In this document: piece by piece, positions 1 to 64,000 of the stretch
How the letters are laid out: every line of letters starts with the position of its first letter
Numbering within the stretch: the stretch's first letter is position 1
Assembly (NCBI RefSeq): GCF_011440375.1
Contig: NZ_JAAOIR010000002.1
Coordinates: forward strand, 186,001-250,000
Direction: 5' to 3'
Length of the DNA: 64,000 nt
Source of the DNA: Halorubellus sp. JP-L1
GTDB taxonomy: Archaea; Halobacteriota; Halobacteria; Halobacteriales; Natrialbaceae
Position numbers and translations under genes: made by a program
Notes under the pieces: generated by a model
What the model was told of the DNA's origin: nothing
The model's input: the letters and a program-made list of their open reading frames with translations, nothing else
Databases searched by the model: none

Positions 1-2
1 AA

Positions 3-1490
3 ACGGTCAGAGAGCTCGCGGAGCAATACTACCTCGATCTTTCTGAAGAGGAAGTCGAAGCATTCGTCGACCTCATTACCGGGCAGGTCGAGGCGTTCGA
101 ACGACTTCGGTCCCTCCACGAACCCGAACGAACGCTCACTCGAACCGTCCGGGAATCGCACGGGCCTCCCTCTATAGACGCCGATCCAGACAACGCAATC
201 GTCACCGAATGCTTGGTCGAAGGAGCCGACGACGGGCCCCTCGCAGGCTACGAAGTAGCTGTCAAGGACAACATCGCCGTAGCCGGTATCGAAATGACTG
301 CGGGCTCGAATGTTTTCGAGGGGTACATTCCAAAATATGACGCATCCGCTGTCGAGCGACTACTCGACGCTGGCGCGGACATCGTCGCCAAAGCAAACAT
401 GAGCGACATGGCCGTCTCTGGAAGCGCCGATCTCTCCGCAACCGGTCCCATCTACAACCCACGCGATAATAACTACCTAGCCGGTGGCTCCTCTGGAGGG
501 AGTGCAGTAGCCGTAATCAACGGGAACGCTGACATCGCACTCGGAACGGACCAAGCCGGATCGATTCGAGTACCAGCGGCGTTCTGCGGGTGCGTCGGCC
601 ATAAACCGACCCACGGATTGGTTCCCTATACGGGAGCCATCCCGATGGGGTTCTCCTTCGATCACCTGGGTCCGATGACGAACACGGTAGAGGACGCAGC
701 ACTGATGCTCGACACCATCGCCGGCCCCGATGGACTCGATCCACGACAAGATGGTCGAGAACCCGACGAATACGCTGCGACACTCGGCACGACGCCTGAT
801 GACATCACGGTTGGTGTCCTCGAAGAGGGGTTCATAGGCGTCGAGGAAGAACTCGACGATCAAGTCAAGAACGCGCTCGAGGCATTCGAAGCTGAAGGAG
901 CAGAGGTTCGAGACGCGTCCGTCCCACTCCACGACGATGGGGCTCTCATCTGGCGGGGGGTGGTCCCCGAATCGATTGCAGCGCTTACGCGAGACGACGG
1001 TGTCGGTCATTTCGTAGCGGGCCACTACGATACGGCGTTCCAGCAGGCGTTCGCCACGGCGCGCCGCGGCCGCGGAGACGAGTTCCCAGCTACGTACAAG
1101 TTCCTCCTCGTGATGGGGGAGTACCTCATGGAGGAGTACTATGGATACTATCACGCCATCTCACGGAACCTCACGAGGAAACTGAGCCGCCAGTACGACG
1201 ACGCCTTGTCGGACGTTGACGTTCTGGCGCTTCCAACTTCGCCAATTACGGCGTTCGAGGCCGATCGAGACATCGAGGGGCCGAAAGACCTCGTGCTGAA
1301 GGCCCAGACCGGGACTCGAACTCACAATACCTCGCCGTTCGACGTGACCGGGCACCCGAGCATCTCGGTCCCAGCAGGAACCGCCGATGGACTCCCCGTC
1401 GGTCTGCTCTTCGTCGCCCCTCACTACGACGACGTAACCGCGTTACGGGCCGCCCACGCGTTCGAACAGCACGTCAACGTGGGACTCTAA
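3..1490 (+). CDS. amidase signature family protein (5' end outside window)
   Basis: Amidase-signature hydrolase that cleaves an amide bond of an unidentified substrate. The frame is open from base 3 and continues upstream of the window, so the TTG at 213 is not the true start. The Ser-cisSer-Lys triad is visible: Lys in AVKDNIAV, cis-Ser in GGSSGGSAVA and nucleophile Ser in GTDQAGSIRVPA. A C-terminal GHPSISVPAG stretch also fits the family. It could be a GatA paralogue, but there are no gatB or gatC genes nearby. It converges on an amidohydrolase, so a shared catabolic route for a nitrogenous compound is possible (inference). Family assignment is secure; substrate is unknown. Confidence 0.93.
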   Translation, partial: TVRELAEQYYLDLSEEEVEAFVDLITGQVEAFERLRSLHEPERTLTRTVRESHGPPSIDADPDNAIVTECLVEGADDGPLAGYEVAVKDNIAVAGIEMTAGSNVFEGYIPKYDASAVERLLDAGADIVAKANMSDMAVSGSADLSATGPIYNPRDNNYLAGGSSGGSAVAVINGNADIALGTDQAGSIRVPAAFCGCVGHKPTHGLVPYTGAIPMGFSFDHLGPMTNTVEDAALMLDTIAGPDGLDPRQDGREPDEYAATLGTTPDDITVGVLEEGFIGVEEELDDQVKNALEAFEAEGAEVRDASVPLHDDGALIWRGVVPESIAALTRDDGVGHFVAGHYDTAFQQAFATARRGRGDEFPATYKFLLVMGEYLMEEYYGYYHAISRNLTRKLSRQYDDALSDVDVLALPTSPITAFEADRDIEGPKDLVLKAQTGTRTHNTSPFDVTGHPSISVPAGTADGLPVGLLFVAPHYDDVTALRAAHAFEQHVNVGL

Positions 1491-1527
1491 CCCAGACAAG
1501 CGCGGACTCAGGTTCTCTGGAGTTTCG

Positions 1528-1540
1528 ATTTGTTCTTTTT
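1528..1540 (+). terminator. T-rich archaeal-type terminator after amidase
   Basis: A run reading ttgttcttttt lies about 40 nt after the amidase stop codon, between the convergent gene ends. Archaeal transcription typically stops at oligo-U tracts, so this is a plausible terminator. Confidence 0.4.
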
Positions 1541-1566
1541 GCAAATCCCTTGCCTACGCCCTGAAC

Positions 1567-3012
1567 TCATCCGTCAACGAGGTGTGATAGACCGGCGCGA
1601 TCTGTCACTGCTTCCGCTGCGGTCTGCGCGGACTCCAGCAAGTTCGGATACTGTTCGTTTGCGAACTCGACTTCCCTGTCCTCCATGATCACGTTTCCAT
1701 CGCACACGACTGTGTGAACTTCGTGTCCCTGAGTCTGAGTAACGACCGTGGGAGCGACCTCTTGCTGGGGCGTGAGATGAGCGTGATCTGTATCGAGAAA
1801 GACGACATCTGCGCGTTTCCCTTCCTCGATCGAACCGAGTTCGTCTTCTCGCCCAATCGCCCGTGCACCCTCGATAGTAACCATCTCCAACGTCTGTTCC
1901 GCAGTGAGCGCTCCCGCATCCAACCGAACCGCCTTCTGGATGAGCGTCGCGACCCGTAGGTCGCTGAGGGGATTCACCAAGTCGTTTGCGCTCGGATTGT
2001 CTGTCCCCATCCCGACCGTGATTCCGTAATTCACCATCGTTGGAACTGGAGCGAATCCGGACCCCAGCGAAAGATTGGTGAGCGGGTTGTGCGCTACCTT
2101 CGTATCTGTAGCTGCTAACAGACGCATGTCCCGTTCATCGACGTGGACACAGTGAGCTAACAGCGCCCGTTCACCGAGATAATCGACGCTCTCCAGGTAC
2201 TCGACGTTAGAGATCATCGCGGAGTCGTCCTCTAACGTTTCGGAGACGTGCGTGGTCGTCATCACGTCGTACTCCTCGGCGAGGTCGTAGGAGCGTTCGA
2301 AGCCCTCTGGGGTGACAGTCCAGACGTGTTCCGGAGCAACCCAAACGCTCTGTCGGCCCTCTTCTGCTTCTCGATGATACTCCTCGATGAGTTCGGTTAT
2401 TCTCTCGAGCGCATCTGCGGTTTCGACGAGCGAATACGTCGGCGGTACGTGGTTTACCTCCGGTTCCTTCCTGAGCAATCGCCCGATAAACCGTTCGAAT
2501 TCTGCGCCGACGTCGTCGTTGTCCCTGAAGGTAGCGGCGTACACGTTCCGAAGCCCAGCGGCCTCGTAGACCGCCATCTTCTTTTCGACGATCTCCTCGA
2601 AATCCTCGCTGCCCATGAGGATGGCTTCCGGGAGCTCCACGAACGTCGTGACCCCCGCTCGAATGGCCTCCGTGCAGTAGAGTGCGGCAGCGATTTCGTG
2701 GTCTTCGGGGGTCATCGCGTGGACGCCGGGCTTTTTCACGTTGAACAGCCAGTCGTGGATCGACCGATCTCGACTGACGCCACCTCGGAGAAGAATATCA
2801 GACACGTGCGCGTGTGGAATGACGAACCCAGGCAAGACCACGTCTCCCGAAGCTTCGATCGTTTGGCCGGGGTCGTACTTGGGCGCGACCGTTTCCGTGG
2901 GACCCACTTCGACGATTCTGCCCTCGTCAACCGCTATGGAGCCATCGTCGATGATTTCTCGTTTCTCGTTCTGCGTCGCGACCGTCCCACTTCTGATGAG
3001 GAGATCGACCAT
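1567..3012 (-). CDS. amidohydrolase, AtzA/TrzN/cytosine deaminase-like
   Basis: Metal-dependent hydrolase of the amidohydrolase superfamily that would deaminate or dechlorinate a heterocyclic or amide substrate. The start is taken at the ATG giving MVDLLIRSG, because the preceding 35 residues of the longer frame lack family character. Metal-site motifs appear in order: HAH after VVLPGFVIP, His in THVSETLED, His in ALLAHCVHVDE, the VAHNPLTNLSLGSG loop and Asp in GMGTDNPSAND. The 481-aa length is normal for the family. The C-terminal GKRADVVFLD strand is also typical. It is convergent with the amidase. The exact substrate cannot be read from the sequence. Confidence 0.9.
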   Translation of the reverse strand: MVDLLIRSGTVATQNEKREIIDDGSIAVDEGRIVEVGPTETVAPKYDPGQTIEASGDVVLPGFVIPHAHVSDILLRGGVSRDRSIHDWLFNVKKPGVHAMTPEDHEIAAALYCTEAIRAGVTTFVELPEAILMGSEDFEEIVEKKMAVYEAAGLRNVYAATFRDNDDVGAEFERFIGRLLRKEPEVNHVPPTYSLVETADALERITELIEEYHREAEEGRQSVWVAPEHVWTVTPEGFERSYDLAEEYDVMTTTHVSETLEDDSAMISNVEYLESVDYLGERALLAHCVHVDERDMRLLAATDTKVAHNPLTNLSLGSGFAPVPTMVNYGITVGMGTDNPSANDLVNPLSDLRVATLIQKAVRLDAGALTAEQTLEMVTIEGARAIGREDELGSIEEGKRADVVFLDTDHAHLTPQQEVAPTVVTQTQGHEVHTVVCDGNVIMEDREVEFANEQYPNLLESAQTAAEAVTDRAGLSHLVDG

Positions 3013-3276
3013 TTTATCGAATTTGCGTGAGGGATTACCATGAGTGTATCTAAGTGTAACTGAACATATGGTTTCGAACAGCGACCGGAGTTGAGGATGG
3101 ATTGCACGCTCGACCATCAGTGGTCGGTGGGTGAAACCGAAACTGTATCGATATATTCATCAACCGTCTCACTCAGTCCGATACCTGCGAATATATCCGG
3201 CCTGTCCATCAGTTGGGCGAGTAAGGAGTGAATTGAATCGTAGTCCTTCCTCTCCGGTTCGGCAAATCATCTTTAG

Positions 3277-3462
3277 CGAGAGGACAACCAAGACATCGCT
3301 GACCTACAATGCCTACCCCGCTTCCAGTGTCCACTACTGCCTGAGGGATCCGTCAAAGGTACCCCCTATTCGTGGTCAGAGGCAAGATGGATCTTTGCAG
3401 CGGCTGGTGATGTATTCGGATTCGCGCTCTCGGACGTTCACCCCCGTGATGTTGCGACATAG
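3277..3462 (+). pseudogene. orphan coding-like fragment, 61 codons
   Basis: An open frame bounded by TAG codons at both ends has protein-like composition (for example GTPYSWSEARWIFAAAGDVF) but no initiation codon at its 5' end. I do not recognise the family. It is most likely the remnant of a larger gene broken when the accessory region decayed. It may also be chance. Confidence 0.25.
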
Positions 3463-3857
3463 GGGCGTTCAAAGCGGATGTAGCCTTCGTTGCAGATGTT
3501 GAGAGTAGAAGCCCGTCTCCAAGACGAGATACAGGGACCTGGGTGTTCAAGCGGAAGTCGACACGACGTACCCGGATAGAATACTATGGGAGTTTGGGTT
3601 CCTGTCATAGCTGCTCAACCTACGTTCCAGCAAGCTGGATTTTCGCTGAACGAATGGAGGACGTTGCATCGACCCCGGTTCGAATCCGGAGAATCGGGAC
3701 GGCAAGTGCTTCTCTCGCTTCGAGGCTGCCTCGACCCATCAGCTCCTAGCGCGACGGACTACCAACGGGGGGAGACGGGGGATTCCATGGAACAGACTCG
3801 TTCGGAACGGAAGTTCGTGGATAGGCGTAGCCTCCCATGTGTGGACCTATAGCGTCT

Positions 3858-4022
3858 GAACACCGAGGGTTCGAAGTAGGGGTTCGCGGGGTGTTTTCGG
3901 GAGCGTTCAAAGCGATTCACCTGGTGTTCGAGGGTGCGTTCACGGCGGTTCGAGTGGAGTTCAGAGTTGCGTTCGAAGTAATTCGCGTGGTGTTCGAGGG
4001 GGTTCATGCGGTGTTCACTGGG
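3858..4022 (+). repeat. imperfect 33-bp tandem repeat, five units
   Basis: Units of 33 bp begin near 3858, 3891, 3924, 3957 and 3990. The best-conserved part reads gtgttcgagggtgcgttcac. Each unit encodes 11 residues in the plus frame (for example VFEGAFTAVRV, EFRVAFEVIRV), giving a repeated hydrophobic pattern with Phe at regular spacing. The first unit is the most diverged. Every unit is free of stop codons in that frame. It may be the remnant of a repeat protein or a non-coding tandem array. Confidence 0.65.
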
Positions 4023-4227
4023 GGTTCATGGCTTTTCGAACACGGGTCGAAGTGAGTTCAAACCGTTCTCCCCGGGCGGACCTTCTCCCTCGGCGTTTCC
4101 AAGCAGACTGGTACGCTTTCCGGTGATTCCCGGTCCTCTCACTTACCGTCCAAACGTGAGTGGAATGGCAACTATATTGCTGGGCCGCGCCCGCCGTCGA
4201 ATCCCGTAGCAGACACGGGATGGTTGC

Positions 4228-4367
4228 GTGAGCACCCTCGACGACTTCACGACCACCAGCGACGAAGTCAAGGCCAACGAGGAGTGCGACTGCGAAGAGC
4301 TGCCTGACAGTGCCCCTCCTGAGATTTCTACATCGTTGGCGGCGCCGGGTTTGGTGGTGCGGCATGA
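4228..4367 (+). pseudogene. small Cys-motif protein remnant, frameshifted
   Basis: A GTG-initiated frame opens with STLDDFTTTSDEVKANEECD followed by CEELPD, a CDC-x-x-LPD pattern I associate with small zinc-binding proteins of haloarchaeal plasmids and proviruses. The reading then jumps frame: the next phase gives DFYIVGGAGFGGAA and a TGA that overlaps the ATG of the following gene. One indel therefore separates the two halves. Function is unknown. Confidence 0.45.
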
Positions 4368-5434
4368 GCACCGAGTACGCCGGCTACACCCGCGACGGCC
4401 GCGTCCTCGACTGGTCAACTACCGATGCAGCCTCTACCAGCAACACGGGAAGAACTTCCTCGACACTAAGCTCGCCGCGAACGTCATCCGCAGCGCGGCC
4501 ACCCGCACCGCCGACCACGCCCTCGGCGACGGCAACGCCAGCGAACTTCAGGGGATCGTCGGCCTCACGGGCCACGAGCAGGACGCGAACGACACGATGG
4601 TGGAGATCGTCGACCGCCTCGCCGACGAGGGCTGCGTCGCCCTTATCGTCGGCCCGCCCGGCACCGGGAAGACAGCCACCACGCTCGACACCGCCCGCGC
4701 TTGGGGCGTCCTACCGGCGGCTACATTTCGGGAACACGAGCTGGGACGGCTTCGACGGCGTCGTTTCTATGGACGTCGAGATGCTCGAAGCGATGGCCGG
4801 CGTCGACGGTCAGACCCTCGGCGTCGTCGACGAGTCCAACCAGAACCTCTCCGGCGAGGGTGCCGACTCGAAGAAAGCCCAACAGTTCGTCGACCGCGCC
4901 ACGTTCATCCGCAAGAAGGAGGGCGCACACGGCCCCTACGCCAAGCGCGGATCACTCCTCATCGTCGGGCACACCGAGATGAAGACCGCGGCCGACATCC
5001 GCCGCCTCGCCACCCTCATCATCCAGAAGCCCAGTCGCGCCGACCCCGGCAAAGCCGTCCTCTACGAGTCGCCCGGCGGGAAGGACGAGAAGTCGAAGAT
5101 CGGCGAGTACAAGGGCCTCACCAACACCCGCGAGTCCTACAGCCAGCACGAGGCCTCAAAGTTCGACGTCGTCCTCGACGATGACGACGAGGAGGACAGC
5201 GTCGACGTCGATGACGTCCGCCGAGACGAGGCTATCATGACCGCCATTCCCGCCACGAAGCCGTGGATAGACGACGGCATGGGCTATCGCGAGATAGCGG
5301 ACACCAGAGAGAACGGCCAGCACAGCAACAGACTCATGGAGAAACCGAAGAGCTGGGTCGGCGACCGCGTCCGCGAGTGGAAGGACGGACAGCATCGAGA
5401 CCCGGAGGACGCGCCAGATGGTGATCCCGCATGA
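4364..5434 (+). pseudogene. P-loop ATPase of a provirus/plasmid, two frameshifts
   Basis: Starts MSTEYAGYTRDGRVLDW. One indel near 4415-4430 shifts the frame, and a second near 4700-4735 shifts it back. Between them lies a Walker A motif GPPGTGKT (4651-4674) after VALIV. Downstream parts include a Walker-B-like LGVVDESNQN, a LLIVGHTEMKT strand and an acidic tail. The last part (WIDDGMGYREIADTRENG) looks like a DNA-binding domain. Restored length would be about 355 residues. The architecture fits the packaging- or replication-type ATPases of haloarchaeal integrated elements, but no exact family is claimed. The paired indels could be sequencing errors, though the neighbouring genes are broken as well. 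Confidence 0.6.
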
Positions 5435-5484
5435 CGGCGCCCGCACGCGTCCCTGTCCACCACCACCCACCCCCACCCCGACAT

Positions 5485-5500
5485 TATAGTATATACTATA
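5485..5500. promoter_or_regulatory. perfect 16-bp AT palindrome
   Basis: The sequence tatagtatatactata is identical to its reverse complement and is bracketed by ccccg on the left and cgggg on the right. It sits in the roughly 170-bp gap between the broken ATPase gene and the broken membrane-protein gene, in otherwise GC-rich DNA. It could be a regulator site, a promoter (it contains TATA) or part of a replication origin of the integrated element. Confidence 0.5.
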
Positions 5501-5606
5501 CGGGGGCCTTTGGGCACGATTTTCCGGACACCCGCCCCTCGACCGACCCCCGAAAATGGTGGCGAACCCGAATCTGGCGAGAAAATCAAGGGGTGTTCCG
5601 CGGACG

Positions 5607-6010
5607 ATGACGGACGTGACGATATCGAACACTCGCGTCGACCTCGGCGAGCTGCGGCGCGACGTCATCGCACCGTCGCTCTGGATCGTCGCGATTCTCG
5701 CGTGGGGCGTCGGCGACCTCGCGACGACCTGGGCAGGCTACTAGACCGCGCACGCCGTCGAAGCAACGCCGTTCGTCAACACCGTGATCCAGCGGTCGGG
5801 GCAGGCCGGCCACGCCGCCGTCAAGGCGCTCACGTTCGGCCTCGCGTGGCTCTACTACCAGCAATCCTCATCGCCATGGCCGCCGACTTCGACGTCGACG
5901 AGGACCGCGTGCGTACCGTCTGCCTCGCCATCCCGCTCGCGTTCATACTCGCCGGCGGCTGGCTCACGCTGTCGAATCTCGATGTCATCCTCGCAGGTGG
6001 TCGGCCGTGA
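5607..6010 (+). pseudogene. small multi-pass membrane protein, amber stop plus frameshift
   Basis: Begins MTDVTISNTRVDLGELRRDV, followed by a transmembrane segment (SLWIVAILAWGVGDLATTW). A TAG at 5742-5744 interrupts the frame after WAGY. The same frame then continues TAHAVEATPFVNTVI up to about 5860, where an indel moves the reading to the phase giving AIPLAFILAGGWLTLSNLDV. The DLATTxxG...EATPF pattern recalls DUF5658-like small membrane proteins. The stop overlaps the GTG of the next gene (GTGA), so the two were once translated together. Confidence 0.55.
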
Positions 6011-6393
6011 TACCGCTCAATCACGGATTTGGCGAGCCCGAACCCGGCCTCGGCGTGCTCCTCGCGTTTCCCCTATTGCTCCTCTATTCGTGGTTCGAGA
6101 AACGATACACAGATGAGACAGACCCCGTCGACGACCTCCGAGATCAGTACGTCGCCGGCGACCTCACGCCCGAAGAGTTCGAGGACCGCGTCGCGCTCGA
6201 ACTCGACGACCGCGCCCAGGAGACCCGCCAGCGTCTCGAATGCATCGACGGCATCGGCCCCGACACCAGCGCGATCATCGCCCGCCGGTTCCGCACGCTC
6301 GACGAGCTGCGCGAAGCCAGCCGCGAGGAGATCAAGGACGTCCACGGCATCGGCCCGTCGACGTCGAAGGCCATTCGACAGTCCCTCGACTGA
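6007..6393 (+). CDS. SHOCT and helix-hairpin-helix domain protein
   Basis: 128-aa protein starting at a GTG that overlaps the upstream TGA. It has one N-terminal transmembrane segment (VLLAFPLLLLYSWF). A SHOCT-type segment follows (DDLRDQYVAGDLTPEEFEDR, about residues 45-65). The C-terminal tandem helix-hairpin-helix region carries IDGIGPDTSAIIARRF and VHGIGPSTSKAIRQSL and would bind DNA or assist assembly. It is intact although both upstream genes are broken. Such proteins recur in haloarchaeal integrated elements. The molecular role is unknown. Confidence 0.72.
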   Translation: MIPLNHGFGEPEPGLGVLLAFPLLLLYSWFEKRYTDETDPVDDLRDQYVAGDLTPEEFEDRVALELDDRAQETRQRLECIDGIGPDTSAIIARRFRTLDELREASREEIKDVHGIGPSTSKAIRQSLD

Positions 6394-6459
6394 ACTTCAC
6401 TTTCACTTTCACCGCGCCCATGGCCCACCCTTACATCGGGACCGCCACAACTCTCTCGT

Positions 6460-6618
6460 ATGATGACCTGGAACAGTCAGATATTCCAGATTCGAGTGAA
6501 AGAAACAAATGGCGGATACCAAGCACAGGAAGTCGGCAGTACCAACGTCGGCGCGGGAGAGAGCATTCCGGACGCCATCACCGACTACGCCGAACGCTGC
6601 AAGCGGAGCGAGGGATAA
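6460..6618 (+). CDS. HicB-like small protein, 52 aa
   Basis: Short frame from ATGATG, reading MMTWNSQIFQIRVKETNGGY and then QAQEVGSTNVGAGESIPDAI. The beta-strand, GGY, A, G-G-S/T-x-x-A pattern matches the HicB/UPF0150 half-domain seen in antitoxins and in stand-alone small haloarchaeal proteins. No HicA partner lies next to it, so a toxin-antitoxin role is not supported here. It belongs to the same decayed element. Confidence 0.55.
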   Translation: MMTWNSQIFQIRVKETNGGYQAQEVGSTNVGAGESIPDAITDYAERCKRSEG

Positions 6619-6757
6619 CGATGGGAAATAGAAACCTGATCGGTATTAATTGGATGTCCTCGCCCCTAACCCCTATGTGGGGTGAACTACTTTGTCAGTA
6701 GAAATCGAAGGCGTAGTCAAGATAACAGTACGCTAGTGGCTGCACCGTCTTCACAAC

Positions 6758-6765
6758 ACATATCA
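6758..6765 (+). promoter_or_regulatory. candidate TATA box of the two-gene module
   Basis: The sequence acatatca lies 26-33 nt before the ATG at 6791, the spacing expected for a leaderless haloarchaeal transcript. No other plausible start signal lies between it and the ATG. Confidence 0.35.
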
Positions 6766-6790
6766 CCGGTCAAATCGAACAACAGTACCT

Positions 6791-7813
6791 ATGTCACCTC
6801 AAGATAAATTCGGGTCAACCCCCTATGATGAAGAACGGGAGGTTGCGAACAAAGTCTTGAGGGCAATTGACCTCGCCATTGAGGACGAAATCGAAAGCCT
6901 CGACCGGCGAATAACCCGCCTTGAACAGGAGAAACTGTGCTATTTCGCGATCGAGGAATTCAATCTCCCGATTACGTACAGCTGGTATGTAGAAGGAGCG
7001 TATACACGTGTTGCTGGAGATCCCGATGGTGCAGTAAATCGGATCACTGCTGATTCTCCGAACGCCCTCCAAGATCCTGGAGAAGACGATGATGTAAACA
7101 AATTCAGGGAATTTTTCCGGTCAACCGAGTTCTTTGGAGACTACAAGCTTCGTGATATCTGGTATACAAACCGATACGAATTCCTGAAGGACTTTTACAA
7201 GGCGGAATCGCCCTCCGATTTCACCGACTTGTATATTTCATCCACCAACATCCGACAACAGCTCTCCGAGATCAGTAAGTCACTCGCCACCCAGAACAAG
7301 AATCGAAGTCTCGCGGAGTTCACCGACGCTGATTCGGCAAGTGCCATCACGGACGACGTAGAACAGGAGTTCAGGCTCTCTATTTCCGACTTTCATCTCG
7401 AATTGGCCAGTATCGAGAAGTTCGAGGACCTCATGGACGTATTATCACAATCAACTAATATCCTGGAACACATATTAGCGCGTCTCACGGAGCTTGATTC
7501 GCCATCTGAATCGCAAGAAGCGGTGGTTGCCGATCTAAACGATTACTTCTACTACGGGGTCTGGCGATTCCCAGCGCTGTATATCTCAGCCAGGACTGCA
7601 ACAGGACCAAACAGTCATCACCTGATTGACGAACATGTCCGTGAATTCGAATCATTCCACGGAGAATTTGTCCCCCGGGTAAAGCGGATGGAATCTCAAG
7701 CCAAGCAGGAAAGCTTACTTCCGGACGCAGGGTCCCACTCTAAACGTCTGAAAGAAGGTTACTCGTCGTACTTGCATAATTTGACAAAGGAAAGCCTGGA
7801 GAGGGATGCATGA
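6791..7813 (+). CDS. uncharacterised mostly helical 340-aa protein (first gene of module)
   Basis: I do not recognise this family. The protein is rich in charged helical stretches (for example LRAIDLAIEDEIESLDRRIT near residues 28-47), with an aromatic patch YFAIEEFNLPITYSWYVEG and a later YFYYGVWRFPALYISART segment. It has no signal peptide, transmembrane segment, P-loop or zinc motif. Its base composition is visibly more AT-rich than the flanking core genes, and it lies in the accessory region. The stop overlaps the ATG of the PIN-like gene by 4 nt (ATGA), so the two are co-translated and probably act together. A sensor, antitoxin or regulatory partner of the PIN protein is the simplest idea (inference). 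Confidence 0.75.
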   Translation: MSPQDKFGSTPYDEEREVANKVLRAIDLAIEDEIESLDRRITRLEQEKLCYFAIEEFNLPITYSWYVEGAYTRVAGDPDGAVNRITADSPNALQDPGEDDDVNKFREFFRSTEFFGDYKLRDIWYTNRYEFLKDFYKAESPSDFTDLYISSTNIRQQLSEISKSLATQNKNRSLAEFTDADSASAITDDVEQEFRLSISDFHLELASIEKFEDLMDVLSQSTNILEHILARLTELDSPSESQEAVVADLNDYFYYGVWRFPALYISARTATGPNSHHLIDEHVREFESFHGEFVPRVKRMESQAKQESLLPDAGSHSKRLKEGYSSYLHNLTKESLERDA

Positions 7814-8466
7814 ATCATCGCAAGCAGCTGAATCTTGACACTTCAATTCTGGTCAACTATGTATATACTCAATTACCCGAGAACATCGAATCAGACAGGG
7901 GATCAGCGAAAATCCTTGAAGGAGATGATTTCTATACGGTCATTGGGGGGAAGGCAGAGGGAGAGTTCGTCCGGTTATGTGAACGACGCCATGAATTGTA
8001 TGAGGACGTAGTCAAATTTCTTCGTGGGACAGACTCTGATTTGGTGGATTACGCCCCATTATCCCGAGATATTCACCTCAGCGACAACGATAAAAAGCAC
8101 ATCCGAAAGGACATCCAGATGAGCTGGTACGAGATGGAAAAGCGGGAACAGCTTTCCCAGCTCCGTCGGTGCGTCCAAGACTTCGAATTATTCCGCAATC
8201 AGATTCCCAATCAGATTGTCGATCAAACCTACCCGAAGTCCTCCAATCCGGAGCTACAAAGGCGGATAGAGTCAGAGCTTGAGATAAACCATGACTGCGA
8301 GATCATCGTCGATGCAGTAGAGATCTCTAATAGGCATTCAATTTCGGTACTGGTTGCAATCGACTCTGATATAATATCTGACACCAATTCAGACGCAATT
8401 CGTTCGATAATAGAAGACCTCACTGGCGATCCGTTAATCGAGATAATATCTGCCGAAGATCTATAG
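7810..8466 (+). CDS. PIN-like nuclease domain protein (second gene of module)
   Basis: 218-aa protein with the layout of a PIN ribonuclease. The first strand LNLDTSILVNYV carries Asp10, Glu50/Glu52 follow in GGKAEGEFV, and the C-terminal half has EIIVDAVEIS (Asp168) and VLVAIDSDII (Asp185, Asp187). These would form the acidic metal site. The middle (residues 60-150) is longer than in small VapC toxins and mostly helical. It overlaps the upstream gene by 4 nt, so the pair is one transcription unit. A toxin or defence effector RNase is plausible. The PIN call rests on motif spacing by eye. Confidence 0.6.
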   Translation: MNHRKQLNLDTSILVNYVYTQLPENIESDRGSAKILEGDDFYTVIGGKAEGEFVRLCERRHELYEDVVKFLRGTDSDLVDYAPLSRDIHLSDNDKKHIRKDIQMSWYEMEKREQLSQLRRCVQDFELFRNQIPNQIVDQTYPKSSNPELQRRIESELEINHDCEIIVDAVEISNRHSISVLVAIDSDIISDTNSDAIRSIIEDLTGDPLIEIISAEDL

Positions 8467-8901
8467 TCGCCTTCCAAATCAACGAAACCTTCAGAGAGGG
8501 CGGGTCTCGAGAATAGGTTACTCACGGGTAATCTGTTTTAGGAAGCGAGTGCTGGGTGCGGTGAGCGACGAAGGATGGTTGAGCACTTCCAAGAATAGTC
8601 CACTCTCGGAAGGGCAAGATACGCTATAAACAATTAACATTACGTTCCAGCGTCGGGAAATTGGTGAGAAGGCGATACTAAGTCAGAACTCAGAACAGGA
8701 GGTCGGGCAAGTGAGGACGAAGCAGGCTTGATATTGCGATAGCGCAAAGATAGGTCTACCGCGACGCGAGACAGGTACGACACGCGTCCACTGTATCTGA
8801 GATATCCACTGTGGATGCGTGCTATTTCGTGAGATAAGCCACCATTTTCCGGCATATCGATGGGGTAACAATGTGGGTGCGCACTCGTACCACGGAACAT
8901 T
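8467..8901. other. 435-bp intergenic stretch, no gene seen
   Basis: Located between the PIN-like gene and the Tat-exported protein gene. Both strands have only short frames without family motifs. An AT-rich patch (ctataaacaattaac near 8624) could be a promoter element. Nothing else is recognised. Confidence 0.5.
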
Positions 8902-9513
8902 ATGCAACAGAGAGTTAATCGAAGAACCGCGCTGAAGGGCGCTGGTACCATCGCGACCGTCGGCGGCCTCGGCGCGCTCGGCATTCATGCGGCGCGGCCC
9001 GCGTCCGCGGCCGAATTGACGCTTCAAAGCATCGAACTCGGCGGCGTCGACAAGACAGTTGGGCCGAACGAGACCGTAACTGACATACGGCTTACGGGCG
9101 GGCTCACTGCGGAGTATAAATCGCAGGAAACTGCCGTTCGCCACATCACTGTTGGGGGCGGACTGAGATTCCAGGGTAAGAACTCCGGGGACATCATTCG
9201 AGATCGGAAGGAGTACACGGACGTTGCCCCCCACCAGGGTACCGTGCAGTCCGAAATGGATGTCTCGCTTCGCGAGGATGCGCAGTGGTTCGCCCAGACG
9301 GACATAAACCCCGACATAGGCAATTCCGTCGAATGGACGTTCAAACTCGACATGCACGTCTCTCTCAACGCCGCGCCGGATGGGGAGGGGGTGGATATAA
9401 TGGGCCAGGGGTACTCGGACACGGCGACCGTGAAGATTTCCCGCCCCATGACCGGCGAGACGTACATCGAGTTCAGCGGGCAGTACGAGTTCAGCATTGA
9501 GACTGACGAGTAG
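8902..9513 (+). CDS. Tat-exported protein of unknown function
   Basis: 203-aa protein with a twin-arginine signal (NRRTALKGAG at residues 6-15), a hydrophobic core and a likely processing site after ARPASA. The mature part is beta-rich, begins ELTLQSIELGGVDKTVGPNE and has no recognisable catalytic motif, Cys pair or lipobox. It is probably a secreted or surface-exposed domain. It stands alone between the PIN-like module and the integrase remnant and faces the same way as both. The family is not recognised. Confidence 0.75.
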   Translation: MQQRVNRRTALKGAGTIATVGGLGALGIHAARPASAAELTLQSIELGGVDKTVGPNETVTDIRLTGGLTAEYKSQETAVRHITVGGGLRFQGKNSGDIIRDRKEYTDVAPHQGTVQSEMDVSLREDAQWFAQTDINPDIGNSVEWTFKLDMHVSLNAAPDGEGVDIMGQGYSDTATVKISRPMTGETYIEFSGQYEFSIETDE

Positions 9514-9690
9514 AGCAGAACACTGCATTCATTCGTTTCAGATATTGGTCGTGTTCCGTGCTTGTACAGAAGCGTGAAGTCCGTCGACGGTCGCACTCGC
9601 GAACCCCGCGAACCTCGCCGCCTCAGCGAACCCGACCATCGCGCCGACAGAATGAAGTTTCGTGATTTTACGTAGGAACGCGAACCAACC

Positions 9691-10307
9691 ATGCGCACCG
9701 AACGGAACAAGGACGGCACCTGGAACGTCTGGATGACCCGCGACGAGTACCGAGAGATACCTCGGCACGCCGGTCGGGCCTCGAAGAAGTCGCCCTCTGA
9801 CTGATGGGCGACCGCGGGCTTCGCGTCGCCGAAGTCCTCGACGTCCGCCCGTGCGACGTCTCTCGCCGGAGCGACGGTCGGCACTACAAGCTCGAAGTCG
9901 TCGGCGGGAAAGACACCAGCGGCGAGTACGACGGCGGCAAGCACCGTGAGACGTGGGTCCCGCTCGACCTCGAGGCACACATCAACCGAATCGTAAACGC
10001 TGACGTAAACGAGATCGACGACCGTGACTGCCTCGTCGACAGGTCCCAGTGTACACTATAGAACTGGGTGGACGCCGCCGCCGCCCGAGCTGCCGACGAG
10101 AACGGCGATGATGACTACCGGCGCGTGAGTACACACTACCCCCGGCGGTGCTGGGCCAACCATCTGCTCGTCGAGGAGAACGTCAGTCCGCAGCTCGTCA
10201 TGGCACTCGGTGGGTAGAGTTCTTACGACGCTATTGAACCGTACCTTGGTGCATTCACTAAGGAGAACATCAATTCGTCGATGGTCAGCGATGACCCCTG
10301 GTATTCA
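9691..10307 (+). pseudogene. tyrosine recombinase (integrase), inactivated
   Basis: Remnant of a haloarchaeal XerC/phage-type integrase. It opens with MRTERNKDGTWNVWMTRDEY and shifts frame near 9795. It continues with GDRGLRVAEVLDVRP (catalytic Arg) and a VVGGKD strand (Lys), then meets TAG at 10059-10061. In the same frame follow STHYPRRCWANHLL (His-x-x-Arg box) and ALGG, a TAG at 10215-10217 where a Trp is expected, and SSYDAIEPYLGAF with the nucleophilic Tyr. One frameshift and two stops make it non-functional. It marks the neighbourhood as a former integrated element. Confidence 0.8.
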
Positions 10308-10538
10308 GGACCTCGTCGTCATGGTTGTTTTTACTCAGAAGATGCTCTTCCTACTAAACGAAACCTGCTCAATCATCCAGATAAAAAGGACAGTCCAAAA
10401 CCACATCGAATCCTCGCAGGATTCCTCTTTGGCTGTAGTTCAACAGTCCTCTTCGTCGGTGCGGATTTAGGAAAGACGCTACTCCACCGTATCCGGTTAC
10501 TACGCTTATGCGAGTGGAGGTCCAATTCTCTTGGCATT

Positions 10539-12557
10539 ATGGGTTACGTGTTCGAGACGAAGGTGAAGTTCGGCGATACGGGGGACGTCGTCGACTATCG
10601 CCGTGAGCAGATCGGGCGGCTCGATAAGTTCCGCGAGTACTTCGACGGCGCCGAAGAGGTGTTCGCAGTTACCTACAGTGACTCGCCGGAGACCTTACTG
10701 AAGATGCTCGGCGAGTTTGAGATTGGCCGGTTGGAGGTCGTCGTCGGCAACGTCGAAGACTACCGTGAGCAGCTCACCGATAAGCCGGCCCGGGCCGATC
10801 GGCTCGAACGGTTACGCAGCGACGGCCGGCTCGTCATCTACACCTGTCCTGGATGGGGTGTCCACACGAAGCTCTACCTCATCAAGCACGGGGGTGGGGA
10901 CTGGACGCTCATCGACACGTCAGCGAACCTGTCGAAGACGGGGTGGGGGCATCAGACCAACATGGCGACGGTGTACGAGACGGATGGGTCAACAGTCATC
11001 GACGAAGAGTTCCACGAGTCCTACGTGCTGCACCGTGACACGTATGGCGAGGAGTTCATGCAGGACTTGAGCGAGCGGTTGGAGGATGTTGAAGATGAAG
11101 AGGAGCGCGAGCAGATTATTGACAGTTGGGTGGATGGACGCTCAACGGCGAAGAGCGAGTCCGAGGAGTTGAATGAACGGTTCATGGACGAGGTCGACCA
11201 GTTCGTCAGCCATGAACTCGTCAAGGATGGTGAAGACGCGGACAAAACGATCGCCATCGGGGACGAAGGGGGCGGGGTTGATACGGAGTTCGGGATCTCG
11301 TTGCGAAACTTCGATTCAGGGTTCAAGAAAGACCTGATAGACGCGTCTCGGGAAACAGACATCACGGTCACCGATAATACGCTCCGTAGCACCGTGCGGG
11401 GCGTCTCGCAGTACTTCGAGCGACAGTATGGAATCCCGTCGATGTGGTTCAACGATGAGACAGGCGATCTCTTCCTGCAGACGGGCGACAGTGAGTTCCC
11501 CACGCGGATGTCTCTACCTGTACCTGAAAGTTCGGACGCCATCAACCGAGAACTTGCCAAACTAGAGGAGTACATCGAAACGGTTGACGAGTACGGCGAG
11601 ACGAACGCGCCGGAGGCGGTGAAGGCTCACCTCTTCGAGGGACTAATCTGGGTCTTCTGGGCGCCGTTCATCAACAAATACGCGAGTGTCTACCGGATGG
11701 CAGATATGAACCTCGATAAGAACTTACCTTACCTCTACATACATGGTGAGTCAGATGCAGGGAAGGGGACATTCCTCGAGTTTGCGCTCCAGAAGATTTC
11801 GAACGGGTCGGTCACTGCCAGCGAGGATGCGGACAAGGTGGGTGCAAAGTCCATCCAACAACTCCAGTACACGAACACGGTGTTTCCGTATGCGGTCGAC
11901 GACATTCCGAAACGGGATATTCACCGTTACACGACGCTACGGAACATGTGGAACAACAACTGGAGTTCTGACTGTGACTTTCCGGCAACTGCCTTCGTTA
12001 GCAACGACAAGCGCCCGAAGAAGTGGGTCCGGAACCGGTCGAAAGTTCTCCACTTCGATGTTGTGTTCCGCTCGACGAAACAAAGCGAGGCGGCAGTGGC
12101 GAAGCTGAAGCGCCGGGATAACATGACGTTCAACTGGTTTTCCACGCTAATGATCGAGTCAGAGGTGTCGATTGGCGACCACGATGACACTCTCCGTAAC
12201 GCACGAAACACTTTCGTCGAACTGTACAGGCGGGCCAACCGGGAATTGCCGGTGTACTTCCCGAGAGAGCCTGCCGATAAGGTATACAGTACAGGGCGGC
12301 GGCGGTGGCGGAACGCTTGGGAAGACTCGTTGTTCGAAGTCGAAGAGCGGCGCGGAGAGCTAGTGTGCACATTCCCGGAGCTCGAACGACCGGAACTCTA
12401 CCGGTACGAGAAGACAATCCCGACACGGCTGCGGGCGAACGTCGAGGGGAACCGCGTAGTGATTGGGGCCGGCCGTGAGGCGTTTGAGGACTGGTTAGAG
12501 GAAGACCTCACGCAACACTCTGGGCTGAGGGCACACGTCACAGAATTGTTCGGATGA
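10539..12557 (+). CDS. phospholipase-D-like nuclease / SF3-AAA+-like ATPase fusion protein
   Basis: 672-aa protein starting at ATG 10539 (MGYVFETKVKFGDTGD). The longer frame upstream is the tail of the integrase remnant. Residues 1-150 form a PLD-like domain: His109-x-Lys111 in VHTKLYLIKHG, then TSANLSKTGWG with Asn130, matching the HxK...GSxN layout of one PLD half-site. A Glu/Asp-rich linker spans about 185-255. The C-terminal half has Walker A GESDAGKGT (residues 403-411), a Walker-B-like FPYAVDDI (Asp454-Asp455) and a motif-C/sensor-1 strand ending Asn489 (FPATAFVSND), as in SF3 helicases and AAA+ proteins. A basic region follows. No primase domain is seen. Combining nuclease and ATPase in one chain next to an integrase remnant suggests DNA restriction or element defence (inference). 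Confidence 0.72.
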   Translation: MGYVFETKVKFGDTGDVVDYRREQIGRLDKFREYFDGAEEVFAVTYSDSPETLLKMLGEFEIGRLEVVVGNVEDYREQLTDKPARADRLERLRSDGRLVIYTCPGWGVHTKLYLIKHGGGDWTLIDTSANLSKTGWGHQTNMATVYETDGSTVIDEEFHESYVLHRDTYGEEFMQDLSERLEDVEDEEEREQIIDSWVDGRSTAKSESEELNERFMDEVDQFVSHELVKDGEDADKTIAIGDEGGGVDTEFGISLRNFDSGFKKDLIDASRETDITVTDNTLRSTVRGVSQYFERQYGIPSMWFNDETGDLFLQTGDSEFPTRMSLPVPESSDAINRELAKLEEYIETVDEYGETNAPEAVKAHLFEGLIWVFWAPFINKYASVYRMADMNLDKNLPYLYIHGESDAGKGTFLEFALQKISNGSVTASEDADKVGAKSIQQLQYTNTVFPYAVDDIPKRDIHRYTTLRNMWNNNWSSDCDFPATAFVSNDKRPKKWVRNRSKVLHFDVVFRSTKQSEAAVAKLKRRDNMTFNWFSTLMIESEVSIGDHDDTLRNARNTFVELYRRANRELPVYFPREPADKVYSTGRRRWRNAWEDSLFEVEERRGELVCTFPELERPELYRYEKTIPTRLRANVEGNRVVIGAGREAFEDWLEEDLTQHSGLRAHVTELFG

Positions 12558-12710
12558 AAATTGGGACGAACGAAGTTTGTTGAATTTCTGGAAATAGGTG
12601 CTTCGGGGGCACGACCTCTTTGATGAGACTCGGATTTGATTGAACAAGTTGGACTTGGTGTACTTCTAAGATGCTATCATTTGCCGGCGTGAACGGGAAC
12701 GCTGGTTTTG

Positions 12711-13397
12711 TTAGTCGTCGGCCTCGATTGCGGCACGTTCCGCTTCTTCGGCTTCCTCTTCTTCTCTTTCCTCGGATTCTTTTTTATCTTTGATCTTCTT
12801 CAGGCGGAAGATCTCCTCGCGCTCCTGCTCCTCGAGCTTCTGCTCGATGTACTCCTGGTTGTCGTAGAGCTCCGGGAGGAGCTTGAACTCGAGGGCGTTC
12901 ACGCGACGTTTCGTCGTCTCGATCTCCTTGAGCATCTTCTTCATCGCCGTCTCGACCTCGGCGGCGAGGATGATGGACTCGAGGAGGTCCTCGTACGCTT
13001 CCGCGGCCTCGTCGATGCGCGCCGACGTGCCGAGGACGCCGTACCCGCGCTCGTCGAGGCTCTTCTTGACCTTCGAGGACTCGATCTGGGGGACGACGAC
13101 GCCCATGATGTTGTTCGACTCCGTCGTGATCTCCGGGTGCTCCTTGAGCGCCGCGGCGGCACCGCGGACCGCGACGTCGCCCTCCATCGCGCGAGCCATG
13201 TTGATCTTCTTCTGGGCCGTCTGGTAGTCCTCCTCCAGCCCGCCGCGGACGTCCTGGGCCTTGTCGAGGATGTCCATGAACTCCATGATGAGGCCGTCGC
13301 GCTTCTGCTCCAGCGTGTCGTGGCCGCGCTCGGACAGCTCGATGCGGTCCTCGATCGCCATGAGGTTCTTCCGAGTGGGCTTGACGTCCTTGGCCAT
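12711..13397 (-). CDS. atpD: A-type ATP synthase subunit D
   Basis: Central-stalk subunit of the archaeal A1Ao ATP synthase, linking the A3B3 head to the rotor. Start taken at the ATG giving [20 protein letters not shown]; the longer frame upstream is not family-like. The N- and C-terminal helices are a long coiled coil with the conserved VKPTRKNL and [10 protein letters not shown] motifs. The 228-aa length is normal, and the tail is a charged Glu/Arg stretch. It is the last gene of the operon, separated from atpB by 235 bp rather than a few bases. Confidence 0.97.
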
Positions 13398-13480
13398 TAG
13401 GTGAGGATTGCGGAGCCAGCCGGTTAACCCTTTACGATTGTTCCGTGCGCGAACGCACGATGACCGCGCTGGCGGCCGTC

Positions 13481-13548
13481 CCAGCGGGAGCGTTGTCGTG
13501 CCCGGCGACCGTTCCAACCGGGAGCGTGGTCGTGCCCGGCGACCGATC
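13481..13548. repeat. 34-bp tandem duplication downstream of atpB
   Basis: Two 34-bp copies (13481-13514 and 13515-13548) share gggagcg.tgtcgtgcccggcgaccg with few mismatches, and a trace of a third copy follows. They sit in the only large gap between atpB and atpD, about 85 bp past the atpB stop. Confidence 0.75.
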
Positions 13549-13632
13549 CAGCGCGGAACCAGTTCGCGGGTCGAATCGACGCGTCGCTCGTCGACCTCGC
13601 GTCAGCCAGCGCGAAAAGGGAAGTCGGAGCCG

Positions 13633-15051
13633 CTAGTCGGCGGCGACTTCTTCGCCGACGTCTTCCTTGTAGTACTCGTCGATGAGCTCCTCGTCGACGC
13701 GGTTCAGCTGGTCGCTCGGAAGCATCGAGAGGAGGTCCCACCCGATGTCGAGCGTCTCGTCGATGGAGCGGTCCGTGTCGAAGTCCTGGTCGACGAACTC
13801 CGCCTCGAAGCGGTCCGCGAAGTCCAGGTACTTGTTGTCGAGGTCGCTGAGCGCCTCCCGGCCGACGATGTTCACGAGGTCGCGGAGGTCCTCGCCCTCC
13901 GCGTACGCCGCGTACATCTGGTCGGAGACGTCCGCGTGGTCCTCGCGCGTGAAGCCCTCGCCGATCCCGTCGTCCATCAGTCGCGACAGACTCGGCAGGA
14001 CGTTCACCGGCGGCTTCAATCCCTGACTGTTCAGGTCGCGGTCCATCACGATCTGGCCCTCCGTGATGTACCCCGTCAGGTCCGGGATCGGGTGCGTGTC
14101 GTCGTCGCCGGGCATCGTCAGGATCGGGATCTGCGTGATCGAGCCCTCGACGCCCTTGATGCGACCCGCACGCTCGTAGATCTGCGCCAGGTCCGTGTAC
14201 ATGTACCCGGGGTAGCCACGGCGACCCGGGACCTCCTCGCGCGCCGCACCGATCTCGCGCAGCGCCTCACAGTAGTTCGTCATGTCCGTGAGGATCACGA
14301 GCGTGTGATAGCCGTGCTCGAACGCGAGGTACTCCGCGGTCGTCAACGCGAGTCGCGGCGTGACCGTCCGCTCGACTGCGGGGTCGTCCGCGAGGTTCAT
14401 GAAGACCACCGAGCGCTCGAGTGCGCCCGTGCGCTCGAAGTCGGCCATGAACTCGTTGGCCTCCTCCTGCGTGATCCCCATCGCGCCGAAGATCACCGCG
14501 AACTCCGACTCCTCGTCGTCGCCGTCGCCACCCTCGGACTCCTCCGGGACCGTCGCCTGGCGCGCGATCTGCAAGGCGAGGTCGTTGTGCGGCAGCCCCG
14601 ACCCGGAGAAGATCGGGAGCTTCTGGCCGCGAACGAGCGTGTTCATCCCGTCGATGCCCGAGACGCCCGTCTGGATGAACTCCTCGGGGTACTCGCGAGC
14701 GTACGGGTTGATCGCCTCGCCGACGATGTCCCGGCGCTCCTCCGGAACGATGTCGGGACCGCCGTCGATCGGGTTCCCCGACCCGTCAAGTACCCGCCCG
14801 AGGAGGTCCTCGGTGACGGGCATCTTCATCGTCTCGCCCAGGAAGCGGACGGACGAATCCATGTCGATACCTGACGTCCCCTCGAAGACCTGAATCGCGA
14901 CCAGGCCCTTGTTGGATTCCAGCACCTGGCCACGACGCGTGTCGCCGTTGGGCGTCTCGATCTCGACGATCTCGTCGTACCCGATGTCTTCGTCGACCTC
15001 GGCGAACACGAGCGGCCCCGAGATCTCCGTAATCGTTTGATATTCCTTCAT
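13633..15051 (-). CDS. atpB: A-type ATP synthase subunit B
   Basis: Non-catalytic nucleotide-binding subunit of the A1 head, alternating with subunit A. The 472-aa protein starts [20 protein letters not shown]. The catalytic P-loop is degenerate ([18 protein letters not shown] in place of GxxxxGKT), as expected for subunit B. The beta-barrel (1-75), central RecA-like domain and C-terminal helices are all present. ATG lies 3 nt past the atpA stop, so they are co-transcribed. A tandem repeat lies downstream of its stop. Confidence 0.98.
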
Positions 15052-15053
15052 CG

Positions 15054-16820
15054 TCAGTAGAGCTCACGCAGCTGGTTCGTGATGGAGGATTCGAGGTCGT
15101 CGACGAACTCGGGGACCTCGTCGTCCTCCGTCGATGCGATGCGGTTCAGCTTCGGTGCCGCCTCGATGTTCTGGATCTCCTCGACCGGCACACCCGCGTC
15201 CAGCGCCTCCGACGCCTCGTCGTTGAAGTGCTTGATCGCCTGCAGGATGCGGTAGGTCTTCTCAGGCGGACAGTACTGGTCCACCTCGATGAACGCGTTC
15301 TGCTGGAGCCACGCCTCGCGAAGGTAGCGCGCGACCTCGAGGATCAAGCGCTGGTCCTCCGGTAAAGCGTCTTTCCCGACGAGCTGGACGATCTCCTGGA
15401 GCTCGCCCTCTTCGTCGAGGATGTCGACCGCCCACTGGCGGATCTCCGGGAAGTCCTCGGCGACGTTCTCTCGGTACCACGGGTCGAGCTGGTCCTTGTA
15501 CAGCGAGTAGGACTCGTCCCAGTTGATCGCCGGGAAGTGCCGGCGCTCGGCCAGGTCGGCGTCGAGCGCCCAGAACGTCTTCACGATGCGCAGCGTGTTC
15601 TGGGTGACCGGCTCCGAGAAGTCCCCGCCGGGCGGGGAGACGGCGCCGATGACCGAGATGGAGCCCTCGGTGCCGTTGACGTTCTCGAAGTAGCCGGCGC
15701 GCTCGTAGAACTGACTGAGGCGCGCGGCGAGGTACGCCGGGTACCCCTCCTCGCCGGGCATCTCCTCGAGACGCGAGGAGATCTCGCGCATCGCCTCCGC
15801 CCACCGCGAGGTGGAGTCCGCCATCAGCGCGACGTCGTACCCCATGTCGCGGTAGAACTCCGCGATCGTGATCCCGGTGTACACGCAGGATTCGCGTGCC
15901 GCCACCGGCATGTTCGACGTGTTCGCGATGAGGCACGTACGTGCCATGAGGGCGTTCCCCGTCTGCGGGTCCGGGAGCTCCGGGAAGTCGTCGATGACCT
16001 CCGTCATCTCGTTGCCGCGCTCGCCGCAGCCGATGTAGACGACGATGTCCGCGTCGGAGAACTTCGCCAGACTCTGCTGCGTGACGGTCTTCCCGGACCC
16101 GAACGGCCCCGGGATCGCCGCCGTCCCGCCCTTCGCGAGCGGGAACAGGCCGTCGAGGATGCGCTGGCCCGACACCAGCGGCGTCGTCGGCGTCTGCTTG
16201 TCGCCAGCCGGCCGAGCCTCGCGGACCGGCCACTCCTGGCGCATCTGGACCGCCTCGCCCGAGGACAGCTCCGCGACAGGTTCCTCGACCGTGAAGTTCC
16301 CCGCCTCGATCGACGTCACCTCGCCGCCCTCATAGTCCGGCGGGACCATGACCTTGTGCTCGATCGTCACCGTCTCGTCGACGACACCGATCACGTCACC
16401 GGACTCGACCTCGTCGCCTTCCTCGACGGTCGGCTCGAACTCCCAGGTCTTCTCCAGGTCGATCCCCGGCGCGTCGACACCACGGTCGAGGAACGCCGAG
16501 TTCATCTTCTCCTCGAGCACGTCCAGCGGCCGCTGCACACCGTCGTAGATGGTGTCCAGCATCCCCGGCCCGAGGTCGACGCTCAGCGGCTCGCCCGTGT
16601 TCTCGACGGGCTCGCCGGGCGCGACCGCGGACGTCTCCTCGTACACCTGGATGGTGTACAGGTTCCCTTCGATCTCGATGACCTCGCCCATCAGTCCTTC
16701 GTCGCCCACGTAGACGACGTCGTTCATCCGGGCACCGAGGTCCGTGGCGGTCACGACCGGACCGCTCACGCTCTCGATCTGGCCGTCCTCGCGGACGTCA
16801 GTATCTGTTGCTTGGCTCAT
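15054..16820 (-). CDS. atpA: A-type ATP synthase subunit A (catalytic)
   Basis: Catalytic subunit of the A1 head. 588 aa with the N-terminal barrel, the non-homologous bulge domain typical of A/V-type A subunits (about 110-185) and the archaeal P-loop GPFGSGKT at residues 238-245. [13 protein letters not shown] and [19 protein letters not shown] are also recognisable. No intein interrupts the P-loop region, a common insertion site in archaeal and yeast homologues. It starts 7 nt after the atpF stop. Confidence 0.99.
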
Positions 16821-16826
16821 TATCGA

Positions 16827-17147
16827 TTAGTCCTCGTCCATCAGGTCGATACCGATCGCTCGCTTGATCTGATCGCGCAGTCCGCTCGACCCCGCACCGC
16901 CGCCGAGCGTCACGAACGTCGGTTCGATGCTCGTATCCACGATACTCCGCGGCTCCCGCGACAACAGCGCCACGTCGTCGTCGTGCATCACGACGATCCC
17001 GACGTCCTCGTCGCGAGCGACCTCGCGAACGGCGTCGTCCAGCGCATCGGCGTCCTCGCTCTCCACGTTGTGGAACTTCCGGACGCCAGCGAGCCTGAAG
17101 CCGGTGGTGAAGTCCGGACTCCCGATGACGGCGATCTCCTGACTCAT
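16827..17147 (-). CDS. atpF: A-type ATP synthase subunit F
   Basis: Small regulatory subunit on the central stalk. 106 aa, starting MSQEIAVIGSPDFTTGFRLA, with the typical GxPDFTTGFRLAG pattern. Its ATG overlaps the atpC stop by 4 nt, and atpA follows after 6 nt. Position and length are standard. Confidence 0.96.
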   Translation of the reverse strand: MSQEIAVIGSPDFTTGFRLAGVRKFHNVESEDADALDDAVREVARDEDVGIVVMHDDDVALLSREPRSIVDTSIEPTFVTLGGGAGSSGLRDQIKRAIGIDLMDED

Positions 17148-18199
17148 ATCGTGACCAGCTCCTGTTCGATCTCGTCCTCGTCCAGTCCAGCCTCTCGGCC
17201 GCGCGCGATCGCACGGATGTTGTCCACTTCGCGCTCCTTCGCGATGACGTACGCCAGCACCGGCGAGATCGATATCGGGTGGACGTGCGAGAGACTGTCC
17301 GCGTACTCCTGGAGCGCCGCGTCCAGCGCACGCTCGAAGCCGATGAGGCTATCCGCGTCCTCGAGCTCCGCGAGCGCCGGCCCGATGTCGTCGCCGTACT
17401 CGCTCTCGCGGATGCGGGCGACGAGCTCGCTCCGGTTCGACACGAGCCCGGAGAGCTCGCCGCGCGAGAACAGCACGCCGCCCTCGATGAAGTACGCCTC
17501 GGGGTCGAGGTCGGTACCGCTGCGCGCGAGCCGGAGCGCGTTCCGCGCGTTCCGGAAGTCGATCTCGGCCTGCATGAACTCCGCGTACAGCGCGAGCGGA
17601 CTGTCGGGCTCGTACGAGCCGATCTCGTCGAGCAAGTGCTCGTAGAACGCGCGGTCGACCGCGTTCTCCAGAGGGACGAGGACGTCCGTCTCCTCGTACT
17701 CTGGGAACGCCGCCCGCATGCCGTCCTCGAAGATGGTGCCGTCGAGCAGTTCGACGACGCCCTCGATGGACTGGGCCTCCAGGAGCCGGTCGAGGAAGCG
17801 CTCGTCGAACTCGCCGGCCCGGATCAGGTCGGACTCGATCTCCTCGCGCGACGCACCCGAGTACAGGCCGCGAAGCACCGTCTTCACGTTCCAGACGTCG
17901 AACTTCCGGAGGTACGCCGCGATCTGATCGTAGAGCCGACCGCCGGCCCAGTCCAGGACGTCCTCGAAGTTCTCCGCGAGATTCCGGTTCAGCGCGTACT
18001 CGATGAGGTCCACGCCACTGTAGCGCGACCCGAGCGCGTTCATCTCCGTCTCGTACTCGGACTCCTCCATGTACCGGGAGATCTCGCCCGGACCCATCCG
18101 AACGAGCTTCCGGTAGTCCTCGTCGTCGAAGAGCTTCGCACGGCGGGCCCGGATCCGCGCGTTCACGTACTCCGGATTGGCTCCCTGTGCGCTGCTCAT
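17144..18199 (-). CDS. atpC: A-type ATP synthase subunit C
   Basis: Funnel-shaped subunit (V-type d homologue) that joins the central stalk to the c-ring. 351 aa and mostly helical, with the repeated YAEF/LARSG pattern of the family and the N-terminal NARIRARRAKLFDDEDYRKL. It overlaps atpE upstream and atpF downstream by 4 nt each, a tight translational array. Confidence 0.96.
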   Translation of the reverse strand: MSSAQGANPEYVNARIRARRAKLFDDEDYRKLVRMGPGEISRYMEESEYETEMNALGSRYSGVDLIEYALNRNLAENFEDVLDWAGGRLYDQIAAYLRKFDVWNVKTVLRGLYSGASREEIESDLIRAGEFDERFLDRLLEAQSIEGVVELLDGTIFEDGMRAAFPEYEETDVLVPLENAVDRAFYEHLLDEIGSYEPDSPLALYAEFMQAEIDFRNARNALRLARSGTDLDPEAYFIEGGVLFSRGELSGLVSNRSELVARIRESEYGDDIGPALAELEDADSLIGFERALDAALQEYADSLSHVHPISISPVLAYVIAKEREVDNIRAIARGREAGLDEDEIEQELVTI

Positions 18200-18783
18200 T
18201 CTTCCTCTTCGAACAGTTGGTTACTGATCTCCTTGAGGTTGTCCTCCCAGACGTCCTCGAGGAGCGAATCGAACGTGTTGTTCACGCGAACCCGACTCTC
18301 CTCGGCTTCCACGACCACGCCACCGAGGCACTCGTGCGTGCCGGCGACGGCGTAGCCGTCGTAGTCCGCGACGACGTCCTCGAGGAGCTCCTGGTCGTCC
18401 TCGCGACCGTAGACGCTCACGGCCGCTCCGTCGTCGAACTCGACGCTCGCCGCGTCCAGCAACGCGGTCGTGAGCTCCGTGCGCTGCTCGCCCTCCATCG
18501 TCGCGAGCTCGGACTCGACGCGCTCGCGGACGTCCTGGAGGACGTCCCGTCGCGCCTCGAGACGCATCTGCTTGGCCTCGAGCTTCGCGCTGGAGAGCTT
18601 CTGTTCTCGCTCCTGTTCGACCGTTCGCTCCGCCGCGCGCTCTGCCTCCTCGATCGTCTCCTCGGCGTCCGTCTCGGCCTGCTCGACGATCTCGTCGGCT
18701 CGTTCGTCGCCGTCCGCTCGTATCTCTTCCGCACGCGCGCGGGCTTCGTCCCGGATGTCCTCAACGACTGTATCCAGACTCAT
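18196..18783 (-). CDS. atpE: A-type ATP synthase subunit E
   Basis: Peripheral-stalk subunit that pairs with subunit H. 195 aa; residues 1-90 are a long Glu/Arg-rich coiled coil and the C-terminal 100 residues form the globular head (VVADYDGYAVAGTHECLGGV). It starts 21 nt after the atpK stop and overlaps atpC by 4 nt. Confidence 0.95.
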   Translation of the reverse strand: MSLDTVVEDIRDEARARAEEIRADGDERADEIVEQAETDAEETIEEAERAAERTVEQEREQKLSSAKLEAKQMRLEARRDVLQDVRERVESELATMEGEQRTELTTALLDAASVEFDDGAAVSVYGREDDQELLEDVVADYDGYAVAGTHECLGGVVVEAEESRVRVNNTFDSLLEDVWEDNLKEISNQLFEEEE

Positions 18784-18804
18784 TGTGGAAAACGAAGCGG
18801 TTGA

Positions 18805-19080
18805 TTACCCGACGAACAGCGGGACGAGCGCCAGGATGACGAGCGTCTCGGGCAGGACCGTCATCAGGATGGCGATACCTGTGGAGATCGAGTCCTCGGC
18901 GAGCGCGCCGATGGCGGCTGCGCCGATCCCACGCTCGGCGTACCCGGAGCCGAGTGCGGCGAGACCGATGCCGATCGCGGCAGCGGCGGGCTTTTCGAGC
19001 GCGGGCGAGGAAGCGGCCTGCGTCCCGTCGTTCTGTAGTGCAACACCGAGACTGAGTACGTGTTCTGCGAGTTCCATCAT
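18805..19080 (-). CDS. atpK: A-type ATP synthase proteolipid subunit K (c-ring)
   Basis: Membrane c-ring subunit. The 91-aa chain carries two transmembrane helices joined by a short loop (GYAERGIGAAAIG). The proton- or cation-carrying Glu lies in MTVLPETLVILALV. A short N-terminal segment precedes the first helix. It is separated from atpI by 263 bp, the largest gap in the operon. Confidence 0.96.
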   Translation of the reverse strand: MMELAEHVLSLGVALQNDGTQAASSPALEKPAAAAIGIGLAALGSGYAERGIGAAAIGALAEDSISTGIAILMTVLPETLVILALVPLFVG

Positions 19081-19343
19081 AATTTGCGTAGTCCTCCGTG
19101 TCTACCAGACAGGTCGTACTGGCCACAGCGCACCCATAAAACTTCCCAAAGAAATCGGCCGGTACCGGACGTATAACCCTGAAAAACAGGGGGCAGATAT
19201 AAAGACGTTTTCGGTCTCGGTTCGCGGATGGGCCGGTACGCCACAGTTCACCCGCGAGAGCTGGGTCGCTGCTCGACGCGAGAGCCGGACGGTTCGTCGA
19301 ATCGAAGAACGGACGGTTCGTCGAAGACGGGTTCGACCGAGGG
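19081..19343. other. atpK-atpI gap with promoter-like and repeat elements
   Basis: On the minus strand this gap carries two TATA-like patches (ctttatat at 19195-19202 and gttttatg at 19134-19141), upstream of atpK. A small hairpin ccctg-aaaaa-cagggg lies near 19177. A 24-bp tandem duplication starting ggacggttcgtcgaa lies at 19287-19334. A 7-bp inverted repeat spans the atpI stop at 19336-19355. The gap may give atpK its own promoter, which would suit the need for many c subunits (inference). Confidence 0.45.
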
Positions 19344-21470
19344 TTAGTCCTCGGTCGTGTACTCGCGATCGTACCCGAACGGCTCGAAGACGCGACCGCC
19401 GCCCTCGTAGAACTTGTCGAAGAACTCCACGAACTCGAGACGCACGCCCTGCAGGCCGGCGCTCGTCACGCCGAGGACGAGGACGAGCAGGTGGCCGACG
19501 ACGAAGATGACGACGCCGAGGAGCACGAACGGCACGCCGCCGTGAACGAGCCCGCCGAACATCAGTTCCTCCGCGGGGACCGCGCTCGGGCCCTTGTCGG
19601 TGAGGAAGTGGATCGCGCCGTCGTGCTCGTACGCCCCCCAGAACAGGAGGTTGACGACGAGCGCCATCCCCGCCTTCGCGAGGAGGACCGCCGCGATCCG
19701 GATGTACGACAGGACGTTCACGAACGCGTTCGGCGACTCCAGCACGCCCACGGCGAGGCCGGGTGCGCCGTACTTCTCGTACTCGCCGTAGAGGACGCCG
19801 ACGAACCCGACGAGCGCGACGACGAGTCCGAGCGTCCCGACGACCTCAGGCAGGCCCTCGAAGCCGGCGATGTACGTCTCCCGTAGCGGCTCGAACAGGA
19901 TCGGGTCCTTGATGCCGAGCGCCTGCGCGGAGAACATCCACGACCAGACGCCGATCATCAGGAACCACCACGCCAGGTTGTGCGTGAACGCGTCCACGAG
20001 ACCGTGACTCCGGTCGTTGACGAACCCGAACCAGAAGCCGACGGTCATGTGGAGGATGCCGGCGACGAGGCTCAGCACCAGCCAGGACCGCGCGTACGCG
20101 CCGTACGTCGGCTGGAGGCCCTTGTGCATCGGCGGGTGTCCGTCGAACAGGATCTCGCCGAGCGTGTGCATCCCGAACACTTCCCCGTACAGCACGCCGA
20201 AGAGCATCGTGAACACGCCAGCGAACAGCGCGATCGCGCCGATCGACTGGACGATCTCCGAGTCGAACTTCTTGTAGATGCCGTACCCGAGCGCGGTGTA
20301 GAGGATGCCGTAGCCGAGGTCGCCGATCATGAACCCGAACATGAACGGGAACGTCAGCATGATGATGACCGTCGGGTCGATCTCCGTGTACTGCGGGCGA
20401 CCGACCATCTTCGTGAGCGACTCGAACGGCGACACGAACCCGTTGTTGTCCTGGACCGTCGGCGGTTCCTCCGCCATCGACACCGTCCCGCCGTCCGTGA
20501 CAGCCTCGGTGTGGTCGGGGTGGCCGTGGCGGTCGTAGTCCGCGCGTTCCAGTTCCTCGACGTCGACGCGGTCGCCGACGACCTCACCGAGTGCGGCCTG
20601 TAGCGAGTCCACGCGCTCGGTCGGGATCCAGCCCTCAGCGACGAACGCGTTCTCCGTCGTCGCGAACTGCAGCGGCGCCTCGGACTTCTGGACGTCGATA
20701 CTCAGTCGCTCCTCGGCGGCGAGCAGGAAGCTCGCGACCTCCAGGCGGAGTTCGTCGATCTCGTCCTCGGCCGTGTTCAGTTTCGACTCGAGGCGTTGCT
20801 TGCGGTGCTCGAGTTCCTCGACGTACGCCGAGGGGTCGCCCTCGGCGTCCTCGGGGACCTCGATGGTCGTGAAGTCGACGCCGACGAGGAGGTCGTCGAG
20901 GAACCCCTCGCGAGCGTTCGACTCGGGGTAGACGTACGCGGCGACGACCCCGTCGGCTTCCTCGACCTCGAACTCGCGGACGACTGCGGCGTCCCGGAGC
21001 GCCTGCCGGATGCCGTCTGCGTTCCCTTCGCCGACGCGGACCTCGAGGGTCTCGTAGCCGGAGAGGAGGTGCAGGGGCGTCCCGAGTCGCGCGAACGGCT
21101 CGATGGAGTCGATGCGTTCCTCGACGCCGCGGAGCTCGTCCTCGAGTTCGTCGCGGCGGTCGTCGAGCCGGTTGGCTTCCTGGCGGACCTCTTCGAGTTC
21201 CTCGTCGAGCGCGTCGTCGGTGACGATGCGGCTCGGGCCGGCGTCCGCGTCGTCGACCTCGAGGATGTTCTCGAGCGACCGGACCGTGACGAGCTTCTCG
21301 GAAGCCGACTCGGCTCCCGCGACGGGGTCGCCGTTGTCGAACCCCTCCCAGGAGCCGTCGTAGTCGCTGAGGTGAACGAGGTTCAGGTCGTGAACCGTCT
21401 CGATGACGTCTCCCATCACGGCCTTCGATCCCGTCACCGAGACCTTGCTCATCCGCTCAGGTCTGAGCAT
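19344..21470 (-). CDS. atpI: A-type ATP synthase membrane subunit I (stator a)
   Basis: Membrane stator subunit forming the ion half-channels. The start is placed at the ATG giving MLRPERMSKVSV, because a GGAGG sits just upstream of it. The alternative MSKVSV start lies 18 nt further on, and a much longer frame upstream is not family-like. It has a cytoplasmic N-terminal half (1-360) with coiled coil (LDDRRDELEDELRGVEERID), then 7-8 transmembrane helices including YGEVFGMHTLGEI and SYIRIAAVLLAKAGMALVVN, which carries the conserved Arg. It overlaps atpH by 14 nt. Confidence 0.96.
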   Translation of the reverse strand: MLRPERMSKVSVTGSKAVMGDVIETVHDLNLVHLSDYDGSWEGFDNGDPVAGAESASEKLVTVRSLENILEVDDADAGPSRIVTDDALDEELEEVRQEANRLDDRRDELEDELRGVEERIDSIEPFARLGTPLHLLSGYETLEVRVGEGNADGIRQALRDAAVVREFEVEEADGVVAAYVYPESNAREGFLDDLLVGVDFTTIEVPEDAEGDPSAYVEELEHRKQRLESKLNTAEDEIDELRLEVASFLLAAEERLSIDVQKSEAPLQFATTENAFVAEGWIPTERVDSLQAALGEVVGDRVDVEELERADYDRHGHPDHTEAVTDGGTVSMAEEPPTVQDNNGFVSPFESLTKMVGRPQYTEIDPTVIIMLTFPFMFGFMIGDLGYGILYTALGYGIYKKFDSEIVQSIGAIALFAGVFTMLFGVLYGEVFGMHTLGEILFDGHPPMHKGLQPTYGAYARSWLVLSLVAGILHMTVGFWFGFVNDRSHGLVDAFTHNLAWWFLMIGVWSWMFSAQALGIKDPILFEPLRETYIAGFEGLPEVVGTLGLVVALVGFVGVLYGEYEKYGAPGLAVGVLESPNAFVNVLSYIRIAAVLLAKAGMALVVNLLFWGAYEHDGAIHFLTDKGPSAVPAEELMFGGLVHGGVPFVLLGVVIFVVGHLLVLVLGVTSAGLQGVRLEFVEFFDKFYEGGGRVFEPFGYDREYTTED

Positions 21471-21789
21471 GTACCTCCTCCGTGAAGCGGTCGAGGACGA
21501 AGTCGACGACGTCGTCGACTCGGCCCTCGGCGCGAGACCGGAGGCGCTCGCGTGCGTCCTCGCCGTCCTCGAGGATGCGGTCGCGCTCGGTCTCGATCTC
21601 CTCGCGGGCGGCTTCGAGTCGCTCGGACTCGAGCTCCCGCGCCTCCGCTTCCGCCTCCTGGCGGATCTCTTCGGCGCGCTCCCGGGCCTCGGAGATGCGT
21701 TCTTCGCGGTCGGCCTCGGCCTCCGCGATGATGTCGTCGGCCTCTCCTTCGGCCGTCTTGATGCGTTCGAGAACCTCTGGCCTCGGCAT
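21457..21789 (-). CDS. atpH: A-type ATP synthase subunit H
   Basis: Peripheral-stalk partner of subunit E and first gene of the operon. The 110-aa protein is almost wholly coiled coil with Glu/Arg heptads (AEAEADREERISEARERAEE). It starts MPRPEVLERI. The promoter must lie in the 144-bp gap shared with the divergent methyltransferase gene. Confidence 0.93.
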   Translation of the reverse strand: MPRPEVLERIKTAEGEADDIIAEAEADREERISEARERAEEIRQEAEAEARELESERLEAAREEIETERDRILEDGEDARERLRSRAEGRVDDVVDFVLDRFTEEVHAQT

Positions 21790-21819
21790 GGTATGAACGT
21801 GGGAGAGTTACAACAGCGC

Positions 21820-23244
21820 CTATTTGGTAGTTGCGAAAGGCGGTCGCCGGAATACGCCGTAGCGCGCCCCTCGCGGGCCTTCCGCGCCGTCGGAATCAGC
21901 ACTACTTTGGTCGCGCCGTTCGAAGTCCAAACAATGGGATTCCTCGAAGACAAGTCGCGGGCGCGGCTGTTCTACAAGTACCTCTCGAAGGTGTACGACA
22001 CAATCAACCCGTTCATCTGGAACGAAGCGATGCGGACGGAGGCGATCGGGATGCTCGATATCGAGCGCGACGACCGCGTGCTGGACGTCGGCTGCGGCAC
22101 CGGGTTCGGGACGGCGGGCTTGCTGGAGGTCGTCGACGAGGTCCACGGGCTCGACCAGAGCCCGCACCAGCTGGAGAAGGCGTACGCGAAGTTCGGGAAG
22201 TCCGGTCGCGTGCGCTTCCACCTCGGCGACGCGGAGCGGTTGCCGTTCGAGGACGACGCGTTCGACGTGGTGTGGTCGAGTGGCTCCATCGAGTACTGGC
22301 CGAATCCCGTGGAGACGCTCCGAGAGTTCCGGCGAGTGTGCAAGCCCGGCGGGCAGGTGCTCGTCGTCGGCCCGAACTACCCCTCCTCGAGCGTGTTCCA
22401 GAAGCTCGCGGACGCGATCATGCTGTTCTACGACGAAGACGAGGCCGACCGGATGTTCCACGACGCCGGCTTCGAGGACGTCACGCATCGATTGATGGGG
22501 CCGTCGTACGACCCTGACGTCGCCATCACGACGCTCGCTCGCGTCCCCGACGACGAGGGGGCGAGTGCGGACGAAGCGTCGTCGGTCGAAGCGGAAGCCG
22601 ACGCCTGACTGGTGGCGGTCGAAGCGGAAGCCGACGCCTGACTGGTGGCGGTCGAAGCGGAAGCCGACGCCTGACTGGTGGCGGTCGAAGCGGAAGCCGA
22701 CGCCTGACTGGCGGCGGTCGCGCCTGCGACTTCTCTCGTCGTCCTGTCCGCGAGCGACGGTGCTGGTGCGTGCGACGAGTGCGTCGTCGGCGTAGACGGC
22801 GACGACGACGCGGTCGCCGGGCACGATCCGGGGGTGGTTCGTGCTCGCGATCCGGATCCGCGAGCGCTCGCCGGCGGTCCACGTGCCGTCGCTCCCGCGG
22901 TTGAGGGGGCCGGTCGGTCCGGAAACGAACCCTTCGGCGGCGAAGAACGGCACGGGTGGCTGGTGTGCGAGGCGCGTGCCGGCGACGGTGACGACGACGC
23001 GGAGGTCGGCGACGGCGAGCGAGTCACCGCCGCGGTGTTCGAGCACGAACGCGTCGGCGTCGGCGTCGGCGCTGACCGCGAGGCGGGCGGTCGGCGCGGG
23101 TTCGCCGGGAGCGACGCCGACGGCGAACGCGACGGCGACGCCGCTCGCGAGCACGACCGCGAGCGCGACCACGAGGACGACGCCGACGACGGAACTCGTC
23201 GCCCGCTGCGACGGCGACGCCCCGCGGAGGGTCGGCGAGAGCAC
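21820..23244 (-). CDS. archaeal pilin-type protein with run-on C-terminus
   Basis: The N-terminal ~170 residues look like an archaeal type IV pilin-like protein: SQRATSSVVGVVLVVALAVV before a long hydrophobic helix, then a beta-rich domain ending VVVAVYADDALVARTSTVAR. Such proteins normally stop soon after this point. Here the frame enters the 33-bp array, giving repeated RHQSGVGFRFD units, and continues antisense through the whole methyltransferase gene to 21820. The credible gene is therefore about 22720-23244. The array, or an indel next to it, probably removed the original stop. N-terminal part 0.7; C-terminal extent uncertain. Confidence 0.5.
   Translation of the reverse strand: MLSPTLRGASPSQRATSSVVGVVLVVALAVVLASGVAVAFAVGVAPGEPAPTARLAVSADADADAFVLEHRGGDSLAVADLRVVVTVAGTRLAHQPPVPFFAAEGFVSGPTGPLNRGSDGTWTAGERSRIRIASTNHPRIVPGDRVVVAVYADDALVARTSTVARGQDDERSRRRDRRQSGVGFRFDRHQSGVGFRFDRHQSGVGFRFDRHQSGVGFRFDRRRFVRTRPLVVGDASERRDGDVRVVRRPHQSMRDVLEAGVVEHPVGLVFVVEQHDRVRELLEHARGGVVRADDEHLPAGLAHSPELSERLHGIRPVLDGATRPHHVERVVLERQPLRVAEVEAHATGLPELRVRLLQLVRALVEPVDLVDDLQQARRPEPGAAADVQHAVVALDIEHPDRLRPHRFVPDERVDCVVHLREVLVEQPRPRLVFEESHCLDFERRDQSSADSDGAEGPRGARYGVFRRPPFATTK
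21934..22608 (+). CDS. class I SAM-dependent methyltransferase
   Basis: 224-aa methyltransferase starting MGFLEDKSRARLFYKYLSKV, the N-terminus of the UbiE/MPBQ-MSBQ methyltransferase-like group. SAM-binding motif I VLDVGCGTGFGT lies near residue 50, followed by VHGLDQSPHQ and FDVVWSSGSIEYWP. The C-terminal tail (SSVEAEADA) is low-complexity, and its coding sequence with the stop codon is tandemly duplicated downstream. A quinone precursor is a possible substrate (inference). Divergent from the ATP synthase operon. Confidence 0.9.
   Translation: MGFLEDKSRARLFYKYLSKVYDTINPFIWNEAMRTEAIGMLDIERDDRVLDVGCGTGFGTAGLLEVVDEVHGLDQSPHQLEKAYAKFGKSGRVRFHLGDAERLPFEDDAFDVVWSSGSIEYWPNPVETLREFRRVCKPGGQVLVVGPNYPSSSVFQKLADAIMLFYDEDEADRMFHDAGFEDVTHRLMGPSYDPDVAITTLARVPDDEGASADEASSVEAEADA
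22584..22715. repeat. 33-bp x 4 direct repeat containing a gene end
   Basis: Four near-identical 33-bp units start at 22584, 22617, 22650 and 22683. The first unit contains the last seven codons and the TGA of the methyltransferase gene; the others repeat that end after it. Only one substitution is seen in the fourth copy. All three minus-strand frames stay open through the array. Confidence 0.95.
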
Positions 23245-23330
23245 GCCGGCCGTGGCCGCGGCTCCGTACTTGAACCCTCGGGCGGAGAATCGGTCGCGGT
23301 CGCAGTCGCGACCGCGAAGGTGAGACGGAC

Positions 23331-23385
23331 GACGCTATCCTATCACTCGTCAGAACAGACGCACGGCGCTATCCGGTCAGTCGTC
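23331..23385. repeat. degenerate duplication over the ilvE stop codon
   Basis: Two related 21-bp blocks, gacgctatcctatcactcgtc (23331-23351, with the last base shared) and ggcgctatccggtcagtcgt (from 23365), are 34 bp apart. The second covers the ilvE stop codon. This is an older-looking example of the 3'-end duplications seen elsewhere in the window. Confidence 0.45.
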
Positions 23386-24321
23386 CATGTCGACGTACGT
23401 GAACCACTCGTCGTGGTCGTCGGTACGGCGCTCGACGAGGTCGAAGAACGCGGTCTGGAGTTCTTCGGTGACGGGGCCGCGCGAGCCGTTCCCGATGGTG
23501 ACGTTGTCGACCGTCCGGATGGGCGTGACTTCCGCGGCGGAGCCCGTGAAGAACAGTTCGTCGGCGGTGTTGAGTTCGCCGCGGGAGATGGAGACGTTGT
23601 CGTGGACCTCGTACCCGCGCTCTTCGGCGAGCGTGATGAGGGTGTCTCGCGTGATGCCGTCGAGGATGCTCTCGCTGAGTCCGGGCGTGTAGATCTCGCC
23701 GTCGTTCACCATGAAGATGTTCTCGCCGGGGCCTTCGGCGACGTTTCCTTCCTTGTTCAGGACGATCGCTTCGGCGTACCCGTTCCGGCGGGCTTCCTCG
23801 CCGGCGAGCATCGAGTTCACGTAGAGGCCGGTGGTCTTCGCGTTCGTCGGGATCTGGCTGGACGCGTGCTTGCGCCACGAGGACACCATGACCTCGATGC
23901 CGTTCTCGAGTGCGTCCTCGCCGAGGTACGTGCCCCACGGCCAGCACGCGACGGCGGTGCGCGTCGGACAGTCACCGGGCGACACGCCGAGGCTCTCGTA
24001 CCCGTAGAACGCGATCGGGCGGACGTAGCACGACCGGAGGTCCTGCTCGCGGATGAGGGTCTTCGTCGCTTCCGTGATCTCCTCGGGGTCGTGGTCGATC
24101 TCCATCTCGTAGGGCTTGCAGGACTCGTAGAACCGCTCGACGTGGTCCTCCCAGCGGAAGAGCGCGGGGCCCTTCTCGGTGTCGTAACAGCGCGCGCCCT
24201 CGAAGACGCCGCTCCCGTAGTGCAGGCCGTGCGTGAGGACGTGGATCTGCGCGTCGTCCCAGTCCACGTACTCGCCGTCCATCCAGATGGTGTCGACGTC
24301 CATCTCCTCGAAGCCAGGCAT
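23377..24321 (-). CDS. ilvE: branched-chain amino acid aminotransferase
   Basis: PLP enzyme (fold type IV) that transaminates the keto acids of Val, Leu and Ile. 314 aa. The PLP lysine is Lys162 in NAKTTGLYVNS. THGLHYGSGVFEGARCY, AEGPGENIFMV and the phosphate-binding ELFFTGSAAEVTPI are all typical of the BCAT group rather than D-amino-acid transaminases. It stands alone, not in an ilv/leu operon. The ATG gives MPGFEEMDVDTIWMDGEYVD. Confidence 0.96.
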   Translation of the reverse strand: MPGFEEMDVDTIWMDGEYVDWDDAQIHVLTHGLHYGSGVFEGARCYDTEKGPALFRWEDHVERFYESCKPYEMEIDHDPEEITEATKTLIREQDLRSCYVRPIAFYGYESLGVSPGDCPTRTAVACWPWGTYLGEDALENGIEVMVSSWRKHASSQIPTNAKTTGLYVNSMLAGEEARRNGYAEAIVLNKEGNVAEGPGENIFMVNDGEIYTPGLSESILDGITRDTLITLAEERGYEVHDNVSISRGELNTADELFFTGSAAEVTPIRTVDNVTIGNGSRGPVTEELQTAFFDLVERRTDDHDEWFTYVDMDD

Positions 24322-24416
24322 GTCTGGGGCATCGACTGCCTAGGATAAGAGTGTACCCGGTTTCGGCTCGTGCGACACACCCCGAGAGCGGGGGTCCTTC
24401 GGGCTCGAAACCGCCG

Positions 24417-25133
24417 TCAGCGGAGTGCGGCGATGAGGTCGCTGCCCTCGACGTACGGGATGCCTTCGCGGTCGGCGTACGCGCGAGCGTCGGTGGGTGC
24501 GGTGGCGCCGCCGGTGGCGTCGTCGAGCATCTCGCAGACGACGACGGCGGGTTCGACGTCGGCGGCGTCGGCGAGCGCGATCCCGAGTTCGGTGTGGCCC
24601 TCGCGTTGGGCGAGGAGGTCGGGGGCGGCCCGGAGGAGGTGGACGTGGCCGGGTGCGCGGAACTCGCCGGCGAAGTCGAAGGCGTCGCCGTTGCGGGCGC
24701 TGGCGGCGGCGTCGGCGAGGCGCGTGATGGTGAGTGCGCGGTCGTCGTCCGTGATGCCGGTGAACGTGTCGACGTGATTGACGGTGAGCGAGAACGACGA
24801 GCGGTCGTCGTAGTCGAGGTCGTGGTCGGCGGTGAGGGCGTGGTCGACGGCGTCCTGCGCGAACGGGAGGTCGTACGCTTCGGCGACGTCGTCGGCGAGT
24901 GCGACGCAGACGAGGCCGCCGGCGTCGTTGCGCATCCGGCGGACGGCGGCGGCGTCGACGCCGCTGGCGGGGTAGACGACGTCGGTCTCGCCTTCTCGGT
25001 CGGCGGCGTCGTGGATGCAGACGGGGTCGCCGCGGGCGAACGCGGCGACGGCGGCGTCGACCGAATCGAGCGCGCTCGCGTCGCCGTCCGTCGACTTCTC
25101 GGTGGGCGTCGCGGCGTGGTCGGTGTGCGTCAT
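24417..25133 (-). CDS. ribB: 3,4-dihydroxy-2-butanone 4-phosphate synthase
   Basis: Converts ribulose 5-phosphate to the four-carbon riboflavin precursor. 238 aa. The acidic metal and substrate motif DREGETDVVYPA, VNHVDTFTGITDDDRALT, APGHVHLLRA and REGHTELGIALA are all present. It is stand-alone, with no fused GTP cyclohydrolase II. Its ATG abuts the TAG of the regulator-kinase gene directly, so the two form one operon. Confidence 0.97.
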   Translation of the reverse strand: MTHTDHAATPTEKSTDGDASALDSVDAAVAAFARGDPVCIHDAADREGETDVVYPASGVDAAAVRRMRNDAGGLVCVALADDVAEAYDLPFAQDAVDHALTADHDLDYDDRSSFSLTVNHVDTFTGITDDDRALTITRLADAAASARNGDAFDFAGEFRAPGHVHLLRAAPDLLAQREGHTELGIALADAADVEPAVVVCEMLDDATGGATAPTDARAYADREGIPYVEGSDLIAALR

Positions 25134-25835
25134 CTATTCGCCCTCCACGGTGACGGTGACGTGGTCGTCGTCGTCCAGTTCGAGGGCGTCCCTGAGTTTG
25201 TCGGGGGCGATGAGTTCGAGCTGGTCGTCGTCGTGGTGCGTGCGTTCGGGTGCGATGGTGTGTGCGTCCTCGTAGCGGTCGCCGTCGACGGTCTCGACGG
25301 TCGCGGGATAGCAGACGGCGGGGCCGTACGTGCGGTCGTCGTCCTCCCAGCCGTCGATGGGGACGGGGTCCATCGCGTCGAGCGCGCTCCGGCGGCGGAC
25401 GCTCGCGTCGGTGAGGTCGACGTTGAGCGTGCCGGGGAACGGCTCGTAGTCGAGCCGCTCGACGAACTGCGCCATGTAGCCCGAGAGCGTGACGTAGTGG
25501 CGTCCTTCGCCCATGCCGCTCGTGACGCGCCCCTCGAGGTCGACGCGCTGGCGGCTCTCGAAGACGCTCCGGTAGTCCTCGTACTCGCTGCGGAGGCCGC
25601 GTTCGCCGGCGTCGGTGACGGCGACCCACTGGCCGTCGCTGACGGTCTCGCGAGCCACCCAGCCCGCGGTCTCGAGGCGCTGGAGGCGCCGGGAGGCGGT
25701 CTGCGTCGAGGCGTCGAGGCGGTCTGCGAGGGCCGAACAGGACGTCTTGACCTCGCCGGCGAGGGCGCCGTCCATCGCGAGGAGTTTCGCGACGGCGACC
25801 TCGTCGTGCCCGACGTCGGACGTGGTCTCTTGCAT
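25134..25835 (-). CDS. rbkR: HTH regulator / CTP-dependent riboflavin kinase (RbkR type)
   Basis: 233-aa two-domain protein. Residues 10-85 form a winged helix-turn-helix ([20 protein letters not shown]). Residues 88-233 are the archaeal CTP-dependent riboflavin kinase, with [18 protein letters not shown] and [11 protein letters not shown]. Start taken at the ATG giving [13 protein letters not shown]; a longer frame upstream runs through the promoter. The RbkR family is known to be bifunctional, making FMN and repressing riboflavin genes in archaea. Here it sits directly before ribB, and two operator-like dyads cover its promoter, so autoregulation is likely (inference). Confidence 0.92.
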
Positions 25836-25858
25836 ACCTGCCGGTTGACACCCGGCGC

Positions 25859-25902
25859 GGATAAGCATACCGGACCCGGTACGCATAACAGAAATGTTAT
25901 GC
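25859..25902 (-). promoter_or_regulatory. rbkR-ribB promoter with tandem 20-bp dyads
   Basis: A TATA-like gcttatcc (minus strand, 25859-25866) lies 24-31 nt before the rbkR ATG. Two adjoining 20-bp inverted repeats follow upstream. Dyad one (25865-25884) is gcataccgg-ac-ccggtacgc with one mismatched pair. Dyad two (25883-25902) is perfect, gcataaca-gaaa-tgttatgc. Both have the outline GCATA-N10-TAYGC and one overlaps the TATA box, as expected for a repressor site. Confidence 0.6.
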
Positions 25903-26035
25903 TCTGTCACGGTCGCGTGACGCGACCGAAGGAACGAGAAGCGAGTTGGGAGTTTGGACGACGGCGGCATAAGCGCGTCGGTCCCCACCACGCCTGCCGC
26001 CGACGTACCCTAGGGCCTCACGACTCGATGGCCCT

Positions 26036-27022
26036 CTAGACGCCTGCGAGCGGGTCGTCCGTCCAGAACTCGCTTCCCTTCTCCAGCTTCGGAACCCACG
26101 TATCCGAGTCCTCCGCGAGCAACGCGACGCGGGACTGCGGGACGTCCGCGAGGTGGTCGTGCTCGGGCATGTGTGCCATGACGTCCTCGGAGAACGCCAG
26201 CACGTCCTCGTGGTCCGGCATCGCCTCCCGCTCCAGTCGCCCCCGCGAGTGCCCGACGTGCATGTACGCCTTCAGCTCCACGAAGTCCGGCTTCGCGCGC
26301 CGATAGAACGCCGCGTACCAGTCCGGGCTGTGCATGTTCTCGCCGTTCACGAGCGTCGTCCGCAGCACCGTCCTGGTCTCGTCCTTCGCCGCGAGCACGT
26401 CCATCGTGTCGACGAGGCGCTCCCACGCGTCGTCGTCGACCGCCTTCACCGTCGAGTCGAACGTCGCCCGCTCGGGCGCGTCCACCGACACGTAGAGTTG
26501 CGTCGGGTCGCACCGCTCGAGCATCTCGGGCTTCGTCCCGTTGCTCACGAGGAAGGTAGTGATGTCGCGGTCGTGGAACTCCTCGATGAGTTCGGGCAGA
26601 TAGGGGTACAGCGTCGGCTCGCCGTCGAGCGAGATGGCGACGTGCCGGGGCTCCATCGCCTGCTCGAACACGTCCCGTGGCACGTTCTCGTTCCCGCCGT
26701 ACCCCGAGAGGAGTTTGCGCTGGAGTTCTATCGTCGCATCCGCCACCGCCGCCGGGTCGTCCCACTCCACGTCCCCGAGTTCGTACGCGTGCCCGGCGTG
26801 ATCGCGCCAGCAGAACACGCACCGCTCGTTGCACTTCACGACCGGCGTCATCTGCATGCACCGATGGGACTCGATCCCGTAGAACGCGTACTTGTAGCAC
26901 TTCCCCTCGCCCTCGAGTGCGTTCTTCGTCCACCCACACGTCTGCGCGGCCGTGTGATTCACGCTATGGTAGTCCGGATCCGACACCTGCATCGGCCCAC
27001 CGGACTCCTCGCTATCGCTCAT
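26036..27022 (-). CDS. taw1: tRNA 4-demethylwyosine synthase (Taw1/TYW1)
   Basis: Radical SAM enzyme that uses pyruvate to build the tricyclic base of wyosine at G37 of tRNA-Phe. 328 aa. The SAM cluster motif CNERCVFCW gives Cys64, Cys68 and Cys71. The second 4Fe-4S cluster of this family is accounted for by Cys29, Cys42 and Cys55. HVAISLDGEPTLYPYL and ELKAYMHVGHSRGRLERE are family hallmarks. It is monocistronic by spacing. Confidence 0.96.
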   Translation of the reverse strand: MSDSEESGGPMQVSDPDYHSVNHTAAQTCGWTKNALEGEGKCYKYAFYGIESHRCMQMTPVVKCNERCVFCWRDHAGHAYELGDVEWDDPAAVADATIELQRKLLSGYGGNENVPRDVFEQAMEPRHVAISLDGEPTLYPYLPELIEEFHDRDITTFLVSNGTKPEMLERCDPTQLYVSVDAPERATFDSTVKAVDDDAWERLVDTMDVLAAKDETRTVLRTTLVNGENMHSPDWYAAFYRRAKPDFVELKAYMHVGHSRGRLEREAMPDHEDVLAFSEDVMAHMPEHDHLADVPQSRVALLAEDSDTWVPKLEKGSEFWTDDPLAGV

Positions 27023-27157
27023 ACGAACTCACTCGCCGCCCAGCACGGAAAAACACGCGGTGTCCACATGCGCCCCACCATTCCCCCCGCCGTCACCCCA
27101 ACTCGTCAACACCCCGGCATCGCAGAAACGGCGCGCTCCAGCGCGCCGTCTGCCCGA

Positions 27158-27424
27158 TCAGGTCAGTTCGTCCACGTCCTGTAGCTCCACGAACAGCTGG
27201 TCGAGGACCGCGTCCGACTCGAACCCCACGTTCATCGCCGCCACCCCGGCGTCCACCATCCACTGCTGGAAGTCCGCCGACAGCACGTCCACGTCCGACT
27301 CGAACAACACGTACAACCGCGATGGCTCCCCGTCGATCGGCGAATCCACGTACTCCGTCTCCGCCACCTCACCCATTTCCATCACCGCATGCAACACCGC
27401 GTGATCGTTCTCGTCCAGAGCCAT
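27158..27424 (-). CDS. conserved small acidic protein, unknown
   Basis: 88-aa acidic protein starting MALDENDHAVLHAVMEMGEV. It has an alpha/beta look (SRLYVLFESDVDVLSADFQQ) and no Cys, signal or membrane segment. I do not recognise a family with certainty. It lies between taw1 and tRNA-His and is probably transcribed alone. Confidence 0.6.
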   Translation of the reverse strand: MALDENDHAVLHAVMEMGEVAETEYVDSPIDGEPSRLYVLFESDVDVLSADFQQWMVDAGVAAMNVGFESDAVLDQLFVELQDVDELT

Positions 27425-27642
27425 ACACTACCACACGGCCAGCCCCCACAAACCATTACTGGACCCCACACCGACAGCCACGCCAGTTCGCGGAATCGAT
27501 CAGAAACAGTCCAGGAGCGGAAACGAACTCCAGTCGCAACAAGTGGCTCCCTGATTCGATTCTCTCCGTCAGTACTTCTCCTCACTCGGGATGGTCACAG
27601 CCGACGCTGGCGCGTCGACTGTTCGCGTAGTCGTTCGGAGAA

Positions 27643-27717
27643 GGTCCAGGGGCGAGAATCGAACCCGCGTCTCAGCCTCCACAAGGCTGAAGGATAGTCC
27701 ACTACCCTACCCCGGAC
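27643..27717 (-). tRNA. tRNA-His (GTG)
   Basis: On the minus strand the sequence folds as a complete cloverleaf. Acceptor arms are gtccggg and cctggac with one G-U pair. The anticodon stem is cagcc/ggctg around loop ttgtgga (anticodon GTG), and the T arm carries gggttcgattctc. Discriminator base is C, as in tRNA-His. No intron. No CCA is encoded. The base before position 1 is T in the gene, so the extra G-1 would be added after transcription. Confidence 0.95.
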
Positions 27718-27920
27718 ACGTTGCAGTCTGAGATACGATTCCTGTGATGGATATACGTTACGACTCGCCGCGGCTGCGTCGGTTGGTCGCACACCGACTC
27801 GCCGCGATTCCACCACGCACTCGGGCACGGTCGAGCGACGCATCCCGACCAGACCGCACCGCAGCCACGGCCTCCCCAGCCGACTGCGCGCCTCGGCCTG
27901 CGGCCTCGGTGCTCGTCCTT

Positions 27921-27940
27921 CGTGAGAGCTTGCTCTCACG
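27921..27940. repeat. perfect 9-bp inverted repeat
   Basis: The arms cgtgagagc and gctctcacg are separated by tt. It would form a very tight hairpin in the gene-free stretch after tRNA-His. Confidence 0.6.
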
Positions 27941-28070
27941 TGCTCCCGCTCGGCAGGCTCACGGGAACCTCGCACGGTATCGACGCGACGGTGCTCGCCG
28001 TCGCTCGCACCGTCGTGACACCGCGCGCCAGCCGGCGGTCGAACGCGACACGCCACCCACTAGCCGGGCC

Positions 28071-28106
28071 GCGCGAAGCGCGCGCGGAACTGCGCGCGCT
28101 TCGCGC
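28071..28106. repeat. perfect 15-bp inverted repeat, 6-nt loop
   Basis: The arms gcgcgaagcgcgcgc and gcgcgcgcttcgcgc are exact reverse complements around loop ggaact. It has by far the strongest potential hairpin in the window and lies in DNA without genes. It could be a structured RNA, a miniature element end pair or a block to transcription. Confidence 0.75.
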
Positions 28107-28419
28107 AGGGGGAGGGCAGGGCGCGGTGCGGTCGCGGAAGCGGTGGGTGGGACTGAAAGGGGCGGCGCGGTCGGGCGGCGTCGCGAAGTAAGCACCGCAG
28201 CGAAGCGAGGAGCACAGCGAGCGAGGGCGCCCGACCGCGCCGGGGCTTTCTGGTCGTTCGCGGTGCGGTGGTCGGAGAGGTGAGAGCGTGGAGCGTTCTG
28301 AGCGTTGGCGGTGGCTCTGACAGTCACGAACCGGTGTGGTCGCGATGCTAGCCGGCGTGGGGTGTGGTATCGTGAACGCGAACGATTTTTCTTCGCGCGG
28401 ACGGTATCACGTCGTAATA

Positions 28420-28875
28420 GTGGCGATCACGGACAAGATCTACGTCAAGAACCACCGGCAGTTGTCGTCGCAGCTCGACACGAACATCCCGAAGGGGGCG
28501 TTCAAGGGGGCGACGCTGGACATCCTCTTCCAGGGCGGTGGGTTGGAGAAGCTCGACGAGGCGACTCGGGATCGGGTGCTGGACTTCGCGAGCGACTTCC
28601 TCGATTGTGCGTGTGACAACAATCCCTACTGTGGGCACCCCGAGCGGAAGTTCATCACGTACCTCCTGGAACTGCGTGCGCAAGGCCTCGGGCCGAGCGC
28701 GATCGTGGACGTGATGAGTGACGACTACATGCTGTACGCGTACGAGGGCGACATTCTCTCCTTCCTCGACCAGAGCGTGCGCACGCTCGAAGCCGCCGAA
28801 GAACTCGCGTCCGTCGACGGCCGCGACGACGCCCGCGACCGCATGCGATCCGCCAAACGAAACCTCTCCGGGTAG
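28420..28875 (+). CDS. DUF5814-like conserved archaeal protein
   Basis: 151-aa protein with GTG start at 28420 giving VAITDKIYVKNHRQLSSQLD; the longer frame upstream is not family-like. Four Cys and a His in DCACDNNPYCGHPERKF suggest a small zinc or metal site near residues 65-80. It resembles the DUF5814 domain also found fused to archaeal superfamily 2 helicases, so a nucleic-acid role is possible. Family number from memory; the gene itself is clear. Confidence 0.75.
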   Translation: MAITDKIYVKNHRQLSSQLDTNIPKGAFKGATLDILFQGGGLEKLDEATRDRVLDFASDFLDCACDNNPYCGHPERKFITYLLELRAQGLGPSAIVDVMSDDYMLYAYEGDILSFLDQSVRTLEAAEELASVDGRDDARDRMRSAKRNLSG

Positions 28876-28921
28876 AAGCAGCCCGCCAGTTCAGCCGGTC
28901 GATCCATCCACGACAGTCACG

Positions 28922-29341
28922 TCAGTTGACGTACGGTGTCTCGTCGTCGTCCTCTTCGCCGTCGCCGCCGTCGAGTTCGTCGAGGTGGATGACGTCCTCG
29001 CCGGGGTCTTCTTCGACTTGCTCGCGGAGCTTCGTCACGTACTGCTTGTACTCGTCGAGCTGGTCGCGGAGGTGGTCGGCCTCGAGTTCCAGGCGCTCGT
29101 GCTCGCGCACGAAGCTCTTCGGGACCGTGACCTTCGGCGGCCACTCCTCGTCGCCGGCTTCGCTCTCGTCGACTTCGTGCTCGGGGACGACCGCGACCTG
29201 GCCGTCGTGCGCGACGAGCATGTCGACGTAGTCCCGGAACACCGCCGAGAGCGAGATGTCGCGCTCCTCGGCGATGTCCTGGAGCGTCTCGAACGCGTCC
29301 TCGTTCACGCGGAACGAGATCGTCTTGTTCTTGTTCCCCAT
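28922..29341 (-). CDS. ribbon-helix-helix-like DNA-binding protein with coiled coil
   Basis: 139 aa. The N-terminal 45 residues (NKTISFRVNEDAFETLQDIA, then SLSAVFRDYVDML) fit a ribbon-helix-helix (CopG/Arc) DNA-binding domain. Residues 80-115 form a coiled coil (EHERLELEADHLRDQLDEY), and the tail is highly acidic. It is probably a dimeric transcription factor. On its own strand, ttaagtatttg-type AT sequence lies 30-40 nt upstream (29371-29381) and could be its TATA box. Confidence 0.75.
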   Translation of the reverse strand: MGNKNKTISFRVNEDAFETLQDIAEERDISLSAVFRDYVDMLVAHDGQVAVVPEHEVDESEAGDEEWPPKVTVPKSFVREHERLELEADHLRDQLDEYKQYVTKLREQVEEDPGEDVIHLDELDGGDGEEDDDETPYVN

Positions 29342-29446
29342 CGTTCAGGAGAACTATCTCGCTCACGCACTTAAGTATTTGTCAGACGCTCGCACGGACC
29401 GCGTGCGTCCGAAAGAGAACCGCGTCCTGCCCGGCTGGCCGGCGGC

Positions 29447-29524
29447 GAACGGAGTCGGTACCGGCCGACGTCGAACGGAGTCGGTACCGGCCGGCGTCGA
29501 ACGGAGTCGGTACCGGCCGGCGTC
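29447..29524. repeat. 26-bp x 3 tandem repeat after rpap3
   Basis: Three units, 29447-29472, 29473-29498 and 29499-29524, read gaacggagtcggtaccggcc plus ggcgtc (gacgtc in the first). Each contains the palindrome ccggtaccgg only in shortened form (cggtaccg). The array ends 2 bp from the rpap3 stop codon. Confidence 0.9.
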
Positions 29525-29526
29525 GG

Positions 29527-30126
29527 TCAGGCCGTCGCTTCCGGCTCCGCGTCCTCGACGTCGCCGGCGATCGACTCGAGCGCCTCGACGACCTCGCGCC
29601 GGTACGTCTCGACGGCGGTATCGTACTCGTCGCGAGCCATCCCGCCGTACTCGTTCGTCTCGTCCTCGAACGCCTCGATCCGGTCGAGCGTGCGTTCGGC
29701 GGTCTCGACGATCCAGCGCTCGCGCGACGTCTCGTCGCTCGCCGAGATGGACTCGGGTCGCAGCGAGACGTTCACGTTCCCGTCGTCGGTCTCGAACGTC
29801 GACGGCTTCCCGACCACCGCGACGTACTCCGGCGCCTCGGCGTCCCGGAGGAACGCGGTCGCCTCGGGCTGGTACTGGCCCGCGTACACGAAGAAGGTCC
29901 CCGTCGGACCGACCACGCGACCACGCCAGTACTCGGACTCGTCACCGATGTCCTCGGTCTCCGTCAGGGTGCCGACGACGAACACGCGATTCGCGCGATC
30001 GCCCGTGGGGAGGAGCGCGAAGTTCGGCGCTCGCTCGTCGTCGGACTCCTTGAACGTGAACGTTGCGTCGTTGAACTCGCGTGCGAAGACGCGCTTGGCG
30101 ACTTCGCGAGTGGGTGCCTGACTCAT
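29527..30126 (-). CDS. rpap3: RPA-associated protein
   Basis: 199-aa partner of the single-stranded DNA-binding protein RPA (COG3390 type). An OB-fold-like N-terminal half (ANRVFVVGTLTETEDIGDES, GPTGTFFVYAGQY) is followed by a helical half. It starts one base after the rpa stop, so the two are one operon. In Haloferax the corresponding pair is rpa3-rpap3, whose products form a complex. The 3' end is followed by a tandem repeat. Confidence 0.9.
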   Translation of the reverse strand: MSQAPTREVAKRVFAREFNDATFTFKESDDERAPNFALLPTGDRANRVFVVGTLTETEDIGDESEYWRGRVVGPTGTFFVYAGQYQPEATAFLRDAEAPEYVAVVGKPSTFETDDGNVNVSLRPESISASDETSRERWIVETAERTLDRIEAFEDETNEYGGMARDEYDTAVETYRREVVEALESIAGDVEDAEPEATA

Positions 30127-30127
30127 G

Positions 30128-31069
30128 TCACATCGACCTCGCGCGGATCAGCGCGGGCGCTGGATCGACCGGTTCGGTGAGTGCCTCGACGTCGTCCGCG
30201 AGCACGTACCGACCGAACGTCGGCCCGCTCACGCGGTAGTACGTCCCGATGACGAGGTCGCGGATCTCGTCCGCGACGACGGTCGTGTCGAGCGCGTCCA
30301 TCGCCATGTCCTTCGCTTCCTCGAGCGAGATGTCGGTGATGGCTTCGGTCGTCTCCTTGTCGAAGATGACCTCGTGCGCGTCGACGCCGTCGTCGACGAC
30401 GCCCTTGATGCGGAGGTCGAACTCGCCCTCGACCTCGCCGTGCTCGTTGCAGCGGCCGTTCTGGAGGACGCGCGTGCAGTCGTCCTCGGGGCAGCGCTTG
30501 ATGAGTCCGCTCCCGGACTGCATCGCGACGAGCGCGCCCTCGACGGTCGTCGAGTCGTCGCCGACCTCGAGGTCGGTGTCGAGTTTCTCGATGGTGGTCG
30601 TCCGGTTCAGCTTCACGGAGTACGAGCCCTCGTACTCGTCGGTAACGAGGTTCCCGAGGTCGTACACTGCGCCCTCCTCCAATTTGGGGAGGTCGCTGGA
30701 CGCGAACGCGGTGAACTTGATGGTGCCGGACTCGTCGCCGAGCAGGCCGACTTGGGCGACCGCGTCGCTGCGGGGGTCCCAGAGGTCGACGACCTTCGCG
30801 GTGACGTCGATCCATCGTTCGTCCTCCTCGACGTCGGCGACCTGGACGTGGTCGTTCGAGCCGCCGGCGCCGCCGCCACCGAGCGCGTCGCGCTCCATGC
30901 CGGCTTCGTCGAGGTAGTGACTCGTCACCGAGCGCCGTGCCTCGTCGAGCGGCACTTTGTACTCGCCGACGAGCGTCTGGAGGCGCTCCTCGACGGCGTC
31001 GACGCTGACGTCGATGTGGTCCGAGAACTGTTCGTGTATGTCTTCGGCGTGGTCTCGCAGATCGCTCAT
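30128..31069 (-). CDS. rpa3: replication protein A (RPA3 type)
   Basis: 313-aa single-stranded DNA-binding protein for replication and repair. After a helical N-terminus (1-60) it has an OB fold (WIDVTAKVVDLWDPRSDAVA, VGLLGDESGTIKFTAF) and then a zinc finger, RCPEDDCTRVLQNGRCNEHG. The length matches haloarchaeal RPA3 (about 311 aa) rather than the longer RPA1 or RPA2, and the rpap partner follows. Start at ATG 31069 (MSDLRDHAEDIHEQFSDHID). Confidence 0.93.
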   Translation of the reverse strand: MSDLRDHAEDIHEQFSDHIDVSVDAVEERLQTLVGEYKVPLDEARRSVTSHYLDEAGMERDALGGGGAGGSNDHVQVADVEEDERWIDVTAKVVDLWDPRSDAVAQVGLLGDESGTIKFTAFASSDLPKLEEGAVYDLGNLVTDEYEGSYSVKLNRTTTIEKLDTDLEVGDDSTTVEGALVAMQSGSGLIKRCPEDDCTRVLQNGRCNEHGEVEGEFDLRIKGVVDDGVDAHEVIFDKETTEAITDISLEEAKDMAMDALDTTVVADEIRDLVIGTYYRVSGPTFGRYVLADDVEALTEPVDPAPALIRARSM

Positions 31070-31129
31070 TGTGGGTTCCTGTCTCCGCGTGTGTTTCGTG
31101 GGAGACGTATCGACGTTCGCGCCCGATAG

Positions 31130-31137
31130 TATTTAAA
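31130..31137 (-). promoter_or_regulatory. TATA box of rpa3-rpap3
   Basis: On the minus strand this reads tttaaata, a strong haloarchaeal TATA box, 61-68 nt before the rpa3 ATG. That predicts a start site near 31105 and a leader of about 35 nt. Confidence 0.6.
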
Positions 31138-31192
31138 CTGTCGTGAGCGGAGTGGAAGTGAAACCGCGCCCGTGCTCCTGGACGCACACGTA

Positions 31193-31213
31193 ACTACATT
31201 TATACGAATATAT
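31193..31213 (+). promoter_or_regulatory. upstream motif shared with the MFS gene (copy 1)
   Basis: The sequence actacatttatacgaatata recurs, apart from a 2-bp deletion, before the MFS gene at 32715-32732 (actacattacgaatatat). The shared core is tacgaatatat. Here it lies about 65-85 nt before the HMG-CoA synthase ATG, upstream of its TATA box. Confidence 0.45.
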
Positions 31214-31244
31214 CCAGTGGCGTGGCGTGCATGAGACAAGAAAA

Positions 31245-31254
31245 GATATTTAAT
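31245..31254 (+). promoter_or_regulatory. TATA box of HMG-CoA synthase gene
   Basis: The sequence gatatttaat lies 23-32 nt before the ATG at 31277, predicting a leaderless transcript. Confidence 0.6.
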
Positions 31255-31276
31255 CTAATAGCTTGACGGCTTATTC

Positions 31277-32614
31277 ATGTCCTCCATCGGTATTGATGCA
31301 GTCGAGATCTGGAGTGGAAAGCTCGAACTCGAACTCACGACCACCTTCGCCGACGAGAAGGGAGACGACCCCGAGAAGTACGCGGACGGACTCGGACTGC
31401 ACGCCAGTTCCCTCCCGGACGCGTACGAGGACATCGTGACCATGGGCGCGAACGCCGCTCACCGGCTCATGGAACGGGAGGGGATCACGCCCGACGACGT
31501 CGGCCGGATCGACGTGGCGACGGAGTCGAGTTTCGACAACTCGAAACCGGTCTCGACGTACATCGCGGGGTGTCTCGAGGAGGTGTACGACGGTGACTTC
31601 CATCACGCGAACAAGGGCGAGCGGAAGTTCGCGTGCATCGCGGGCACGCAGAGCCTCGACGACGCGTACAACTGGATTCGTGCGGGTCGCAACCGCGGAC
31701 GGGCCGCACTGGTCGTCGCGACCGACACGGCCCTCTACGAGCGCGGCGACCCCGGGGAGGCGACCCAGGGTGCGGGCGCCATCGCGATGCTCGTCGACGA
31801 GGATCCCTCGCTGGTGGAACTCTCGGCAGCGCAGGGGTACGGGAGCGCGGACGAGACGGACTTCCTGAAGCCCAACCAGCAGTTCCCGAGCGTCGACGGG
31901 AAGCGCTCCGTGCAGGTCTACCTCGACCGCATGCTCGAGGCCGGACAGCAACTCGAGGCGCAGACGGCGTCGGTCCATCCGACGGACTTCGCGTACATTC
32001 CCTTCCACACGCCGTTCCCGGGCATGGTCCGGAAGGTGGCGCTGCTGGGCTTCCGGCACACCGTCCGTGGGACGGAGATGGAGGACGCGCTCGCCGACGA
32101 CATCGGGTTCCAGCCCCGCGAGGCCGAGTTCGACGACCGAGATGCCTACGAGACGGCCATCCGAGAGTACATGGACGAGCTCCGGGAGACCGACGCGTAC
32201 GAGGCGTGGTACGCCGATCGCATCGAACCGACGCTCGCGCTCTCGCGCGAGGTGGGGAACTGGTACACGGGCTCCGTCCACGTCGCCCGGGTGAGCGCAC
32301 TCCTCGACGCACATTCGGCGGGCGAGGACCTCGCCGGTGACCGACTGCTCGTCGGATCCTACGGGAGTGGCGCACAGGCGGAGATGCACGCCGAGACCGT
32401 GATGGACGGGTGGCAGGACGCGATCCGCGAGGTAACAATCGACGACCAGATCGCGAACCGATACGAGCTCTCCTTCGACGAGTACGAGTCGATCCACGAC
32501 GTTCACAACTACGAAAAGGACGTTCCTCGGACTCGATTCACGACGCCGTCGGCGGAGTTCGTCTTCGACGGGTGGGGGCCGATGGGCGAACGCCAGTACC
32601 GATTCGTCGAGTGA
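31277..32614 (+). CDS. hmgB: hydroxymethylglutaryl-CoA synthase
   Basis: Condenses acetyl-CoA with acetoacetyl-CoA to HMG-CoA, the entry to the mevalonate route for archaeal lipids and carotenoids. 445 aa. The catalytic triad is clear: Glu83 in VATESSFDNSKP, Cys120 in KFACIAGTQSL and His244 in IPFHTPFPGM. Length and the C-terminal GWGPMGERQYRFV fit the haloarchaeal enzyme. It is followed by a same-strand MFS transporter (155-bp gap) with its own TATA box and a shared upstream motif. No thiolase or HMG-CoA reductase is adjacent. Confidence 0.97.
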   Translation: MSSIGIDAVEIWSGKLELELTTTFADEKGDDPEKYADGLGLHASSLPDAYEDIVTMGANAAHRLMEREGITPDDVGRIDVATESSFDNSKPVSTYIAGCLEEVYDGDFHHANKGERKFACIAGTQSLDDAYNWIRAGRNRGRAALVVATDTALYERGDPGEATQGAGAIAMLVDEDPSLVELSAAQGYGSADETDFLKPNQQFPSVDGKRSVQVYLDRMLEAGQQLEAQTASVHPTDFAYIPFHTPFPGMVRKVALLGFRHTVRGTEMEDALADDIGFQPREAEFDDRDAYETAIREYMDELRETDAYEAWYADRIEPTLALSREVGNWYTGSVHVARVSALLDAHSAGEDLAGDRLLVGSYGSGAQAEMHAETVMDGWQDAIREVTIDDQIANRYELSFDEYESIHDVHNYEKDVPRTRFTTPSAEFVFDGWGPMGERQYRFVE

Positions 32615-32714
32615 CCGCCGCTCGGGTGGTTCGCTCCGGGCGACTCTCGCCCCCCCCACGTCCTTGCAGTCGTGACAGGAGGCATCGTCCGCATCCCGTC
32701 TCACTTCACTAAAT

Positions 32715-32743
32715 ACTACATTACGAATATATAAGTATTTAAA
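32715..32743 (+). promoter_or_regulatory. MFS promoter: shared motif (copy 2) plus TATA box
   Basis: Copy 2 of the shared motif (actacattacgaatatat, 32715-32732) is followed at once by a TATA box, tatttaaa (32736-32743). The box lies 27-34 nt before the ATG at 32770. The layout supports a separate, probably leaderless transcript. Confidence 0.5.
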
Positions 32744-32769
32744 TTATGGCTTGAAAGGGGCTTCTAGGC

Positions 32770-33987
32770 ATGCTCCCTCCCGCGCTCCGTCCGCGACATT
32801 CGATGAAGTTCGGGCGGCTTGTCCTCGGAAATATCTCAGTATCACTCGGCTGGTGGTTCTCCTTCGTGACGCTCAGCAGCCGATTCGTCTTCGAAGACGG
32901 CATCAGCGCGCTCCCCGTCGCCGGCATCACGATCATCGGTCTCCTCCCGACCGTCGTCGTGAGTCCGCTCTCCGGAGTACTCGCGGATCGCGTCGACCGG
33001 CGGCAGTTGATGGTCGTGACGCAGGTACTCAGCGCAGTCGTCGCCGCCAGCTTCCTCGTGCTCGAGTCGTTGCCGACGCTGTACCTCGCGTTCTTCTGTC
33101 TCGCGTTGTTCGCGGAAGTGTTCAAGCCAGCGCAGCGCGCGATGGTGACCGAGCTCGTCGCGAGTTCGCGCCTCCTCAGGGCCAACGTCGTCCTCAAACT
33201 CACCTCGATGGTCGCCCCCGGGATCGCTGGCGTCGCGCTCGCTGCGTTCTCCCGCGAACTCTTGCTCGGGACCGTGGCCGCGCTCTACGTTGGGACGGCG
33301 ATCGTCCTCCTCGGACTACCGACGTCGACCGTCGATGCGGACCCGTCGACGCGGTTCTCCGCAGGATTCCTGAACGGCCTCCGACAGTTCTCGACCGCAC
33401 CCGTCTTGCTGCTGGTCACCGCAGTCAGCACCCTCGGGTACGGGACCATCGACGCGTACAAGACGCTCCTGCCGCTGTACGTCAGAGACGTCCTCCTGTT
33501 GGACCAGGCCACGTACGGCGTCCTGACCGCGGTGACGTCGTTCGGCGCGGTCGCGGGCGGACTCGCGATGTCGCACTACGAGGAGTCGATCACGGAGACG
33601 GTCGCACTCACGCTGACGCTCCCCGTCGCTGGCGCGAGCTTCCTGGCGCTCGTCGTCGCCCAGACGCTTCCCGTGGCGGTCGCCGCGAGCGCGGTCCTCG
33701 GCATCGCCGTCGCCATCGTCGTCTCGTGCGGGACGACCGTCGTCCAGCGGTACGGCGGCACGGAGTTCACCGGGCGACTCATCGGGCTCTACCGGAGCAT
33801 CAACAAGATCGGGCAGATAGTCGCGATGGCGGTGATGGGTGCACTGAGTAGCGCCACCGGCATCGCGAGGCTGTTCTTCGGGGCCGGGACCGTCCTCGTC
33901 GCCACCGGACTGGTCGCACTCGTCGTCATCTACCGCCAGCAGGGAGTGTTCGACGTCGATTCAGCCGTCACCCAGAACGCCGACTGA
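32770..33987 (+). CDS. MFS transporter
   Basis: 405-aa membrane protein of the major facilitator superfamily with about 11-12 hydrophobic helices. The loop 2-3 signature SGVLADRVDRRQLMVV is present. The general look (FKPAQRAMVTELV, GGTEFTGRLIGLYRSINKIG) is that of EntS/DHA3-like exporters. It lies between HMG-CoA synthase and a convergent prenyl diphosphate synthase gene. An isoprenoid-derived or lipophilic substrate is a guess from context only. Confidence 0.9.
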   Translation: MLPPALRPRHSMKFGRLVLGNISVSLGWWFSFVTLSSRFVFEDGISALPVAGITIIGLLPTVVVSPLSGVLADRVDRRQLMVVTQVLSAVVAASFLVLESLPTLYLAFFCLALFAEVFKPAQRAMVTELVASSRLLRANVVLKLTSMVAPGIAGVALAAFSRELLLGTVAALYVGTAIVLLGLPTSTVDADPSTRFSAGFLNGLRQFSTAPVLLLVTAVSTLGYGTIDAYKTLLPLYVRDVLLLDQATYGVLTAVTSFGAVAGGLAMSHYEESITETVALTLTLPVAGASFLALVVAQTLPVAVAASAVLGIAVAIVVSCGTTVVQRYGGTEFTGRLIGLYRSINKIGQIVAMAVMGALSSATGIARLFFGAGTVLVATGLVALVVIYRQQGVFDVDSAVTQNAD

Positions 33988-33992
33988 CGACC

Positions 33993-35057
33993 TCAGACGA
34001 CCCGCTCGACGGCGAACGCGGCGAACGCCTCCAGGTCCGCCATCGGTTCCGTCCGCAGGTCGAGTCCCTCGAGGTGACTACGGGCTCGGTCGCCGAACCG
34101 GATGGCCTGGTCGCGGGCGTACTCGACGCTCCCCGTCTCCCGCAGCACCGCGAGCGCGTCGGCGACGTCGTCGCGGTCCGGGTCGTCGTCGGCCAGCACC
34201 TCGCGGAGACGGCGTTCGTCGGCCGAATCCGCCTGCTCCAGCGCCGCGATCGTCAACAACGTCACCTTCCCTTCCTTGATGTCGTTCCCGAACTCCTTCC
34301 CGAAGGACCCGCCGTGCTCGGCGGCCGTCTCGACGTCGAGGACGTCGTCGCTGATCTGGAACGCGACGGCGACGTCCGTCGCGTACGCGCGGAGCGCCTC
34401 GCGGACGGCAGGCGGCTGGTTCGTGACGATTGCGGGAACGTCCGTCGAGAGCCGCGCGAGACTTCCCGTCTTCCGAGCGCTCATCTCCAGGTAGCTCGCC
34501 GGCGCCACCTCGGGGCGAGGCGACGAGTGCCAGTGGACGTCCATCCCTTGACCGACGTGGAGACTCATGAGTTCGGCCGTCAGGCGTCGGTAGAGTTCGC
34601 ACTGGGTCGCCGAGTCCAGGTCGGTCGCGGTCCGTTCGAGGAGGCGGAACGGGAGGAAGTAGAGGGCGTTGCCGGCGTTGAGGGCAACGTCCCGTCCGTA
34701 CTCGCGGTGGATCGTCGGACCGCCACGCCGTAGCGCGGCTTCGTCCTCGACGTCGTCGACCAGGAGCGAGCCGTTGTGAACGAGTTCCGGGATGCAAGCG
34801 TAGTCGAGGTGCGCTCTCGGTTCGGCGTCGAGCGCCTCGAAGCAGACGGCGGCGAGCACCGCGCGCCAGCGCTTCCCGCCACGATCCAGGAGGTCCCAGA
34901 CGGGGTCGGCGAGGGTCTCCTGGACGGCCGTCACGTCGTACTGCTCGCGGGCCGGGCCGATCCATTCCCGGAGGCACTCGTCGGTCACTGTGGGGGGAAG
35001 CACCGTTTCCAGTCGGTCGTCGATGGGTTCGCGCCATCGCTCGATTGGGGACCACAT
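33993..35057 (-). CDS. trans-prenyl diphosphate synthase (first of two in window)
   Basis: 354-aa all-helical E-type prenyltransferase. The first Asp-rich motif is DDVED (101-105) after HNGSLLV, and the second is DDVLD (237-241) after FQIS. ARKTGSLARL and FGKEFGNDIKEGKVTLLT are also typical. It would extend an allylic diphosphate with IPP; chain length cannot be fixed by eye. Its end is 5 bp from the MFS stop, convergent. An AT-rich aaaatatatccc lies close to its start on its own strand. It differs clearly from the second copy at 47.6 kb (280 aa). Confidence 0.93.
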   Translation of the reverse strand: MWSPIERWREPIDDRLETVLPPTVTDECLREWIGPAREQYDVTAVQETLADPVWDLLDRGGKRWRAVLAAVCFEALDAEPRAHLDYACIPELVHNGSLLVDDVEDEAALRRGGPTIHREYGRDVALNAGNALYFLPFRLLERTATDLDSATQCELYRRLTAELMSLHVGQGMDVHWHSSPRPEVAPASYLEMSARKTGSLARLSTDVPAIVTNQPPAVREALRAYATDVAVAFQISDDVLDVETAAEHGGSFGKEFGNDIKEGKVTLLTIAALEQADSADERRLREVLADDDPDRDDVADALAVLRETGSVEYARDQAIRFGDRARSHLEGLDLRTEPMADLEAFAAFAVERVV

Positions 35058-35304
35058 ACTGAGTGGGATATATTTTGGACCCTACTCTCCTTAAATCATT
35101 TCATACTATCTGGAATTTCGGTCCGCAGAAGCGTTCTAGTCGTTCGGTTTCGACGAATCTGCGAGCTGGCAATTCGAGGCCTCGGGGGACACCGACGTCG
35201 GCCCGTCTGTGGCCCGAACCGGCGACGAATCTGGCCGCACCAACGTACCTTAGTGGCTCGCGCCGCTACGATGGGACACCAATGCGAGCGCTCGTCTTCG
35301 AGGG

Positions 35305-35598
35305 GTGCCCGCGGTGAGCGACGACACAGACGACTCTGTCGGGCAGTTCATCCGCAAGACGCTCCGGTCGGCAGGCCGCCAGTACGCCAGGACCCGCGAG
35401 AGTTTCGCGACCGGGAAGCAGGTGAGCAAGCTTCCCCGCGACGAACACGGACGTGCGCGCATCGTCTGCCGCCTGCACGCAGAGAAGCGTGCAGTGGCGC
35501 TGGACGAGAACGGCGCCCCCGCCTGTTTCGATCCGGACCGCGTGGACTGCCAGGGCTGTCTCGAGGACATCGAGGACGGGCGGATAGAGACGTGGTGA
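35305..35598 (+). CDS. conserved haloarchaeal Cys-containing small protein
   Basis: Up to 97 aa from a GTG start; a second GTG 9 nt later (VSDDTDDSVGQF) is equally good. A helical N-terminus (FIRKTLRSAGRQYARTRESF) precedes a domain with four Cys (RIVCRLHAEKR, ACFD, DCQGC) that could bind zinc. I associate it with the haloarchaeal DUF7091 family, though the number is from memory. Its TGA overlaps the GTG of the sugar nucleotidyltransferase gene, so they are translationally coupled. Confidence 0.72.
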   Translation: MPAVSDDTDDSVGQFIRKTLRSAGRQYARTRESFATGKQVSKLPRDEHGRARIVCRLHAEKRAVALDENGAPACFDPDRVDCQGCLEDIEDGRIETW

Positions 35599-36707
35599 CG
35601 ACGGTCGCGTGCGTGCTCGCCGGCGGCACCGGAACCCGGCTGTACCCGGCGAGTCGGAGCGACCGCCCGAAGCAGTTCCTCTCGCTCGACGGCGACCGGT
35701 CGCTCCTCGCCGAGACCGTCGATCGCGTCGCGTTCGCGGACGAGACGGTCGTCCTCACCGGCGACGCGCACGCCGACCACGTTCGCGAGCACGCCCCCGG
35801 CGCCGACGTGTTCGTCGAACCCACTCCGAAGGACACGGGGCCGGCGCTCGCGTACGCCGCCCGGCGCGTCCGCGAGACGTTCGGCGACTGCGTATTGCTC
35901 AGCGTACCCGCGGACCACCACGTCGACGGCGACTTCGCGGCAGCCGCAAGGCACGCGGCCGCGGTCGCGGTCGAGACCGAGGGGCTCGTGACGATGGGCG
36001 TCGAGCCGACGCGGGACGCGACCGGATATGGATACGTCGAGCCGACGGCGTTCGAGCCGCTCGCAGGAGACGCGGACGCGACCGACGGGACCGACGCGAC
36101 CGAAGCGACCGACGCGACCGACGGGACCGAAGCGAATGACGCGACCGGCGAGTACGCGCCGGTCGCGGCGTTCCGCGAGAAGCCCGACCGCGAGACCGCC
36201 CGTCAACTCCGCGACCTTGGCTGTCTCTGGAACGCGGGCATCTTCGCGTGGACGCCCGACGCGTTCCTCCGCGAGTGCCGGGGGACGCCGCTCGAATCGC
36301 TCGCGGACGACGAGCTCGCCCTCGACGCGGCGTTCGACGCCGCGCCCGCGGTGAGCGTCGACTACGCCGTCCTCGAACGCACGGACAGCGCGTACGTCGT
36401 CCCCGCCGCGTTCGAGTGGGACGACCTCGGGTCGTGGGACGCCCTCGGCCGCATCCTCGACGGCGACGACGCCGGGAACGCCGTCCTCGCGACCGAAGGA
36501 GGCTCCGACGCTGGTGACTCCGGCGACGCGGTCCTCGTCGACACGGAGGACGCGGTCGTCGCGACCGACGACAAGCACGTCTCGGTCGTCGAAGGCGACG
36601 GCCTCGTCGTCGCGGCGTTCGACGACCGCGTGCTCGTCGTCCCTCGCGAGTCCAGCCAGCGCGTCCGCGCGGTCGTCGCCGAACTCCGCGAGCGCGGGCT
36701 GTTCTGA
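35595..36707 (+). CDS. manC: mannose-1-phosphate guanylyltransferase-like nucleotidyltransferase
   Basis: 370-aa NDP-sugar pyrophosphorylase. GTG start at 35595 gives VTTVACVLAGGTGTRLYPAS after an initiating V, and the signature GGTGTRLYPASRSDRPKQFL identifies the GDP-mannose type. VPADHHV, YGYVEP, FREKPD and WNAGIFAWTPDAF follow in order. A low-complexity loop of DAT/DGT/EAT triplets (about 156-181) is inserted where homologues have a short loop. The product would feed N-glycan or exopolysaccharide synthesis. It overlaps the upstream gene as GTGA. Confidence 0.9.
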   Translation: MTTVACVLAGGTGTRLYPASRSDRPKQFLSLDGDRSLLAETVDRVAFADETVVLTGDAHADHVREHAPGADVFVEPTPKDTGPALAYAARRVRETFGDCVLLSVPADHHVDGDFAAAARHAAAVAVETEGLVTMGVEPTRDATGYGYVEPTAFEPLAGDADATDGTDATEATDATDGTEANDATGEYAPVAAFREKPDRETARQLRDLGCLWNAGIFAWTPDAFLRECRGTPLESLADDELALDAAFDAAPAVSVDYAVLERTDSAYVVPAAFEWDDLGSWDALGRILDGDDAGNAVLATEGGSDAGDSGDAVLVDTEDAVVATDDKHVSVVEGDGLVVAAFDDRVLVVPRESSQRVRAVVAELRERGLF

Positions 36708-37493
36708 CTAGCTCCGGAGGCTCCCGCCGTCGACGGGGACGCTCACGCCGGTGACGTAGCTCGCGCGGTCGCTGGCGAGGAACGCGACGACGTCCCCGAG
36801 CTCTTCGGGGTCGCCGATGCGGCCGAGCGGGACGTCCTCGCCCCACGCCGCCAGGCCTTCCTCGTAGTCGTCGTACTCGCCGCGGTCGACGGCGTCCTCG
36901 ACGAGTTCCGTGATGCGGCTCGTCTCGTGTGCGCCGGGGAGGACGGCGTTCGCGCGGACGCTCGGCGCGAACTCGTGGGATACGGACTTCACAAGTCCGA
37001 CGACGGCTCTGCGGACGGCGTTCGAGAGCACGAGGTCGTCGATGACCTCGCGGACGCTCCGCGACGTGATCGCGGTCCACGTCCCCGCGCCGCTGTCCTC
37101 GAGGTGCGGGTGGGCTTCGCGGACGGTCCAGACGGCACTCATGACGAGCGTGTCGTACGCGCCGTACCAGTCGCGGTCCTCGACGTCGTGGAAGCTACCG
37201 GACGGCGGTCCGCCAGCGGACGTGACGAGGTGGTCGAGGCCGCCGAACGCGTCGACGGTGTCCTCGACGAGCGCCGAGACGTCGTGGGGGTCGGTCAGGT
37301 CGGTCTGGACGGCGAGGACGCGCCCGTCGCCGACGGACTCGAGCGCCGCCTCAGCGGCCGCGAGCCGTTCGGCGTCCCGGCCGCAGATCGCGACGTCGGC
37401 GTCCTCGCGAGCGAACGACTGCGCGCTCGCGAACCCGAGACCAGCAGAACTCGCGGTCACCAGTGCTACGTCGTCGGCAAGGTGCAGGTCCAT
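36708..37493 (-). CDS. SDR family protein lacking the YxxxK motif
   Basis: 261-aa Rossmann-fold protein starting MDLHLADDVALVTASSAGLG (ATG 37493). The NAD(P)-binding segment is the variant TASSAGLGFA, and the NAG motif appears as TSAGG. Where YxxxK is expected the sequence is LVLSNAVRRAVVGLVKS, as in a known branch of FabG-like SDRs with SN...R in place of Tyr and Lys. Catalysis may differ or be absent. Its C-terminus YVTGVSVPVDGGSLRS is canonical. Convergent and abutting the nucleotidyltransferase gene. Confidence 0.85.
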   Translation of the reverse strand: MDLHLADDVALVTASSAGLGFASAQSFAREDADVAICGRDAERLAAAEAALESVGDGRVLAVQTDLTDPHDVSALVEDTVDAFGGLDHLVTSAGGPPSGSFHDVEDRDWYGAYDTLVMSAVWTVREAHPHLEDSGAGTWTAITSRSVREVIDDLVLSNAVRRAVVGLVKSVSHEFAPSVRANAVLPGAHETSRITELVEDAVDRGEYDDYEEGLAAWGEDVPLGRIGDPEELGDVVAFLASDRASYVTGVSVPVDGGSLRS

Positions 37494-37580
37494 GTTCACG
37501 CAGACGACGGGAACCAACTAATACGATTGGCCCGCTGCAAGGAGTGCGACGAGCGAGCGACGAAGTGGGGCGAGCGACGG

Positions 37581-37634
37581 ACCGGCGGAGAGGGAAGAAC
37601 CGGCGGAGAGGGAGGAATCGGCGGAGAGCGACGA
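37581..37634. repeat. 18-bp x 3 tandem repeat
   Basis: Units at 37581, 37599 and 37617 read accggcggagagggaaga, accggcggagagggagga and atcggcggagagcgacga. They lie in the 224-bp gap between the SDR start and the stop of the TRAM-domain gene, about 84 bp past that stop. Confidence 0.85.
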
Positions 37635-37717
37635 ATGGGTTGACGCGTGAAGAATCGGTGGACGCGCGACGGGGACGGCGTGGACTGTCCAGGTCGATGC
37701 CGCTTCGGGAGCGAGCG

Positions 37718-38209
37718 TCAGTTCCCCCAGAAGTTCTCGCGGCTCCCGAGTCGTTCGCGGTCGACGCGGCGCCCGCCGCTGTCGTCGCTGTCGTCGTCCT
37801 CGTCGGCATCGACCTCGTCGGCATCGGCCTCCTCGGGACCCATCTCGGCGTCGGAGTCGCCCTCGGCCTCTTCCTCGAGGGGGAGTCGTTCCAGTTCGTC
37901 GGCGCGAGCGTGGTTCGAGTGGACGTTCGTCACCTTCACGCGGGCGCGAGCGTCGGGGAGGACGCCGTCGACCATCACGATGAAGCCGTCCTCGGTACGG
38001 CCGACGCCGGCGCCGCTCTCGTGGATGTCCGTCACCTCGACGACGATCTCCTCGCCGGGCTTGACGGGCTGGGTCTTCAGGTCCGAGATCGGCTGGTCGT
38101 AGTCAGAACACCACTCCATCCCACTTCGGTCGCCGTAGGACTGGCACCCCATCCCTTCGATCTGCTCTGTGAACCGCGGGCAATCGTCCGCCAGTGGACA
38201 GTCCGGCAT
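37718..38209 (-). CDS. TRAM domain protein with Cys-rich N-terminus
   Basis: 163 aa. Residues 1-40 hold Cys in CPLADDCPRF, CQSYG and WCSDYDQPI, a possible zinc or Fe-S site. Residues 50-110 are a TRAM RNA-binding domain (GEEIVVEVTDIHESGAGVGR). The last 50 residues are a disordered acidic tail ending ENFWGN. TRAM proteins of archaea act as RNA-binding or RNA-chaperone proteins, so an RNA role is likely. Confidence 0.85.
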   Translation of the reverse strand: MPDCPLADDCPRFTEQIEGMGCQSYGDRSGMEWCSDYDQPISDLKTQPVKPGEEIVVEVTDIHESGAGVGRTEDGFIVMVDGVLPDARARVKVTNVHSNHARADELERLPLEEEAEGDSDAEMGPEEADADEVDADEDDDSDDSGGRRVDRERLGSRENFWGN

Positions 38210-38462
38210 GGAGTGCTGTTGCGCCCCGTAGGCCTAAACGCTTGCGTTGGGTCGGTACCGCCGCGGGAGCGAACGCGCATCGCTGCCGTCGGCCGTCCCC
38301 GGGTTCTCCGCGGCCGCGGCACCCCTCGCGGCCCTGGCGGAGAAGCTACGCGCGGCTCTGGCGGGGAGGCTATGCGTGCGGCTGGCTGGACTGTCGGCCT
38401 CGGTCGTCTGCTGCGGTCGAGGCGCCGATACCTCTTTCCTGCGTGCGCGGGTGGGTTCGCGT

Positions 38463-39404
38463 ATGCCCCTGACGACCGTCGAAGCGCGCTCGAACGACCC
38501 GGGCGAGCGCGCGTACCTCGACGCGCTCGAATCGTACGCCGCGGACCTCGACGTCTCGGTCGCGTCCCGGACGGCGACCGTCGACGGCGACCGCATCCAC
38601 TACCTCGAAGCGGGCGACGGCCCACCACTGCTCTGCCTGCACGGCATCTCGACGAGCGCGGCGACGTGGCTCCCGCTGTTCGAGGCGCTCGCCGAGGAGT
38701 TCCGCGTCGTCGCACCCGACCGCCCCGGCCGCGGGCTGTCCGAACCAACGGAGTACGCGGACGTGGACTTCCGCGAGTACGGCGTCGCGTACGTCACCGG
38801 CCTCATGGACGCGCTCGACGTCGACTCGACGCGACTCCTCGGGAGCTCCCTCGGCGGCATGCAGTCGCTGCACCTCCAGGTCGACCACCCCGAGCGCGTC
38901 GACCGGACGTGCCTCGTCGGCGCCCCCGGCGGACTCTCCCGGAAGATTCCGTGGCTGTTCCGACTCACGTACGTCCCGAAGATCGGACCGTGGCTGTTCC
39001 GGCGGAACGTCGCCGACAGCGTCGACGAGGCGCGCGAGGGCTGGCAGCAGGTGAACCTCGAGGACGACAGCGCGCTCTCCGACGCGCTCCTCGAGGTCGA
39101 ACTCGCCGCAGAGAACGTCCCCGGGAACACCGACAGCCTCGTCTCCCTGAACTACCACGCCGGCACCCTCCGCGGTGGGATGCTGGAGAAGTTCATCGTC
39201 CGCGACGAACTCGCGTCGAGCGCCGTCCCGACGCGGTTCGTCTGGGGGACCGAGGACTTCTTCTGGCCGCCGAGCGTCGGCCGCCCCGTCGTCGCCTCCA
39301 TGCCGAACGCGGACATGATCGCGCTCACCGACCACGGCCACACGCCGTGGCTCGAACCGACCACGAAGGCGCGGGACGCCGTCCTCGAGTTCCTCGTCGA
39401 CTGA
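38463..39404 (+). CDS. alpha/beta hydrolase
   Basis: 313-aa esterase/hydrolase starting MPLTTVEARSNDPGERAYLD; the longer frame upstream is not family-like. Oxyanion motif LLCLHGIS, nucleophile Ser129 in GSSLGGMQS, acid Asp in WGTEDFFW and His in TDHGHTPW form a complete triad. The cap region holds two hydrophobic helices (WLFRLTYVPKIGPWLF). Substrate is not predictable from context. Confidence 0.92.
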   Translation: MPLTTVEARSNDPGERAYLDALESYAADLDVSVASRTATVDGDRIHYLEAGDGPPLLCLHGISTSAATWLPLFEALAEEFRVVAPDRPGRGLSEPTEYADVDFREYGVAYVTGLMDALDVDSTRLLGSSLGGMQSLHLQVDHPERVDRTCLVGAPGGLSRKIPWLFRLTYVPKIGPWLFRRNVADSVDEAREGWQQVNLEDDSALSDALLEVELAAENVPGNTDSLVSLNYHAGTLRGGMLEKFIVRDELASSAVPTRFVWGTEDFFWPPSVGRPVVASMPNADMIALTDHGHTPWLEPTTKARDAVLEFLVD

Positions 39405-39490
39405 GGCCGCCCCGAACCCCGCCAGGAGAGCGGCCCATGGAGCCGTCGCCCGCGCGGAGCGGTTAAGCGCTCGCGGACCGTATTTGGCCC

Positions 39491-39928
39491 ATGCTTCCCC
39501 GCCTGCGGCTCGCGCCGTCGACGCTGTTCGTCGCCGGAGTCGTCCTCCTCGTCGTCGCCACCGGGCTCGCCGTCGGCGCTGTCCGCTTCGAGTTCGCGTA
39601 CGTCGGCGTCACCGCGAACGTCGCTGGCGTGGACTGGGTCGTCGCGTACGCCGACCTGACGCCGACCGACCGCGCGCTCGTCCGCGCCGCCATCGACGGC
39701 GACCCGTACGTCACCGACAGCATCGGCGCACTCCCCGGCCCCGGCCGCGGCTCCATCGCGGTCTTCTACGACGGCGCCTACCACGAGTTCGCGCGCCGCA
39801 CGTACGTCGCCCCGCTCTCCACCTTCGGTCTCGCGTCGCTCTCGACCGCTACCGCCGGCGTCGCCGTCATCGTCGCCGCGTTCCGGGGCCGCAACCGCCG
39901 CCCGAACTACCTCGCACACGCGCAGTGA
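39491..39928 (+). CDS. small membrane protein, two transmembrane helices
   Basis: 145-aa protein with a transmembrane helix near residues 12-32 (LFVAGVVLLVVATGLAVGAV), an external domain of about 75 residues and a second helix near 112-130. No catalytic motif. The family is not recognised; haloarchaeal genomes carry many such proteins. Confidence 0.7.
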   Translation: MLPRLRLAPSTLFVAGVVLLVVATGLAVGAVRFEFAYVGVTANVAGVDWVVAYADLTPTDRALVRAAIDGDPYVTDSIGALPGPGRGSIAVFYDGAYHEFARRTYVAPLSTFGLASLSTATAGVAVIVAAFRGRNRRPNYLAHAQ

Positions 39929-40016
39929 TGGCCACCGACGCGCCGTGACGACCGTGGACGCGTCGCTACGAACGCAGGATGCAGGACCGCGAAAAGAGCC
40001 GGACCCGCCGGCTTAC

Positions 40017-40115
40017 GCGAGCGGCGTGCGTTCGACGACGGTTCCGCTCAGGCGAGCGGCGTGCGTTCGACGACGGTTCCGCTCAGGCGAGCGGCGTGCG
40101 TTCGACGACGGTGCC
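40017..40115. repeat. 35-bp x ~3 direct repeat duplicating a gene end
   Basis: Copies start at 40017, 40052 and 40087 (the last partial). They read gcgagcggcgtgcgttcgac plus gacggttccgctcag. The copy at 40083-40115 is the true 3' end of the radical SAM gene, so the other two duplicate its last codons (VVERTPLA) and stop codon. Copies 1 and 2 are identical. Confidence 0.95.
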
Positions 40116-41078
40116 GTTCACCGTCGGGTACTGCTCGACGAGTTCGCCGTCGTCGACGTCGCCCTCCTCGACCATCTCCTCCAGGAGCCACCACGCCACC
40201 TCGACGTGATCGCTCTTGACCGTGTAGTACTCGTCGGGGACGCCGAGTGCCTGTAGGCGCTCGGGTTCGACGGTCGTCTTCCCGTACACGAGCGTGCCGT
40301 CGTCGGTCACCTCGTCGAACTCCCGGCGGATGTTGCGGGCCATCCGCTTCAGGCGCCGGCGGTGCTGGGCGGCGTCCTTGAACACGCTGGTACAGAAGTA
40401 CACCTTCTCGTGGTCGCCCATCACGTCCAGGATCTCCTCGCGGGACCCCTCGACGGCGCTCATGTGGCCGTCCTTCAGTTCGAAGCCCTCCTCCTGCATG
40501 CGGCGGTAGTTCCCGTCGCTCATCTCGAACTCGTTGACGTTGCAGAAGTCCGCGGCGCCCTCGTCCAAAAAGTCGAGGAACTCGGGCTCTGGGTAGATGC
40601 CGGGGATCTCGAACGCCGGCGTCAATCCCTCCTCGCGAGCGACGTGGAGGATCTCCTCCCACTCGGTGCCGTGCATGTCGCCCCAGAGTTCGACGGGCGG
40701 ATGGAATCGAATCTCGTCGAGTCCGGCTTCGCTCAGGCGACGCATGTTCTCGCGGCCGCCCGTGATGCCCGTGTAGAGGTGCGTGTGGTGGTCCTCGCCG
40801 AACTCGTCCTTGAGCAGCGAGAGGTAGTGGCACGTGCGGTCCATCGCTTCCTGGGGTTCCCCGCCCGTGATGGAGGTGCCGAGGGCGTCCATGCGCTTTG
40901 CTTCCTGGATGACGTCCTCGTCTTCCTCGACGAGGCGCTCGTTCGCGTACACGTCCGTGACGTTCTTCCGGTTCTCGCCGAGCGGACAGTAGAAGCAGTC
41001 GCGCTGGTCGCAGTAGCCGTAGACGAACATCACCATCTTGCCGCCCTTGGCGCACTGCTCGCAGCCCTTCGATATCAT
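40083..41078 (-). CDS. COG2108-type radical SAM protein
   Basis: 331 aa. The cluster motif is the spaced form Cys23-x4-Cys28-x2-Cys31 (YCDQRDCFYCPLG), and an additional Cys6-x2-Cys9 pair precedes it. TSITGGEP is the SAM-binding GGE motif. LYTGITGGRENM and DEIRFHPP follow. This archaeal family is related to pyruvate-formate-lyase-activating enzymes but its reaction is unknown. No glycyl-radical partner lies nearby. Its 3' end is tandemly duplicated. Confidence 0.88.
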   Translation of the reverse strand: MISKGCEQCAKGGKMVMFVYGYCDQRDCFYCPLGENRKNVTDVYANERLVEEDEDVIQEAKRMDALGTSITGGEPQEAMDRTCHYLSLLKDEFGEDHHTHLYTGITGGRENMRRLSEAGLDEIRFHPPVELWGDMHGTEWEEILHVAREEGLTPAFEIPGIYPEPEFLDFLDEGAADFCNVNEFEMSDGNYRRMQEEGFELKDGHMSAVEGSREEILDVMGDHEKVYFCTSVFKDAAQHRRRLKRMARNIRREFDEVTDDGTLVYGKTTVEPERLQALGVPDEYYTVKSDHVEVAWWLLEEMVEEGDVDDGELVEQYPTVNGTVVERTPLA

Positions 41079-41164
41079 TCGTTGTCCCTAGCAACCGCGT
41101 GCAGCGGGAAAAAGCGTACGAATCGCGGACGCGTGCGTTCGCGGCGGTGGGGTCGCGGCGCCGC

Positions 41165-41998
41165 TCAGTCGGCCGCCTGCCCGCCGTCGACGGGTATCGT
41201 GTGCCCGGTGACGTACGAGGCGTCCGCCGAGCAGAGGAACGCGACCGCGCCCGCCATCTCCTCGGGGTCGGCGATCCGGTCCATCGGCACGTCGCGCATC
41301 GCCGACGTGTCGAAGTCGGCGCGCATCGTGCGAACGACGAGCCGAAGCGTCCGGTAGGCCGACCGGAGTCGGCCCAGGAGCGACGACGACCCGGTCGTGC
41401 CGCCGAGCATCCCCGACTGGATGTTCGTCTTCGTCGGTCCCGGAGCGATCCCGTTCACGCGGACTCCTCGCTCCGCGTACTCGAGCGCGACGGACTTCGT
41501 GAGTCCGACGACGCCGTGCTTGCTCGCGGAGTAACTGGAGAGGCCGCCCATCCCGACGAGGCCCGCCTCGGACGCGGTGTTGACGATGGCACCGTGGCCC
41601 TGTGCCTCCATCACGGGGAGTTCGGCCTTCATGCAGGCCCAGATTCCCTTGAGGTTGACGTCGATTATCCGATCCCAGTCGGACTCGGTGATCCCCGTCG
41701 TCTCCACGAAGTCGGTGAGGATGCCGGCGTTGTTGTGCGCGAAGTCCAGGCTGCCGTACGTCTCGACCGCGGTTTCGACCATCCGTTCGACGGACGCGAG
41801 ATCCGAGACGTCGACTGTAACGAACGTCGCGTCTCCGCCGGCGGCCTCTATCTGGGCGACCGTCTCGCGCCCGGCGTCCTCGGCGACGTCCGCGACGACG
41901 ACGTTCGCGCCTTCCTCCGCGAATCGATGGGCGGACGCGCGTCCGATGCCCGACCCGGCGCCGGTCACGAGCGCGGTCCTCCCAGCTATCCCGTTCAT
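41165..41998 (-). CDS. SDR family oxidoreductase
   Basis: 277-aa classical short-chain dehydrogenase. TGAGSGIGRA at 12-21 binds NAD(P), NNAG lies at 89-92, and the catalytic residues are Ser143, Tyr156 and Lys160 (SSYSASKHGV). An insert of about 25 residues (SSSLLGRLRSAYRTLRL) lies before the C-terminal VTGHTIPVDGG. Divergent from the neighbouring alpha/beta hydrolase. Substrate unknown. Confidence 0.93.
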   Translation of the reverse strand: MNGIAGRTALVTGAGSGIGRASAHRFAEEGANVVVADVAEDAGRETVAQIEAAGGDATFVTVDVSDLASVERMVETAVETYGSLDFAHNNAGILTDFVETTGITESDWDRIIDVNLKGIWACMKAELPVMEAQGHGAIVNTASEAGLVGMGGLSSYSASKHGVVGLTKSVALEYAERGVRVNGIAPGPTKTNIQSGMLGGTTGSSSLLGRLRSAYRTLRLVVRTMRADFDTSAMRDVPMDRIADPEEMAGAVAFLCSADASYVTGHTIPVDGGQAAD

Positions 41999-42111
41999 GC
42001 GTACTATCAGGACGCGGTCTGGACTTGTAGAGCTACTGCCGGAACCGGCCGTCGCTGGCGGCGCTCGCTCGTCGCCGAGCCCTTTTGTGTCGGTTTCCCT
42101 AACAGTCGGGT

Positions 42112-43056
42112 ATGCAGGCGAACGAGGTGGACCCGCAGGCGATGGCGGCGGTCGAACGCCAGCAGCGTCTCCCGATGCCGCACAGTCGAGGGGGCGTGAA
42201 GCTCCTGCGACTGGTCAGTGCGGCGGCGATGTGGGTCCAGAACCGGGACGTGCCGAGCGTCGGCGCGACGCGCGACCTGACGATTCCGGGGCCCGCCGGT
42301 GGCCTGGACGCTCGCCTCTACCGCCCCGACGCCGAGGAGTCGGTCCCGACGGTCGTCTTCTTCCACGGCGGCGGGTACGTGCTGGGGAGCATCGAGACCC
42401 ACGAGTGGCTCTGTCGGCATCTCACGCGGGAGAGCGGGTGTTCCGTCCTTTCCGTCGACTACCGACTCGCGCCCGAGCACCCGTTCCCGGCGGCGGTCGA
42501 GGACGCGTACGCCGCCGTGGAGTGGACGGCAGCGCACCCCGATGCAGTCGGCGGGGACGACCGCTTCGCGGTCGCGGGCGACTCCGCGGGCGGGAACCTC
42601 GCCGCCGTCGCCGCGCTCGTGGCCGCCGAGCGCGACGGTCCCGACATCGCCTACCAGGCGCTCCTCTACCCGAGCGTCGGCGTCGAGGCCGACCAGGCGT
42701 CGATGCGCGAGCACACCGGTCTCGTCCTCTCCGAGGCGGACGTCGAGTGGTTCCGCGAGTGCTACTTCGAGAGCGAGATGCACGAACGGAACCCGTACGC
42801 GGACCCGACGAACGCCTGCGACGTCTCCGGCGTCCCACCCGCGACGGTCGTCACCGCCGGGTTCGACCCGCTCCGCGACGGCGGGCGGGCGTACGCGCAG
42901 CGACTCGTCGACGACGGCGTCCCCACTCGCTACGTGAACTATCCGTCGATGGTCCACGGGTTCATTACGTTCCGCGAGGTGGACCGCGCCCGCACCGCCA
43001 TCCGGCACGTCGCCGACGACCTCGCGGACGCGCTCGAACCCGCAGAGAGCGAGTGA
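42112..43056 (+). CDS. alpha/beta hydrolase, hormone-sensitive-lipase family
   Basis: 314-aa esterase. HGGGYVLGS (85-93) forms the oxyanion hole and Ser158 in GDSAGGN is the nucleophile. The acid is in TAGFDPLRDGG and His in MVHGF. DYRLAPEHPFPAAVED is the HSL-family signature. Would hydrolyse short-chain esters. Divergent from the SDR, a pairing that may reflect a shared catabolic role (inference). Confidence 0.95.
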   Translation: MQANEVDPQAMAAVERQQRLPMPHSRGGVKLLRLVSAAAMWVQNRDVPSVGATRDLTIPGPAGGLDARLYRPDAEESVPTVVFFHGGGYVLGSIETHEWLCRHLTRESGCSVLSVDYRLAPEHPFPAAVEDAYAAVEWTAAHPDAVGGDDRFAVAGDSAGGNLAAVAALVAAERDGPDIAYQALLYPSVGVEADQASMREHTGLVLSEADVEWFRECYFESEMHERNPYADPTNACDVSGVPPATVVTAGFDPLRDGGRAYAQRLVDDGVPTRYVNYPSMVHGFITFREVDRARTAIRHVADDLADALEPAESE

Positions 43057-43091
43057 GAGCTACCTCAGTCCGGGAGCCACTGTGAGGTGCG

Positions 43092-43676
43092 TCAGTCGAG
43101 TAGCGTCGCGGCGTCGACGACGGTCGCGAACTCGCCGTTCAGGTGAGCGAGCGCGGCGCGGTGGGATTCGTCGGCGACGAGGACGTCGCCGTCGTGGGTT
43201 TCGCGGTCGTACGCGGCGGTGGCGTCGGCGACGACGGCGACGTCGAACCCCCGGTTCTCCGCCATCCGGGTGGTCGTCGAGACGCAGTGGTCGGTCGTCA
43301 GGCCGGCGAGGACGAGGCGGTCGACGCCGCGCGATTCGAGCCACGGCTGGAGGTCGGTGTCGACGAACGCGCCGTTGACGGACTTGTGGAACACGGGCTC
43401 GCCGACCGTCGGCTCCGCTTCGGGCTTGAACGCGTTCCCGGGGGCGTCCGGGCGGAGCGGCGACTCCGGCTCCGTCGAGTCGTGCTTGACGTGCACGACC
43501 GGCCAGCCGCGACGGCGCCACGCCGATAGCAGGTCCGCAATGCGGGCCTCGGCGTCGGGGTTGTTCCGGTCGCCCCACGCCGGGTCGTCGAACCCCTCCT
43601 GGACGTCGACGAGGACGAGCGCGGCGTCCTGGACGGCGAACGGTCGCGTCCCGTCCGCGGCTGCGTCCCGACTCAT
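43092..43676 (-). CDS. isochorismatase family hydrolase
   Basis: 194-aa cysteine hydrolase. Catalytic Asp in [10 protein letters not shown], Lys in VVHVKHDS and Cys in [11 protein letters not shown] make the family triad. Start at the ATG giving [20 protein letters not shown]. It overlaps the upstream YqcI/YcgG gene by 4 nt, so the two are co-translated. Isochorismatase-fold enzymes act on varied amide or ester substrates; the one here is unknown. Confidence 0.92.
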
Positions 43677-44521
43677 GCGTCCGCCTCCGCCTCCGCGACC
43701 GCATCCGGGTCGACGTCGAGCGGGCAGGCGTCGTCGGCGTACGTCTCCTCGCCCGTCGGGAGCAGGTACTGCTTCCACTCGTGGCTGTCGTCGTCCTCCC
43801 AGTCGCCGATGTGGGGGTGCGGGCCGGTGCCGTCGTAGCCCGCGATGCGCTCGTGGATCTGGTCGCGAGCGCGCTGGCCGGCGTCGGTGTCGCCCGTGAT
43901 GCCCGCGAAGACGGCTCGCGGCTGGAACGTCACCTCGAGGCCGACGCCGTTGTACCGGCTCGCGCGTTCGTCGTAGAACGGCGCCGCGCCCGTGACGAAC
44001 ATCGGTTCGCCCCCGCAACAGAACTCGAACTGGGGATGCGCCGGGTCCGTCGGGATGTCGGCCGGCCACGGCGCGTCGTCGGCGTCGTGGAGGGACTGGA
44101 GGACGCCCCAGAACGCCTCCCGGTACTCGCGTTCGCCCCACGCCGCCGGGTCACTGGGCGGCTCGAACAGCGTCACGAGCGACGTGCGCGGGCCGTGCAT
44201 CCGGAACGTCGCCAGGTACGCCGCGAGGACGTCCGCGAGCGCGTCCAGCGCGTCCGGCGCGAACGCACCCGGCTCTGTGGGATTCGGGACGAACGCGTAC
44301 AGCGCGCCGCCGTTTTGCTGGGCGTCGACCCCGAAGTGACACGGGAACGCGGTCCCGTCGCGGTCACCGAGCAGCTTCTCGTCGAAGGCCTCGTACTGGC
44401 GGCACGCCCACGCCGGCAGCGTCCCCTCGTCCACGCGTCGCTCCACTCGGTCCTGTTCGTACAGGCGAACCACGTCGGTCCCCGCGAGCGCCTCCCGACC
44501 GCCCGTGACGCCGGTGCTCAT
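43673..44521 (-). CDS. YqcI/YcgG family protein
   Basis: 282-aa protein of the YqcI/YcgG family, marked by [38 protein letters not shown] and [14 protein letters not shown]. The biochemical role of this family is unknown. Cys in the conserved FPCHFG and FCCGGEP motifs could be catalytic or bind metal. Coupled by ATGA to the isochorismatase-like gene. Confidence 0.88.
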
Positions 44522-44679
44522 GCAGCAACGTACGGGACCACGGGGCCATGAACGCGTCGGAAGTCAGCTGCCTGACGAGACCACCGCAGGCGCTCGAACT
44601 GTGGCGACTCCAGCGCTCGAACCGATCTACCGATGCGCCAACCAAAAACAGATAAACGCCGACGGCGAACGTTCCGACG

Positions 44680-45789
44680 ATGCTGCTCGTGGTGTGCGTC
44701 GACCTGGACGACGACGTCGGTCGGAAGACCGAGGTGGAGACGCCGGTCGTCGGGCGTGACGCGGTCGAGGACGCCGCGGTGAAGCTCGCGACGGCGGACC
44801 CCGAGGACTCGGACGTGAACGTCCTCTTCCAGGGCGTGCACCTCGCCGACACCATCACGGACCAGCGCGTGGAGGTGGCGGCGGTGACGGGCAACGAGAA
44901 GGGCGACGTGCGCGCGAACCGCGCGGTCGGCGACGAGGTCGACGAGGTGCTCGCGGGGCTCGCGACGAGCGAGGAGGTGAAGGCGCTCATCGTCACGGAC
45001 GGCGCGCAGGACGAGTCCGTCATCCCCGTCATCCGCTCTCGGGTGACCGTCGACGGCGTCCGCCGGGTCGTCGTCAGGCAAGCGCAGGACCTGGAGTCGA
45101 TGTACTACACGCTCAAGCAGGTGATGAACGACCCCGAGACCCGCGGGACCATCCTCGTGCCGCTAGGCATCCTCCTCCTGATTTATCCGCTCGCGATCCT
45201 CGCGGACCTGCTCGAGCTACCCGGGGAGATCCTCGGGCTGTCCTCGGCCGCGATCGGGTTCTACGTCCTCGGGCGCGGCCTGGGCGTGGGCGAGAAGCTC
45301 GACGGCGCGGTCGACCGCGTCCGGTCGTCGCTGTACGCTGGCCGGATGACGATCCTGAGTTACGTCGTCGCCGCCGCCTTGCTGGGCGTCGGCGGCGTGA
45401 CGGGCGTGGAGACGCTCGACCGCATCCGCGCGAGCACTGCGGGCGAACTCACCGCGGTGGAGGTGCTCGCCGCGCTCGTGTTCGGCGCCGTCCAGTGGTT
45501 CGCGGCCGCCGGCGTCACGACGAGCCTCGGCCAGATCACAGACGAGTACATCGCGGGCCGACTCGAGTGGCGGTACCTGAACGCGCCGTTCTACGTCGTC
45601 GCCATGGGCGCGGTCCTCTACGGCGTCAGCGCGTACTTCCTCGACGTCGTCTCGCTGTCGTTCCTCGCCGCGACGCTCCTCGGCGGCACGCTCCTCGGTG
45701 TCGCGTCGACGCTCGCGTTCGCGGTCGCGGAGACGCACTTCGGCGGCGACGGCGACGACGACCCCGAGCGCGTCGACCCCGCGAACTGA
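44680..45789 (+). CDS. DUF373 family membrane protein
   Basis: 369 aa. The soluble N-terminal half (1-140) has an acidic LLVVCVDLDDDVGRKTEVET start and the LIVTDGAQDESVIPVIRSR motif of DUF373. The C-terminal half has about six transmembrane helices, starting at GTILVPLGILLLIYPLAILA. The family is conserved through Euryarchaeota, with no known function. Confidence 0.92.
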   Translation: MLLVVCVDLDDDVGRKTEVETPVVGRDAVEDAAVKLATADPEDSDVNVLFQGVHLADTITDQRVEVAAVTGNEKGDVRANRAVGDEVDEVLAGLATSEEVKALIVTDGAQDESVIPVIRSRVTVDGVRRVVVRQAQDLESMYYTLKQVMNDPETRGTILVPLGILLLIYPLAILADLLELPGEILGLSSAAIGFYVLGRGLGVGEKLDGAVDRVRSSLYAGRMTILSYVVAAALLGVGGVTGVETLDRIRASTAGELTAVEVLAALVFGAVQWFAAAGVTTSLGQITDEYIAGRLEWRYLNAPFYVVAMGAVLYGVSAYFLDVVSLSFLAATLLGGTLLGVASTLAFAVAETHFGGDGDDDPERVDPAN

Positions 45790-45816
45790 CCGGCGGTCGT
45801 CCCTCGACGACGACGG

Positions 45817-45875
45817 GACTCGCTAGCTAAGATGACGCTGGGGCTCGCTAGCTAAGACGACGAGACTCGCTGGAG
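45817..45875. repeat. duplicated 3' end of ribH
   Basis: The block ctcgctagctaaga.gacg occurs at 45819 and 45844, 25 bp apart, with a shorter echo (ctcgctgg) at 45866. The second copy contains the ribH stop codon (45852-45854), so the first is a duplicate of the gene end placed after it. The plus-strand DUF373 gene ends just outside. Confidence 0.7.
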
Positions 45876-46316
45876 CGCCGCCTGCGTGTCGAGCGCGGCG
45901 TCGACCGCGCTGGCGGCTTTCTCGACGCGCTCGCGGGCCTCCGCGCCACTCAGTGCGGGGCCAAGGACGCCGAACCCGACGGGTGTCTCGCGGTCGAGCG
46001 CGACGCGGCCGAGGAGGCGAGCGGTCGCGTGCGCGACCACCCGGTCGTGGTCGGTGTCGCCGGTGACGACGACGCCGAGGACGGCGACAGCGTCGACGTC
46101 GTCCCGTCGCGCGAGCCTGTCCGCGACGACGGGCGCGTCGTACGCGCCCGGGACCGGGACGCGCTCGACGACCGTCCCGCCGCGTGCTTCGGCGCGTTCG
46201 ACCGCGCTGGCGGCGATCTCGTCGGCGAGGTCCGGGTAGAACCGCGCGACCACGAGCGCGACCCGCGCTTCGGCGTCTTCGTCGCCGTCGTCGTCGTGGT
46301 CCTCGCGTTCTCTCAC
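45852..46316 (-). CDS. ribH: 6,7-dimethyl-8-ribityllumazine synthase
   Basis: Condenses the RibB product with the pyrimidine intermediate to lumazine. The 154-aa CDS starts at a GTG overlapping the ribE stop (GTGA), giving VREREDHDDDGDEDAEARVA. Family motifs: VARFYPDLADEI, VERVPVPGAYDAPVV, VDAVAVLGVVVTGDTDHD (with the active-site His) and TPVGFGVL. The acidic N-terminal extension of about 16 residues is not part of the fold. Terminal codons are tandemly duplicated. Confidence 0.94.
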   Translation of the reverse strand: MREREDHDDDGDEDAEARVALVVARFYPDLADEIAASAVERAEARGGTVVERVPVPGAYDAPVVADRLARRDDVDAVAVLGVVVTGDTDHDRVVAHATARLLGRVALDRETPVGFGVLGPALSGAEARERVEKAASAVDAALDTQAALQRVSSS

Positions 46317-46909
46317 GTCCGCACCTCGCTGGCGCGGGCGGCGTAGCGCGCGAGGACGTCGGCCTCGAAGTGCACGCGGTCGCCGGCCCCCCGGTGCGAG
46401 AGCGTCGTTCGCTCGCGGGTCTCGGGGACGACCGCGACGGCGAAGGTGCCGGCGTCGTCGTCGACCGCGTCGACGGTGAGGCTCACGCCGTCGAGCGACA
46501 CCGCGCCCTTCGGCGCGACGTGGACGGCGTGCCCGTCCGGGATCGCGACGTGGTACGTCCACGTGCCGTCCTCGCTCTCGCGCTCGATGCGCTCTACGGT
46601 CGTCGTGGCGTCGACCGTCCCCTTCGCGACGTGGCCGTCGAGCGCCTCGGCCATCGAGACGGGCGTCTCCAGGTTGACGGGGTCGCCTGCGCGGTCGACG
46701 AGTGCGGTGCAGGCGACGGTCTCGTCGGACGCGAACGACCGGAACCCCGCGTCCGTGATGGCTTCGACGGTGAGGCAGACGCCGTCGACCGCGACGCTGT
46801 CGCCCGGTTCGAGTCCGAGGTCTGGCGCGCCGACGCGGACGACGGCGCCGTCGTGGTACTCGTCGACCGTCTCGATGCGACCGGTGTGGCGGATGACGCC
46901 GGTGTACAT
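46313..46909 (-). CDS. ribE: riboflavin synthase (bacterial-type alpha chain)
   Basis: Dismutates lumazine to riboflavin. 198 aa, ATG at 46909 giving MYTGVIRHTGRIETV. The protein is an internal duplication of two barrel repeats: DSVAVDGVCLTVEAI in the first half, KGAVSLDGVSLTVDAVDDDA in the second. This is the bacterial/eukaryotic RibE type, not the archaeal RibC type related to lumazine synthase. In operon with ribH; ribB and the kinase-regulator lie 21 kb away. Confidence 0.94.
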   Translation of the reverse strand: MYTGVIRHTGRIETVDEYHDGAVVRVGAPDLGLEPGDSVAVDGVCLTVEAITDAGFRSFASDETVACTALVDRAGDPVNLETPVSMAEALDGHVAKGTVDATTTVERIERESEDGTWTYHVAIPDGHAVHVAPKGAVSLDGVSLTVDAVDDDAGTFAVAVVPETRERTTLSHRGAGDRVHFEADVLARYAARASEVRT

Positions 46910-46964
46910 GCATCGACAACAGCCCACCACTCACAAACACGTTATGGATTCCAGAAACGTGACG

Positions 46965-47615
46965 TTACCGATCGGTCGTGGATTCGCTGTCGGCGGACTG
47001 GACGCCGACCGACGCGAGCACGCGTTCGACGAACGCGGACTTCTCCGCGGTGTAGCGCTCGCGCTCGTCGCCGTGTGTCGACGCGAGGTCGCGCTTCAGC
47101 GCCGCGTACGCCTCCCGGAGCGCGTCGTCCGCCTCGAGCGCGTCCCGGAACGCCACCTGCTCGCGGAACGTCTCGCCGTCGACGGGTGTCACCGACACGT
47201 AGTGCGTGCGGCGCTCGGGCGGGCCGCGAGCGAAGAACAGCCGGTCTGGGACGTCGTCGGTCCCACGGAACGCGTACCCGAGGTCGCGGAGCGTCCCACG
47301 CTCGCGGTGTCGGCGAGCGACCGCGAGGTCCGGGACGCCGACCGCGACGTCCAGGATCGGCTTCGCGGGCAGCCCCTGAACCGCGGTCGACCCGACGTGC
47401 TCGACCGCCACCGCGTCCTCGCCGAGCGCAGCCTCGAGTCGCGCCGCCTCGCGCTCGAACGCAGTCACCCACGCCCCGCGGTACGGAACGAGCTCGACCG
47501 TCCCGCGCGCCAGCCCGAGCGAGTCCGGCGGCGTCGGCGCGTTCGACCACGGGCAGTCCTCCTCCTCGCCGTCGTCGATCCCGCCAGCATCCCCCGCGTC
47601 GTCCCGGTCAGTCAT
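46965..47615 (-). CDS. GrpB family nucleotidyltransferase-fold protein
   Basis: 216 aa. Residues 35-205 are a GrpB domain: VELVPYRGAWVTAFEREAAR, VEHVGSTAVQGLPAKPILDV, then RTHYVSVTP. An acidic disordered segment precedes it. The fold is that of minimal nucleotidyltransferases, and similar domains are sometimes fused to CoaE. The start overlaps the stop of the prenyl synthase gene by 4 nt, so both are in one unit. Confidence 0.9.
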   Translation of the reverse strand: MTDRDDAGDAGGIDDGEEEDCPWSNAPTPPDSLGLARGTVELVPYRGAWVTAFEREAARLEAALGEDAVAVEHVGSTAVQGLPAKPILDVAVGVPDLAVARRHRERGTLRDLGYAFRGTDDVPDRLFFARGPPERRTHYVSVTPVDGETFREQVAFRDALEADDALREAYAALKRDLASTHGDERERYTAEKSAFVERVLASVGVQSADSESTTDR

Positions 47616-48454
47616 CGCTCGCGGACGACGACGAACCGCGCGAGGTCGCGGAGGTACTGGCCGGCCTCCGACCCGTCCGCGTCCACCGCCGCCAGCGCGT
47701 CCAGGGCCGCCTCCGACTCGGCCTCCGCGCGCGCCGTCGCCTCCTCGGGCGTCAACTCCGTCACCTGCACGACCGACGGCCGCTCCATCGCCTCGTCGTG
47801 CCCCGTCGGCTTCCCGAGGTCGTCCGCGTCAGCCGTCTCGTCCAGGACGTCGTCCCGGATCTGGAACGCCACGCCGACGCGCTCGGCGTACTCGCCGAGC
47901 TTCTCCACGGTGTAGGGGTCCGCGTCCGCCGCGACCGCCCCGAGCTCCGCCGCCGCACGGAACAGCGCGCCCGTCTTCCGGCGCGCAAGCTCCATGTACT
48001 CGTCCTCGTTCGCCGGCATCGCCGCCACCTCCGTCGCCTCGCCCTCGCCGAGTTCCACCATCGCCTCCGCGACCACCTGCGTCGCCTGCGGGTCCTGACT
48101 GAAGAGCGCGAACGCCTCCCCGAGCAAGCCGTCGCTCGCCACGATCGCCGGCCCGTGGCCGTACTCCGTCCACGCCGACGCCGTCCCCCGCCGCAGGTCG
48201 GACTTGTCGATGATGTCGTCCACGACCAGCGACGCGTTGTGCACGAGCTCGATCCCGACGCCGTAGTCGACCGCGTCCTCGGCCGTCCCGCCCGCCGCCT
48301 CGCACGCGAGCACCGTGACGACCGGCCGGACGCGCTTCCCACCGGAGAGCGACACGTGCTCGACCTGCTCGCGGAGCGCCGCCGGCTCGACGTCCGACAG
48401 CACCTCCCGCAGACGGTCGTTCACGAGCCCCTGACGTCGCTCCAGAAACTCCAT
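47612..48454 (-). CDS. idsA: geranylgeranyl/farnesyl diphosphate synthase
   Basis: 280-aa E-type prenyl diphosphate synthase. DDIID (79-83) after HNASLVV and FQIRDDVLDE are the two Asp-rich motifs; GGKRVRPVV binds the IPP diphosphate. Size and sequence fit the haloarchaeal bifunctional C15/C20 enzyme that supplies the lipid core, in contrast to the longer, more divergent copy at 34 kb. In operon with the GrpB gene. Confidence 0.93.
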   Translation of the reverse strand: MEFLERRQGLVNDRLREVLSDVEPAALREQVEHVSLSGGKRVRPVVTVLACEAAGGTAEDAVDYGVGIELVHNASLVVDDIIDKSDLRRGTASAWTEYGHGPAIVASDGLLGEAFALFSQDPQATQVVAEAMVELGEGEATEVAAMPANEDEYMELARRKTGALFRAAAELGAVAADADPYTVEKLGEYAERVGVAFQIRDDVLDETADADDLGKPTGHDEAMERPSVVQVTELTPEEATARAEAESEAALDALAAVDADGSEAGQYLRDLARFVVVRER

Positions 48455-48526
48455 TGCCAGCGCGTAAGCGGGTGTCCGGCAAGTAGGTGACGGATTGTAC
48501 GACGCGAAGACTGCGGCGACGCCCGG

Positions 48527-49870
48527 TCAGGGGAACGTCGTCCGACAGCGCTCCTCCGTCGGCGACCCCTCGACGGCGTCCACCCACGCCTCCTGTGTCG
48601 GGCCGAAGAAGACGTGGCAGGTGTCGGCGGGGATGCCGTGCCAGAGGAGCGCGTGGTGTTCGGCGGTCGAGTACGGCGCGTCGACGTCGTCGGGGTCGGC
48701 GACCGGCGGCGACTCCGTCGAGAGCGTCATCGGCTCGGCGACGACGCCGAACCCGCCGAGGAACCCGACGTTGAGGACGACGACGGCGGCGACGGCCGCG
48801 AGCACGACGCCGCGACCGGCGGGACCGACGCGGGCGGCGACGAGCGCGATGCCGACGCCGAGGAACGCGAGCGACGGGAACAGGTCCGGGGCGGCGTCCA
48901 GGTCGAACGCGACCGCGACCGCGAGGAACCACGCGCCGCAGACCGCGGCCCACCAGGCGCTGTCGCGGTCGCGGGTCGCCGCCAGCCCGAGACCGAGCGC
49001 GCCGACCGCGAACAGGCCGCGACCCCACCAGAGCATGTTCGGGACGCGAACCGCGCGGTCGAGGACGCTCCCGTCCTCGGCGGCGTACGCCGTCACGAGG
49101 ACGGTCTGGTTCAGCATCGCGACGACGCCGTCGACGCCCGCGAGCAGCACGGGCGCGAGCACGAGCGCGGAGACGACCGCGCCCCCGAGGACGACGCGTC
49201 CAACCGCTCGCCGACCGCGTCCCGTCGCGAACGCGAGCACGACGACGGGGAAGACGAGCGCGACCTGCCAGTAGCCGACGCTCGCCGCCGCCGCCGCGCC
49301 CGCCAGCCCGTCGCGCTCTCGCTGCGCGAACCACACGGCGAGCAGGCCGGTCGCGAGCACGAAGTACTTCGCCTTGAACCCGAACCCCGAGCGGAGCGCG
49401 AACAGCGGGAGGACGTACAGGGACAGGCCGGCGGCGACCGCAGCAGCGGGCTCGCCCGTGACGTCGTGCGCGAGTTCGCCGACGAGGACGACGACGCACA
49501 CCGCCGCCACGCACGTCGCGACGACGGTCAGGTAGTGGTAGAGCAACTGGTCGTCGCCGGCGAGTAGCGACAGCGCCGCGGTGGTCTCGAACGACAGCGG
49601 CGGCTTCACCTCGAACGTCTCCACGTACAGCGTCGTTCCGCGAGCGACCTGCCAGCCGACGTACTCGAAGATCCGCGAATCCCTGAGGTGCGGACGCCCC
49701 GGGAGCGAGAGCACGCGCCACGCCGACAGCCCCTGCGCGATCGCCGCCACGACCACGAGGACCGCGCGCCAGCGCCCCGCGAGCCAGGCGTCGACGCGCC
49801 GCTGACTCGCCGCGACAGCGTCGCGGACTCGCTCGAACGCGGGCGGGATCGCGGAACGAGCGTACGCCAT
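48527..49870 (-). CDS. DolP-mannose mannosyltransferase-like membrane protein (AglS type)
   Basis: 447 aa with about nine transmembrane helices. The first loop contains RDSRIFEYVGWQVARGTTLY and EVKPPLSFETTAALSLL, the acidic loop pattern of GT39/PMT-like lipid-sugar-dependent transferases. It resembles Haloferax AglS, which adds the last mannose of the S-layer N-glycan from dolichol phosphate. Start taken at MAYARSAIPPAFERV (ATG 49870). The C-terminal 60 residues are probably extracellular. Confidence 0.75.
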   Translation of the reverse strand: MAYARSAIPPAFERVRDAVAASQRRVDAWLAGRWRAVLVVVAAIAQGLSAWRVLSLPGRPHLRDSRIFEYVGWQVARGTTLYVETFEVKPPLSFETTAALSLLAGDDQLLYHYLTVVATCVAAVCVVVLVGELAHDVTGEPAAAVAAGLSLYVLPLFALRSGFGFKAKYFVLATGLLAVWFAQRERDGLAGAAAAASVGYWQVALVFPVVVLAFATGRGRRAVGRVVLGGAVVSALVLAPVLLAGVDGVVAMLNQTVLVTAYAAEDGSVLDRAVRVPNMLWWGRGLFAVGALGLGLAATRDRDSAWWAAVCGAWFLAVAVAFDLDAAPDLFPSLAFLGVGIALVAARVGPAGRGVVLAAVAAVVVLNVGFLGGFGVVAEPMTLSTESPPVADPDDVDAPYSTAEHHALLWHGIPADTCHVFFGPTQEAWVDAVEGSPTEERCRTTFP

Positions 49871-50046
49871 CCGTCGTCTGGGTTCCCGACGGCGCCCGGC
49901 AAGTGTCTTCCCCTCGAGAACAAGCCACCACGCCAGAGCGGTGTTCGACTGCCTCTCCACTCTCGGTTCGACGGTCGCAAAACGTGGGCGAAAAACTGAC
50001 TGCGGAAGCGCGCGCTGCGGCTCGCGGCCTGCGGCCGCTCGCCATC

Positions 50047-50065
50047 GAGGCGACTACGTCGCCTC
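50047..50065 (-). terminator. hairpin just after the etfA stop
   Basis: A perfect 8-bp inverted repeat gaggcgac-tac-gtcgcctc lies 8 bp past the etfA stop on the minus strand. No T tract follows directly, so it may act as an RNA 3'-end stabiliser rather than a terminator. Confidence 0.4.
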
Positions 50066-50072
50066 GCTTCGC

Positions 50073-51032
50073 TCAGCCCTCGAACTCCTCGATGAGCGCC
50101 GGCACGACGTCGAAGAGGTCGTCGACGATACCGTAGTCCGCGATGTCGAAGATCGGCGCGTTCGGGTCCGTGTTGATCGCGACGATGTTCTCCGCGCCCT
50201 TCATCCCGGCGACGTGCTGGACCGCACCCGAGATGCCGATCGCGATGTAGAACTCCGGCGTCACGACCTTCCCGGACTGCCCGACCTGGCGGTTCTTCGG
50301 GAGCCAGCCGTTGTCCACGATCGGGCGCGAGGACGACAGCGTCGCGTCGAGCGCGTCCGCGAGGTCGCGCACGAGGTCGAGGTTCTCCTCCTCCTCGATC
50401 CCGCGACCCACGGACACCAGGACGTCCGCCTCCGTGATGTCGACGTCGCCGCCGCCGACCTCCTCGAAGCCGGTCACCGTCGACTTCACGGCGCTCTCGT
50501 CGATCGTCGCGTCGAACGACTCGACGACCGCGTCGCCGGCAGCCTCGGTCGCCGGCCACTCCGCGCTCCGGATGGAGACCGCGACCGCGTCAGCCTCGAC
50601 CTCCGTCGTCGTCTCCACCTTCCCGCCGTACATCTCGCGCGTCGCCGTGAGCGTCGACCCCTCGAGCTCGACGTCGACCGCGTCGCTCACGTACGTCAGG
50701 TCGAGCGCGTTCGCGACCGCCGGCCCGTAATCCAGCCCGTTCACGCTGTTCGGCGTCAACAGGACCTGCGGGTCGACCGCGTCGTAGAGCTGTTCGACGA
50801 CCTGCGCGTACACGTCGTGATTGAACTCCTCGCCGTCCTCGACCGTGTGGATCGTGTCCACGCCCTCGACGTCCAGCTCCTCCGCGTACCGGTCGACGTC
50901 CCCGGAGACGACCGCCACGTGGAGGTCGCCGCCCGTCGCGTCCGCGAGCTGACTGCCGACCGTCACCAGCTCGTAGGAGACGTCACGGAGCTCCCCGCGG
51001 CGATGCTCGGCGACCGCGAGCACGTCACTCAT
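50073..51032 (-). CDS. etfA: electron transfer flavoprotein alpha subunit
   Basis: FAD-binding subunit of the ETF dimer that passes electrons from acyl-CoA and similar dehydrogenases to the quinone pool. 319 aa. The C-terminal FAD domain is clear: [36 protein letters not shown] and [16 protein letters not shown]. Start overlaps the etfB stop by 4 nt. Confidence 0.97.
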
Positions 51033-51820
51033 TGGCCGACACCTCCGTCACGAAGAACCGCCGCAAGCTCTCCCGCGGAATCCTCCGCGCTCCCCTCGAA
51101 GATCACGGCGTCGCTCTCGCTCTCGGGCTCGTACATGTCCACGATGTCGAGGTCGGAATCGGCGACCTCGGCACCGAGACCGAGATCGTCGAGCGTCATC
51201 GGCGCGATCTCCTTGCGCTGGGCCTGCCGGATCCCACGGAGGCTCGCGTACCGCGGCTCGTTGATCCCCGTCTGGATCGTCAGGACCGCCGGCAGCTCGA
51301 CGTCCGTGAGCTCCTCGACGCCACCCTCGAGCTCGCGGTGCACGCTCGCGACGCCCTCGTCGACGTCCAGGTCCAGGTCGTTCACGACCGCCGCCCACTC
51401 GAACCCGACCTCGTCCGCGAGCGACACGCCCGTCGCCCCGAACCCGTCGTCGTCCGCCTGCACGCCCGAGAGCACGAGATCCGGCTGTTCCTCCTCGACG
51501 ACCGCGGCGAGGATGTCCGTCTTCGCCTCCACGTCCAGGAGCTCCGCGCCCTCCAGGGAGTCGTCCCACACGCGAATCGCGCGATCCGCGCCCTTCGCGA
51601 GCGCCATCCGGATGGTCTCCTCGGACCGCTCCGGGCCGATCGTGACCGAGACGACCTCCACGTCGTCCACGGACTCGCTGATCTGAACGCCTTCCTCGAT
51701 GGCGTAGTCGTCCCACTCGTTGAGGTCGTACTCGAGGTACGCCTCGTCGATAGCTGTCCCGTCGATCTGGAATTCGTCTTCGACGGCAGCTACCTCCTTG
51801 ACGGTGACGAGAACCTTCAT
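51029..51820 (-). CDS. etfB: electron transfer flavoprotein beta subunit
   Basis: 263-aa ETF beta subunit, start at the ATG giving MKVLVTVKEVAAVEDEF. LVLSGVQADDDGFGATGVSL is the family signature, and TIQTGINEPRYASLRGIRQA matches the C-terminal recognition loop. Forms an operon with etfA; no ETF:quinone oxidoreductase (FixC) or ferredoxin gene follows here. Confidence 0.97.
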   Translation of the reverse strand: MKVLVTVKEVAAVEDEFQIDGTAIDEAYLEYDLNEWDDYAIEEGVQISESVDDVEVVSVTIGPERSEETIRMALAKGADRAIRVWDDSLEGAELLDVEAKTDILAAVVEEEQPDLVLSGVQADDDGFGATGVSLADEVGFEWAAVVNDLDLDVDEGVASVHRELEGGVEELTDVELPAVLTIQTGINEPRYASLRGIRQAQRKEIAPMTLDDLGLGAEVADSDLDIVDMYEPESESDAVIFEGSAEDSAGELAAVLRDGGVGQ

Positions 51821-51885
51821 CGTCCCCACGGTTTCCCGGGAATCACGGTAATAGTTACGGAAACCCCCTTTGCTGCGAGAACCGT

Positions 51886-51990
51886 TGACTCGCCGTCGAA
51901 ACCGACAGCCTACTCGCCGTCGCCGATACCGACCGCGCTACTCGCCGTCGCCGATACCGACCGCGCTACTCGCCGTCGCCGAACTCCGCG
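51886..51990. repeat. 28-bp x ~3.5 direct repeat duplicating a gene end
   Basis: Copies starting at 51910, 51938 and 51966 read ctactcgccgtcgccgatac plus cgaccgcg. A partial copy starts near 51888. The copy at 51966 is the real 3' end of the wHTH gene (GDGE plus TAG read on the minus strand). The others repeat those codons and the stop downstream of it, filling most of the gap to etfB. Confidence 0.93.
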
Positions 51991-53261
51991 ACGTTCTCCT
52001 CGGGGAGCGCGATCAGGTTCTCGCGACCGATGCGGAGCTTCTGTATCTCGTCGTCGTCGTGCATCCCCGAGAGCAACTGCGAGACCTTCGCGTTCGACCA
52101 CCCGGTCTCCGAGACGATGTTCGCCTGCTTCATCCGGCCACCGTTGCCCTCCAGCAGTCTGAGCACGCGCTCCTCGTCCGACAGCAGCGCTTCGTCGATC
52201 CCGTCGTCGTCGCCGTCGTCTGCCGTCGCCGTGGCCGTCGCACCCGTCGTCGCGTCGTCGACCACGCCCGTGCGTTCGTCGACGCTCGCCGACCCCGTCA
52301 CGTCGCCGTCGCCGCCGTTCGACGCCGCACTCGCGCCCGCCGCAGTCGCCGACCCCGCGTCGCTCGACCCGGCCGCTCCCGGCGAACTCCCGCCGTCGGA
52401 CGCCTCCGGCACCACGCCGGACCCGTCGCCGTCCTCGTCCGTCTGCCAGCGCGCGAAGAAGTAACTCCCGGCGCCGACGAACACCAGCAACAGCGCGAAC
52501 CCGACGCCGAGCAAGAACGGCGACAGCCCCTCCTCGTCGGGATCGGGCCCGCCGGGCGTCGTCGCGTTCGTCGGCGGATCCGTCGTCGGCGTCCCCCCGG
52601 CCGGCCGCTGCAGGACGACCGACAGGTAGCCAGGCTCGAACTCGCGGTAGCCGTCCCAGACGAGCGCTCGCTGATTCAGGCCCTTGTCCGGCGGCGTCCC
52701 GACGATGTTCAACCCCGACGGCGGTCGGATCACGAGTCGCTGCCCGTCGTACAGTCGCGGGAACCACGTCCCGTCCGGACTCCGGAACGCGTCACCGACG
52801 TACACCCTGTCGCCCTCGACCCGGCCGAAGTTCGTCCACGTGAACGAGTACGTCACCGTCCCCGTCCCGTTCTCCACGGTCGAACGCGTCCAGTTCGCGT
52901 TCCGGATCTGCATCTCCCTGCCCGACGTCGCGTTCGCCGCCGCCGCGAACTCCACGAACGTCTCCCGGCTCACGCCGACGTCTCGCTCGCCGGCGGTCAC
53001 CTCGCTCGCGAACTGCTCGAACGCACGCGTCTCGTTCGTCCCGTTCACCGCGTACCGATGCGTCACGTGCCACCGGGCGTTCCCGTTCTCGCGCAACTGG
53101 ATCGTCACCACCAGACCGGGGTCCGCGCGCTCGAACTGACTCACCGAACCGGTGTCGGACGCCGACCCGAATCCGTCGCTCCCGGCCGTCCCAGCGGCGA
53201 CCACGGCCCCTGTAAGGACCAACAGGAGGAGGATTCCGACCAACCCGGGGCGAAACCGCAT
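51966..53261 (-). CDS. membrane-anchored winged-helix regulator
   Basis: 431 aa, ATG at 53261 giving MRFRPGLVGILLLLVLTGAV. A signal/anchor helix leads to an extracellular domain (about 40-235). A transmembrane helix (LSPFLLGVGFALLLVFVGAG) follows, then a disordered linker of Gly/Ser/Ala/Asp and a C-terminal winged HTH (LLSDEERVLRLLEGNGGRMK, ANIVSETGWSNAKVSQLLSG). This is the haloarchaeal COG2512-like class of membrane regulators that sense outside conditions. It is divergent from a secreted protein gene that may be its target (inference). Terminal codons are tandemly duplicated. Confidence 0.88.
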   Translation of the reverse strand: MRFRPGLVGILLLLVLTGAVVAAGTAGSDGFGSASDTGSVSQFERADPGLVVTIQLRENGNARWHVTHRYAVNGTNETRAFEQFASEVTAGERDVGVSRETFVEFAAAANATSGREMQIRNANWTRSTVENGTGTVTYSFTWTNFGRVEGDRVYVGDAFRSPDGTWFPRLYDGQRLVIRPPSGLNIVGTPPDKGLNQRALVWDGYREFEPGYLSVVLQRPAGGTPTTDPPTNATTPGGPDPDEEGLSPFLLGVGFALLLVFVGAGSYFFARWQTDEDGDGSGVVPEASDGGSSPGAAGSSDAGSATAAGASAASNGGDGDVTGSASVDERTGVVDDATTGATATATADDGDDDGIDEALLSDEERVLRLLEGNGGRMKQANIVSETGWSNAKVSQLLSGMHDDDEIQKLRIGRENLIALPEENVAEFGDGE

Positions 53262-53414
53262 ACCCGGACGTTGCACCCCCCGAGGAAAAAACGCTTTCCA
53301 TCCCGATAAAACGTCAGCGGGCGTTATGAACGGTATCGCCCGGTCTCGACGCGCTCTCGGGTGCCAGCGTAACGTCGACCGGTTTTTGTATCGGCGTACG
53401 TAACGGTCTCAGTA

Positions 53415-54818
53415 ATGAATCGGTCCGCCGCTCTCTCCGTCGTCGCCATCCTCCTCGTGGCCGGGGTCGCACCCGTTACCGCCGCTGGTGCGACGACGCC
53501 ACACTCGGTCGCAGTCACCGACGACGGCACCACGCTCGACGACGCACCGACTCCCGAGGCGGATACCGGAACGACCGAGGCATCGTCTCCGGAGGACGAT
53601 GCTGGAACCGCAGACAACAACACGACCCGGCGCCTGCCATTGACCGGCCCCGTAAGGGGGAACTACAGTAGCGTCGACCTGGACTTCGCCGCGTCGATAG
53701 CGTTCTCCGGGGAACGCGTCCAGAGCCAGTACCAGACGACGCTCGTCACCGTCCAGCTCGACCAAGTCCAGAGCCAGAGCGCACAGGAGGCGATCGTCGA
53801 AGCGTACCTCGACGGCGTCGAGAACGAACTCGAGTCGCTCACGACCGCCGAAACGCAGGCCGTACAACGGTACGAGAGCGGGGAGATCGACGCGTCGGCG
53901 CTCCTGGTCAGACTCGCGATGGTCGACCGACGTGCCCGCGCCGTCGAGGACTCGATGGACCGCATCCAGCGCACCGACGCACCGATCCCCCAGCGACTTC
54001 GGAGCATCCGGATGGAACTCGAGGCGTTCGAGTCCCCGATCCGCCAGCACGTCGCCCTCGCCGCCACCGGCGAACTGAAGGGCGCGGTCAACTCCCTCCA
54101 CGTGACCGCGGCCGACGACGGCGTCGTCGTCGAGATGCTCGACGACCGCCGGTACCACCGGAACGCGGTCCGGTTCGACAACCGAGCGCCCGGGAGCGTC
54201 GACCAGTTCGGCGGGAACATCGACCGGTTCCGGTCGCGCGTCGCGGAACTCTACCCGTGGTCGTACCAGGGGTCGCTCCGACGGAACCCCGCCATCGACA
54301 CGCACCTCTCACGGAACCTGTACCGGATCACGTACCGGCACCCGCAGGGATCGATCGCGGTCTACGTCGACGGCGGGACGACGGACGTCGCGCGAGAACA
54401 CCAGTCGCTCGTCCTCGACCGACTCCCGAAGAGCTCACCGACGATCGAATCGAAGGACAACGTCTCCGTCAGGGTGACGCCGACGCTCGAAGGCGGACCG
54501 GTCGCCGTGAACGTGACGCGTCCCGGCGTCGGGAACGAGTCCGCGACGCCACTGGACGCGGTCGTTCGCGCGAACAACCACACGGCGGGTCGAACCGGCG
54601 CGGACGGCGACCTCTGGCTCATTCGGCCGGCGACGGACTACGAGATCACGGTCGAGTACGACGGGACGACGGTGAACGTCTCCGCACCATCCGCGAGCGT
54701 CTCGAATGGCGTCCAGACGGGCGTCACCGAAACTGGACCGATCCGTCACGGTGCGGTGACGTTGCCTGCGTCGCCTGCGGTCGACGCGACGGCGCGGATC
54801 GTCTCGTTCGACGACTAG
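53415..54818 (+). CDS. secreted haloarchaeal protein (DUF7096-like)
   Basis: 467 aa with an N-terminal signal sequence (SAALSVVAILLVAGVAPVTA). A Thr/Asp/Glu-rich linker precedes a helical region (about 80-210, with QSAQEAIVEAYLDGVENELE). The C-terminal half is beta-rich and ends near VNVSAPSASVSNGV. It resembles haloarchaeal surface proteins of the DUF7094/DUF7096 type. It is divergent from the membrane regulator with a 153-bp shared promoter region. Function unknown. Confidence 0.75.
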   Translation: MNRSAALSVVAILLVAGVAPVTAAGATTPHSVAVTDDGTTLDDAPTPEADTGTTEASSPEDDAGTADNNTTRRLPLTGPVRGNYSSVDLDFAASIAFSGERVQSQYQTTLVTVQLDQVQSQSAQEAIVEAYLDGVENELESLTTAETQAVQRYESGEIDASALLVRLAMVDRRARAVEDSMDRIQRTDAPIPQRLRSIRMELEAFESPIRQHVALAATGELKGAVNSLHVTAADDGVVVEMLDDRRYHRNAVRFDNRAPGSVDQFGGNIDRFRSRVAELYPWSYQGSLRRNPAIDTHLSRNLYRITYRHPQGSIAVYVDGGTTDVAREHQSLVLDRLPKSSPTIESKDNVSVRVTPTLEGGPVAVNVTRPGVGNESATPLDAVVRANNHTAGRTGADGDLWLIRPATDYEITVEYDGTTVNVSAPSASVSNGVQTGVTETGPIRHGAVTLPASPAVDATARIVSFDD

Positions 54819-54900
54819 ACCGCGACCCAATCTGGGGACGAGACCACGCATCGATTCGGCGCCGATACCGCGAGTCGACGTGGTGAACGAGCTGGTCGCC

Positions 54901-55563
54901 TCACGTCTCCGCTTCGTCGTCGCTCCTGCCCGTCAAGTCCTCGATGTCGACGGTTCCGCCCATCGTCTCCGAATCGCCGAATCCGGCGGAGAGGATGCGC
55001 GTGAGTGCGTCTTCGACGTTCTCGTCCGTCTCCGTGATGTCCTCGGGGTGGACCTCGATGACGAACCCGGTCGTGATGTTCGGCGCCGTCGGGAGGAACA
55101 ACACGACGCGTCCGTCGTCCGTCGACTTCCCCGTCTTGAACGCCGTCATCCGCATGCCACTCCACGGCTCGATCTTCACGGGCGTCTGTAGCGAGTCCGT
55201 TCCGCCGAGTGCGGTCTCCGCCGCCATCTTCGACGCGTTGTAGACGACGCGGAGGCCGGGGACGCGGTTCGCGACGTCGTCGATGACGCCCTCGAACAGT
55301 CCGCCGGCGGTCGTCCGCATCAGGTACCCCACTGCGAGGACGAGCACGAGGAACACCATCAGCACGAGGAACACCTGGATTGGCTGTTGGATCGCCGAGA
55401 CGTACGTCTCGGGGACGTTGAACTCTTGGAGGAGTTCCGCGTCGACGAACTCCGGTGTCACCTGCGAGACGATGCCGTAGAGGTAGGCGATGACGTACGC
55501 GGAGACGAGCACGGGTAGGATGACGATGAGGCCCGAGGCGAAGTCCCGTTTCCAGGAGGACAT
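54901..55563 (-). CDS. DUF502 family membrane protein
   Basis: 220 aa, start MSSWKRDFASGLIVILPVLV. Two transmembrane helices (about 10-32 and 62-85) and a soluble C-terminal domain with VPGLRVVYNASKMAAE and VVLFLPTAPNITTGFVIEV, the DUF502 hallmarks. The family is widespread in bacteria and archaea; function unknown, possibly an envelope or channel-like protein. Confidence 0.92.
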   Translation of the reverse strand: MSSWKRDFASGLIVILPVLVSAYVIAYLYGIVSQVTPEFVDAELLQEFNVPETYVSAIQQPIQVFLVLMVFLVLVLAVGYLMRTTAGGLFEGVIDDVANRVPGLRVVYNASKMAAETALGGTDSLQTPVKIEPWSGMRMTAFKTGKSTDDGRVVLFLPTAPNITTGFVIEVHPEDITETDENVEDALTRILSAGFGDSETMGGTVDIEDLTGRSDDEAET

Positions 55564-55724
55564 GCCCGAGGAATGTAGGGGTGGGGTCTTGGGTGTGACG
55601 AGTCGCGACGGCGACGCGGCGCCGACCACCCGTCGGCATACGACGATTCGGTGTCGTCCGCGAGCGCTGCCGACCGAGTCGCGCGTCGCGGACGACCGAG
55701 TCAGACGCCGCCGCCGACCCGCTC

Positions 55725-56564
55725 TCAGATGCCGAGGACGGCGCGGGCCGCGAACAGGACGTTCTCCTTGCGCTCTCGCACTCGCCGGTAGAAGTACTGG
55801 AGCCACTTGTCGCCGTAGGGCGCGTACTGCCAGACCTCGACGCCGTCGGCGGCGAGGTCACGCTGGGCGTCCTCGCGGACGCCCATGAGCATCTGGACCT
55901 CGTAGGGCGTGCCGTGCTCGTCGTGCAGTTCCTTCGCGTACTCGATCATCGCGGGGTCGTGGCTGCCGACCGCGATGCCATCCTCGAACGCCTCGAACAT
56001 GAACTCGAGGAGGTCGCGGTACGCCTCGTTCACCTTCGCCTTCTGCTTGTAGGCGACGGCCTTCGGTTCGTCGTACGCACCCTTGACGAGCCGGATCTTC
56101 CCGGGGACGTCGACGAGGCGCTCGAGGTCCTCGGGCGTCCGCTTCAGGTTCGCCTGCACGCAGAGCCCGACGCCGCCCGCGTACTTCCGCGCGAAGTCCT
56201 CGAACGCGTCGAGCGTCGCGTCCGTCGTGTGCCGGTCCTCCATGTCGACCCACACGAAGACGCCGTGCTCGTCGCCGGCCTCGACGACCCGCTCCAGGAG
56301 TTCGCGGAACGTCTCCTCGCCGACGTCCAGCCCGATCTGGGAGGGCTTCACGGACACGCACGCGCCGAGGTCGCTGTCGCCGATGTCGGCGACGAGGTCG
56401 ACGTACGCGTCGGCGTCCGCTTCGGCAGGCGCGCGTTCGTCGTAGTGCTCGCCGAGGAGGTTCAGGATGACGTTGACGTCGTCGTCGTCGAGCGCTCGTG
56501 CGTGGTCGAGTGCTTCCGCGGGCGTCTCCCCGGCGACGAACCGGCTCGCTATGGGCGGAATCAT
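55725..56564 (-). CDS. putA: proline dehydrogenase
   Basis: Oxidises proline to pyrroline-5-carboxylate with FAD. The 279-aa TIM-barrel starts MIPPIASRFVAGETPAEALD (ATG 56564). Barrel motifs VSVKPSQIGLD, VWVDMEDRHTTDATL, RLVKGAYDEPKAVAY, GSHDPAMIEY, VQMLMGVRED and the C-terminal YRRVRERKEN (substrate Arg pair) all fit. It is monofunctional, without the P5C dehydrogenase half, which is not nearby. Confidence 0.95.
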   Translation of the reverse strand: MIPPIASRFVAGETPAEALDHARALDDDDVNVILNLLGEHYDERAPAEADADAYVDLVADIGDSDLGACVSVKPSQIGLDVGEETFRELLERVVEAGDEHGVFVWVDMEDRHTTDATLDAFEDFARKYAGGVGLCVQANLKRTPEDLERLVDVPGKIRLVKGAYDEPKAVAYKQKAKVNEAYRDLLEFMFEAFEDGIAVGSHDPAMIEYAKELHDEHGTPYEVQMLMGVREDAQRDLAADGVEVWQYAPYGDKWLQYFYRRVRERKENVLFAARAVLGI

Positions 56565-56635
56565 ACAGTAACGTCCGGTAGCCACGTATAAGTCAATTCA
56601 TATGCTTCAAGGGACGGCGTGCTGAACGACCGGAC

Positions 56636-57181
56636 ATGAATCTGGTTGCGGCGGTCGTCGTGGCGTTCTGGGCGATGCTGCCGGCGTACGTCCCGAACAA
56701 CGCGGCCGTCCTGTTCGGTGGTGGACGACCGATCGACGGCGGTCGGACGTGGGGTGGGCGTCGCGTGCTCGGGGACGGGAAGACGTGGCGGGGGACGGTC
56801 GCGGGGACGGCGACCGGCGTGGCGCTCGCGCTCGGGCTGTCGGCGCTGGCGCCGGCGGCGAGCGACGCGGTGGGCGTCTCCGTGCCGCGGTTCCCGCTCG
56901 CGGCGGCGGTCGCGCTGTCGTTCGGCGCGATGCTCGGGGACGTCCTGGCGTCGCTCCTCAAGCGCCGGTCCGGTCGCGAGCGCGGTGCGGCGTTCCCCGG
57001 ACTCGACCAGTTGGACTTCGTGGTGGTCGCGCTCGTGCTCGCGGCGGTGGTCGCGCCGTCGTGGTTCGGCGACGTGTTCACGCTCCCGGTGCTCGCGGTG
57101 GTCGTGGTGCTCACGCCGCTCCTGCACGTCGGGACGAACGTCCTCGCCTACCAGCTTGGATTGAAGGACGAACCCTGGTAA
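56636..57181 (+). CDS. carS: CDP-archaeol synthase
   Basis: Transfers CMP from CTP to unsaturated archaetidic acid, giving the activated intermediate for polar membrane lipids. 181 aa with five transmembrane helices. The signature [20 protein letters not shown] followed by [14 protein letters not shown] is diagnostic, and a second conserved stretch is [20 protein letters not shown]. The GTP-like name is not implied; the cytidylyltransferase role is known for the family. Confidence 0.96.
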
Positions 57182-57432
57182 CGCGGATTTTGCTGCTGCT
57201 CTCTGGCTATGGGGCGAGCAGGCGACCCGGGTCTGCGTCCTCGTGCGGTGGGTCGCGCTCCCGTCCGGGCCGCGACGAGGCGATACCTACGCGACGTCGA
57301 CCGTCGCCGCGGCATGGTACTTGAACGGTCGGCGTCGCAGCCGGGTCGATCGGCGGTCGTGCTCGCGCGTGGCCTGCCGGAGGCGACGGGATTCCAGTTC
57401 GCTTATGCCGCGTCGCGGCGGCAGTTCTCGCA

Positions 57433-57960
57433 ATGACGAACGACGACCTCATCGAGGCGCTGGTGGCGGCGGACGCGGTGCAGTTCGGGGAGTTCGAGCT
57501 CGCCCACGGCGGGACGAGCGAGTACTACGTGGACAAGTACCTGTTCGAGACGAACCCGGAGCCGCTCGCGCTCATCGGCGAGGCGTTCGCGGCGCGACTC
57601 GAGGGAGAGACGCCGGCGGGAGTGGCACTCGGCGGCGTGCCCCTGGTGGTGGCGACGGCGCTGTCGGCGGAGGTGCCGTACGTGATCGCGCGGAAGAGCC
57701 AGAAGGAGTACGGGACGGCGAACCTCGTCGAGGGTCGTCTCGACGAGGGCGAGGAGGTCGTGGTCGTGGAGGACATCGCGACGACCGGCCAGTCCGCGGT
57801 GGACGCGGTCGAGGCGCTCCGGGACGCGGGTGCGGTCGTGAATCGCGCGCTCGTCGTCGTCGACCGACAGGAAGGGGGGACCGAGAACCTCGCGGACGTC
57901 GGCGTGGAACTTGAGGCGCTCGTGACCGCCGACGAACTGCTCGCGCACGTCGACGAGTAG
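57433..57960 (+). CDS. pyrE: orotate phosphoribosyltransferase
   Basis: Makes OMP from orotate and PRPP in pyrimidine synthesis. The 175-aa protein starts [31 protein letters not shown] binds orotate, and [13 protein letters not shown] is the PRPP-binding motif. RKSQKEYGT holds the flexible-loop lysines. It stands alone, 251 bp after carS. Confidence 0.97.
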
Positions 57961-58185
57961 GCCCTCGAAGGACGGACGAGCGACGCGTTCGATGCCGCAG
58001 CTGTCGGCTGATGGCGGTCGACGCATCCGCACGGCATCGCAACCCTTTTGCTGGCACCCCGGATACGTTGTACCACGATGGTAGGTGTCTGCTTTACACG
58101 CCGGGCTTTCGCCCGCTAACTCCCCCACTCTACCGTTCTCCGCGTTCGCAGACGCCAACCAGCTCGCAGAATCCCAGTCACAACC

Positions 58186-60129
58186 ATGTCACAGTCAGAA
58201 TCAGAGTCACAGATAACGGTCGTCCTCCCGGACGGGTCGGAGCTGTCCGTCCCCGAGGAGGCGTCCGTTGAAGACGTCGCGTACGAGATCGGGCCGGGCC
58301 TCGGCCGAGACACGGTCGCCGGGAAGATAGACGGCGACCTGGTCGCGAAGGAGGAACCCGTGTACGACGGCGCGGAGATCGAGATCGTCACGGACGGCAG
58401 CGACGAGTACCGGCGGGTGCTCCGGCACTCGGCGGCGCACGTCCTCGCGCAAGCGGTCCTGCGCGAGCACCCGGACGCGAAGCTCGCGATCGGGCCGCCG
58501 ACCGAGGAGGGCTTCTACTACGACTTCGACGACCTCGACGTCGACGAGGGCGACCTGCCGGCGATCGTCGAGGAGATGGAGGCGATCGTCGAGTCGGACT
58601 ACGAGATCGAGCGGGAGGTCGTCTCCGTCGAGGAGGCCGAGGACCGTCTCGCGGACCAACCGTACAAGCTAGAGCTGCTCGAGGAGCTCGCCACGGCGGA
58701 CGAGACGGTGACGTTCTACTCGCAGGGCGAGTTCGAGGACCTCTGTGCGGGCCCGCACGTCGAGTCGACGGGCGCGATCGAGGCGTTCGACCTCCGCGAG
58801 ATCGCCGCGGCGTACTGGCGCGGCGACGAGGACAACGAGATGCTGACGCGCGTGTACGGGACGGCGTTCGAGAAGGAGAGTCAGCTCGAGGACTTCCTGG
58901 ACCGCAAGCGCGAGGCCGAGCGTCGCGATCACCGGAAGATCGGCCAGCAGATGAACCTGTTCTCCATCCAGGACGTGACGGGGCCCGGGCTGCCGCTGTA
59001 TCATCCGCCGGGGAAGACGGTGCTCCGGGAGCTCTCGGCGTTCATAGAGGCCCTGAACCTGGACGCGGGCTACGAGTACGTGGAGACGCCGCACGTGTTC
59101 AAGACGGACCTCTGGAAGCGCTCCGGGCACTACGACAACTACGAGGACGACATGTTCCTCTTCGACGTCGGCGACGACGAGTACGGCCTGAAGCCGATGA
59201 ACTGCCCGGGTCACGCGGCGATCTTCCAGGATCACTCGTGGAGTTACCGCGAGCTTCCCGTTCGGTACGCGGAGGACGGGAAGGTGTACCGGAAGGAGCA
59301 GCGCGGCGAGCTCTCGGGGCTCTCGCGCGTGTGGTCGTTCACGATCGACGACGGCCACCTGTTCGTGCGACCGGACCAGATCGAGCAGGAGGTCGAGCAG
59401 ATCATGGACGCGATCGACGTGGTGCTGGAGACGTTCGAACTCGACTACGAGGTTGCGTTGGCGACGCGCCCGGAGAAGTCGATGGGGAGCGACGAGATCT
59501 GGGAGCGCGCGGAGTCGATCCTCGAGCGCGTCCTCGACTCGCACGGGGAGGAGTACGTCGTCGAGGAGGGCGACGGGGCGTTCTACGGGCCGAAGATCGA
59601 CTTCGCGTTCGAAGACGCTTTGGGGCGGAAGTGGGACGGGCCGACGGTCCAGTTGGACTTCAACATGCCCGAGCGCTTCGACCTGAGCTACGTCGGCGAG
59701 GACAACGAGCAGCATCGGCCGGTCGTCATCCATCGCGGCATCTACGGGAGCTACGAGCGGTTCTTCATGGTGCTCATCGAGCACTTCGAGGGGAAGTTCC
59801 CGTTCTGGCTGGCGCCCGAGCAGGTGCGCGTGCTCCCGATCAGCGACGACAACCTCGACTACGCGTACGAGGTCGCCGAGGAGTTCGACGAGTTCCGCGT
59901 GGAGGTGTCGACGCGGGACGCGACGCTCGAACGGAAGATCCGGCAGGCCCACGACGATCGCGTGCCGTACCAGATCATCGTCGGCGACGACGAGGAGGCC
60001 GACGGCAACGTCGCGGTGCGCGACCGGAAGGAACGCCAGGAGTTCGACGTCGACCGCGAGGCGTTCCTCGAGCACTTGCAGGCGGAGAACGCCGAGAAGC
60101 GACTGAACCCGGACTTCCTCGCGGACTGA
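58186..60129 (+). CDS. thrS: threonyl-tRNA synthetase
   Basis: 647 aa. Domain order: TGS (1-65, [20 protein letters not shown]), a bacterial-type editing domain with [11 protein letters not shown] and CAGPHV, then the class II catalytic core ([12 protein letters not shown] with the zinc Cys, [20 protein letters not shown]) and the anticodon-binding domain ([20 protein letters not shown]). The editing domain is of bacterial type rather than the D-Tyr-deacylase-like one of most archaea, consistent with old transfer into haloarchaea. Confidence 0.98.
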
Positions 60130-60280
60130 AACGAGTCCCCGCGAGCTGACGGATCCGGCGCGCTTCGATTCGCGAGTGGCGTCGTGCGGTTCTTTTGACG
60201 GGTGGTTCCGGGAGCGGCCAGCGGTGGGGCTGTCGCGTGTGTCCAAAGCCTTTGGTCGGGTGGGTCGGTAGTGGGTGGTG

Positions 60281-61216
60281 ATGGAGCGTCGTGGGGTGGT
60301 CGTCGGCGTGCTCGCGGTGGTGGCGGTCGCGCTCGCGGCGGGTGCGGTGGCGCCGGCGTCGCCGCAGGCGCCGTCGGCGGCGGGTGGTGGCGCGTCGATC
60401 GGGAGTCCTGGAGCGACTGGGGTCGCGCTCGGTGGCGTGCTGTGGCTGGTGGCGCTCGCGGCGCTGATCGCGGGGGGCGTCGCGCTGGCGGTCGCGCGAT
60501 TGCGAGACGGTGGGGATGGGGGCGAGCGGGTGCGGCGGCGGTTCGTCGCGCTCGTCCTCGGCGTGGCGACGCTGGTCGCGGGCGTCCTCCTCGTCGCGGT
60601 CCGCGCGTTCGGCGACGGCGAGGGACCGCGCCGCCAGGAGAACTTGGGTGCGCCGCTCGTGCAGGGCACGCCCGAGGCGTCGACGGCGACCGGTGGACCG
60701 GGGCCGGGCGTCGTGCTCGCGGTCCTCCTCGCACTCGCCCTCGCCGCCGTGGCCGTAGTCGCGTATCGTCGAGTCCGCAGCGACGACGCGACCGAGTCGG
60801 CGTCGACGGACGAGGCGGCAGCGGCGGTCTCGACGACCGATAGTGAGGCCGACGCGGCGGCGCTGGGGTCGGCGGCGGGCCGGGCGGCGTCGCACCTCGA
60901 TGGCTCGGGGTCGCCGCCGGAGAACGAGGTAGTGCGGGCGTGGTTCGAACTCGCGTCGGTCCTGCCGGTCGCGCGGCCGGCGTCGTCGACGCCCCGGGAG
61001 TTCGCGGCGGCCGCGACGGCCGCTGGCGTCGACGCCGAGGACGTCGCCGAACTCGCGGCGCTGTTCGAGGCGGTCCGGTACGGCGACCGGGACGCCGACG
61101 GCGAGCGAGCGCGGCGCGCGGTCGCGGCGCTGGAACGAATCGAGACCGCGCACGGCGACGGGAGCGACCGCAGTAGTGCTGGCGAGACCGACGAAGCCGC
61201 GGGTGAGTCGCCGTGA
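60281..61216 (+). CDS. DUF4129 domain membrane protein
   Basis: 311 aa from ATG 60281 (two GTG codons directly before it are alternatives). A signal-like N-terminus is followed by three or so transmembrane helices (ending near residue 160). The C-terminal DUF4129 segment has VVRAWFELASVLPVARPASS and TPREFA, then LAALFEAVRYGDRD. First gene of a GTGA-linked operon with the DUF58 protein. Such operons usually include a MoxR ATPase, which is not in this window. Confidence 0.88.
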   Translation: MERRGVVVGVLAVVAVALAAGAVAPASPQAPSAAGGGASIGSPGATGVALGGVLWLVALAALIAGGVALAVARLRDGGDGGERVRRRFVALVLGVATLVAGVLLVAVRAFGDGEGPRRQENLGAPLVQGTPEASTATGGPGPGVVLAVLLALALAAVAVVAYRRVRSDDATESASTDEAAAAVSTTDSEADAAALGSAAGRAASHLDGSGSPPENEVVRAWFELASVLPVARPASSTPREFAAAATAAGVDAEDVAELAALFEAVRYGDRDADGERARRAVAALERIETAHGDGSDRSSAGETDEAAGESP

Positions 61217-63222
61217 GGCGGTGGCTGGTGGGGGTCGGCGTCGGTGCGCTCGCGATCGCGGCCGCGGTCGCGGCGGACGCGGTCGCGGCGTCGTGGGCGG
61301 GCGTGCTCGCGCCGCTGTCGGCGGCGGTGGCGGTCGTCGCGGCGGCGTGGGTGGCGTACGGCGACGCCGGCGGCCACCTCGGGCCGCTGCCGGCGGTGGA
61401 GTCGTCGGTCGCGAGCGACCCGCCGGGCGCGCGGTTGAACGTCGCGCTCGGGTCGCTCGTCGGCCGCGAGCACGTGCAGTTGACGCCGCGCGGGATTCGC
61501 GACGCGCTGCGGCGGGCGGCGACGGCAGTCGTCGCGGTCCGCGATGGCGTGCCCGCCGAAGCGGCGCGAGCGCGCGTCGACGACGGGTCGTGGACGACCG
61601 ACGGCGTCGCCGCGCGCTTCCTCGCGGACGAGTGGACGCTTCCCGGCGACTCGCTCCGGAAGCGGGTCGGGCGCGGGCTCGGCGTCGGCGACGACCGGCC
61701 GGTCGTGGTCGCGGCCCGGCACGCGGCGGACGCGGTCGCGGCGCGCGCCGGCCTCCACGACGACGGCCCGGCTGGTTCCGAAGGCGTCGGTGGTGGCGCG
61801 GTCGACGGCGGCGACGCACCGGCGGGGTCGTGGTTCCCGCCGTCGCCGGGCGCCGGTTCCTCCCCGCACACCGTCTCGCTCCCCGAGTCCGTGAACGGCG
61901 GGACTTCCGTGGATGGCGAGAGCGACGACGAGACGCGGACGAGGCGGCGGGAGCGCGCTCGCACCGGCCGGTTCCGGGGGGCGAGCGCGTTCGCGCTCGT
62001 CGCGCTCGGGGTCGGGACGTTCGCGGGGTCGCCGGCGGCCGCATTCGCCGGCGCGGTCGCGGTCGGGTACGTCGCGTGGGGGCGGGCGACGTCGGTGCCG
62101 GCGGTGTCGCTCGCGGTCGACCGCGAGTTCTCGACGACGCTGCCCGAGCCCGGCGAGTCGGTGACGGTGTCGGTCCGCGTCGAGAACGTCGGCGACGCGA
62201 CGCTCCCGGAGTGTCGGCTGGTCGACGGCGTGCCCGCGGCGCTGTCGGTCGTCGACGGTCGCGCTCGCGCGCACTGCTCGCTCGCGCCGGACGAGACGGT
62301 CGCGTTCGAGTACGACGTCGTCGCACGCCGCGGCGTCCACGCGTACGAGGCGGTACTCGCGGTCGTCCGGGACCGCGCGGGCGCGGTCGAGGAACGGCAC
62401 GTCGTCCCGGCTCCCGGCCAACTCGCGTGCGTGCCGGCGCTGGCGAGGTCGACCCGATCCGTGCCGCTACGCGAGCACACGACGCAGTACGCGGGCGACG
62501 TGACGACGAACGGGGGCGGTGCCGGCCAGGAGTTCTTCCAGACGCGCGAGTACCGCCGCGGCGACCCGCTCGCTCGCGTCGACTGGAACCGGTTCGCGCG
62601 AACGGGCGATCTGGCGACGATGGAGTTCCGCGAGGAGCGCGCGGCGTCGATCGTGCTCGTCGTCGACGGCCGGGCCGCGGGCTACGTCGCCCCGGACCCC
62701 GAGGGTCCGCACGCGCTCGACCGCGCGGTCGACGCCGCCGGCGTGCTCTACGACTCGCTGGTCGCGGACGGGAACCCCGTCGGAGTGGCGGCGGTGTCGA
62801 CGAGCGAGTGCTGGCTCGCGCCGGGATCGAGCCGCGAGCACCGCGAGCGCGTCCGGGAACTCCTCGGGACGCATCCGGCGTTGTCGCCGGTGCCCGCGGC
62901 CCGGAACCTCCGCGTGAACCGGTCGGTCGATCGGCTCCGGCGACGCATCCCCGACGGCGCGCAGGTGTTCTTCCTGACGCCGCTGTGCGACGACCGCGCG
63001 GCCCGTATCGCGCGCCGGTTCGAGGCCGGCGGGCGCGCGGTCACGGTCGTGAGCCCCGACCCGACGCTCGCGGAGACGCCGAGTCACCGGCTGGCGCGCG
63101 TCGGCCGCCGCCTGCGCGTGACGGGCCTGCGCGGGGCCGGCGTCCGGGTCGTGGACTGGTCCTGGGACGAACCGCTCGGCGCCGCGCTCTCGCGGACGAC
63201 GGTCCGAGGTGAGGAGCGATGA
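61213..63222 (+). CDS. DUF7269-like / DUF58 fusion protein
   Basis: 669 aa. The GTG start overlaps the previous stop. Residues 1-230 form a membrane-anchored part (two N-terminal helices, then GSLVGREHVQLTPRGIRDAL) that in other haloarchaea I associate with a separate DUF7269 gene. Residues 255-300 hold two more helices, then the DUF58 body: REHTTQYAGDVTTNGGGAGQ, FFQTREYRRGDPLARVDWNR and ASIVLVVDGRAAG (vWA-like). The fusion call depends on memory of separate genes elsewhere. Confidence 0.82.
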   Translation: MRRWLVGVGVGALAIAAAVAADAVAASWAGVLAPLSAAVAVVAAAWVAYGDAGGHLGPLPAVESSVASDPPGARLNVALGSLVGREHVQLTPRGIRDALRRAATAVVAVRDGVPAEAARARVDDGSWTTDGVAARFLADEWTLPGDSLRKRVGRGLGVGDDRPVVVAARHAADAVAARAGLHDDGPAGSEGVGGGAVDGGDAPAGSWFPPSPGAGSSPHTVSLPESVNGGTSVDGESDDETRTRRRERARTGRFRGASAFALVALGVGTFAGSPAAAFAGAVAVGYVAWGRATSVPAVSLAVDREFSTTLPEPGESVTVSVRVENVGDATLPECRLVDGVPAALSVVDGRARAHCSLAPDETVAFEYDVVARRGVHAYEAVLAVVRDRAGAVEERHVVPAPGQLACVPALARSTRSVPLREHTTQYAGDVTTNGGGAGQEFFQTREYRRGDPLARVDWNRFARTGDLATMEFREERAASIVLVVDGRAAGYVAPDPEGPHALDRAVDAAGVLYDSLVADGNPVGVAAVSTSECWLAPGSSREHRERVRELLGTHPALSPVPAARNLRVNRSVDRLRRRIPDGAQVFFLTPLCDDRAARIARRFEAGGRAVTVVSPDPTLAETPSHRLARVGRRLRVTGLRGAGVRVVDWSWDEPLGAALSRTTVRGEER

Positions 63223-63752
63223 GCGGCCAGCGACGCTCGACCGGCGCCAGCGACGGGACGGATAGGTGCGGGCTCTCGGCGACCGACCCGGCGTTCGCGC
63301 TGGGCGTGCTCGCGGCGGTGGTGTCGTTCGCGGCGGTGGCCGCGTACTCGTGGGTCGGGTTCGCGGCCGCGGCGGTCGGTGCGGTCGTGCTCGCCGCCGG
63401 CGGCTACCTGGGCTCGCTGCCGGCGGTGCGTGCAGGGAGCGTCGGACTCGCCGCGGCGTCGGTGCTCGGCGGACTCGGCGGTGCGCCGCCGCTCGCGGTC
63501 GGCCTCGGTGCGTGGAGCGCGCTCGTCGCCTGGGATGCCACGACGTACGCGCTCGCCCTCGTCGACCACGTCGGCGACGCCACCGACCGCGCGACGGTGC
63601 TCGCGCACGTCCGGGACGCGACGCTCGTCGGCGCCGGCGCCGTCGCCCTCGCTGGCGGCGCGTTCCTCGTCGGCGCGACCGGGACGGGAGCGCTCGCCGG
63701 CGTCGCGGCCGTCGCGGCCGTCGCGCTCGCGCTCGCACTCGCGCTCGACTGA
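63219..63752 (+). CDS. small multi-pass membrane protein (DUF7519-like)
   Basis: 177-aa protein with five or six transmembrane helices (LGVLAAVVSFAAVAAYSW onward), overlapping the DUF58 gene by 4 nt. It closes the DUF4129/DUF58 operon, where DUF7519 proteins are usually found. No catalytic motif seen. Confidence 0.75.
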   Translation: MSGQRRSTGASDGTDRCGLSATDPAFALGVLAAVVSFAAVAAYSWVGFAAAAVGAVVLAAGGYLGSLPAVRAGSVGLAAASVLGGLGGAPPLAVGLGAWSALVAWDATTYALALVDHVGDATDRATVLAHVRDATLVGAGAVALAGGAFLVGATGTGALAGVAAVAAVALALALALD

Positions 63753-63871
63753 CGCGACCGTTTCCGTCGCACTCCTCTTCGACCGGCCAACTCGGTACCT
63801 GCACGCACGTGTCCAGCCACTCCCCTCGACGATTCGATGTATTCATAGTTGTGCAACCACGCATACCTGGC

Positions 63872-64000
63872 ATGAATCGAGCAGAGAAGGCCGCACTCCA
63901 GTTGCGTGCCGTCTCCGTCCTCCGGATGCTCAAGGAGACGCGCACGTACGACGAACTCGCCGCCCTCACCGACCTCCCCGCCGGCGACCTGAACCGGTAC
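63872..64000 (+). CDS. HTH-phosphoribosyltransferase-type regulator (3' end outside window)
   Basis: First 43 codons only: MNRAEKAALQLRAVSVLRML, then ETRTYDELAALTDLPAGDLN. This is an N-terminal HTH of the type that precedes a phosphoribosyltransferase domain in haloarchaeal regulators/purine-type PRTases. The domain itself lies outside the window. A TATA-like tgtattcat at 63838-63846 lies about 26-34 nt before the ATG. Confidence 0.5.
   Translation, partial: MNRAEKAALQLRAVSVLRMLKETRTYDELAALTDLPAGDLNRY

What the first reader, a model, noticed from the sequence alone, without database searches (positions are those of the whole stretch)
10539..12557. PLD-like nuclease fused to an SF3/AAA+-like ATPase
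One 672-aa chain has an HxK...SxN phospholipase-D half-site (His109, Lys111, Asn130) and an ATPase core with GESDAGKGT, FPYAVDDI and a motif-C-like strand ending in Asn489. SF3-type cores are usually joined to primases, not PLD nucleases. It sits intact beside a dead integrase while neighbouring element genes are broken, which hints at retained benefit such as defence.
Basis: partly seen in the sequence, partly recalled or inferred. Interest (0 to 1): 0.66.

Follow-up and report, generated by a model that had tools for sequence, protein, structure and literature searches.

The report
Argonaute-less AgaP-type PLD–SF3 nuclease gene
A salt-loving archaeon carries a lone copy of a DNA-cutting defence protein that in its relatives usually works beside an Argonaute immune protein; the copy has an overlooked ATP-driven motor domain and one odd change at its active site, which may explain how the cell tolerates it without the partner.

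Summary
The 672-aa ORF at 10539-12557 has a PLD fold (single HxK…SxN half-site) joined to an SF3/AAA+-type ATPase; structure prediction (pLDDT 86) and fold searches support both. The family is not new: it is the AgaP family (Ago-associated PLD protein) of haloarchaeal "APAP" defence systems (Cheng et al. 2024, PMC11442185). The studied Np_AgaP is a full-length homologue (36% identical), and its catalytic residues map onto P0001. What is new: (1) the ATPase is invariant across 70 relatives, yet "ATPase" and "AAA" do not occur in the AgaP paper's main text; (2) AgaP's reported "split HxK(x)49GSxN motif" is an insertion in one subclade, the family norm being HxK(x)16GSxN; (3) this copy has no Argonaute in a 99.8%-complete genome, although AgaP alone was toxic in Haloarcula; (4) it alone of 70 has Thr for the motif Gly, where Ala abolished Np_AgaP toxicity; (5) relatives cluster with Ago, with an OB-domain exonuclease-like protein sharing Ago's N-terminal domain, with a UvrD/PD-(D/E)XK/helicase trio, or with Mre11-Rad50-NurA-HerA. 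Most likely an orphaned, possibly attenuated APAP effector; the locus is not an APAP system. Whether it still acts alone is open.

The parts
10539..12557 (+). AgaP-family gene, 672 aa, PLD nuclease half-site joined to SF3/AAA+-type ATPase
10614..11048 (+). PLD domain, residues 26-170
   Evidence: model and Foldseek hits to SauUSI, NgoAVII R protein, Nuc, BfiI; PLDc_2 in 41/42 family members
10863..10871 (+). HxK motif, H109-T-K111; equals Np_AgaP H105/K107
   Evidence: mutagenesis of Np_AgaP in PMC11442185
10917..10928 (+). T127-S128-A129-N130, the GSxN motif with Thr for Gly; equals Np_AgaP G157/S158/N160
   Evidence: Gly in 69/70 family members, Thr only here; G157A abolished Np_AgaP toxicity
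11049..11528 (+). variable linker/middle domain, residues 171-330
   Evidence: 26% identity to Np_AgaP against 46-47% in PLD and ATPase; low confidence 233-247
11529..12158 (+). SF3/AAA+-type ATPase core, residues 331-540
   Evidence: invariant motifs
11745..11768 (+). Walker A GESDAGKG, residues 403-410
   Evidence: G403, G408, K409 invariant 70/70
11883..11903 (+). Walker B FPYAVDD, residues 449-455
   Evidence: D455 invariant 70/70
11985..12008 (+). motif C / sensor-1-like strand ATAFVSND, residues 483-490
   Evidence: N489 invariant 70/70
12036..12038 (+). R500, candidate arginine finger
   Evidence: invariant 70/70; role inferred
9804..10061 (+). truncated tyrosine-recombinase remnant, 85 aa
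   Evidence: 72% identical to part of a 200-aa integrase-like ORF in G001

Best explanation
This is an AgaP-family effector: an ATP-driven PLD nuclease of haloarchaeal Argonaute-linked defence, here orphaned from its Argonaute. Two PLD half-sites pair, as in Nuc and BfiI, to form one metal-independent nuclease centre (inferred). The SF3-type ATPase is a ring motor that loads on or remodels DNA and powers or gates cutting (inferred). In complete APAP systems Argonaute restrains AgaP and the pair acts on extrachromosomal DNA (shown by others for one homologue). In this genome no Argonaute was found (shown). The gene is therefore either a residual effector kept in check by its own ATPase and by a weakened active site (Thr127 for Gly), or a not yet decayed leftover. 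I favour an attenuated, still folded protein.
For: Full-length homology to Np_AgaP, the H105/K107/G157/S158/N160 protein of PMC11442185. P0001 groups with the Ago-linked clade: SH-aLRT 100 for 31 rows, 19 of them Ago-adjacent, and it carries that clade's GKG and DD residues. Its nearest relatives, at 42%, lie directly next to Ago (L021; L115). Genome-level co-occurrence: 28 genomes with both where 8.2 of 293 are expected, p = 6e-14 (not corrected for phylogeny). No Ago in G000 by Pfam Piwi, by a single Ago, or by an Ago profile that finds 37 Agos in sister genomes. All PLD and ATPase residues retained apart from T127. Structure.
Against: No close relative (best 42%), so selection on this copy cannot be measured. 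Orphans are common: 37 of 65 AgaP-positive genomes lack Ago, so lack of Ago need not mean loss of function nor require attenuation. Thr in place of Gly may be harmless: TDP1 is described by an HKN motif only, and from memory human TDP1 has TSAN. An Ago on an unassembled plasmid cannot be excluded.
Confidence: 0.72

Rival explanations
1. Inert relic: the gene came with a now broken element, lost its Argonaute and partners, and is neither needed nor toxic because Thr127 kills the nuclease.
For: G157A in Np_AgaP abolishes toxicity; Thr at this site only here of 70; truncated integrase next to it; no partner genes in the 64-kb window.
Against: 672 codons open with all other catalytic residues intact despite great divergence; codon periodicity kept.
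Confidence: 0.3
2. Ago-independent solo defence nuclease: the ATPase supplies its own DNA discrimination, and orphan AgaPs act alone or with host end-processing machinery.
For: 57% of AgaP-positive genomes have no Ago; a large, mostly chromosomal clade is Ago-poor and lies beside Mre11-Rad50-NurA-HerA in 12 of 28 loci; relatives score with anti-phage PLD models.
Against: AgaP alone was toxic in H. hispanica; no partner complex is near this copy.
Confidence: 0.25
3. Plasmid or element replication protein: SF3 helicase with a PLD nickase.
For: SF3 helicases are typical of Rep proteins; family found on 19 haloarchaeal plasmids.
Against: No phage or IMG/VR member found; one clade is largely chromosomal; no constant link to orc/ori in the annotated loci; co-transcription with ago and immunity shown for a homologue.
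Confidence: 0.04

Closest known systems
AgaP / APAP system, Natrinema pellirubrum (PMC11442185)
   Same: Full-length homologue, 46% identical in the PLD domain and 47% in the ATPase core; same catalytic residues
   Different: No Argonaute here; TSAN not GSAN; HxK(x)16 not (x)50 spacing; the paper's main text contains neither 'ATPase' nor 'AAA'
SauUSI and NgoAVII (PLD nuclease with ATPase, restriction endonucleases)
   Same: PLD nuclease coupled to an ATP motor; top PDB fold hits
   Different: From general knowledge their motors are SF2 helicases and they recognise DNA sequence or modification; here the motor is SF3/AAA+-type and no modification reader is seen
Nuc and BfiI
   Same: Single HxK...SxN half-site, fold match; known to work as dimers (general knowledge)
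   Different: No ATPase
SF3-type helicases (parvovirus NS1, mavirus helicase, virophage primase-helicases) and SCCmec Cch
   Same: ATPase fold and motif order
   Different: Those are replication helicases, usually with a primase or Rep domain, not PLD; superpositions have large rmsd

Membership tests
AgaP protein family | Homology to Np_AgaP over the full length | tested here: met
   36% identity, residues 13-655, E 3e-139
AgaP protein family | N-terminal PLD domain with HxK | tested here: met
AgaP protein family | GSxN motif | tested here: inconclusive
   S128 and N130 present, Gly replaced by Thr
AgaP protein family | Split spacing HxK(x)~49GSxN claimed for AgaPs | tested here: not met
   Spacing 16 here, and in most family members including Ago-adjacent ones; the long spacing is a subclade insertion, so I do not take it as defining the family
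APAP defence system | Argonaute gene adjacent / in the genome | tested here: not met
   the locus is not filed as an APAP system
APAP defence system | Plasmid and virus restriction | not testable with these tools
   needs expression in a haloarchaeal host
SF3 / AAA+ ATPase | Walker A, Walker B, motif C Asn and a conserved Arg in a P-loop fold | tested here: met
SF3 / AAA+ ATPase | Ring assembly and DNA-stimulated ATPase | not testable with these tools
   needs purified protein
DISARM (DrmC) / PADLOC PLD systems | Match to the system's protein models | tested here: not met
   P0001 matches none at E<=0.001; 1 of 42 family members matches DrmC and 13 match ZacB

The most novel reading that the evidence does not exclude
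AgaP is an ATP-driven PLD-SF3 nuclease with a modular partner: Argonaute is one of several interchangeable DNA-processing partners (Ago; an OB-domain + DEDD-type exonuclease-like protein sharing Ago's N-terminal domain; Mre11-Rad50-NurA-HerA). Some solo copies such as this one act without Argonaute through an active site tuned down by Thr127.
Probability: 0.25. Interest if true: 0.72.

Novelty: new variant of a known kind. Interest (0 to 1): 0.5.

Why it matters
AgaP was reported as a PLD protein whose lone expression is lethal and whose toxicity Argonaute suppresses. An ATPase conserved in every relative means the mechanism so far omits a motor, and gives an immediate test (Walker A mutant). 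A natural Argonaute-less copy with a change at a residue known to control toxicity makes the question of how an effector outlives its partner directly testable. The neighbourhood data suggest that Argonaute is one interchangeable partner among DNA-end-processing machines.

Tried and rejected
Single-sequence scans of genome and viral contigs found nothing; the alignment scan found 57 genome loci but again no viral contig. Sequence searches of the PDB gave only chance hits, so fold comparison was needed. I first took the 375-aa neighbour in L022/L023/L026/L027/L038/L039 for a short Argonaute; it matches Ago's N-terminal OB-like region, not PIWI. A shared hot spot beside the ATP synthase genes (window and L085) was considered and dropped: two cases among about 70 loci may well be chance. 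No remnant of Ago, the helicase trio or Mre11-Rad50 was found near the gene in the window (one marginal E=0.001 hit to an Ago N-terminus at 30.6-30.8 kb overlaps a better match to another protein). The integrase remnant did not match Pfam or one phage integrase; its identity rests. A paper search for a PLD-SF3 helicase fusion in archaea returned nothing.

Full report
What is there. The ORF 10539-12557 (P0001, 672 aa) is intact. It lies in a region of lower GC, about 4-12.6 kb, between an amidohydrolase gene (1567-3117) and the archaeal ATP synthase operon (from 12711 on). Codon-position GC is 0.585/0.385/0.738 against GC3 0.92 in the adjacent ATP synthase gene, which suggests acquired DNA. The genome is G000, 3.76 Mb in five contigs, 99.8% complete; the window is on contig 2.

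Domains. Pfam gives only sub-threshold PLD and tyrosyl-DNA phosphodiesterase matches for this copy, but 41 of 42 family members match PLDc_2, best 6e-8. An AlphaFold2 model on 42 sequences has pLDDT 86.4 and pTM 0.67. Foldseek against the PDB finds SauUSI, the NgoAVII R protein, Nuc, NucT and BfiI, and the SCCmec Cch helicase. Against viral models it finds primase-helicases, parvovirus NS1, adomavirus and polyomavirus helicases and the mavirus SF3 helicase. Many long alignments have large rmsd, so they support the fold class, not the detailed domain arrangement.

Family identity. Relatives occur on 19 haloarchaeal plasmids, in 57 genome loci and in 65 of 293 sampled genomes of the order; none was found in phages or IMG/VR. 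The relative on N. pellirubrum pNATPE02 (L029) is the experimentally studied Np_AgaP: its residues 105, 107, 112, 119, 120, 122, 157, 158 and 160 are H, K, E, G, S, D, G, S, N, exactly as in the paper. Cheng et al. (PMC11442185) showed that ago and agaP are co-transcribed, that AgaP alone is toxic in H. hispanica, that H105, K107, G157, S158 and N160 are needed for toxicity, that AgaP is needed to restrict plasmids, and that immunity to a ssDNA virus relies mainly on the Ago catalytic centre and is enhanced by AgaP. A search of its main text finds no occurrence of 'ATPase' or 'AAA'. Ryazansky et al. (PMC6299218) had noted PLD proteins in pAgo operons and OB-folds in eight long pAgos.

What the comparison adds. 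(1) K409, D455, N489 and R500 are invariant in 70 of 70 family members, as are the PLD residues H109, K111, S128 and N130: the motor is as conserved as the nuclease. (2) HxK and GSxN are 16 residues apart (15 in one) in all but a subclade, where 45-62 residues separate them; the 'unique split motif' is therefore an insertion near Np_AgaP, absent also from many Ago-adjacent members. (3) The motif Gly is present in 69 of 70 and is Thr only in P0001, aligned to Np G157; further relatives fetched later all have Gly. From memory TDP1 has TSAN at this place, and P0001's best Pfam match is to the TDP1 family, so loss of activity is a hypothesis, not a conclusion.

Partners. A quick maximum-likelihood tree splits the family in two (SH-aLRT 100). 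The clade with P0001 has 31 rows: 19 Ago-adjacent, 6 beside a 375-aa protein, 6 with neither; long branches make the exact place of P0001 within it unsure. In loci of at least 18 kb, 22 of 28 in this clade carry Ago (16) or the 375-aa protein (6), and 15 carry a UvrD / PD-(D/E)XK / helicase trio. The 375-aa protein matches the first ~115 residues of the AgaP-linked Agos in both directions of search (E about 4e-9 and 2e-9) and weakly a DNA polymerase B exonuclease domain; DIET and Y..D motifs suggest a DEDD exonuclease (my reading). In N. pellirubrum a 95-aa ORF upstream of ago matches it at 3e-19 and may be a remnant. Of 32 Agos that I sorted as clearly with or without this N-terminal region in the order-wide search, 14 of 16 with it are AgaP-adjacent against 2 of 16 without (my count; Fisher 5e-5, not corrected for phylogeny). 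In the other clade 12 of 28 loci lie beside Mre11/Rad50/NurA/HerA-type genes. There, where the genome has an Ago, it often lies 8-33 kb away on the same contig (e.g. G010, G013, G023, G061, G116, G129, G149, G170, G212). The closest relative of P0001, L115, carries AAA-DUF4143, Ago, AgaP, Mre11, Rad50, NurA and HerA in a row. The names of these neighbours rest on plasmid annotation and Pfam for some members and on sequence clustering for the rest.

The window copy. No Ago is found in its genome by searches that work in sister genomes, nor the 375-aa protein (no positive control), nor any partner gene beside it in the 64-kb window. AgaP and Ago co-occur far above chance (28 against 8.2 expected, p = 6e-14), yet 37 of 65 AgaP-positive genomes have no Ago. 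Orphaning is therefore common and not a sign of artefact.

Mechanism and confidence. Shown here: homology, fold class (by prediction), conserved sites, absence of Ago from the assembly, the unique Thr. Shown by others for a homologue: toxicity, nuclease-residue dependence, plasmid restriction. Inferred: dimeric PLD site, ring motor coupled to cutting, docking through Ago's OB-like domain, attenuation by Thr127. I put 0.72 on an orphaned AgaP-type effector; within that, whether it is still active is open, so the rivals 'relic' and 'solo defence' overlap with it in part.

Noticed in passing
window 6791-7813 and 7810-8466, +: Intact overlapping two-gene pair (340 and 218 aa, no Pfam match; the second begins LNLDTSILVNYVY, PIN-like by eye). 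A homologous pair (44% and 58% identical) lies about 4 kb from an Ago-less AgaP in L117 (G254).
   Followed up: partly
L022 10523-11650 - (also L023, L026, L027, L038, L039): 375-aa protein joining the N-terminal OB-like domain of haloarchaeal Argonaute to a DEDD exonuclease-like domain, beside agaP throughout that subclade, where Ago is absent from the locus.
   Followed up: partly
G010, G013, G023, G061, G116, G129, G149, G170, G212: In the second AgaP clade, Ago is not adjacent but lies 8-33 kb away on the same contig, so adjacency-based counts of APAP systems are probably too low.
   Followed up: partly
L035, contig PXTN01000119.1: An AgaP relative in a record titled Bacteroidetes MAG QS_3_64_15 from a hypersaline series; may be a binning error or transfer.
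   Followed up: no
L047-L052, L030, L089-L091: Conserved run AAA-DUF4143 (divergent), Ago, AgaP, UvrD-like, PD-(D/E)XK nuclease, large helicase: a candidate extended APAP operon.
   Followed up: partly
window 4228-5434, +: P-loop ATPase split over two frames (GPPGTGKTATT...), a broken element gene.
   Followed up: no
window 6007-6393, +: Small SHOCT-like plus helix-hairpin-helix protein (Pfam HHH_2 5e-10).
   Followed up: no
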